DNA from: a virus
DNA: 30,279 nucleotides
Strand: one strand, 5' to 3'
Virus record (IMG/VR): IMGVR_UViG_3300006921_000083
Location: 1 to 30,279 of that record
Shown here piece after piece: positions 1 through 30,279 of this stretch (positions are counted from its first letter, which is position 1; each line of letters begins with the position of its first letter). Made by a program: the position numbers and the translations under genes. The notes beneath the pieces were generated by a model. The model saw only the letters and a program-made list of their open reading frames with translations, was not told where the DNA came from and did not search any database.

Positions 1-1868
1 CTAGCATGAATTTTTCCGCAGATATTGCCTGATCTATAAAACTCCAGCATCTCGCCGTCTGAATCTAGACGGTTTAAAGTCATATTGTTTCCGTCACGCG
101 CAACATCAATCCTTCCAGCACCAGCCGCAGGCATTGACAACGCTATACCGCCGTTACCAGAGCCGCTGTTGTTGTATAGAGTCGTATCAGTTGTTCCAAC
201 AAATACGTTACCGTTACCATCAATCGTAACTGCGGTAGACGTAGCATTATCATCAATGCCCAGACTAGGAGAGGTTCCTGTTTGTGGGTACAACTGCCAC
301 GTTGAGCCGTCATAGACCATAGTGACAGAGATACCGCTTACGTCCATTACTAGGTCAGCGGCTACACCTTCAATAGTAGAACTGTTACGCCCTACAGTTA
401 GGTTTGTAGTAGCCCAAGCGTTACCGTCTGCAATAATAACTTGATCGCCTGTAGATGGGCTTGCAGGCAGCGTAATCGTAAACGCGCCTCCAGCAGTGTT
501 TGCAATAACACCTTCACCCGCAGACATAGTGTAGTTAGCCGTCTTAGTGACATAAGTAATACCACCGCCACCAGACACATCACCAAAAGACAATGTGCCA
601 CTGCCGTTGGTAACAAGGGCTTGACCGCTTGATCCGTCGCTAGTTGGATATGTAAGAGAGTTTGCTACCAAAGCACTAAACGTACCTGCGGCTGCTGAAG
701 AACCACCAATAACAGTTCCGTCAATCGTACCGCCATCAATGTCAGGCGTGTTGATGTCAGGAGATGTAAGCGTTTTATTGGTTAGCGTTTGCGTGGCTGT
801 GTCTGAAATAAGATTACTACCAGCAGCCGGTAAAACTAACGTGTTTGACGCGCTAAGAGAATGAGGCGCACCTTCAAGCGTTTGCGCGTGGGCGTTACTA
901 GACTCACAATAAAATTTTATTTTAGAGACAGCACCAGCATTTTTTAAATCAATAAGGCCGCTTTCAATGCTTACATTTCCATCAAGAACAACTTTACCAG
1001 AGCCATTAGGCGTAATGGCAATATTTGCATTGCTTGTGCTTACAATGGCGTTGCCGTTTACATCTAAACTTCCACCAAGCTGAGGAGTCGTGTCTTCTAC
1101 AACATTTGAAATACCGCCACCGCCAGCAACAACTTGAGCATCAACGTATGCCTTAACTGACTGCTGACTAGGAATAGACGTAGCGGAGTTACTGCTCATG
1201 TTGTCTTCATCGACAAAGGCCGTAACACCATCCAATACATTTAACTCTGTAGCAGTAGCAGTAACACCGTCTAGTATATTTAGTTCAGCAGCAGTACTTG
1301 TAACGCCATCCAGGATGTTAAGTTCTGCTGTGCTAGAGGTAACCCCGTCTAGAATGTTTAACTCTGTAGCGGTACTAGTAACTCCATCTAGAATGTTAAG
1401 TTCTGCTGCTGTAGACGTAACGCCATCAAGAATATTAAGTTCTGCGGTGGTAGACGTAACTCCATCAAGGATGTTTAGCTCTGCTGTACTAGATGTAACA
1501 CCGTCAAGAATATTTAACTCTGTGGCTGTTGATGTAACACCGTCTAGGATATTTAATTCAGCCGTAGTAGAAGTAACGCCGTCTAAGATATTTAGCTCTG
1601 CGGCTGTAGCTGTTACTCCATCAAGAATATTTAGTTCTGCAGTAGAGGATGTAATGCCATCCAAGGTATTAATTTCTGCCGCTGTTGCAGTGACAGCAGT
1701 ACCGTTAATCGAAAGACTACTTGGGTTTGATCCTACTTCAATAACAGCGCCGCTACCGTTTTCTGTGTACAGACGCCTGTTAGTCAGATCAATCGCTGGT
1801 TCGCCTTGGACTAAATCACTAGCTGCAGGCGCACCTGATCCGTTTTTAAGTTTTATAGTGGTAGCCAT
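1..1868 (-). CDS. Tail fibre protein, 3' end cut by window edge
   Basis: An open frame of 622 codons runs from ATG at 1868 off the left edge with no stop, so the C-terminus is missing. The N-terminus (residues 1-50) has the LVQGEPAIDLTNRRLYTE motif that I recognise from many marine phage fibres. Residues about 60-215 are twelve tandem 13-residue units around ELNILDGVT. After that come glycine-rich beta-type segments (GGGGI, TLTNKTL, DGTVIGGSSA) and a section with ITLPASPSTGDQV. These features fit a long trimeric beta-helical fibre used for receptor binding. It follows the capsid gene and a terminator, with a GGAG ribosome site before the ATG. The fibre assignment is firm; the receptor is unknown. 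Confidence 0.88.
   Translation of the reverse strand, partial: MATTIKLKNGSGAPAASDLVQGEPAIDLTNRRLYTENGSGAVIEVGSNPSSLSINGTAVTATAAEINTLDGITSSTAELNILDGVTATAAELNILDGVTSTTAELNILDGVTSTATELNILDGVTSSTAELNILDGVTSTTAELNILDGVTSTAAELNILDGVTSTATELNILDGVTSSTAELNILDGVTSTAAELNILDGVTATATELNVLDGVTAFVDEDNMSSNSATSIPSQQSVKAYVDAQVVAGGGGISNVVEDTTPQLGGSLDVNGNAIVSTSNANIAITPNGSGKVVLDGNVSIESGLIDLKNAGAVSKIKFYCESSNAHAQTLEGAPHSLSASNTLVLPAAGSNLISDTATQTLTNKTLTSPDINTPDIDGGTIDGTVIGGSSAAAGTFSALVANSLTYPTSDGSSGQALVTNGSGTLSFGDVSGGGGITYVTKTANYTMSAGEGVIANTAGGAFTITLPASPSTGDQVIIADGNAWATTNLTVGRNSSTIEGVAADLVMDVSGISVTMVYDGSTWQLYPQTGTSPSLGIDDNATSTAVTIDGNGNVFVGTTDTTLYNNSGSGNGGIALSMPAAGAGRIDVARDGNNMTLNRLDSDGEMLEFYRSGNICGKIHA
1222..1689 (-). 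repeat. Twelve tandem 39-bp units (13-aa ELNILDGVT repeat) inside the fibre gene
   Basis: About 468 bases consist of twelve in-frame 39-bp units. Each encodes a 13-residue unit of the form T-[SA]-[ST]-[TA]-[AT]-E-L-N-[IV]-L-D-G-V. Codon third positions differ freely from unit to unit while the peptide stays nearly constant, so protein sequence is under selection. The reverse strand stays open through the repeat by accident. It is a protein repeat, not a CRISPR or an intergenic repeat. Confidence 0.9.
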
Positions 1869-1895
1869 GAACTACTCCAAGAAAAACAAGGGGGG

Positions 1896-1921
1896 AATAA
1901 AAAGGGGCCGTTGCCGACCCC
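1896..1921 (-). terminator. Rho-independent terminator after the capsid gene
   Basis: On the minus strand a 7-bp stem (GGGGTCG with CGGCCCC, one G-U pair) closes a GCAA tetraloop of the stable GNRA class, followed at once by TTTTTATT. It lies 10 nt past the capsid stop codon and before the fibre gene. It would cut transcription so that capsid mRNA exceeds fibre mRNA, as the terminator behind T7 gene 10 does. Confidence 0.85.
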
Positions 1922-1930
1922 GTAGAACGA

Positions 1931-2923
1931 TTACTCGTCAGCGACAGCGAGGATAAATCCTGCTTCGGGACGGTAAGTCTGGATACCGTACAGAGTATCC
2001 GCAGTGTACAGAGTAGAGAGGTACTCTTGCTTGTACTGAGTCTGCGAACGTACAGCCATTTGCTCTGCCATTACGAGAGCGTCTTTGTGGAAGAACAAGC
2101 AACCACGGGTATCAAGAGATGAAGCACCGTTCTCGCCACCTGTCTCAACTATGGGACAGTTGCTAGAAACGTATACGTCAACACCGTACAAGTTACCGAT
2201 GAGTCCTGACTCAACACCACGACCACCAACAAAGTCGGAAGAAACGTAGCGATCAATTCCCATGATTGACTTACGTGACGCAGGAGGGATTACCAAACAA
2301 CGGTTGTCCATAGGTACGTCAGCATCATCCATCAGCTTGATAGCTTCGCGGAATCCGAGGTCAGTGAAGTTGTCACCAGTAGCTACAGTATCAACAGCAT
2401 ACGCAGACAAGCCAGTAGCGGCATTGAAGTAGTAGCTGTTGCTGTTTACCCAGTTTGCGCCAGTAGCGGCGGGTGACTGAGTACGAGTTCCGTTACCGAA
2501 ACCAGTAGCAGCGTTGATAAGGTCAGTGTCAACCTTCAGAGCCAGTTGGTAACCAGCGTCTTCAGTGTAAAACTGTCGCAGAGAGGACAGAGCCTGTACT
2601 TCTACGATGTCTTCGATCAGACGCGAGTACTCAAAGTGACGATCTACAGTGATCTGCAGTTCAGTCTCAAGGTTGGCCTGAATCGTAACTGCAGTAGCTT
2701 CTGCCTTAGCAGATGCAGAGCCACGAATAGGCTTAGGTACGTGAATAACGTCACCCTTCTTACCAGACATCGTAAGACGCTTGACAAGGGGAGCCATTTT
2801 CAGGTTCTTTTGATACGCGGCGATTACTTCGTCGCTCCAGATTTCTGGGATAAAAGTCCCAGCAGCAGTCTTATCTACTACAGCATTAGCTGTGAAATAA
2901 GTGCCAGAGGTTTCATTAGCCAT
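1931..2923 (-). CDS. Major capsid protein
   Basis: A 330-aa protein builds the icosahedral head shell. The N-terminal segment (FIPEIWSDEVIAAYQKNL, about residues 24-41), the VIHVPKP stretch, the DRHFEYSRLIEDI region and the RCLVIPP segment fit the HK97-fold capsid proteins of T7-like and marine podoviruses. It starts at ATG 2923 with AGGAGAAAT just upstream. It sits directly after the acidic scaffold gene and before a strong terminator, the usual arrangement for the most abundant virion protein. Position and size support the call as much as the residues do. Confidence 0.9.
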   Translation of the reverse strand: MANETSGTYFTANAVVDKTAAGTFIPEIWSDEVIAAYQKNLKMAPLVKRLTMSGKKGDVIHVPKPIRGSASAKAEATAVTIQANLETELQITVDRHFEYSRLIEDIVEVQALSSLRQFYTEDAGYQLALKVDTDLINAATGFGNGTRTQSPAATGANWVNSNSYYFNAATGLSAYAVDTVATGDNFTDLGFREAIKLMDDADVPMDNRCLVIPPASRKSIMGIDRYVSSDFVGGRGVESGLIGNLYGVDVYVSSNCPIVETGGENGASSLDTRGCLFFHKDALVMAEQMAVRSQTQYKQEYLSTLYTADTLYGIQTYRPEAGFILAVADE

Positions 2924-2940
2924 GATATTTCTCCTTTAGG

Positions 2941-3744
2941 CTATCGAACCCGACCCTCTGAGTATGCCTTCAGTAATTCATCTGATAGGCTTTGATAACG
3001 ATCTGGGTCGGTACGCATAAGTTTAATAATGTCAGCACGACGATAAACTTTCTTACGTGACCCCTCTGATGTTCCGCGAGCGTTGCCTGTGCTTGCTGAC
3101 TTGACTGCACTCTTACGGGCTGCTTTTTCAGCTTGCGCTGTTTGCTCAACTACTTGGTTACGCTCTTTCCAGAGACTAAACAGTTCGTTGGCAGCATCGT
3201 AGTCGTACTGCTGGTCAGCCTGAACAAACAACTGTGTTCGGACTTTTGACCCTTTGATCCACTCAGCAAACTTAGTATCCTGGAGGATAGCTTCCATTTC
3301 TGGGTGTTGCTGTTGAAGTTGTGCTAGAGTAGACTGTTTTTTAGCTAGTGTAGTGTACTCTTGCGCTTCTTTGATCTTTGGGTGGTTGTCTATTGCTCGT
3401 TGAACAGCAGACTTGGGATCAACAAAGAAATCAACATCATCTTCATCGTCTTGTTGTTGCTGTTGTTGAGGTGCTTGTTGTGTAGAGAGTTGTGTCTGGA
3501 TGTGGTTATCAACAATCTGTCGTAACTCGCCAACTTCCGTACTCTGTTTACCTGAAAACTTCTCAAGTTCTTGGTGCATCTGTACGAGGTCTTCGACAGA
3601 CTTACCTTGGTACTTTTCGGGCAACTCAGGAGCCTGAGGTTGTTCCTCTTCTTGAGGAGTCTCTACGGTGTCCTGTGTGTCGAGTTGATCGGTTGCTTCT
3701 AGTTCCTCTTCCTGACGCTCATCAATTAGTGTCGCTCTTGACAT
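2941..3744 (-). CDS. Capsid assembly scaffolding protein
   Basis: A 267-aa hydrophilic protein. The N-terminal 45 residues are acidic and rich in E, Q and P. Residues about 90-105 are a glutamine run followed by acidic residues. The middle is predicted helical or coiled coil (AQLQQQHPEMEAIL), and the C-terminus is basic (RKKVYRRADIIKLMRTD). An acidic helical body with a basic C-terminal tail is typical of podoviral scaffolds, whose basic end contacts the coat protein. It lies immediately before the capsid gene, 17 nt apart. Primary sequence alone would not prove the role; order and composition make it likely. Confidence 0.85.
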   Translation of the reverse strand: MSRATLIDERQEEELEATDQLDTQDTVETPQEEEQPQAPELPEKYQGKSVEDLVQMHQELEKFSGKQSTEVGELRQIVDNHIQTQLSTQQAPQQQQQQDDEDDVDFFVDPKSAVQRAIDNHPKIKEAQEYTTLAKKQSTLAQLQQQHPEMEAILQDTKFAEWIKGSKVRTQLFVQADQQYDYDAANELFSLWKERNQVVEQTAQAEKAARKSAVKSASTGNARGTSEGSRKKVYRRADIIKLMRTDPDRYQSLSDELLKAYSEGRVR

Positions 3745-3798
3745 TGTAAACTTTACCCCGCCTAAATAGGTTATGGAGAAATAAAATGGGAGTTGCCT

Positions 3799-4023
3799 CT
3801 ATTGAGATTCCCTCGTGTTTTTCCCAGCGTTCTGATGTTCACGAACCCATTTCATGTGCCTGCCGGGGAAATCCCCAGAAGCACCGTCAAGGATGTGATT
3901 AGTTGCTGAGACAATCTTTGTAGCATTAGCACCGCATCCGCACCTACTGGATGTAGTACCTGCTTCTACAAATGCTTCAAAAGTGTGTCCATTAGTACAA
4001 CGAAAATCAAATACTTTAATCAT
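3799..4023 (-). CDS. Small FmdB-type zinc-ribbon protein
   Basis: I start this 74-aa protein at ATG 4023, which overlaps the end of the preceding gene, rather than 30 nt further upstream. The first half reads FDFRCTNGHTFE then SSRCGCGA, the single-CxxG/CxCG zinc ribbon of FmdB-like proteins. The C-terminal half holds GDFPGRHMKWVREH, a motif I recognise from marine podoviral homologues next to the scaffold gene. Function is unknown. The ribbon suggests nucleic acid or protein binding, and the location among head genes suggests an assembly or regulatory role. Confidence 0.72.
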   Translation of the reverse strand: MIKVFDFRCTNGHTFEAFVEAGTTSSRCGCGANATKIVSATNHILDGASGDFPGRHMKWVREHQNAGKNTRESQ

Positions 4024-4264
4024 CTTCTTCAGAAGCCTTGTTTGCTTCCTCATAGTTGGTATTGACGATAGTTTCTAGATTAAGTAAGTGGGCTAATATG
4101 TTTAGTTGTCCCTTACGAAAGTTCATATCATTAGCATCTTTAGCGGCTTCTATACTGTTAATAGAAAGAGCGTTATTAGTAAACTCTTGCATTAACTGTT
4201 TCCAACCGTCTGTAATAAAAAGACTAAAGTATGCGTCATAGTACTGCTGTGTTTCTTGATCCAC
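4016..4264 (-). CDS. Conserved small podoviral protein, unknown function
   Basis: An 82-aa acidic protein with an acidic tail (NKASEEDD). The centre has FRKGQLNILAHLLNLE, predicted alpha-helical. I recognise the general pattern from small proteins upstream of scaffold genes in marine podoviruses, but no activity is known to me. It is the first gene after the strong promoter at 4318-4346, so it heads the scaffold-capsid transcript. Its stop overlaps the start of the zinc-ribbon gene by 8 nt, suggesting translational coupling. Confidence 0.72.
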   Translation of the reverse strand: MDQETQQYYDAYFSLFITDGWKQLMQEFTNNALSINSIEAAKDANDMNFRKGQLNILAHLLNLETIVNTNYEEANKASEEDD

Positions 4265-4317
4265 TTGAGGCCCCTTGGGTTGTCTCTGTTAATAAGATGT
4301 ACCTAAGTACACTGTAT

Positions 4318-4346
4318 ATTATATCATACTTTTTTGCGTTTGTCAA
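4318..4346 (-). promoter_or_regulatory. Consensus sigma70 promoter for the scaffold-capsid genes
   Basis: Minus-strand TTGACA (4341-4346), a spacer of exactly 17 nt, and TATAAT (4318-4323), preceded by TG in the extended -10 position. All twelve consensus bases match. It lies in the gap between the 50-aa basic protein and the 82-aa protein. It would let the host RNA polymerase transcribe scaffold and capsid independently of the terminase promoter. Confidence 0.88.
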
Positions 4347-4349
4347 GTA

Positions 4350-4502
4350 CTATTTTCGTTTTTTGGCAGTTTTTGCTGCTTTTTTAAAGGCAGAGGCCTT
4401 GGGAGCGCCCTTAGAACCCGGTTTACGCATTGTTTCACCTGATCCAGCGGCAATACGCTTACGTTTAGCATTAATGTTACTATATAGACCTCGTTTAGCC
4501 AT
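4350..4502 (-). CDS. Small basic conserved phage protein (MAKRGLY family)
   Basis: A 50-aa lysine- and arginine-rich protein starting MAKRGLYSNINAKRKRI and continuing with MRKPGSKGAP. I recognise this family as very common in marine phages, always tiny and beside structural genes; its function is unknown to me. The start codon lies 1 nt after the preceding stop. The strong net positive charge suggests binding to nucleic acid or to an acidic protein surface. Confidence 0.8.
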   Translation of the reverse strand: MAKRGLYSNINAKRKRIAAGSGETMRKPGSKGAPKASAFKKAAKTAKKRK

Positions 4503-4503
4503 C

Positions 4504-4614
4504 TTAGTATCCTTTAGCCTTTTTTACTTTTTTGCCTGTTCGCTTTGCAGCCGCCTTAGCCTTTGCTTTGCCCTTAGCGGTGTATGAATACTTTTTATTT
4601 CCGACCATTGGCAT
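4504..4614 (-). CDS. 36-aa lysine-rich protein
   Basis: The ATG at 4614 opens a 36-aa frame, MPMVGNKKYSYTAKGKAKAK followed by repeated A/K/G and ending KGY. Small proteins with an MPMV start, a YxYTxKGK motif and a Lys-Ala tail recur in marine phages next to the MAKRGLY gene, which is the case here. The start overlaps the 3' end of the 90-aa gene by 20 nt in another frame. Function is unknown; the charge suggests nucleic acid contact. Confidence 0.72.
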   Translation of the reverse strand: MPMVGNKKYSYTAKGKAKAKAAAKRTGKKVKKAKGY

Positions 4615-4867
4615 AACTTTCTCCTAGTTTAGTTACTGAAATTACCCACTGTTGTGGGATTACTAACTCTGCATCACCCTCTACAATTTTATCGTTTTCG
4701 ATCAATAAGTGAGGGCAAATAATTAACTTTTCTTCGTCGTTGAGTAAAATAGCGCCACAAGAAACAGCAGTAGCTACTTCAATGTTAGTTAGCTCCTCTA
4801 CTCCACGCCAGCCAACATTAGAGCCACCTTGAGCGTCTTTCCAAACTACACAGTATAAATCTACCAT
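4595..4867 (-). CDS. Conserved small phage protein, unknown function
   Basis: A 90-aa beta-rich protein whose ATG overlaps the stop of the preceding gene (ATGGTAG). It contains VVWKDAQGG, a central SCGAILLNDEEKLIICPHLL and the late IPQQWVISVTKL. Small phage proteins of the pattern 'W-x-D ... vGxll ... IPkxWI' are widespread, possibly with an SH3-like barrel, but no function is established to my knowledge. It lies between portal and scaffold in the late block. Confidence 0.6.
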   Translation of the reverse strand: MVDLYCVVWKDAQGGSNVGWRGVEELTNIEVATAVSCGAILLNDEEKLIICPHLLIENDKIVEGDAELVIPQQWVISVTKLGESYANGRK

Positions 4868-5148
4868 TTAACTTTGTTCGCCCAGTAAGCCGCAGAACAC
4901 TTTCCTTTAGCTATGTTCTTAGCGTGTCTAGCCTTAAAGGATTTACGTCTAGCTTTTTCTTTGTCAGTCTTAGGATTTTTACCTGCACCGCTAACTCCTT
5001 GTTGTCCAAACCTAATTGTTTTAACTGAGCCGTCAGCACACTTAGCAACAACTACGTGAGACTTTGTTGCATGATTAGGAGTCCTCTTCGGCTTGTTGTA
5101 CCCGCTTACTCCTGCTCTTGCTAGTCTTGGGTCTTTCTCCTTTGGCAT
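4861..5148 (-). CDS. Conserved basic phage protein, unknown function
   Basis: A 95-aa, strongly basic protein. The motifs DPRLARAGVSGYNKPKRTP, TIRFGQQGVSGAG, and the C-terminal SFKARHAKNIAKG and AAYWANKVKW belong to a family I recognise from many marine phages, where it sits close to portal and capsid genes. The start ATG (5148) overlaps the portal stop (TGATG), which implies coupled translation. Its charge and position are compatible with a DNA-contacting virion or packaging accessory protein, but nothing here proves that. Confidence 0.85.
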   Translation of the reverse strand: MPKEKDPRLARAGVSGYNKPKRTPNHATKSHVVVAKCADGSVKTIRFGQQGVSGAGKNPKTDKEKARRKSFKARHAKNIAKGKCSAAYWANKVKW

Positions 5149-5296
5149 CAGATGACTCCTTCTGGCGCTCGTCCGACATTTGGCCCTCTAGGTCCACGAG
5201 TTTGCTCTCCAGCGCGTCCAGCCTGCTGAATTGGGTTTGGAACAGGCTGTTGATCTGCTCCAGGAGTTTGTTCATTTCGGTTTGTGTCATTAACAC
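5075..5296 (-). CDS. Probable overlapping coiled-coil protein
   Basis: A 73-aa frame from GTG 5296 overlaps the last 149 nt of the portal gene and the first 74 nt of the next gene, in a frame different from both. An AGGAG site (5306-5310) lies 9 nt before the GTG; the in-frame ATG at 5290 is an alternative. Residues 8-40 are a heptad-like helix (LLEQINSLF, RLDALESKLVDLEGQ) and the tail is Lys/Ser-rich. The well-placed ribosome site and coherent coiled coil argue for a real gene, while heavy overlap argues for caution. Confidence 0.5.
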   Translation of the reverse strand: MLMTQTEMNKLLEQINSLFQTQFSRLDALESKLVDLEGQMSDERQKESSDAKGERPKTSKSRSKRVQQAEEDS

Positions 5297-7208
5297 TGGG
5301 TGTTGCTCCTTTGTCGTTTAAGGCTTTCTCTTTTAAGGCTACTTCAGCAATCTTGAGACGCTTCTCAAACTCTTTGTCATCTGTGTCACCAGCCTGAAGA
5401 TTACGTGTGATGGCACTAATCTTGTCAATCTCAAGTTCTTGAGGTGCAAGCTGAGTTTCAATGGCGTACTTACCTGCTCGTGCCTGAGATTCTGCCGCTT
5501 GTCCTTGCAAGGCCGCAGTTTGACTCTGCTGGAACTCAAGCTGTGCCTGCTGTGCCATCTGAGCCATCTGCTGTGCCTGAGGATCTGGCTGTTGAGCCTG
5601 CTGCATAGACGCAATGAGTTCCTCGCGGTTGCTGAGGTTCATGTTGTCTATAATGCTCTGGATCAACACAGGGTAGATTGGGGAATCTTGTTTCATGGTC
5701 TGCAGAAGCTGCACAAGCTGAGTAACCTCGTATTCCCTAGCGATGATACCCAGAGTGGACGTAGCGTTAAACTTGTAGTCAGCTACGGGATAAGACTCAG
5801 GATCAAACTGCATATACCTGTGAGCCGCCTTGGTTACAAACGGAAGCAGGAATGACTGCTGGAAGTTTATAAGAGTACGCTTGTGACGCTTAATAATAGC
5901 ACCAAGAGACATACTGATCCCAGCAGCAGTAGCTTCACCATTGACCTGTCCAGCGATCCCTGCCGAGTCCACGGCACCTGTCGCCTGTTGTACCATTTGC
6001 TGAAGGCTTGCAGCTTGAGCAAAAGTAATTTGCCCCACTTGCCCAAAGTTAAATGGCTGTAGTACTTCACGCGGATCCCCGTTAGTCAAAATCATCTTGC
6101 CCGGACGGACTTCAGGTTTAGCGCCTCTAGGAAGCCGTGTAGCGTCGATAGCGAGCATTGGGTGAATCGTCAGACTCAGGGCATCAATACGTGCGCGTAG
6201 TTCTGTATCTAGTGCCTTCTGGCTGTTGTAGCCCTTCTCACAGACACCACGGCCCCAGAAGCGCCCCGGAACAACGTCCCAAGGAAACGCTACTACAGGA
6301 CGATCCTGCATCATGTAGGGGTTAGCTTCAGCCTTGAGCAGTGTGCCACCGTTAGCTATAACCACGACAGCCTCAACATACATAGAGTCAGACTCAACTT
6401 CTACGCCTTCAGCCTCAAGGAGTGCGCGAGGCACAAGCCCGTAGTACTTGGTCAGCCTAACCTTGTCATCGTTGTAGAGCGTGAGGTCTTGATCTGGCTC
6501 TAGGTCTGTATCAGGGGCCGCTGTATCAATGTACGCTTCGTTGTAAACGCCCTGTTCCTGCAGGAGTTCTACAGAGTGCTTTGACACAAACTCGTCAATA
6601 GCCACACCCATAGCGTCTTCTACAGACGTAGCTACAGGGTCAATCAGGAAGTTCTGGGGCAAGACAGGCTTGAGTTTGACTACGATCCTGTCAGTAATGT
6701 TGACACCTACAGCAGTTAGCTCACCGCCCATAACAGGCTGGGTAGCTGGAGCCATCTCCTTGATCTCCTCAAGGACAATCTCTCCTACACCCGTACCAAA
6801 GACAGCAGAGTTAATCAAGCACTCAGCAACAGCCTTACGTACCTTGGTGTTCTCAAAGTCTTCCGTCAGCTTCTTTCGGAGATACTGAATGTCTTGGTTG
6901 TCTTTGTCATTAACATCGTCAGCAATATCAAACCACTTTCCACGACCAAATGTAGCTTCTTCTAGTTCCGCTACGTTAGACTCTACAGCCTGCTGAAGCG
7001 CAGGAGAGATAATTCGAGAACGCTCTGATAGTCTTTCCGAGTCAGCCGGGTCCCATTGACCTCTCCATAGCCTATAGTATTCCTCAAACCTTGCTTCGTA
7101 GTTTGACTCATAGTTGTCTCTCCAGTTTTCACATTTAGTCATTACCCAATCTTCAAGAGATTCCTCCATCATCAGCGGGTCTAGACTTAAGATTTCTGCG
7201 TCTGCCAT
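5148..7208 (-). CDS. Portal (head-tail connector) protein
   Basis: This 686-aa protein would form the dodecameric portal through which DNA enters the head. The N-terminus (FEEYYRLWRGQW, about residues 40-52), the WDVVPGRFWGRGVCEKGYNSQ section and QQATGAVDSAGIAGQ are typical of large podoviral portals. It is longer than T7 gp8 (536 aa). The extra length is mostly C-terminal: a Gln/Ala-rich helical stretch around residues 535-580 and a Pro/Gly-rich tail. It starts at ATG 7208 with AAGGAA 8 nt upstream. It follows large terminase with one micro-gene between, and its stop overlaps the next start. Confidence 0.9.
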   Translation of the reverse strand: MADAEILSLDPLMMEESLEDWVMTKCENWRDNYESNYEARFEEYYRLWRGQWDPADSERLSERSRIISPALQQAVESNVAELEEATFGRGKWFDIADDVNDKDNQDIQYLRKKLTEDFENTKVRKAVAECLINSAVFGTGVGEIVLEEIKEMAPATQPVMGGELTAVGVNITDRIVVKLKPVLPQNFLIDPVATSVEDAMGVAIDEFVSKHSVELLQEQGVYNEAYIDTAAPDTDLEPDQDLTLYNDDKVRLTKYYGLVPRALLEAEGVEVESDSMYVEAVVVIANGGTLLKAEANPYMMQDRPVVAFPWDVVPGRFWGRGVCEKGYNSQKALDTELRARIDALSLTIHPMLAIDATRLPRGAKPEVRPGKMILTNGDPREVLQPFNFGQVGQITFAQAASLQQMVQQATGAVDSAGIAGQVNGEATAAGISMSLGAIIKRHKRTLINFQQSFLLPFVTKAAHRYMQFDPESYPVADYKFNATSTLGIIAREYEVTQLVQLLQTMKQDSPIYPVLIQSIIDNMNLSNREELIASMQQAQQPDPQAQQMAQMAQQAQLEFQQSQTAALQGQAAESQARAGKYAIETQLAPQELEIDKISAITRNLQAGDTDDKEFEKRLKIAEVALKEKALNDKGATPSVNDTNRNEQTPGADQQPVPNPIQQAGRAGEQTRGPRGPNVGRAPEGVI

Positions 7209-7218
7209 AGTATTTTCC

Positions 7219-7320
7219 TTAAAGTAGAGCTATGCTGTAGCCTATAGTAAAAATTACTACGGCAGATATAGCGTAAATTCCGTATGTATTTAATCTTCTA
7301 AAAACACGCTTGTTGTTCAT
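7219..7320 (-). CDS. 33-aa single-span membrane peptide
   Basis: ATG 7320 overlaps the large-terminase stop (TAATG) and opens a 33-aa frame. A basic N-terminus (NNKRVFRR) is followed by about 20 hydrophobic residues (YGIYAISAVVIFTIGYSIAL). That is one transmembrane helix with positive residues at the cytoplasmic end. The tight coupling to the terminase gene supports expression. A pinholin or holin-like job is possible, but a single span this short could equally modify the host membrane; I do not assign it. Confidence 0.6.
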   Translation of the reverse strand: MNNKRVFRRLNTYGIYAISAVVIFTIGYSIALL

Positions 7321-8570
7321 TAGTACCCTGCCACAATGTCTAGTATTTCGTGTTCGTCAATTTCGTAATCGTAGCTGTACGCAACCTTTGCTAACTGATC
7401 TATGTATGCCAGTGCGTCAACCAAGTCATCGTGGGTCAGTGGATCTGGAAACTGAAACAGTTGGTCTAAGAATCTGTTGTTCCACTCACCCTTGCTTAAA
7501 TCTATGTAACCGTTCTCAAAGCGGCCCTGTAGCGCCCACATAACCCTGTCAGTTTTCTTCTTGTTACCGTGGGTCAACTCTTCGACACGAAAGAACGTAC
7601 CGTGGCGTTTCATTAGGTCTGTCAGAGGACTCATTACTGCCTGCTTTGCTATTCCTCTTTCAATACCAACGCTAATGGGTCTGTAATCTCTAACGGCTTG
7701 AAATATCTTGGCGGCAGTCTCGTCAAGGCTCCACCGCCCATATATAATGTTATCAACGTACCAACCATCAGGACTAACCTTAACAACAGCGATTGCAGTT
7801 TCATCTAGTTTTGTATTCTTCGTCCGTTTCTTGTTGACTTCCTCAAAACCTGCGAGGTCAACTGCGATGTAGTAGTCACCTACCTCTGGCTCTTCTCCAA
7901 AGTGTACCCAATCTTCCTTAAACATTTCGGAACCTCTGGCCTCAAATGATGCCATAAATTCCTGACGAAACGCATAAGATGACATAGACTTTTTAGCCAT
8001 GTCAATTTCTTCCGAGTCCAGTATTGGGTTGTCATACGATGTAAAGTGCCATCCCTTGTACGTTGGGTCATCCCCTAGTTCTGCGTACTTGTACAGTTCA
8101 TAAAAGTGGTTCCTGCCCATAGGCGTACCTATGAACATCGCTGAACCCTTTTGGTCAGCCAGTGCTGGACGGAGGATTTGCTCCCATACGTCAGGCTTCA
8201 TGTCTGCGTACTCGTCCATCACAAGAAACTTCAAGGAAACACCACGCATTGTCTCTGGCCTATCGGCTCCTTTGAGACTAATGGTGGCCCCGTTGACCAG
8301 CTTGATCTGCAGGTTGTTAATGTGACTACCCGCAATCACAGGGTTTCCTAGCTCCATCAGGGTTTGCCACATAATATCACGGGCCTGACCCTGAGTGGGC
8401 GCAACGTAAAAAACTTGCCCTTTGTCTGTCTGTAGGGCGTTAATAATTAACATCCATGCAGCTAGTCGGGACTTCCCTGTCCGTCTTCCAGCAGCTACTA
8501 CCTTGAATCGTGTAGAATCAGAGTAGACTTCTTGCTGCCAAGGCAACAACTGAACATTAAGATCAGTCAC
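7320..8570 (-). CDS. terL: Terminase large subunit
   Basis: The 416-aa packaging motor combines an ATPase with a headful nuclease. Walker A is AAGRRTGKS (residues 26-34), Walker B is FLVMDE with D119/E120, and a coupling-type IGTPMGRNHFYELY follows. The C-terminal RNase H-like nuclease shows IAVDLAG, VGIERG and the late HDDLVDALAY, which supply the acidic metal ligands. The start is GTG 8570, close after the preceding stop. Small terminase lies four genes upstream, an unusual separation, with lysis-like and envelope genes between. Confidence 0.95.
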   Translation of the reverse strand: MTDLNVQLLPWQQEVYSDSTRFKVVAAGRRTGKSRLAAWMLIINALQTDKGQVFYVAPTQGQARDIMWQTLMELGNPVIAGSHINNLQIKLVNGATISLKGADRPETMRGVSLKFLVMDEYADMKPDVWEQILRPALADQKGSAMFIGTPMGRNHFYELYKYAELGDDPTYKGWHFTSYDNPILDSEEIDMAKKSMSSYAFRQEFMASFEARGSEMFKEDWVHFGEEPEVGDYYIAVDLAGFEEVNKKRTKNTKLDETAIAVVKVSPDGWYVDNIIYGRWSLDETAAKIFQAVRDYRPISVGIERGIAKQAVMSPLTDLMKRHGTFFRVEELTHGNKKKTDRVMWALQGRFENGYIDLSKGEWNNRFLDQLFQFPDPLTHDDLVDALAYIDQLAKVAYSYDYEIDEHEILDIVAGY

Positions 8571-8573
8571 TAC

Positions 8574-9926
8574 TTAGCTACTAGTCACCGTCATTGACTT
8601 ATGCTCTACAGCGTAACCGTAGCTCATTGGACCGTTGACGATACGTGTGCCAGCAAAGCCGAGAATAGGTAATCCCTTAATCTCCACGTTGTTATCGTCC
8701 TTTGGTAACTTCTGACTAGTATTCAGAGTAGCTGATCCTGCCTGAAACGAGTAAGAAATGTCTTTGTTGGTACTAGTAATTAAGGCGCTCTTGCTGTTAA
8801 AAGAGAGTACATTCACGGCACCACACACAGTGTCTTCTACACCGTTAGGCGCGTCAGGAACAAACTGAGAGGTGGCTGAAGTGACGTTAGACTCGCGATC
8901 ACGCCTGATTAGAGACATAGGCTCACAAGCACCCCCGTCAGCCTTAGTGCTGTCGTAAGCTACCGTGAACGGCGCAGAAGCAGTGTCCTTAGTAAAGTAC
9001 TTTTTAGTTGGAAACGTAACTACCCAATCAGTTTCAGCAGCGAGTACGTCCTCTGTCTGAACTTCGTTGTTAATGCTCTGTGACGCTAGGAGCGCACTCA
9101 TGGCTAACACAGACCCGTTTGTTTTGCTAGTGTAGTTTACAGTTACTCCGTTTACTACTGCCTTGGATACACCGTCATCTAAGTCAGGAGCCAAGTTGCC
9201 CGGACTCTTGTGGTAGTTAGTCCCAGACTTAGCCCACCCGTCGATAGCTGTTACAGGCATAGACATGGAGTAAGCCAGAGATGGAACAATGAACAAGGAA
9301 GACCCTGATAGCCCACCAGTGGGTCCAGTTACGTTAGTAGATGTGTCGGAGGACCAAGCACCAGTACCTGTAGTCCACAGGTCTATCAGTGAGTCACAGT
9401 CGGCTACGTCAACGGTATCGCCTACCACGCCCATCTCAATAACTTCTAGGTGACCCATGAGTGTCCGTGAGATGTCTCCAGACTCTTCGCTCTCAAACAG
9501 GTACGGAACAAACGGCTGTGACCTGAGTACAGCCCCAGACGCCAGAAGTTCCTGTGTACCGTCATAAGGAGGGTTAGATGTCCCTAGCTGTGGTACTGTA
9601 CAGGTGCTGTCGTTTGTTATGACTGAAGTCCCACCAAAATCGTTAGACGCCAGCGCAACGGGAAAGATATCGTGAGGCCCTAGGTACACGTTGAACTCTA
9701 GAACTACTGCTGAGTTCTGAGCCTCCATGAACCGGACCTTCACCGCCTTCTGATCGTCTGTGTTGTTGGTTACGTGCATATACGTATTTGCGTTGTTCTC
9801 AGTGGTATACAAAGGGTACAAGAGAACTTGGCCCGTAGGGGATACTGTCTGGTCTGCTAAAGCCACAGAAGAGGCCAGAGTTGCAGATGCTACAGCGAGG
9901 GCTAAAGTATTAGGTTTACTTAACAT
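8574..9926 (-). CDS. Exported envelope-type protein, probable host-derived moron
   Basis: This 450-aa protein has a clear Sec signal peptide: K4, a hydrophobic core at residues 7-23, and an ALA cleavage site after residue 24. The mature N-terminus reads VSPTGQVLLYPLYTT, with TNNTDDQKAVKVRFMEAQNS and FNVYLGPHDIFP following. I associate this pattern with uncharacterised periplasmic or surface proteins of Gammaproteobacteria. Four cysteines occur in the mature part (STCTV, VADCDS, GGACE, TVCGA) and could form two disulfides. A GGAG site lies 8 nt before the ATG, which follows the glutaredoxin stop directly. It is odd in a late operon between lysis-like genes and terminase. It could remodel the host surface or block superinfection (inference). 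Confidence 0.72.
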   Translation of the reverse strand: MLSKPNTLALAVASATLASSVALADQTVSPTGQVLLYPLYTTENNANTYMHVTNNTDDQKAVKVRFMEAQNSAVVLEFNVYLGPHDIFPVALASNDFGGTSVITNDSTCTVPQLGTSNPPYDGTQELLASGAVLRSQPFVPYLFESEESGDISRTLMGHLEVIEMGVVGDTVDVADCDSLIDLWTTGTGAWSSDTSTNVTGPTGGLSGSSLFIVPSLAYSMSMPVTAIDGWAKSGTNYHKSPGNLAPDLDDGVSKAVVNGVTVNYTSKTNGSVLAMSALLASQSINNEVQTEDVLAAETDWVVTFPTKKYFTKDTASAPFTVAYDSTKADGGACEPMSLIRRDRESNVTSATSQFVPDAPNGVEDTVCGAVNVLSFNSKSALITSTNKDISYSFQAGSATLNTSQKLPKDDNNVEIKGLPILGFAGTRIVNGPMSYGYAVEHKSMTVTSS

Positions 9927-10163
9927 TTAGTTGATCTCCGAAACATTCATAGTGGATTCTACAGCGTTGTTGAACTCTTGTAAACCACCAAAGTGGTAAA
10001 ATATCTGGGGTATGGACCGTTTACCTGTCAAGGCTTCTACCATGTCCCATCCTGGTTGCCCCGGAGGAATGTGTACATAATTGTACTCCAATCCGCTTTC
10101 TTGGGCCGACTTCTTTGCTTTTTTACAGGCGGGACACCAATCTGCCCCTACGATAGTAATCAT
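9927..10163 (-). CDS. Glutaredoxin-like thiol-disulfide oxidoreductase
   Basis: A 78-aa thioredoxin-fold protein. The redox site WCPAC (C10, C13) follows the first beta strand (MITIVGAD), and the cis-proline appears in RSIPQIFYHFGG. Length and layout fit a minimal glutaredoxin; the CPAC site lies between glutaredoxin CPYC and thioredoxin CGPC. There is no signal peptide, so it acts in the cytoplasm. Possible jobs are recycling the class II ribonucleotide reductase encoded at 23047-24912 or thiol control during lysis. It stands directly before the exported four-cysteine protein, but the compartments differ. Confidence 0.85.
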   Translation of the reverse strand: MITIVGADWCPACKKAKKSAQESGLEYNYVHIPPGQPGWDMVEALTGKRSIPQIFYHFGGLQEFNNAVESTMNVSEIN

Positions 10164-10167
10164 AACA

Positions 10168-10509
10168 TCAGTACGTCCATATAACAGGAACAGACCCCCG
10201 TGTATCTACGTGAATAAAGTCACCAGCGACCCCTATGCCAGTAAAGCCGTGTTCTAAGGCTGCTTTTATTAGCGAATACCGATGGGCAGAGTTAGTTATC
10301 TTTATGTCTGCCGCTATGCCTTGCGCGTGAGTCCCCGGTATCTCTTTTATAGCCTCTAACGGGTGGCTAGGGCTTCTGTAGCCGCTAGTGATAACAAAAG
10401 GAAAACCACAGTACTCCCTGAGTGAGTCAAGTTTGCTCAAGAACTCAGGTTCCATGTGGTTTTCGCCTGTTTCTTGACAGTTAAACTCTTTGTAGGTAAA
10501 GTATTTCAC
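10168..10509 (-). CDS. M15-family peptidase, endolysin candidate
   Basis: A 113-aa protein of the peptidase M15 (D-Ala-D-Ala carboxypeptidase-like) fold. ITSGYRSPSHP (residues 40-50) leads to the zinc motif HAQGIAAD (H61, D68) and to DFIHVD (H100), the third zinc ligand. Single-domain M15 enzymes of this size act as phage endolysins that cut peptidoglycan cross-links. There is no signal peptide or cell-wall binding domain, so it would need a holin, which I cannot identify securely. It starts with GTG overlapping the previous stop (GTGA). Confidence 0.85.
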   Translation of the reverse strand: MKYFTYKEFNCQETGENHMEPEFLSKLDSLREYCGFPFVITSGYRSPSHPLEAIKEIPGTHAQGIAADIKITNSAHRYSLIKAALEHGFTGIGVAGDFIHVDTRGSVPVIWTY

Positions 10510-10784
10510 TGATTAGCTTCTTCAACCGTCTTCTTAGCACGGGCTACGTCATTTACGTAGGCTCTCTCACAGTGATTCTCGTCAAAAACGTAGTCAACAG
10601 CGGCATTGAGCCACTTCCAAGCCTTAGACTTGTCTTTTAGCCTGTGGCTGCGTCCTGATACAGACTCGTTAGCGTTGTCACCAAAGAGTACAGCCACGTT
10701 TAGTAGCTGACTAGTGGCATCTCCTACCCTGATTACGTATTCTAGGGTTTCATCTAATACATCGTCTAGTTTATTCTGTGACAT
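10506..10784 (-). CDS. Conserved phage protein near lysis genes, unknown function
   Basis: I start this 92-aa protein at ATG 10784, which has GGAGAGG upstream and overlaps the end of small terminase. The longer in-frame extension lies wholly in the terminase gene. Residues about 30-45 read LFGDNANESVSGRSHRL and the C-terminal part has VDYVFDENHCERAY. The pair 'N-E-S-[VI]-S-x-R' and 'HC-x2-[AS]-Y' marks a family of small proteins common in tailed phages, frequently beside lysis genes. Its function is not known to me. There is no membrane span, so it is not a holin itself. Confidence 0.7.
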   Translation of the reverse strand: MSQNKLDDVLDETLEYVIRVGDATSQLLNVAVLFGDNANESVSGRSHRLKDKSKAWKWLNAAVDYVFDENHCERAYVNDVARAKKTVEEANQ

Positions 10785-11211
10785 CCACTGCCTCTCCTTC
10801 AATTTCCTCTCCCGATTCAAAGCCATCAGCAATAGTTGTACCTCCGACCCCAGTGATGTTAATCTGTATTGCACTTCGTCCCGCATCTTTGATTACATCC
10901 TTCTCAAAAGCACCAACAGGTAGTATACGATCCATTATTAGCTTCCATGCTGCTGCCTGATTCTTGTGGTCATCGTTAGTTGCAGCGTCAAAGATAGTCT
11001 GTAACACTAGTTCTGACTTAGGACTAGCTAACATCCTAGCCTTGTACTCGTTAATTATAGAAGCATCGCCCTTTGGCCTGCCTACTTTGCCTCTAGAACC
11101 TGAGGTCTTAGCTTTTACTTCAGACTTCTTAGGTCTGCCTCTCTTTCGCTTACGTAAATTAACTTCTTTACGTTCAGCAGCCTGTTGTGCTAGGGTGTCA
11201 TCCTGTGACAT
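10771..11211 (-). CDS. terS: Terminase small subunit, probable
   Basis: This 146-aa protein would recognise the phage genome and hand it to the large terminase. The N-terminal third holds two AT-hook-like cores: RGRPKK (residues 24-29) and VGRPKG (43-48). The middle (EYKARMLASPKSELVLQTIFDAA, then AAAWKLIMDRILP) is helical, as in small-terminase oligomerisation cores. The C-terminus is acidic. It is the first gene behind the leftward promoter at 11354-11382. The call relies on position, size and partial resemblance to podoviral small terminases; another DNA-binding protein is possible. Confidence 0.65.
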   Translation of the reverse strand: MSQDDTLAQQAAERKEVNLRKRKRGRPKKSEVKAKTSGSRGKVGRPKGDASIINEYKARMLASPKSELVLQTIFDAATNDDHKNQAAAWKLIMDRILPVGAFEKDVIKDAGRSAIQINITGVGGTTIADGFESGEEIEGEAVDVTE

Positions 11212-11353
11212 TATCCTTTTCCTTGTGTTTAACCTGAGTTCGCATGAGTCCCCTGCCTAAGATGCAACAGAAGAGGGGATCTATACGAACGGTTAAGTAA
11301 TTAACTTAGCCCTACATCTGCTGTACTACTTTTCATCTCAGTATCTGCCTATT

Positions 11354-11382
11354 ATTGTACCATACTTTTACTCAAAAGTCAA
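11354..11382 (-). promoter_or_regulatory. Sigma70 extended -10 promoter for the terminase block
   Basis: Minus-strand TTGACT (11377-11382), 17-nt spacer, TACAAT (11354-11359), with TGG directly before the -10. It matches ten of twelve consensus bases plus the extended -10. The bases around the -10 (TATGGTACAATA) nearly repeat those of the promoters at 4318 and 22263. It lies about 140 nt upstream of the small-terminase start, giving a long leader. Confidence 0.8.
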
Positions 11383-11622
11383 GTCTTTTTTGTACTAATT
11401 TAGACTGTAGTCCCGCCCCCGGATAAAACACAAGGTAAAACAAGTGGTTAGCTAGAGAATAACTTATGTTATTTTTGCATAGTTTTAGCTAAAATTACCC
11501 TTTAGTAAACTTGGGTGGGTACAACAATAATTATAATGTAGCAATCACCCTCCCCCCATGTCTAACACAGGCCACCCCGAAGCGCAAGAAGAAACACGGG
11601 TAATATTCACAGGCTACAGGGG

Positions 11623-11651
11623 TTGACACGGGTTGCATCATGTGGTAGATC
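11623..11651 (+). promoter_or_regulatory. Candidate early rightward promoter 1
   Basis: TTGACA at 11623-11628, a 17-nt spacer, and TAGATC at 11646-11651, preceded by TGG as in an extended -10. The -35 is perfect but the -10 matches only half. It faces the early cassette and has a near twin exactly 84 nt downstream. Confidence 0.4.
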
Positions 11652-11706
11652 CAGGCGCCCAAGGCCTACCACGGAATGACACACGGAGTCAAGTGTAAAA
11701 TTCACG

Positions 11707-11735
11707 TTGACAAGGTGTGTGAGCCAGTGTAGGAC
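11707..11735 (+). promoter_or_regulatory. Candidate early rightward promoter 2
   Basis: TTGACA at 11707-11712, a 17-nt spacer and TAGGAC at 11730-11735. The layout copies candidate 1 (TTGACA, 17 nt, TAG-x-x-C). The -10 is weak by host consensus, so it may need an activator or be an unrelated match. Confidence 0.35.
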
Positions 11736-11869
11736 CCTCAGGCTAACCGCAAGCATACAACACGGGGAAGAGTCAAGAAAAACAGGTGAAATAAAATGGT
11801 AATAATACACTGTACGGCAGCTGAGATTGCTGTATAGTGGTTAACAAGTGGCAGGGAAAGCGCCTCTCG

Positions 11870-11988
11870 GGATACCCCGAACAGGATCAACGCGAGTACC
11901 GGAAGACCGACCTCAACCGCTAGAGGGTTATAAAAGGCGGGCGCTAGTGAAGCGAGTCACGCCGTGAGCGTACCGTCCGAGGGTATCC
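11870..11988 (+). ncRNA. Potentially structured leader RNA of the early transcript
   Basis: GGATACCC (11870-11877) pairs perfectly with GGGTATCC (11981-11988), closing about 103 nt. The interior holds smaller hairpins such as CCTC/GAGG (around 11911-11926) and GTGA/TCAC with a GGC/GCC extension (around 11937-11963). It is GC-richer than the flanks and has no coding frame with a ribosome site. It lies downstream of both candidate early promoters, so it would be in the 5' leader. I recognise no known RNA family. Confidence 0.35.
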
Positions 11989-12181
11989 AAAGACGGAAAC
12001 GAAGCGAGACAGACCGACACAGACAGCGACAGACGCCACCACGCGAAAGCAAACAGGTGTAGGCAATGGGCAGACAATCCGGAGCCGTTGACGCAAGTCA
12101 CACTAAACGCGAGTAGCAACGGTGGCAACATTAGAGAGCATACGGTGCTTTGTAATGTTGTCACCACTGAAGGAAACAACC

Positions 12182-12622
12182 ATGCAAGAATTTAGCGATT
12201 TACAGATCCAGAGCGAACGCTACGGCGAGACATATACAAACGCCAGAGGCAGACGCACGGGAGCAGATTGTACGGTAAAGGCTTTGGCTGCCTGCTTTGA
12301 TTTGTCCTACGGTAAAGCACAAAGGACAATGGCAAAGGCGGGGAGAGAGTTTCGCAGAGGCGGGAACGTGATGCACATTTCACGCGGTATTGAGATCATC
12401 ACGGGCGAGGATTATGAAAGCATCAAGGGCGAATTTGTCGATTCGATGGAGGGCAGAGCATTACCAACCCTAAATCAATTCTGCAAAGCAAACCCCAAAG
12501 GCTCGTTTTATGTAATCGTCAGCGGTCATGCGATTTGCATACGTGACGGTCGTCTTATAGATTGGACAGCCGACACTGCAGGAAAACGCAAAGTCAAATA
12601 CGTGTACAAGGTCAAGGGTTGA
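12182..12622 (+). CDS. Papain-like fold protein candidate, first early gene
   Basis: A 146-aa protein. I choose ATG 12182 because AAGGAA lies about 8 nt upstream; an in-frame GTG at 12122 has no site. The motif GADCTVKALAACFDLSYGKA places C30 at a helix start. A later strand gives SGHAICIRDGRLIDW, with H116 and D127. This C...H...D order, with Cys after 'D' and His in 'GHA', is that of papain-like or C39-like cysteine peptidases. Related phage proteins exist but I know no function for them. As the first gene of the early cassette it may cleave or bind a host protein. Catalysis is inferred. Confidence 0.65.
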   Translation: MQEFSDLQIQSERYGETYTNARGRRTGADCTVKALAACFDLSYGKAQRTMAKAGREFRRGGNVMHISRGIEIITGEDYESIKGEFVDSMEGRALPTLNQFCKANPKGSFYVIVSGHAICIRDGRLIDWTADTAGKRKVKYVYKVKG

Positions 12623-12685
12623 TTTAACAGTGGGCATCGCGTAAGGTGTCCACGCTTAAACCAACGCAAGACAGGAGCAAAAACT

Positions 12686-12973
12686 ATGTGCAAGCAAATA
12701 GGCAGCACAGTTGTAGCGCCGACTAAAAAAGGCGCTCGCGTTTGGCTTCAGGGGCTTGAGTCTCTGGGCTGGGCTGGTGGTACACGGTATAACGTGGAGT
12801 TTCACGAGGGTTATGTGACCCTCTCACGTAATGCCGAGGGCAAGCGCAAGGTGACACCGAGCAAAGGCGGGGTCATTGACCTTGAGTCGAAGAAAATTGC
12901 ACAGGTGTTTGACGGTTGCGCGTCAGTTGTTTACAATGTACAAGCACACTCAATCACCATCAACAAGGGGTAA
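12686..12973 (+). CDS. Small early protein with possible AbrB/SymE-like barrel
   Basis: A 95-aa protein with AGGAG upstream of ATG 12686. The first part reads ARVWLQGLESLGWAGGTRY then V-x-F-x-x-G-Y-V-T-L. This resembles the 'strand, L-x-x-x-G-W/F, G-x-x-Y-x-V, strand' pattern of small AbrB/SymE-type beta barrels. The end (VVYNVQAHSITINKG) looks like another strand pair. That likeness is weak and from memory. If right, it would bind nucleic acid. It lies in the same orientation and is spaced 63 nt from the preceding gene. Confidence 0.6.
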   Translation: MCKQIGSTVVAPTKKGARVWLQGLESLGWAGGTRYNVEFHEGYVTLSRNAEGKRKVTPSKGGVIDLESKKIAQVFDGCASVVYNVQAHSITINKG

Positions 12974-12976
12974 ACC

Positions 12977-13207
12977 ATGAAACTGAAAAAAATTGGATCA
13001 AACATGACAGAGTTGTGGACGGATAGCGCCTGCGTATTGTTTTCATATGATACGCCTGTCGCGGCAAACAACTTTGGCGAGGGCTTTGTACGCACAAGCA
13101 CGAAACACAGCCAAACCACCACGCGCCACATTAACAAGTGGTTGGACGGTGTAATAGCAGACGAGCGCCCGCAGGCGTTCTTTTATGACCTAGTAAAAGG
13201 AGAGTAA
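12977..13207 (+). CDS. Small conserved phage protein (possibly DUF8033-like)
   Basis: A 76-aa protein starting 3 nt after the preceding stop. The core has VLFSYDTPVAA and then FVRTSTKHSQTTTRHINKWL. The pair 'L-F-S-Y-x-T-P-V-A' and 'R-T-x-x-x-S-x-T-T-x-R-H-I-N' is a recurring signature in phage and plasmid small proteins; I believe it corresponds to a domain of unknown function. No role is known to me. Its place near the start of the early cassette suggests a host- or DNA-directed role. Confidence 0.72.
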   Translation: MKLKKIGSNMTELWTDSACVLFSYDTPVAANNFGEGFVRTSTKHSQTTTRHINKWLDGVIADERPQAFFYDLVKGE

Positions 13208-13210
13208 AAC

Positions 13211-13399
13211 ATGGAAAACATTAATCACAAGAAAATCCTGGGCCGTTCGTTTATTTTACGCAAGCGGGTAAATTGGAAACGTCCGGTGTCATACAAGCGT
13301 GGTAATTGCTACCACGGGTTTCACGCAGGTTTGTTTAGCCTATACGTGACCTTGAGCAAGCCACAGAAGCGGGTCAATGTTTCTATAACTGACAAATAA
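13211..13399 (+). CDS. Small basic early protein, unrecognised
   Basis: A 62-aa basic protein beginning 3 nt after the previous stop with a strong AAGGAGA site. The N-terminal half is Lys/Arg-rich (HKKILGRSFILRKRVNWKRP); the second half (GFHAGLFSLYVTLSKPQKRV) looks like beta strands. I recognise no family. The good ribosome site and cassette position support expression. Confidence 0.6.
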   Translation: MENINHKKILGRSFILRKRVNWKRPVSYKRGNCYHGFHAGLFSLYVTLSKPQKRVNVSITDK

Positions 13400-13477
13400 G
13401 GGGTTGCGTTAGTGGTAGGCTTAGGGTACGCTCTGAGTCTACTGCTAAACCAAAACCAATTAACAGAGGGCAATGCC

Positions 13478-13705
13478 ATGTTTAAAACAAACAAAGATAT
13501 TGAGTTCCAACACGGTTGGGGACTGCAAGCAAGTTGCACGTTTACAGTGCCAAAGGGTACGCCAGTTGAACCAGCGACTAACCTACCGGACAATGATGAA
13601 TTGTTTTGGGTGCAGCCTCAGGATTCCTGGCCCTTCGGTGTTCGCCAATGGGCTGATTGTTACGGGTTTCTGATTAAGTCCAAGAACTTTATTTGTGAGG
13701 GGTAA
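13478..13705 (+). CDS. Small early protein, unrecognised
   Basis: I start this 75-aa protein at ATG 13478 because GAGGG lies 7 nt upstream; an in-frame GTG at 13412 has no site. It contains FTVPKGTPVEPATNLPDN followed by FWVQPQ and WADCYGFLIKSKNF. The 'V-P-x-G-T-x-V ... YGFL' pattern recurs in small phage and plasmid proteins of the early region, with beta strands predicted. No function is known to me. It ends 4 nt before the next gene. Confidence 0.6.
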   Translation: MFKTNKDIEFQHGWGLQASCTFTVPKGTPVEPATNLPDNDELFWVQPQDSWPFGVRQWADCYGFLIKSKNFICEG

Positions 13706-13709
13706 TATT

Positions 13710-14285
13710 ATGTTTGTTTCGTTATTCGTAAGGGCTGACAGTGCCTACAAAAAACGCCCGCAGTGGGATGCATACGACGCGAGCAGGGATGCTCTATCAT
13801 ACAGTGGCACCGATCCGTTAGTGTGTCACCCGCCTTGCAGGTCATGGGGCAGACTGTCGCACATGGCGCACAACGTTAGAGAAGGCGAGGCAGGTCTGGC
13901 GCTGTTCTCCATTGATAAGATCAGACAGAACGGGGGTATTCTGGAACATCCGTCAGGCTCTCGGCTATTTGGTACGCACCTACCAGACGCAGGGGAAACA
14001 GACGAGCATGGGGGCTTTACTATTGAGATAGATCAGTATGATTTCGGTCACGTAGCGCACAAGCGCACAAAACTTTACATCTGTGGGATTGACAAAGCAG
14101 AACTTCCTGGCTTGCCTCCGCGCGATTTGACGATTCATTACTGTGAGAAGGGCAAGCGTCGGTCTATTGCAGGCAACGTCAAAGGCACGACCAGATGCAC
14201 CCAGTATCAGCGTGAATATACACCAGAAAAATTGATAGACTACTTTGAAAGTGTGTTACACTTAATCAACAAAACAGGAGCATGA
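13710..14285 (+). CDS. Cytosine-methyltransferase-like protein lacking the SAM motif
   Basis: I start this 191-aa protein at ATG 13710, behind GAGGGG. It shows VCHPPCRSWGRL (C43), the shape of C5-methyltransferase motif IV (PPC), and GGILEHPSGSRLF (E79), the shape of motif VI. KRTKLYICG and ELPGLPP follow. The N-terminus (FVSLFVRADSAYK) has no F-x-G-x-G SAM-binding loop, and no target recognition domain is present. I recall a broad family of phage and prophage proteins with exactly these motifs, uncharacterised. Either it uses an unusual cofactor site or it is a non-methylating relative. Its cousin lies at 15030-15743. Confidence 0.7.
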   Translation: MFVSLFVRADSAYKKRPQWDAYDASRDALSYSGTDPLVCHPPCRSWGRLSHMAHNVREGEAGLALFSIDKIRQNGGILEHPSGSRLFGTHLPDAGETDEHGGFTIEIDQYDFGHVAHKRTKLYICGIDKAELPGLPPRDLTIHYCEKGKRRSIAGNVKGTTRCTQYQREYTPEKLIDYFESVLHLINKTGA

Positions 14286-14288
14286 GAT

Positions 14289-14444
14289 ATGGAAACGGTA
14301 TTTGTATTGCAAGGGTATGACATTGGTGGCGACACAAGAATCCTGGTTTTCAGGTACCTTGAGGATGCCAAGCGAGAAAAGTTTGAAATGGAAAAAGAGT
14401 TTGAGTTTGTGGACCTTGATGAGATGGAGGTATTGGACAGATGA
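14289..14444 (+). CDS. 51-aa acidic protein, unrecognised
   Basis: ATG 14289 lies about 10 nt behind AGGAG. The product starts METVFVLQGYDIGGDTRI and ends in a Glu/Lys-rich helix (KREKFEMEKEFE, then VDLDEMEVLD). Its stop overlaps the next start (ATGA). It is one of several very small, translationally coupled early genes; no function is visible. Confidence 0.55.
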   Translation: METVFVLQGYDIGGDTRILVFRYLEDAKREKFEMEKEFEFVDLDEMEVLDR

Positions 14445-14563
14445 TTATTTGCTACGCGACAGACAGCGCCTTTTATGCTGGCGTTTATAAACTAGTACAG
14501 TTGGGGCTGACCTTTGAAGCCTGCGACCAAGACTTAAGCATCAGACTGACGGGAGGGTACTAA
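14441..14563 (+). CDS. 40-aa small phage protein
   Basis: ATG 14441 overlaps the preceding stop by 4 nt (ATGA). The peptide is beta-alpha-beta in character: IICYATDSAFYAG, VYKLVQLGLTFE, then LSIRLTGGY. I recall other phage micro-proteins with 'YAGVYxLxQxGL' and a terminal 'LTGGY', but no function. The coupling and the recurring ending support a real gene. Confidence 0.55.
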   Translation: MIICYATDSAFYAGVYKLVQLGLTFEACDQDLSIRLTGGY

Positions 14564-14564
14564 C

Positions 14565-14792
14565 GTGAAAGCTGACACATTCGACAAGGGATATCCAGCG
14601 TTTGCCCTGTACTACAGGAGCGCCAACAACGGAAAATGGTATGAAGAAGGTGTATTCTCGGATGAGTGGGCCGCTAGAGATTACATGGTAGAGCATATTC
14701 GGTTGCACTCTGCTCTGGACTGTGTTATAGTCCGTCTCAGTGTTATGAGTGAGTACAAAGCGTACAATAACCCTGTGGATATGGAGGGCTGA
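14565..14792 (+). CDS. Small early protein, unrecognised
   Basis: A 75-aa protein with a GTG start 7 nt behind GGGAGGG, which lies inside the previous gene. Aromatic-rich N-terminal half (YPAFALYYRSANNGKWYEEG), then FSDEWAARDYMVEHIR, a helix, then a strand (CVIVRL). The layout resembles tiny alpha-beta phage proteins, but I do not recognise the family. Confidence 0.55.
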   Translation: MKADTFDKGYPAFALYYRSANNGKWYEEGVFSDEWAARDYMVEHIRLHSALDCVIVRLSVMSEYKAYNNPVDMEG

Positions 14793-14795
14793 CAA

Positions 14796-14957
14796 ATGAA
14801 AAACTATAAGCAAAAATACATTGAGGTACTGCGTAGAATGGACAGCGAGTTTATACTAAACAGCATGTGCAACCCCTCGCCCACAATGCGCTCAATTCAC
14901 ATTGCACTGCATAAGATTGTGCTACGGGAACGGGGAGTACTAAAACATGGAAACTGA
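14796..14957 (+). CDS. 53-aa basic helical protein, unrecognised
   Basis: ATG 14796 follows the previous stop by 3 nt, with GGAGGG upstream. The product (MKNYKQKYIEVLRRMDSEF, then MRSIHIALHKIVLRERGVL) is basic and predicted helical. It ends 11 nt inside the next micro-gene. No family is recognised. Confidence 0.5.
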   Translation: MKNYKQKYIEVLRRMDSEFILNSMCNPSPTMRSIHIALHKIVLRERGVLKHGN

Positions 14958-15033
14958 TGTGATATGGTTATGGGGATTCGGTTGCCTAGTGGTGGTGACT
15001 TGGCTTATCTTTAGCGAGGACACAAGCGCATGA
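14947..15033 (+). CDS. 28-aa single-span membrane peptide
   Basis: ATG 14947 lies behind a GGGGAG site in the end of the preceding gene. After METD the peptide is almost wholly hydrophobic (VIWLWGFGCLVVVTWLIF) and ends SEDTSA, so one transmembrane helix. Its stop overlaps the next start (ATGA), so it sits in a coupled chain. Length is at the limit of detection; the clean hydrophobic span and coupling argue for it. Confidence 0.45.
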   Translation: METDVIWLWGFGCLVVVTWLIFSEDTSA

Positions 15034-15743
15034 AACCGACAGTTCTTTTTCTGTTCAATCACAGCGAGTACGCTTTGCTGCCTTGGTTGCGTAATGGTGA
15101 TTTCAACGTGGTGACTGTGGACTACAGTGACACAGACCACTCCGGTCACCATCTCATGCAGACACAGGGACACGGGTTCTTGCGGTTTAACATTGACCTA
15201 AGCAGAGATGACGCCAAAGACGCCATTGACTCAGAACTGTCTGACCTCGGCCTACGCTCGCCCAGCGTTGTCATTTCGTTTGCCCCTTGTACCGATCTGG
15301 CGGTGTCTGGGGCGGCTCACTTTGAGCGCAAGCGACAGGCTGATCCAGAGTTTCAGAACAGGGCTGTACGCATGGCGAGACTAGCGGAGCAGTGGGGAGT
15401 ACCTTACGCAGTGGAAAACCCTGTTAGCGTTCTGTCAACTCTGTGGCGTAAGCCTGATTTTACGTTTCACCCGTGTGACTTTGCGAACTACTGTCCTGAC
15501 GGTCCACACCCAGAGTTTCCAGATGTGATACCTGAGAAAGATTTGTACAACAAAAAGACTTGCTTATGGACGGGTAACGGGTTTATGCTACCGCAGAAGT
15601 CGGGGTTACCAGCAGAGCAGCACGATAATCCTGGCCACGTTAAGCTGGGCGGTAAATCAGCACGAACAAAGTACATTCGCAGTTTGACCCCACGGGGTTT
15701 TGCAATGGCACTTTATCTTTCTAATTTTTACGGAGTAGAGTAA
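15030..15743 (+). CDS. C5 cytosine-methyltransferase-like protein without recognition domain
   Basis: A 237-aa protein. The N-terminus VLFLFNHSEYALLPWLRNG then VVTVDY aligns in shape with C5-methyltransferase motifs I-II, with the usual F-x-G-x-G replaced by FNHSE. VVISFAPCTDLAVSG holds the PPC-like motif IV with C87, and YAVENPVS holds E129 of motif VI. Later NKKTCLWTGNGFMLP and RSLTPRGFAMALYLSNF close the domain. About 237 residues leaves no room for a target recognition domain; typical enzymes exceed 300. It may methylate with loose specificity, act with a partner, or have another reaction. It shares the 'K-x-T-x-L ... LP' end with the 13710 protein. Confidence 0.72.
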   Translation: MKPTVLFLFNHSEYALLPWLRNGDFNVVTVDYSDTDHSGHHLMQTQGHGFLRFNIDLSRDDAKDAIDSELSDLGLRSPSVVISFAPCTDLAVSGAAHFERKRQADPEFQNRAVRMARLAEQWGVPYAVENPVSVLSTLWRKPDFTFHPCDFANYCPDGPHPEFPDVIPEKDLYNKKTCLWTGNGFMLPQKSGLPAEQHDNPGHVKLGGKSARTKYIRSLTPRGFAMALYLSNFYGVE

Positions 15744-15986
15744 ATGAGCAGACGATACGGGGAACATCAGACAGAGGTACAAGTAGACGCTGAGTGGGCG
15801 ACACTCGACGTTGTGATACATTGGACCCTTACGAATGATGATTATGTGGACCTTGTGCAGATTGACAAGATCACAATAGGCGACAGGGATTTACGTGAGG
15901 GCTGGAATGTGGAGTACTTTGAGAGTATAATTCACGATGAAGTTTTAGCAGGCGAGGATTATCTACCGACAGACCACGGGGACTAA
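15744..15986 (+). CDS. Small acidic early protein, unrecognised
   Basis: An 80-aa acidic protein starting at the base after the previous stop, with CGGAG upstream. It reads VQVDAEWATLDVVIHWTLTND, then LVQIDKITIGDRDL and an acidic C-terminus (LAGEDYLPTDHGD). Beta strands followed by a helix are likely. The strong acidity recalls DNA-mimic phage proteins, but composition alone does not show that. Confidence 0.58.
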   Translation: MSRRYGEHQTEVQVDAEWATLDVVIHWTLTNDDYVDLVQIDKITIGDRDLREGWNVEYFESIIHDEVLAGEDYLPTDHGD

Positions 15987-15989
15987 GCC

Positions 15990-16178
15990 ATGAATGACCG
16001 ACTATTAGCCGCTGTGACTACGGCAGTGCGGATGTACAGGGGGGCCTATACAATGTCTGAGGCGCTCTCTTACGCAACCGTGACGCATGGTTTAGACGAG
16101 TTTGAGCAGGAAGATTTACCTGTTATAGTAAAAAACCAACTGGCACGGCTTAAATTACAACTAGGGGAGAGCTTTTGA
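15990..16178 (+). CDS. Small helical early protein, unrecognised
   Basis: A 62-aa protein starting 3 nt after the previous stop. Predicted all-helical: LLAAVTTAVRMYRGA, TMSEALSYATV, then LPVIVKNQLARLKLQ. Its stop overlaps the next start (TGATG). No family is recognised. Confidence 0.55.
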   Translation: MNDRLLAAVTTAVRMYRGAYTMSEALSYATVTHGLDEFEQEDLPVIVKNQLARLKLQLGESF

Positions 16179-16249
16179 TGGAACTATTCGCAGTGTTGGC
16201 AACGGTTGCTGCCTTTGGTATAATCACTTATTACATATTTGGAGACTGA
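16178..16249 (+). CDS. 23-aa membrane micro-protein, tentative
   Basis: ATG 16178 overlaps the preceding stop and lies behind GGGGAGA. The frame codes MELFAVLATVAAFGIITYYI then FGD, one transmembrane span. However, a good promoter (16196-16224) lies in the same 72 bases, so the open frame might be incidental. The ribosome site and coupling favour a gene; length leaves doubt. Confidence 0.4.
   Translation: MELFAVLATVAAFGIITYYIFGD
16196..16224 (+). promoter_or_regulatory. Sigma70 extended -10 promoter inside the cassette
   Basis: TTGGCA (16196-16201), exactly 17 nt, TATAAT (16219-16224), with TGG just before the -10. It matches eleven of twelve consensus bases plus the extended -10 element. 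Transcription would start near 16231 and serve the genes from 16252 on, up to the hairpin terminator at 16885 and, by read-through, the replication block. Confidence 0.7.
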
Positions 16250-16251
16250 TT

Positions 16252-16449
16252 ATGTACGATCACAACGAGCCTGATCTGTCACAGGAGCAGATGATACAAG
16301 ACCTGTCAGAATTTGAGTTTAACTTTATTGATTTTACTACGGTTGTTGCTATGGCCAGGAATGTAATCAGAAACAAATACAGGTCGATGAGCTACAACGA
16401 GTTGTGCAAGGCTTACGGTAACGTATTTGGACCGGAGGATGAAGGATGA
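16252..16449 (+). CDS. Small acidic early protein, unrecognised
   Basis: A 65-aa acidic protein (MYDHNEPDLSQEQMIQDLSE at the start). The middle, FIDFTTVVAMARNVIRNKY, is a helix, and YNELCKAYGNVFGPEDEG ends it. It is the first gene after the internal promoter, and its stop overlaps the next start. I do not recognise the family. Confidence 0.58.
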   Translation: MYDHNEPDLSQEQMIQDLSEFEFNFIDFTTVVAMARNVIRNKYRSMSYNELCKAYGNVFGPEDEG

Positions 16450-16676
16450 GATGCAAAGCGTGTGACGTTATACTCGACGATTTAGAGACACTCAAAAAGG
16501 ACTCTAGCGGGCTACACTATGACCTGTGTACAGACTGCTTGACAGTATCTATTGCTGCCCATTGGGAGCTAGAGAATATGGAGTCAATACCTGATAGCGG
16601 TACTATATCACAGGATGAAGTATTGCAATTACAGGAAAACTATGATAACATCTTAAGTAGTATTAAGGATTACTAA
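16446..16676 (+). CDS. Small zinc-finger protein
   Basis: A 76-aa protein with two CxxC knuckles, CKAC (C3, C6) and CTDC (C28, C31), making a four-cysteine zinc ribbon in the first 32 residues. The rest is acidic and helical (ELENMESIPDSG, DEVLQLQENYDNILSSIKDY). Small phage zinc ribbons often bind nucleic acid or host RNA polymerase; the target here is unknown. ATG 16446 lies behind GGAGGATGAAGG. Confidence 0.68.
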   Translation: MRCKACDVILDDLETLKKDSSGLHYDLCTDCLTVSIAAHWELENMESIPDSGTISQDEVLQLQENYDNILSSIKDY

Positions 16677-16735
16677 AGAATTAACTAGAGAAGTAAACTA
16701 ATGGGTAATACTACATTAGTACTACAGGAGGACTT

Positions 16736-16882
16736 ATGACTACTAAAGTTAGGCGCTGGAATCCTGTAGCCAAACACGATCACAACAAAGGAGGTGTACA
16801 CAAGGACAAAAAGAAAGATGACAAAAAATACCAGTCTAGGGGTAAACGGTTGACAAAGCCCCAGGAACGTGAGATACTATAG
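16736..16882 (+). CDS. 48-aa very basic protein
   Basis: ATG 16736 follows CAGGAGGAC, a near-perfect ribosome site. The product is highly charged (RRWNPVAKHDHNKGGVH, then runs of K/D and QSRGKRLTKPQ). I recall small marine phage proteins that start with 'NPVAKH-x-x-NKG'; their role is unknown. Strong basic charge suggests nucleic acid binding. It is the last gene before the terminator. Confidence 0.65.
   Translation: MTTKVRRWNPVAKHDHNKGGVHKDKKKDDKKYQSRGKRLTKPQEREIL
16850..16878 (+). promoter_or_regulatory. Candidate promoter for the replication block
   Basis: TTGACA (16850-16855), 17-nt spacer and GATACT (16873-16878, four of six bases), preceded by TGA as an extended -10. It lies in the end of the 48-aa gene. 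Initiation near 16885 would fall at the terminator hairpin, so transcripts would begin with or just inside the stem, and SSB and the replication genes would be expressed past the terminator. Confidence 0.45.
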
Positions 16883-16884
16883 GT

Positions 16885-16905
16885 GTTCCCTCGGGAACTC
16901 TTTTT
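16885..16905 (+). terminator. Rho-independent terminator between early cassette and replication block
   Basis: GTTCC/GGAAC stem (16885-16889 and 16894-16898) with a CTCG loop (a sixth C-G pair could form with a 2-nt loop), then TCTTTTT. It lies 2 nt past the stop of the 48-aa gene and 22 nt before the SSB start. The stem is short, so read-through is likely and may tune replication gene expression. Confidence 0.7.
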
Positions 16906-16926
16906 AACCAACGGAGATTATTCCAT

Positions 16927-17301
16927 ATGTCAAGTCAAGTTATCGAAGGAACAGTAAACTTCAGCAACGTCACTCAGCACGATGTGTACAACGGGCAGTC
17001 TACTGGTGCGTTCAGTATGACTATCACCATGTCTGAAGACGATGCGTCAGCCCTATCATCCTTGGGTGTAAAGATCAAGGACTACGAGGGTAACAAGCAA
17101 CGCAAATTCAAGTCTAAGTACGATATTGCGCTGTTTGATGCTGAAGGCAACAAGTACAGCGGGGAGGTTCCGTATAACTCCCGTGTACGTCTGAAGTACA
17201 AGACAGGCCCAGCACACCCCGTGCATGGCACTCCTACCTATCTGGAAGCAGTCAAGGTGCTAGAGGAGGCTGATGCCCCCGAAGGTGCAGCAGACTTCTA
17301 A
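16927..17301 (+). CDS. Single-stranded DNA binding protein, gp2.5-like
   Basis: A 124-aa OB-fold type protein that would coat single strands at the fork. YEGNKQRKFKSKYDI (about residues 54-68), VPYNSRVRLKYK and HPVHGTPTYLEAVKVL are typical of phage SSB proteins of the T7 gp2.5 role. The C-terminal tail is acidic and ends in phenylalanine (EEADAPEGAADF), as gp2.5 does, where that tail docks on polymerase and helicase. It is about half the length of T7 gp2.5 (232 aa). Its stop overlaps the primase-helicase start (TAATG). Confidence 0.75.
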   Translation: MSSQVIEGTVNFSNVTQHDVYNGQSTGAFSMTITMSEDDASALSSLGVKIKDYEGNKQRKFKSKYDIALFDAEGNKYSGEVPYNSRVRLKYKTGPAHPVHGTPTYLEAVKVLEEADAPEGAADF

Positions 17302-18911
17302 TGGGCGATAAATTCTTATACCACGATGAGTGTCCCAAATGTGGTAGTAAGGATAACCTTGCCGTCTACTCTAACGGGGGGCGGCATTGTTTCTCCCCAG
17401 ATTGCGACTATCACGTAAACGGAAACACAGGAGAGGAGATAGAAGTGTCTACACCTAGTAACCTACACATGGGTGGCGTAGTGTCTGCCATACCTGACAG
17501 GAGGCTGTCTGAGGCAACGTGCAAGCGTTATCAAGTCACAGTGCAGTACGCCCCTGACGGTACGATTGAGTCACACTACTACCCCTACCATGACAAGGAT
17601 ACGGGTGAAGTAGTAGGAGCAAAGAAGCGGGTAGTAAAAGCCAAGCAATTTAGCGCATCAGGCGACCACAGTAACGTGGGTTTGTTCGGTCAGAAGCAGT
17701 GTAGAGGAACTGGTAAATTCTTGACCATTACAGAGGGCGAGCTAGATGCTATGTCTGTCTACGAGATGTTCGGACAGAAGTACGATGTAGTGTCGCTACG
17801 GGCCGGTGCATCTAGCGCATCAAAGGAGATTAAGCAGAACCTAGAGTGGTTGGAAGGCTACGATAACGTAGTCATTTGTTTTGACCAGGATAAGGCAGGA
17901 GAATTAGCACTAGAGCAGATCAAGGATCTGTTTAGCCCTAACAAGCTGAAGATTTGCACACTGCCCCTAAAGGATGCCAGCGAGATGCTCGTGGCAAACA
18001 GGGTGCAGGAGTTTACGCAGGCTTTCTGGGACGCCAAGGTGTATCGCCCTGACGGAATCATTGCAGGTAACGAGACATGGGACAAGCTGGTTAGTAAGCG
18101 GCAGGTACAGAGTATACCGTACCCGTGGGATGGACTAAATGAAATCACAAGAGGACACCGGCCCTACGAACTTGTCACTATCACAAGCGGTAGTGGTATG
18201 GGAAAATCCCAGTTTATCAGAGAACTTGAGTACGATCTGCTTCAGCGCACAAACTCCAACATTGGTGTACTTGCACTGGAAGAAGACGTTGCAACGACAG
18301 CTTTGGGAATTATGTCGGTGGCATCATCTAGGCGACTGCACTTGGAGGAAGACACGCCTGTTGATGAGCTTAGACCTCATTGGGAATCGACGATGGGGTC
18401 TGGACGTTATTACCTGTTCGATCATTGGGGGTCAACGTCAGCCGATGAGCTTCTTTCAAGAGTACGGCACATGGCAAAAGCCTGCGACTGCCGATATATC
18501 ATCCTCGACCACTTGTCAATCGTGGTTTCTTCTCAAGAGAACGGGGACGAACGGAAAGCTATAGACGAGATTATGACCAAACTACGTACACTGGTGGCAG
18601 AGACAGGCATCACCCTGTTCCTGGTGTCACACCTGAGGCGTAGCTCTGGTACTGCTCACGAGGACGGTGGACGCATCAGTCTACAGGACTTACGTGGTAG
18701 CCAGAGCATTGCTCAACTATCAGACATGGTTATAGGCATGGAACGTGACCAGCAGCACACTGACGAAGACATCAGGAACACAACGACTGTACGTGTCTTG
18801 AAGAATCGTTACTCTGGTGAAACCGGCCCCGCTTGTTGGTTACGATACGATAAGTTTACAGGACGCATCCACGAGTGCGCTAACCCTACGCCACCGGAGA
18901 CAGAGTTTTGA
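17301..18911 (+). CDS. Bifunctional DNA primase-helicase, T7 gp4-like
   Basis: A 536-aa hexameric replicative helicase fused to primase. Zinc-binding domain: C11, C14, C30, C35. TOPRIM primase: TITEGELDA (E145, E147) and the later VVICFDQDKAG. RecA-like helicase: Walker A SGSGMGKS (residues 296-303), then LALEEDV, IILDHLSIV (Walker B, D in DHL), LVSHLRRS and LRGSQSIAQLSDMVIGMERD. The C-terminus ends PPETEF, acidic with a terminal Phe, as in T7 gp4. T7 gp4 is 566 aa, so this is full length. It overlaps SSB and polymerase genes by 1 and 4 nt. Confidence 0.95.
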   Translation: MGDKFLYHDECPKCGSKDNLAVYSNGGRHCFSPDCDYHVNGNTGEEIEVSTPSNLHMGGVVSAIPDRRLSEATCKRYQVTVQYAPDGTIESHYYPYHDKDTGEVVGAKKRVVKAKQFSASGDHSNVGLFGQKQCRGTGKFLTITEGELDAMSVYEMFGQKYDVVSLRAGASSASKEIKQNLEWLEGYDNVVICFDQDKAGELALEQIKDLFSPNKLKICTLPLKDASEMLVANRVQEFTQAFWDAKVYRPDGIIAGNETWDKLVSKRQVQSIPYPWDGLNEITRGHRPYELVTITSGSGMGKSQFIRELEYDLLQRTNSNIGVLALEEDVATTALGIMSVASSRRLHLEEDTPVDELRPHWESTMGSGRYYLFDHWGSTSADELLSRVRHMAKACDCRYIILDHLSIVVSSQENGDERKAIDEIMTKLRTLVAETGITLFLVSHLRRSSGTAHEDGGRISLQDLRGSQSIAQLSDMVIGMERDQQHTDEDIRNTTTVRVLKNRYSGETGPACWLRYDKFTGRIHECANPTPPETEF

Positions 18912-20554
18912 ATCTAGTTTTCTGTGACATAGAAACTGACGGACTAGACGCTAGTGTCATCTGGTGTGCTGTCTGCCGACACAACGGCGAATCGGAGGTA
19001 ATTTGTAATGAGCAGGACTTCAAGGATTATGTTCAACGTAAAGCGGAAGCTAAATTCGTATTCCATAACGGAATTGGTTTTGATGTCCCTGTGGTTAAGC
19101 GTCTTTGGAACTTTGATTTCCATAGGGATATGGTCGTTGACACTCTAGTACTATCCAGACTCGCAGAGCCTAGTCGGTCTGGTGGTCACTCTCTACGGAA
19201 TTGGGGCAACATCCTGGGTTACGCTAAAGGTGACCATAGTGATTGGAGCCAGCTTACTCCTGAGATGATTGATTACTGCATCAGAGATACCGAAGTCACT
19301 GAGGCTGTGTACAAGAGGCTACAGGTAGAGCTACAAGACTTTTCTCAGGACAGCATTGATCTGGAGCATCAGGTACAGTGGATCATACAGGAGCAGGAGC
19401 GCAACGGCTGGTTACTGGATCAACGACTGTGCCACACACTGTGCGCCAAGTTTAAGGAGCGTATGTATGAAATTGAAAGTGATCTACAGGCGCTTTTCCC
19501 GCCGATTGTTGAGGAGCGATACTCAGAGAAAACAGGTAAGCGGCTTAAGGATAAAGTCACTGTATTCAATGTTGGTTCACGGCAACAGGTTGCGGAACGG
19601 TTATCAGCTAAGGGCGCAGTATGGACGGAACTCACTCCGACAGGCAAACCGATGGTTGATGAGAAGACGCTTAAAGAGAATAGTCATGTACCCGAAGCGG
19701 CACAAGTCTTGGAGTACCTCTTGCTCCAAAAGCGATACGCACAGGTCAATTCTTGGATAGAACACGTACAGGACGATGGCAGAGTACACGGTAGGGTCAC
19801 AACAAACGGTGCAGTTACAGGACGCATGACGCACCGAAACCCAAACATGGCACAGGTTCCGTCAGTGAACTCTGAGTACGGAGAGGACTGCCGTAACTGC
19901 TGGATTGTGCCTGAGGATCGTAAGCTGGTCGGTGTTGATGCCAGTGGTCTAGAACTACGGATGCTTGCTCACTACATGGGCGACGAGGAGTTTACAAATG
20001 TCTTGCTTAGAGACGACATTCACACCAGAAATCAAACTGCTGCAGGACTTGCAACAAGACCTCAGGCAAAGACTTTCATCTACGCTTTCCTCTACGGAGC
20101 AGGAGATGCCAAAATTGGAAGCATCGTCGGAGGAACTGCGCGAGATGGCAATGAGCTTAGGACACGCTTTCTACGAAATACACCTGCTCTTGAAACTCTA
20201 CGAGAGCGAGTTGGACAGGCGTCTAGGAAGGGCTACCTCAGAGGAATTGACGGACGAAAACTCTGGGTTAGATCAGAGCATAGTGCATTAAACACGCTCC
20301 TGCAGGCCGCTGGTGCTATCATTATGAAACGTGCGCTGGTACTGCTGGATGACTATGCTACTCAACACAAGATTGACTACAAGTTTATAGGGAACGTACA
20401 TGACGAGATACAATCGGAGGTGGCTTCAGAACAAGCAGAGAAGTTCGGCTGGCTCGCAGTCGAGTGCATCAAGGCGGCTGGCATTTCTTTTCAACTCAGA
20501 TGCCCGCTCGACGGAGAGTACAAAGTTGGATCAACGTGGACGGAGACACACTGA
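18908..20554 (+). CDS. Family A DNA polymerase, T7 gp5-like without thioredoxin-binding loop
   Basis: A 548-aa replicative polymerase. It starts at TTG 18908, overlapping the helicase stop (TTGA). The exonuclease is intact: FCDIETDG (D7, E9), FHNGIGFDVP and YCIRDTEVT. Polymerase motifs: A, VDASGLELR (D344); B, R384-x3-K388-x3-Y392 followed by FLYGAG; C, NVHDE (D499). Between LQALFPPIVEERY and VTVFNVGSRQQV only about 10 to 15 residues stand where T7 gp5 carries its roughly 76-residue thioredoxin-binding insertion. So processivity must come from elsewhere. Tyr392 takes the position equivalent to E. coli Phe762. Confidence 0.95.
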   Translation: MNLVFCDIETDGLDASVIWCAVCRHNGESEVICNEQDFKDYVQRKAEAKFVFHNGIGFDVPVVKRLWNFDFHRDMVVDTLVLSRLAEPSRSGGHSLRNWGNILGYAKGDHSDWSQLTPEMIDYCIRDTEVTEAVYKRLQVELQDFSQDSIDLEHQVQWIIQEQERNGWLLDQRLCHTLCAKFKERMYEIESDLQALFPPIVEERYSEKTGKRLKDKVTVFNVGSRQQVAERLSAKGAVWTELTPTGKPMVDEKTLKENSHVPEAAQVLEYLLLQKRYAQVNSWIEHVQDDGRVHGRVTTNGAVTGRMTHRNPNMAQVPSVNSEYGEDCRNCWIVPEDRKLVGVDASGLELRMLAHYMGDEEFTNVLLRDDIHTRNQTAAGLATRPQAKTFIYAFLYGAGDAKIGSIVGGTARDGNELRTRFLRNTPALETLRERVGQASRKGYLRGIDGRKLWVRSEHSALNTLLQAAGAIIMKRALVLLDDYATQHKIDYKFIGNVHDEIQSEVASEQAEKFGWLAVECIKAAGISFQLRCPLDGEYKVGSTWTETH

Positions 20555-20564
20555 GGATATTTTT

Positions 20565-21086
20565 ATGAACTCTTGCAATACTTGTGGTGTTGAACTCACA
20601 GAACAAAACTGGAATTTAAGCTGGAAAAAAGAGGGCCGATTACAATGCAAAAACTGCAACAAGAAACACAACGATAAATCAAACTTAAAAAGAATGTGGG
20701 TAAACGGAAAATACATACCACAAAAACACCCTTTGTACAAGCCAGGAAGATACAAGACGTTTACTGACGCTGCCTTTGACAGTCTATCGAAGTACGAACT
20801 GAGTCGTGAGGGACAGGTGTACATCATTACCAACCCTAACTTCCCTGAGTGGGTCAAAGTAGGCATGGCTGTGGACTCAGAGGATAGGCTCAACGGCTAT
20901 CAAACATCGTCACCGTTCAGAGATTACTCTCTGTTCTCCTGCTGGTCTGTTGCTGACCGACGATCTGCTGAGTCAGAAGCCCATGCTTTACTGGAGAAAT
21001 CTTTTGACCGCAAAGGCGAGTGGTTTAATTGCACACCAAAGCAAGCACAGTCATCTATGTCTGAACTAATGGAGAAACATAAATGA
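20565..21086 (+). CDS. Zinc-finger GIY-YIG nuclease (T5orf172/MUG113-like), probable homing type
   Basis: I start this 173-aa protein at ATG 20565, behind GAGGA; the longer frame lies inside the polymerase gene. An N-terminal zinc finger has C4, C7, C28, C31. Residues about 84-165 form a GIY-YIG-like domain: GQVYIITNPNFPEWVKVGMA, an Arg in DRLNGYQ, a Glu in RSAESEAHALLEKSF, and KGEWFNC. Such stand-alone nucleases between replication genes are usually mobile and cut the intron- or gene-free allele. It breaks an otherwise tight chain of overlapping genes, yet itself overlaps the exonuclease gene (ATGA). Confidence 0.78.
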   Translation: MNSCNTCGVELTEQNWNLSWKKEGRLQCKNCNKKHNDKSNLKRMWVNGKYIPQKHPLYKPGRYKTFTDAAFDSLSKYELSREGQVYIITNPNFPEWVKVGMAVDSEDRLNGYQTSSPFRDYSLFSCWSVADRRSAESEAHALLEKSFDRKGEWFNCTPKQAQSSMSELMEKHK

Positions 21087-21943
21087 ATGACATTTACAGG
21101 CTAGTAGACGATATTTACAAGGTAGTCTCTAACAAAGAGGTTCCCGAAGGTGTCGATCTATACGAAGAGATAGACCGCTTTGGCGAGAACTGCAAGCGCC
21201 TCATGTCTAACCTGTTCACAGAGAAACGTGACGGACGCAGGCTGCGAATGTCAAACATTGGTCGTGATGATCGCTACCTGTGGAACGTGGTGAACAACCC
21301 TGACGTACAAGAGGAAATGACTCCTAACACGTATGTCAAGTTTATGTACGGGCATCTGATCGAAGAGATGCTCTTGTTTCTAACCAGAGTCTCAGGACAC
21401 GAGGTGACAGATGAGCAAAAGAAATGTGAGGTGGGAGGCATCACTGGCTCTATGGACTGTAAAATTGATGGTGTTGTCACTGATGTTAAAAGCACTTCCA
21501 CTTTTGGGTTTAAGAAATTCAAGGACGGAAGTCTCGCTTTTGATGATCCGTTTGGATACGTTGCTCAAATTAAAGCGTATGCACATTCTGAAGGGGAAAG
21601 TACGTTTGGTTGGCTAGCGATGGACAAACAGAACGGACATCTAACTTACCTGATGTACGATTCTGAAGACACGCAGGCTCCTGTGTACGAAAAGATTGGT
21701 TACGACATAGAGGAGCATATAGAACGCGTAAAAAAGCTAGTGGAGCAGCCAGACGCACCGGAGCATTGTCACGAAGTCGTACCAGATGGCAAAAGTGGCA
21801 ATCAAAAGTTAGCCGTTGGTTGTTCTTATTGCCCTTTTAAGCACACTTGCTGGCCAGGAGTCCGAACATTCCTGTACTCAAGCGGTCCCAGATACTTAAC
21901 AGAGGTGGTCAATGAGCCGAAGGTCCAAGAAGTCTTATCCTAA
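21083..21943 (+). CDS. PD-(D/E)XK exonuclease, Cas4/AddB-like with probable Fe-S cluster
   Basis: A 286-aa nuclease that probably trims host or replicating DNA, the place of T7 gp6. The core is ITGSMDCKIDG (D125), VTDVKSTST (D134, K136) and VAQIKAYAH (Q162, Y166), the RecB/Cas4 motif II-III-QxxxY series. The C-terminus has C247-x2-C250-x5-C256 with the following W-P-G, and C37 near the N-terminus could be the fourth ligand of a 4Fe-4S cluster. It overlaps the nuclease gene before it (ATGA) and endonuclease I after it (32 nt). Confidence 0.88.
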   Translation: MNDIYRLVDDIYKVVSNKEVPEGVDLYEEIDRFGENCKRLMSNLFTEKRDGRRLRMSNIGRDDRYLWNVVNNPDVQEEMTPNTYVKFMYGHLIEEMLLFLTRVSGHEVTDEQKKCEVGGITGSMDCKIDGVVTDVKSTSTFGFKKFKDGSLAFDDPFGYVAQIKAYAHSEGESTFGWLAMDKQNGHLTYLMYDSEDTQAPVYEKIGYDIEEHIERVKKLVEQPDAPEHCHEVVPDGKSGNQKLAVGCSYCPFKHTCWPGVRTFLYSSGPRYLTEVVNEPKVQEVLS

Positions 21944-22322
21944 TGAATTTAGATCAGGGTTTGAATATGACGTATCGAAACAGCTACAACCATACGGCTT
22001 TAGCTACGAGCCGTTCCAAGTACCGTACAAGATCGAACGCAAGTACACCCCAGACTTTGTGTACGAGAGGAACGACCAGCAGTATCTCATTGAGTGCAAA
22101 GGATATTTCAGAGCAGGAGACACCCAGAAGTATCGCTCAATCGCTAACTGCCTTGGAAGCAATCAAGAACTTATCTTCATACTTATGAAGCCTAACCAAA
22201 AAGTGAGCAAAAGTACCAAAAATACTATGGCTCAATGGTGTGACAAACATAACATTTTATGGTATAATATAGATACTCTTAAGGAGTTAGTTGATTATGT
22301 CTCTGACACTAGACGAAATTAA
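21912..22322 (+). CDS. Endonuclease I, Holliday junction resolvase (T7 gp3-like)
   Basis: A 136-aa nuclease that resolves branched DNA and helps break down host DNA. The PD-(D/E)XK-type active site is visible: E18 in SGFEYD, D48 in YTPDFVY, E61 and K63 in LIECKGYF, matching the T7 residues Glu20, Asp55, Glu65 and Lys67. T7 endonuclease I has 149 aa. ATG 21912 lies 5 nt behind GAGGTGG inside the exonuclease gene. The 3' end contains the promoter at 22240-22268. Confidence 0.92.
   Translation: MSRRSKKSYPNEFRSGFEYDVSKQLQPYGFSYEPFQVPYKIERKYTPDFVYERNDQQYLIECKGYFRAGDTQKYRSIANCLGSNQELIFILMKPNQKVSKSTKNTMAQWCDKHNILWYNIDTLKELVDYVSDTRRN
22240..22268 (+). promoter_or_regulatory. Sigma70 extended -10 promoter for nucleotide metabolism genes
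   Basis: GTGACA (22240-22245), 17-nt spacer, TATAAT (22263-22268) with TGG before the -10. It matches eleven of twelve consensus bases plus the extended -10. It lies in the end of the endonuclease I gene, about 30 nt before the 58-aa gene, and would serve that gene, the DUF3310 gene, the 86-aa gene and the reductase. Confidence 0.82.
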
Positions 22323-22473
22323 GGAGCGTCTGTTGCAAACTTATGACCCCGACGATCTACTGGAAGCACTACAGATTTCATCTGAAGAAATCCTGGATAG
22401 GTTTGAAGACAAGTTGTTACGCAAACTAGACGAGTTTCAAGAGGATTTGGAGGAAGAAATCTATGAGCAATGA
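22297..22473 (+). CDS. Small acidic protein, conserved in marine podoviruses
   Basis: I start this 58-aa protein at ATG 22297, 10 nt behind AAGGAG. The motif SLTLDEIKERLLQTYDPDDL, then ALQISSEEILDRFEDKL, is a family I recognise beside endonuclease I in marine podoviruses. It is helical with an acidic end. Function is unknown. It overlaps the next start by 11 nt. Confidence 0.8.
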   Translation: MSLTLDEIKERLLQTYDPDDLLEALQISSEEILDRFEDKLLRKLDEFQEDLEEEIYEQ

Positions 22474-22789
22474 GTGGACAGACTACACCAACAAATCTCT
22501 GGATGACGCTACTCCTAAAGAGTGGGACAAAGTAAGCAAGACAGCCACAGGTAAACTGGCTCATCCTCAGGACACTCATAACCCCGTGACTCAGCCCGAT
22601 CACTACAACAAGGGAGCCATCGAAGCCATTGAAGCAATCAAGGCGTCCATGCACCCGCAGGAGTACAAGGGCTATCTCAAGGGGAACTGCCTGAAGTACC
22701 TCTGGCGCTACGAGTACAAAAACGGTGTAGAGGACTTGCGGAAGGCTAGGGTCTATCTGGATTGGTTGATTAAGGAGATTGCCTTATGA
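22463..22789 (+). CDS. DUF3310 protein
   Basis: A 108-aa protein with the DUF3310 signature: QPDHYNKGAIEAIEAIKA, then LKGNCLKYLWRYEYKNG and DLRKARVYLDWLIKE. This domain is widespread in phages and is sometimes annotated as a nucleotide kinase, without firm biochemical support to my knowledge. Its helical H...E-x-x-E-like layout also recalls all-alpha nucleotide pyrophosphohydrolases. Its place in front of ribonucleotide reductase suggests nucleotide metabolism. It overlaps both neighbours by 4 to 11 nt. Confidence 0.9.
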   Translation: MSNEWTDYTNKSLDDATPKEWDKVSKTATGKLAHPQDTHNPVTQPDHYNKGAIEAIEAIKASMHPQEYKGYLKGNCLKYLWRYEYKNGVEDLRKARVYLDWLIKEIAL

Positions 22790-23046
22790 AAGTCATAGAG
22801 GGGGACTTTGGTAAAAAGAAAGAAGACAAAGGGGTCATACCCACTACTGAGTTTTTAGCAGCGTTTGCCCTGAAAGCAGCAGACTACGAAAAAGACGATA
22901 GGGACGTTAAAGCCATTGTTTTGATGTACGAGGACGGTGGAGTATTTGAAGTAGCCTCTAACGAACAGTACCCTGATGGTGTGTTTATGCTCCTACACAT
23001 GAGCGCACACGCAATACTAAACGAGACACTAGGAGTAACAATATAG
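22786..23046 (+). CDS. Small conserved phage protein, unknown function
   Basis: An 86-aa protein whose start overlaps the DUF3310 stop (ATGA). After a charged N-terminus (GDFGKKKEDKG) comes FLAAFALKAADYEKDD, then IVLMYEDGGVFEVASNE and MLLHMSAHAILNET. I recall similar small proteins in marine phage nucleotide-metabolism blocks but know no role. Its stop is directly followed by the reductase ATG. Confidence 0.68.
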   Translation: MKVIEGDFGKKKEDKGVIPTTEFLAAFALKAADYEKDDRDVKAIVLMYEDGGVFEVASNEQYPDGVFMLLHMSAHAILNETLGVTI

Positions 23047-24912
23047 ATGGACGCATATCAACAATACATACACAAGTCTAGATACGCACGTTACCTACCA
23101 GAAGAGAAGCGGCGCGAGACTTGGGAGGAGACAGTAGGACGTTACGTAGGCTTTTGGGGAGACTCACTACCGGAGAGTGACCGTAAGGAAGTGTATGAGT
23201 CTATCCACAAGCTAGACGTAATGCCCAGCATGAGGGCGTTGATGACAGCAGGCGAGGCGCTGGATCGTGACAATGTGGCTGGGTTTAACTGTAGCTACCT
23301 ACCTATAGACCACCCTAAAGCCTTTGACGAACTGATGTACGTCCTGCTATGCGGAACAGGCGTAGGCTATTCTGTGGAGCGTCAATACATACAGAAACTA
23401 CCGGAAGTTGCGGAGGAGTTCCATGACACAGACACAGTTATTAATGTGGCAGATTCAAAGATTGGATGGGCGAAATCGTTTAGGGAGTTGGTATCGCTGT
23501 TGTATTCAGGTCAAGTTCCTCAATGGGACGTTAGCCGAGTACGACCTGCGGGTTCCGCGCTCAAAGTTTTTGGAGGTAGAGCAAGCGGTCCAGAACCTCT
23601 GCTCGACTTATTCCGATTCACTGTGGCACTTTTTCGGGAAGCGGCTGGAAGAAAACTTAGCTCCATTGAATGTCACGATCTCTGTTGCAAAATTGCTCAA
23701 ATCGTCGTTGTCGGAGGAGTCAGAAGATCAGCCCTCATCAGTCTCAGCAACCTCACAGATGACAGACTGCGACGATGTAAGCACGGTCAGTGGTGGGTAG
23801 ATGAGCCTCAGCGTGGTCTGGCGAACAACTCAGCCTGTTACACAGAGAAGCCTGACTTTGAGGCGTTCCTAAACGAGTGGACAAGTCTATATGAATCAAG
23901 ATCTGGTGAACGAGGTGTCTTTAGCCGAGTGGCAAGTCAAAAGCAAGCTGAAAAAAACGGCAGACGAGATGCTACCTTTGATTTTGGAACTAATCCGTGT
24001 AGCGAAATCATCCTCAGACCCTATCAATTCTGCAATTTATCAGAGGTTGTTGTCAGGCATGACGATACACTCGCAAGCCTCAAACGGAAAGTACGTGTTG
24101 CGACAATACTTGGAACTCTACAAGCTACCCTGACAGACTTCCGATACCTGCGTAACATCTGGAAGACTAACACGCAAGAAGAAGCACTGCTGGGCGTATC
24201 CCTGACGGGCATCATGGATCACCCTCTGCTCTCTGGGCGTCAAGACAAGAGCAAGCTAAAGAGATGGTTAATGGAGATGCGTAATGAGGCTATCGTCACT
24301 AATGAGCAGTGGGCTAAAAAGCTGGGTATTAATCCGTCTACAGCAATTACTGCAGTTAAGCCTAGTGGCACTGTTAGTCAGTTGGTCGATAGTGCTAGTG
24401 GCATCCATCCTAGGTATAGCAGTCAATATATTCGGCGGGTTCGGGCAGACTCTCGTGACCCACTTTGCTCTGTCCTAGAGGCCGCTGGTGTCCCTGTGGA
24501 GGACGATCTAATGTCCCCTAGTACACGGGTATTCAGCTTCCCTATAGCGGCTCCTGAGGGCGCTGTGACAGCCTCAGAGATGGGTGCTATGGAGCAGCTA
24601 GAGCTATGGGAGATATATCAGGACTACTGGTGTGAGCATAAGCCGTCTATGACCTGCTACTACCGTGATGATGAGTTCCTGGAGGTAGGACAGTGGCTGT
24701 ACAACAAGTTTGACAAGGTATCTGGAATTTCCTTCTTGCCCTACTCAGACCACACGTACCAGCAGGCCCCTTATGAACCTGTGGATAAGGCTACCTTGAA
24801 AGAACTTAAGAAGGGGTTCCCTACAGAGATATCGTGGGATATTGAAGAGGCCAGCGATATGACTGAAGGGTCACAACAACTGGCCTGCACAGGTAACAAC
24901 TGCGAGTTATGA
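23047..24912 (+). CDS. nrdJ: Class II (B12-dependent) ribonucleoside-triphosphate reductase
   Basis: The 621-aa monomeric enzyme reduces ribonucleotides to deoxyribonucleotides using adenosylcobalamin. The radical site NPCSEI has the thiyl Cys318; C329 lies 11 residues later, as C408 and C419 do in the Lactobacillus leichmannii enzyme. C82 (AGFNCSY) is the redox partner of C329, and the C-terminal pair C614-x4-C619 (LACTGNNCEL) regenerates it. FGGRASGPEPL and KPSGTVSQLVDSASGIHPR are also typical. It is shorter than the roughly 739-aa bacterial enzyme. It uses no oxygen-dependent radical subunit and depends on host B12 supply. The last 6 nt overlap a convergent gene. Confidence 0.94.
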   Translation: MDAYQQYIHKSRYARYLPEEKRRETWEETVGRYVGFWGDSLPESDRKEVYESIHKLDVMPSMRALMTAGEALDRDNVAGFNCSYLPIDHPKAFDELMYVLLCGTGVGYSVERQYIQKLPEVAEEFHDTDTVINVADSKIGWAKSFRELVSLLYSGQVPQWDVSRVRPAGSALKVFGGRASGPEPLLDLFRFTVALFREAAGRKLSSIECHDLCCKIAQIVVVGGVRRSALISLSNLTDDRLRRCKHGQWWVDEPQRGLANNSACYTEKPDFEAFLNEWTSLYESRSGERGVFSRVASQKQAEKNGRRDATFDFGTNPCSEIILRPYQFCNLSEVVVRHDDTLASLKRKVRVATILGTLQATLTDFRYLRNIWKTNTQEEALLGVSLTGIMDHPLLSGRQDKSKLKRWLMEMRNEAIVTNEQWAKKLGINPSTAITAVKPSGTVSQLVDSASGIHPRYSSQYIRRVRADSRDPLCSVLEAAGVPVEDDLMSPSTRVFSFPIAAPEGAVTASEMGAMEQLELWEIYQDYWCEHKPSMTCYYRDDEFLEVGQWLYNKFDKVSGISFLPYSDHTYQQAPYEPVDKATLKELKKGFPTEISWDIEEASDMTEGSQQLACTGNNCEL

Positions 24913-25089
24913 CATAAAGAAGATAGAGTAACCTCTGTCGTTACTGCCTACGTCCTCTGGCTTCTCTTTAGGGTCATGGGACGTAGGTATTCCTTCAGCC
25001 TGCATCTTCTTGATGCGGTCTTTTGACTTCTGGCACATACTGTGATAGTCAATAGATGTGTAGCTTACTGTGTGCTTATCGTCTGTCAT
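24907..25089 (-). CDS. Small late protein, unrecognised
   Basis: A 60-aa hydrophilic protein. ATG 25089 lies 11 nt behind GGGAGG, which overlaps the stop of the 902-aa gene. It contains TSIDYHSMCQKSKDRIKKMQ, then HDPKEKPEDV. It is the last gene of the leftward block and its 3' end overlaps the end of the reductase gene by 6 nt. The ribosome site supports it; no family is recognised. Confidence 0.6.
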   Translation of the reverse strand: MTDDKHTVSYTSIDYHSMCQKSKDRIKKMQAEGIPTSHDPKEKPEDVGSNDRGYSIFFMS

Positions 25090-25096
25090 TGTAATG

Positions 25097-27805
25097 TTAC
25101 CTCCCAGCGTTAGCCGCTGCCTTTAGTTCTGCAAACAATTTAGGGTCTTCTGCTTTAAGTCTTTCTAAAGCACCTTCCTTGGCCTCTAAGTTCCTGAACA
25201 AAGCCGCTTTACCAGTTATAGGCATTTGTCTAAGCAGTTCTTTTCTTTCTTCAGAAAACATAACCCCCTGAGGCACCATAGCTTGTGCAACAGCGCCTGC
25301 TTGACCGCCTGTTGTCCTTGCTGTGGTTACGCCAGCTTTTTTTGCGGCCTCTCCTACTGCTTCGCCAACACCTCTTAACGCCGCCTGACCTCTTGTTTGT
25401 CCAGCCAGAAGACGTTGTGTAACCTCACGAGAAAGAATGTTAGCGCCTATAGAACCAGTAACAAGCGTTGATCCTATTTGCTCACTTATTCTGGGCAAAA
25501 ATAACCCAGCCGCTTGACCAACTAACGCTGAATTAAACAGCGACTCAAAAACACTAGGCTTGAAAGAGCTAGGCATCATTTCTCTAAGGGCGTTTACCTC
25601 TTGTTTAGCCCTAGCTACCTTGCTATCAATATCAGCCAGTTGTAGAGCTAGTCGTTCTTTTACTTCTGCTATTTTTATATCTAACGCCTGCCTGCCTTCG
25701 GCTCCTGCCTTTTGAACTTGCTGTTGTTTTCTTAAAGCTGCAATTTCTGCTTCTGCTTCTGCTGTAATTTTATCTCTTTGTCTTTGTAAAGAGGCCGATA
25801 ACTGCGCTCTGTCTGCAATAGCTTGCTTTCTGACATCATTAGCTTCTCTGTTAGCCAAATCAATTATGTTGTCTTTGTTTCTTTGGGTTGTCTGGGCCAA
25901 ACTTTGCGCTTCGTCCTGAAGTCTTCCCTGACCACGCGCAACAAACCTCTTACTGTATTCTTTTAGTGACGCTAAATAATCAGAAGCATCAAAAGCACCC
26001 ATCCTTGCTTTTCCGTCTGACGCTTTTGCAACGGCGCTATCAACAAGACTTCTGATACTCCACGCCGTTTTGTCAGCGGCTAAGATTGCCAACTCGTCTT
26101 CATCTAAACCCGCTTCCAGCAAATCATCAAAGTAAGTTTGAACCTCTGACGCAAAACGTCTAGTAGAAGTAGCGCCCTCGCTTAACCCGCTAATTGCTTT
26201 ACCTATGGTACTTCTGAGTTGTACTAAATCTTCTCCTGAAATAACACCGTCAGGGGCGTTTTTAGCTATCTGTTCTGTAACGTAGGTTTTAATTCTAGCA
26301 ATAATATTGGCTGTTTCTCCACCCACTAGCGCAAGGTCCGAGAAATCATCTTCAATGTCATCAATAAACTTTAATACACCGTCTGGGCTTATTTCATAAG
26401 TCTTGCCGTTAGCTACGGTAAAGCCGTGTCTCCTCCACAAATCATCTAAAAAAGCATTAGCAGCTTGCGGGTCCATCAAACCAAGTTCATTAATTTCATC
26501 AGCCGTTGCTCCTGGCGGTGCGGCCTCACGTAAAGCCTTACCACGGAAAAAGGCGTTAGCCGAGTTTGTAGCTTCATCAGCTTCTTTTACAGCATGAGCG
26601 CGTAAAGCCCCAGCACTTTGTTTAGCCGCCTGCAGTTCTGCTATTTGAGTGGTATAGTCTATTTTAGCCTGCCCTTTAGCCTGCCTTGCTAGTTCTTCTA
26701 GTTCTGCAATTTGATCGTCAATTTTGAGGCCTGTTTCTTCTATAGATTCTGCTGTGTTTCTGTTTATAGCCTCTTTTGCCGACTGTGTTTTGCGCCCAGC
26801 TTCCTGAACAGTTTTAGCCCCATCAATTTTAGCAGAGGCTGTTGTTACGGCCCTGCCTGCCATGTTTCTAGCCTGTTGTTCAGACAGCGTCTTACCGCCA
26901 TAAGCCTTAGAAACAACGTGCCTATAAACGCCAGCAAGACCGTGGTCAGTAAACATTAAATTAATAAAGTTTCGTCCTTCCCCTAGCTGTTGAGCAGTTT
27001 TAGACGCAGTAAAAAAGTCCCATCCTTTTTTAACTCCTGAAAAAGCAAACGGAACTGTTGCTGAAATACCAGCGGTCCACGCAGCGTTCTTAGCTTTTTC
27101 TTCGTCCGTCATTCCCTCGTAGCCTATCACAAGTCCTTCCCCAGCAGCTACTAATGAAGCGGCTGCAGGAGTCGGGGCTTTAGAAATAAGCTGTGACGTT
27201 ACGCCGCTTTGCTGTCTACCTAACTGAGCCGCAAGCAAAGCACCTTCATCAGCAGACTGTGCAACGCCTGTACCTAGTGTAGAAGCTATTAGAGACTGTG
27301 TTTTAGCTGCTTGCGCCCCTTGCCTAAGCCTGTTGGCTTGTGTGAGAAGTTGACCCGCTTTTAGTGAGGCAGGAGAAAGTACGTTACCTGCTATGTTGGC
27401 TGTCATAGACAACACAGGGCTTTCTTCTGCAAAGCGAGCAGACATAGCCTCTTCCTCTTGTAAAATCTGCTCCCTAAGTTCAGACACAGTTAAGTCTCTA
27501 AAGGCTTCTGGCTCTAGAAGTTTAACAACAGCGGCTGAAATATAGCTAGATATTTCTTCACCTTTATTTAACCAAAGGCCGTCTACAAACGCCCGAGCAG
27601 TCATAAACATATCGTCAGCAGTAACTTCGTCAGAGTCTACCTTTTCTACGTAAGACTGTAGGTGTTCTGCTGTGTACTGTTCTTGTCGCTGTAGTGGACC
27701 CATTGCGTCTATTGCATACGGATTAGAAAAACCTACGCCAGCACCTAAAGAAGCATACGGGTTGTCTTCTGATATTTCTTCACCTGTAAATACACTTTTA
27801 GCCAT
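25097..27805 (-). CDS. Large internal-virion-like protein with coiled coils
   Basis: A 902-aa, Ala/Gln/Glu-rich protein. The N-terminal 250 residues include helical stretches and small-residue-rich segments (NIAGNVLSPASL, AASLVAAGEGLVIG). Residues about 340-430 and 630-740 are long coiled coils (AELEELARQAKGQ; ITAEAEAEIAALRKQQQ). A Gly/Ala-rich C-terminus follows. The late position, next to another virion-like gene, suits the large internal core proteins that podoviruses eject with their DNA (T7 gp15/gp16 role). No lytic transglycosylase motif is evident. The assignment is by context and composition only. Confidence 0.6.
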   Translation of the reverse strand: MAKSVFTGEEISEDNPYASLGAGVGFSNPYAIDAMGPLQRQEQYTAEHLQSYVEKVDSDEVTADDMFMTARAFVDGLWLNKGEEISSYISAAVVKLLEPEAFRDLTVSELREQILQEEEAMSARFAEESPVLSMTANIAGNVLSPASLKAGQLLTQANRLRQGAQAAKTQSLIASTLGTGVAQSADEGALLAAQLGRQQSGVTSQLISKAPTPAAASLVAAGEGLVIGYEGMTDEEKAKNAAWTAGISATVPFAFSGVKKGWDFFTASKTAQQLGEGRNFINLMFTDHGLAGVYRHVVSKAYGGKTLSEQQARNMAGRAVTTASAKIDGAKTVQEAGRKTQSAKEAINRNTAESIEETGLKIDDQIAELEELARQAKGQAKIDYTTQIAELQAAKQSAGALRAHAVKEADEATNSANAFFRGKALREAAPPGATADEINELGLMDPQAANAFLDDLWRRHGFTVANGKTYEISPDGVLKFIDDIEDDFSDLALVGGETANIIARIKTYVTEQIAKNAPDGVISGEDLVQLRSTIGKAISGLSEGATSTRRFASEVQTYFDDLLEAGLDEDELAILAADKTAWSIRSLVDSAVAKASDGKARMGAFDASDYLASLKEYSKRFVARGQGRLQDEAQSLAQTTQRNKDNIIDLANREANDVRKQAIADRAQLSASLQRQRDKITAEAEAEIAALRKQQQVQKAGAEGRQALDIKIAEVKERLALQLADIDSKVARAKQEVNALREMMPSSFKPSVFESLFNSALVGQAAGLFLPRISEQIGSTLVTGSIGANILSREVTQRLLAGQTRGQAALRGVGEAVGEAAKKAGVTTARTTGGQAGAVAQAMVPQGVMFSEERKELLRQMPITGKAALFRNLEAKEGALERLKAEDPKLFAELKAAANAGR

Positions 27806-27815
27806 GTTATTACCC

Positions 27816-29147
27816 TTAGCGGTAGAATTTAGGAGTAAACCCTAAAACTTCTGTGACTTGTCTAATTATTCTCTGTTCAATGTCAATAGCTTCTGCTTCA
27901 GTTTTAGCGTTTGCTTTTTGTTCTTCCATGTCTGCTAACGCTCTCTGCATTACAACACCGTATTGCTGTTTTTTATCCTCAAAACCTACCATAGTGCCGT
28001 CTAGCCCGTTGTTTATCTGTGAGGCTAAGTGCCTATCAGCAACAAGCGCCATATCACTAGAGGCCGCGAGGATTCTTTCTTCAGCCTGTAGATAACTTAA
28101 AATTTCTTCTGAACTTGCGTTGTCGGCGGGAAAACCCTGAGAAAAAATCCTAACATCAGTATCAGACGCTACACCCGGAGGCAAAGAATTAATAATATCC
28201 GTGTTTCTCGTCCTTAAGAAAGCTGTTTTATCTTCTTCTTCAGCGTCTCTTAAACCAGCAATGTTTAATACGGAAGTTCTCCAATCACTAATAATACCTG
28301 TGCTTTTGTCTGGCTCCGCTATAAGACGCCCCTGTAAAGCCCTGTTTCTGGACAAACCAACTGCAGCTTTTGTAGACTCTTTTGATATGTTACCGTTTAT
28401 TTTTTCTACTGCAGAACTTATGTTTCCCCTGTCCGGTTTCTCTTCGATTGCCTCCAGTTTACCATAATCAATGTTACCATCGCTGTCTATAGCGTCTTGT
28501 ATAGACTGAGGATCGTACTTCCCTGTCAGCGCTAATTTAAAAGCCCTATCGGTTCCTTCGTCTTTGTCTTTAAAAGGAACACTAGCCACTTCGCGCATCT
28601 CACCGTTTGGGCCTCTCTCAAAAAACACAGTTCCTGGTGTGCCTTTTATAAGGTCATCTTTTTTGCCAAAGTTTTTCCCTGCTTCATAAGCCTCTAAAAC
28701 TTGTGCTTGTGTTCCTCCCGCCCTAATAACAAAACTTGAAGCTGTTTTTAGTTGCTCGTAAGGGACGCCACGTTGAGCAGCACGAGTAATTACGCTTAGA
28801 CCTTCTTGCAGTCCTTGCGCTTTTCCAGCATCTATTTTTTCGATAGCCGTCTGAGCCGCATCAAAGAACAACTTAGCCATGTCGTTGTTACCCTCTGAGG
28901 CGTACTTCTGGCCCAAAGCATTTAACTGTGCAGGGTTGTTAGCGTTTTGCTGAAGCAACTGCTGTACTTCTTGAGCAGTCTTTTCTTTTGCTCGCCTGTC
29001 GATGTTTTCTACTACCCCTGTACCAACACCAGTTATCAGGCCTCCGATCCCTTCACCAAAATTTTCAACCCCTTGGCTAATCCGTTGCCCAATACTCTGA
29101 CCGCTTCTGGCAAGCATACCGCCAATGTCATAGTTTCTAATAGTCAT
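27816..29147 (-). CDS. Internal-virion-like structural protein
   Basis: A 443-aa protein. The glycine-rich N-terminus (GQRISQGVENFGEGIGGLI, about residues 19-37) could lie in a membrane or pack against it, followed by QQNANNPAQLNALGQKY and helical repeats. The C-terminal half is charged and helical (ALADMEEQKANAKTEAEAI). This 'Gly-rich start, helical body' is common in ejected or internal proteins of marine podoviruses, and it precedes the 902-aa protein by 10 nt. Not certain by sequence. Confidence 0.58.
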   Translation of the reverse strand: MTIRNYDIGGMLARSGQSIGQRISQGVENFGEGIGGLITGVGTGVVENIDRRAKEKTAQEVQQLLQQNANNPAQLNALGQKYASEGNNDMAKLFFDAAQTAIEKIDAGKAQGLQEGLSVITRAAQRGVPYEQLKTASSFVIRAGGTQAQVLEAYEAGKNFGKKDDLIKGTPGTVFFERGPNGEMREVASVPFKDKDEGTDRAFKLALTGKYDPQSIQDAIDSDGNIDYGKLEAIEEKPDRGNISSAVEKINGNISKESTKAAVGLSRNRALQGRLIAEPDKSTGIISDWRTSVLNIAGLRDAEEEDKTAFLRTRNTDIINSLPPGVASDTDVRIFSQGFPADNASSEEILSYLQAEERILAASSDMALVADRHLASQINNGLDGTMVGFEDKKQQYGVVMQRALADMEEQKANAKTEAEAIDIEQRIIRQVTEVLGFTPKFYR

Positions 29148-29159
29148 TGCTTGCGCTCC

Positions 29160-30167
29160 TTAAATTAGCTTTGAGTAGTTTACTGTCAGATAGCCGTGAT
29201 CGCCACGGATAACCGCTTCTGGCATAACTTGCTGAACCTCTTGAGCAAGGACACCAACCGTAGGAGTATCACCAGCAAGGCGCTTGCCTTCCTCAGTCCA
29301 ATCCCAAGTGTACAGGTTGATACCGCTGTCGAGAGAACCTACTTTAGTGATGTTATCTTTCAATCTAATATCGCTAAATGGAAGTTTCTTTATGATTTCT
29401 TGGGCAATGCCGCCTGTTGTTCCAGTTATTGACCCAAGCAGTCCTCCAGCACCGCCAAACATTGAGCCGTACAACTCGCCCAACGCAGCCTGTTGTCCTA
29501 CGCTACCAGAGAGGTTAGCCAGAGCAGTTTCAAGATCGTATTCACCCTGCTGTCTACTTGCCACATCAACCATACTAGCAACATCAAGAGAAGGAGCAAA
29601 GGAAGACAACAGTGCCGCCTGTGGTGCGTAGCTCTGTTGCAAGAACTGACCGCCCAAGGACGCTTGTTGTGCCTGCTCTGCTTGTGCCTGTTGCATCGCA
29701 CCCAGCATTGCTTGGTTTCTAGCTTCAGCCTGTGCTTTTTCCATAGCAAACGCTTCAGGAGTACCACCAAACATATTGGTTTGAACACCAAGGCGTCCCT
29801 GATTCATCAGGCGCTCTTCCAGCATTAGACGCTGACGTTCTTCCTCAGGAGACTGTGCAGCCCTAATTCGCTGATAAATGTCCTGCTCACGTTGTGCCAT
29901 AGGGCCTGCTGCTTGACTATAGAAGTTCCCAGCGCCTTCAAACAACTGCTGTTGCATTACCTCCTGTTGAGGGTCTAACGTAAACGTAGTCCCTTCTGGA
30001 CCGCCTGTTACACCACCAACGCTAGAAGCAACCGTAAAGGGCTTAAACGTCATATCAGGGGACGCTATCTGCGGCAGATCAGTAGTATACAGTCCCTTAA
30101 TTTCTGAAGGAATTTCGTTATATAAATCAGCCGCGAAACCCCCTAAAAGATCACTTAGGATTCCCAT
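29160..30167 (-). CDS. Structural protein with C-terminal S74 chaperone/peptidase domain
   Basis: A 335-aa protein. Residues 1-255 are Gln/Ala/Met-rich and helical, with a Gly-rich hinge (LYGSMFGGAGGLLGSITG). Residues 265-334 match the intramolecular chaperone / peptidase S74 fold: SDIRLKDN with catalytic S265 and K270, NLYTWDW, VGVLAQEVQQVMPEAV and LTVNYSKL. S74 domains trimerise fibres and then cut themselves off. Here the protein ends right at the last strand, without the usual longer helical tail, and the body is not a beta fibre. It may be a tail or adaptor protein. The start overlaps the preceding fibre stop (TAATG). Confidence 0.75.
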   Translation of the reverse strand: MGILSDLLGGFAADLYNEIPSEIKGLYTTDLPQIASPDMTFKPFTVASSVGGVTGGPEGTTFTLDPQQEVMQQQLFEGAGNFYSQAAGPMAQREQDIYQRIRAAQSPEEERQRLMLEERLMNQGRLGVQTNMFGGTPEAFAMEKAQAEARNQAMLGAMQQAQAEQAQQASLGGQFLQQSYAPQAALLSSFAPSLDVASMVDVASRQQGEYDLETALANLSGSVGQQAALGELYGSMFGGAGGLLGSITGTTGGIAQEIIKKLPFSDIRLKDNITKVGSLDSGINLYTWDWTEEGKRLAGDTPTVGVLAQEVQQVMPEAVIRGDHGYLTVNYSKLI

Positions 30168-30279
30168 TAGTAAGTACCTCCATCAATCGTGACGGTATCG
30201 GCACTTCCTAAGTCAACAACCACATTACCTGTAATTGTTAGATTTGGCACTGTCACCGTTCCAGTAAAAGTAGGAGAAG
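30167..30279 (-). CDS. C-terminal end of another tail fibre, 5' part outside window
   Basis: The last 36 codons of a leftward frame enter from the right edge and stop at TAA (30167-30169). The peptide SPTFTGTVTVPNLTITGNVV then DLGSADTVTIDGGTY has the 'SPTFTGT-V-x-P' beta unit common in phage fibres. It is a tail or fibre protein by that motif. It could be the lost C-terminus of the fibre at 1-1868 if the genome is circular, but the frames of the two edges do not join directly. Confidence 0.7.
   Translation of the reverse strand, partial: SPTFTGTVTVPNLTITGNVVVDLGSADTVTIDGGTY

Follow-up and report, generated by a model that had tools for sequence, protein, structure and literature searches.

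S-layer proteins of the NpdA family are the closest described relatives of the gene considered here. NpdA has been shown experimentally to be the S-layer protein of Delftia and Paracidovorax (Delftia acidovorans Cs1-4 and Paracidovorax citrulli AAC00-1, the latter protein under accession WP_011797163; PMC3110197, PMC10765051); this outer coat of the cells is paracrystalline, and deletion of npdA abolishes it (PMC10765051). In Beta- and Gammaproteobacteria the orthologues adjoin gsp clusters, the taxa including Halieaceae, Luminiphilus, Thiothrix caldifontis, T. eikelboomii and Thiofilum flexile, and Comamonas odontotermitis is also listed as npdA-bearing (PMC10765051). Cryo-EM revealed an S-layer in most of 16 further npdA-bearing cultures, with at least two Halieaceae-type strains among those examined (the set includes Congregibacter litoralis KT71 and Haliea salexigens), and layers of this type have been reported to protect against Bdellovibrio (PMC10765051). 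Slr4 of Pseudoalteromonas, described as another S-layer protein, likewise comes from a marine gammaproteobacterium and is tied to a type II secretion cluster (PMC7821379).

S-layers are also used by phages as points of attachment. The SlpA S-layer of C. difficile is a phage receptor (PMC10100898), as is the S-layer of Caulobacter according to a citation within PMC7821379. From the phage side, gene_23 of the OM43 phage Melnitz carries a putative S-layer-type annotation and has been proposed to guard against superinfection (PMC9004378). Here we describe a gene, referred to as exp, in a stretch of DNA of 30,279 nucleotides (the window), an IMG/VR record of an uncultivated, probably marine virus of bacteria.

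A phage gene related to NpdA-type S-layer proteins

The open reading frame of exp occupies exactly positions 8574-9926 on the minus strand and encodes 450 amino acids; the plus strand across the same interval is full of stop codons. The earlier note on this DNA had given the position and length of the gene but not its strand, and its further observations of a clean Sec signal peptide cleaved after ALA24, of four cysteines, and of placement between lysis-type genes and the large terminase gene (terL) are all borne out. The features of the window that bear on exp are as follows.

1931..2923, minus strand: major capsid protein (PF19821, phrog_267)
5148..7208, minus strand: portal protein, SU10/P22-like (PF23899, phrog_1216)
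7320..8570, minus strand: large terminase subunit, terL (PF03237, PF17289, phrog_2)
8574..9926, minus strand: exp, NpdA-type S-layer protein homologue, almost certainly (open reading frame, homologues, HHalign, phylogeny, dN/dS)
8823..8825, minus strand: Cys368, co-occurring with Cys334 in all 31 aligned sequences
8925..8927, minus strand: Cys334, predicted partner Cys368, the two present or absent jointly in all 31 sequences
9396..9398, minus strand: Cys177, conserved without exception in the 31 aligned proteins from phages and bacteria
9600..9602, minus strand: Cys109, predicted partner Cys177, both invariant in the same 31 proteins
9855..9926, minus strand: Sec signal peptide, residues 1-24, predicted cleavage after ALA24 (sequence reading; motif position conserved in homologues)
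9927..10163, minus strand: glutaredoxin/thioredoxin-like protein, directly upstream of exp (PF00462, E 2.6e-7; phrog_22)
10168..10509, minus strand: M15 peptidase, endolysin (PF08291, phrog_894)
10506..10886, minus strand: 126-aa protein overlapping the next open reading frame (phrog_3342)
10771..11211, minus strand: putative small terminase subunit (terS), 146 aa, with an AT-hook-like motif (PF02178 below cutoff; assigned by position only)

The gene stands within a strand of lysis, packaging and head genes, in the order M15 endolysin, glutaredoxin-like gene, exp, terL, portal and capsid. The TAA of the glutaredoxin-like gene is followed immediately by the ATG of exp, which has GGAG 9 nt upstream of it, and a gap of 3 nt separates the exp stop from terL; scans for promoters and terminators gave results at chance level. 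Elsewhere in the window, an open-ended reading frame at 3-1868 on the minus strand contains many copies of a repeat like ELNILDGVTSTTA and probably encodes a tail-fibre protein that is truncated where the contig stops, a 252-aa plus-strand reading frame at 1198-1956 being its antisense shadow. A class II (B12-dependent) ribonucleotide reductase-like gene lies at 23047-24912 on the plus strand, which also carries genes for a family A DNA polymerase and a primase-helicase.

The N-terminus of the protein reads MLSKPNTLALAVASATLASSVALA followed by DQ; its n-region is basic, its core is hydrophobic and residues 22-24 fit AxA. An A-x-A-like motif before a conserved Q is found again in nearly all homologues. 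The predicted mature protein has 426 amino acids, a mass of about 45.1 kDa and a pI of 4.4. Because the cysteines at 109 and 177 are invariant and those at 334 and 368 are present or absent jointly, two disulfides with the pairing 109-177 and 334-368 are likely. The glutaredoxin-like protein was considered as serving these disulfides and dropped: no signal peptide was seen in it, and although its gene lies upstream of exp in 14 of 14 loci with exp, it also occurs in 22 of the 72 loci that lack exp; common descent can account for the co-occurrence.

Nothing in Pfam, in PHROGs, among the PDB sequences or in NCBIfam (best 0.39) matched the protein, and exp together with two relatives matched none of 50,697 catalogued phage records. 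An AlphaFold2 model is confident and mostly beta (pLDDT 87, pTM 0.88); against the PDB and BFVD it found no convincing match, the query-normalised TM-scores all being below 0.2 among the matches listed, and the fold therefore adds no function. Scans of viral contigs recovered homologues of 48-98% identity in about 20 contigs. Given these end-to-end homologues, the confident fold and a dN/dS of 0.10-0.17 between phage copies where computable (0.03-0.06 for terL), exp is more than a chance reading frame, and it is under purifying selection.

A profile of the phage copies, run against bacterial genomes, found 25 loci, nearly all in Gamma- and Betaproteobacteria and including Halieaceae, Luminiphilus, Pseudomonas, Lysobacter, Marinicella, Thiothrix, Thiofilum and Zoogloea; one of them, L102 from a Halieaceae MAG, proved to be a contig of phage DNA that carries genes for tail-fibre assembly and a phage helicase. 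Matches occurred in 64 of 120 genomes from the Halieaceae group, with a set of distant paralogues accounting for many of these, and in 10 of 200 genomes from the order of the Zoogloea genome. The Halieaceae locus runs gspE-F-G-H-I-J-K, an L-like PilN-domain protein, M, D, a small protein, the exp homologue and a PpiC-type isomerase, and, as far as the neighbourhood was covered, an identical order was recognised by eye in Thiothrix, where Pfam also confirmed the secretin and the isomerase, in Zoogloea and in one betaproteobacterium. In Comamonas odontotermitis the gsp cluster has gspD, then a 'cell surface protein', then a peptidylprolyl isomerase. This protein, which stands at the npdA locus and with which the direct NpdA comparison was made, is matched by the window protein in BLASTP (E 8e-21) and by the phage profile in HHalign (probability 99.5%).

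Taken together, these comparisons make exp almost certainly a homologue of the NpdA-type S-layer proteins. Like that family it shows end-to-end homology to the bacterial copies, a signal peptide, the size of a predicted secreted single-gene product of about 450-600 aa, and no Pfam or other known domain. It differs in being borne by phages, in a late operon among lysis and packaging genes rather than beside gsp genes as in bacteria, and in falling in a clade separate from all chromosomal copies; with no gsp gene next to it, it is named a phage-borne homologue and not an npdA orthologue. The earlier note had suspected chromosomal surface relatives in Gammaproteobacteria, an exported envelope protein and no kinship with virion proteins, and each of these has held up, the first through the NpdA-family loci found by the profile, the second through the signal peptide motif and the S-layer homology, and the third through the lack of matches among phage records and virion-protein families. 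Two more distant sets of relatives were also seen. The S-layer family has a group of distant paralogues in Halieaceae genomes (L151-L164), whose 13 rows fall into a single clade of the tree. The plasmid pNitYY0826_PLS of the epsilonproteobacterium Nitratiruptor (L204) carries a weak relative (5926-7239, E 9e-5) with a prepilin-type gene and a gene for a peptidylprolyl isomerase close by, and this may be an npdA-like locus on a plasmid.

Origin and genomic settings of the phage copies

The phage copies form one clade, with support of 100 in a tree of 70 rows and 100/100 in a more careful tree of 39 rows. This clade is sister to marine Halieaceae copies (L103-L105; support 99 and 100/100) and is nested in the Halieaceae S-layer group; an AU test, from which one Halieaceae row falling elsewhere (L146) was left out, rejected the alternative that the Halieaceae rows hold together without the phages (p=1.4e-6). 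Because of this nesting and this rejection, the phylogeny points to a single capture by phages from a Halieaceae-like marine source, after which the gene spread to several unrelated phage backbones. Halieaceae as the present host is supported, not proven, on the basis of the gene phylogeny and of L102, the single phage contig that had been grouped into a Halieaceae MAG; a TerL search of 140 Halieaceae genomes gave one partial match of 44% only.

The settings of the gene are diverse. In L095 exp adjoins a phrog_38-type terminase, in L098 and L100 it is found in phages with another TerL and, by eye, a DUF5681-like TerS, and L101 is a further exp phage with its own TerL and portal. It adjoins a Sak/primase-helicase replication region in L096, follows tail-fibre assembly genes in L102 and L194, and adjoins internal virion and tail-fibre proteins in L195. 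A lipoprotein gene of 53-68 aa starts at or near the exp stop in L005-L007, L096, L098, L100-L102, L194 and L195, and in L202 a small lipoprotein gene follows an end fragment of exp. No such gene was seen after the bacterial NpdA-family copies. Genes of this kind that start at or overlap the exp stop include L005:4054-4212, L100:7293-7469, L102:2295-2498, L194:7340-7510 and L195:7340-7513, and the mature part of the product is about 35-45 aa. A weak match to Cor-type proteins (E 0.03) is no evidence that these lipoproteins belong to that type. Some backbones also carry, downstream of exp, a small single-transmembrane protein with an FPND motif; confinement of this protein to exp modules was considered but rejected, as L186, L187, L189 and L190 carry the gene without exp. 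Neither the small lipoprotein nor the single-transmembrane protein is present in the window or in L004 and L008, which are the nearest relatives of the window.

In phages related to that of the window, exp appears as an optional insert in the interval between the M15/glutaredoxin genes and terL, being found in 14 of 86 loci that have terL and its upstream context, a set enriched by loci fetched via exp and with a few contigs counted twice. In other relatives the same interval holds a lipoprotein of 248-284 aa, a shorter protein with a hydrophobic start, or nothing; the lipoprotein is found at L186:1875-2729 and L187:9207-10001 and also in L012, L013, L035, L054, L059 and L080. At L047:1484-2828, and in L185, which is the same contig, exp is split into two overlapping reading frames of 322 and 135 aa. 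A near-identical copy in L097 is intact, so that this is either a broken copy or an assembly error.

These loci also bear on the proposal in the earlier note that exp, by separating the small from the large terminase gene, had been inserted into an ancestral order. Insertion is upheld in the sense of an optional insert between the M15/glutaredoxin genes and terL. An ancestral adjacency of terS and terL is not, because the two genes, of which terS is a putative assignment, are still separated by lysis genes in the relatives without exp: in the 63 of these where both could be placed, they lie 346-2053 nt apart.

A proposed role at the host surface

As the relatives of exp are NpdA-family S-layer proteins, alteration of the host surface late in infection is the natural reading, and the export signal and surface-protein homology are consistent with a factor for superinfection exclusion or lytic conversion. 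The earlier note had named superinfection exclusion, receptor masking and envelope weakening, any of which such an alteration might bring about. On the reading proposed here, the phage S-layer protein would leave the cytoplasm by Sec late in infection, fold and form its two disulfides in the periplasm, and cross the outer membrane through the host's own S-layer type II system, there to insert into the host lattice or compete with it. The altered surface would then block adsorption of competing phages to a cell that is still productive and, after lysis, adsorption of progeny to envelope debris. The late-operon position fits the sparing of progeny from debris better than it fits early exclusion. 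We weigh late export into the host S-layer, with remodelling of the surface to these two ends, evenly between right and wrong, and regard the mechanism overall as moderately supported; it is based on the genes and sequences of the phage clade, from which we infer lattice entry and type II secretion of the phage protein.

Lytic conversion has a precedent in T5 Llp and the Cor-type lipoproteins, which are phage envelope proteins that block receptors and spare progeny. These are small receptor-binding lipoproteins, whereas exp is a homologue of a surface-lattice subunit and, in an analogous conversion, would act by exchanging one coat subunit for another. Besides family membership, origin and selection, the following count for surface conversion: the precedents for S-layers as phage receptors, the small lipoprotein gene that follows exp in several backbones, and the divergence of exp at synonymous sites, which between the window and L008 (dS 1.75) greatly exceeds that of terL (0.41) and suggests allele exchange, as expected for a gene resembling a surface antigen. 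Melnitz gene_23 (PMC9004378) is similar in being a marine phage gene of S-layer type with a proposed guard function; however, it is known by annotation only and comes from a T4-like methylophage, while exp matched no catalogued phage record, and the two are likened by description.

The main rival, conceivable though in our estimation unlikely, is that exp is instead an aid to lysis, a divergent subunit made in bulk that poisons the S-layer lattice or clogs the type II system and so lets virions leave; endolysin, holin and spanin would be the other three layers of such a lysis cassette. Its place in the lysis-terL interval close to the endolysin gene, the 248-284 aa lipoprotein of related phages in the same slot, and the small lipoprotein and/or single-transmembrane protein after exp in other backbones would all accord with such a function. 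Against it, exp aligns end to end with the host subunits and is under purifying selection, with no domain visibly lost as might be the case in a poison, most relatives do without it, and its upstream neighbours in several siphophage-like contigs are tail-fibre genes and not an endolysin gene. A full-length, conserved subunit might also provide a replacement coat, supplied by the phage during host shut-off and protecting the infected cell against lytic enzymes or predators such as Bdellovibrio, from which NpdA-type layers are reported to protect (PMC10765051); the lytic period in question comes late and is brief, so that the gain from such a coat would be small, and we consider this improbable.

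Distinctly improbable, too, is a role on the particle or, after release, as a decoy or a means of getting through the next host's S-layer. The late strand and the neighbouring terL here, and the tail-fibre genes adjoining exp in L096, L102, L194 and L195, might suggest one, but a Sec signal peptide takes the protein out of the cytoplasm, where particles are assembled, neither a PHROG or Pfam match nor a convincing one in BFVD links it to a virion family or viral fold, and it is optional in close relatives that keep all their head genes. That exp is a neutral passenger of illegitimate recombination is scarcely credible: its patchy presence and the one broken copy (L047/L185) would fit, but a dN/dS of 0.10-0.17 over long divergence already contradicts this, as do the tight translational spacing and the maintenance of one clade across several phage backbones.

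Surface conversion, the reading that we prefer, may extend beyond the window. Lytic phages of S-layered marine Gammaproteobacteria might carry a host-derived S-layer subunit gene and exchange it among unrelated lineages, often with a small lipoprotein of its own, so as to rebuild the host coat late in infection; such a widespread strategy of S-layer conversion we put forward as possible, somewhat short of probable. In the literature searched, which took in few of the subscription journals, no report was found of an NpdA-type gene in phages, nor of a genuine S-layer subunit that unrelated phages had taken from a host and kept among their late genes; the nearest precedent is a proposal made from annotation only. 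The gene ties uncultivated phages to Halieaceae (OM60/NOR5) and is a ready marker for finding more of them. In many bacteria the S-layer is the outermost surface, to which phages bind as a receptor, and exp provides an example, open to experiment, of a phage that would change its host's protein lattice.
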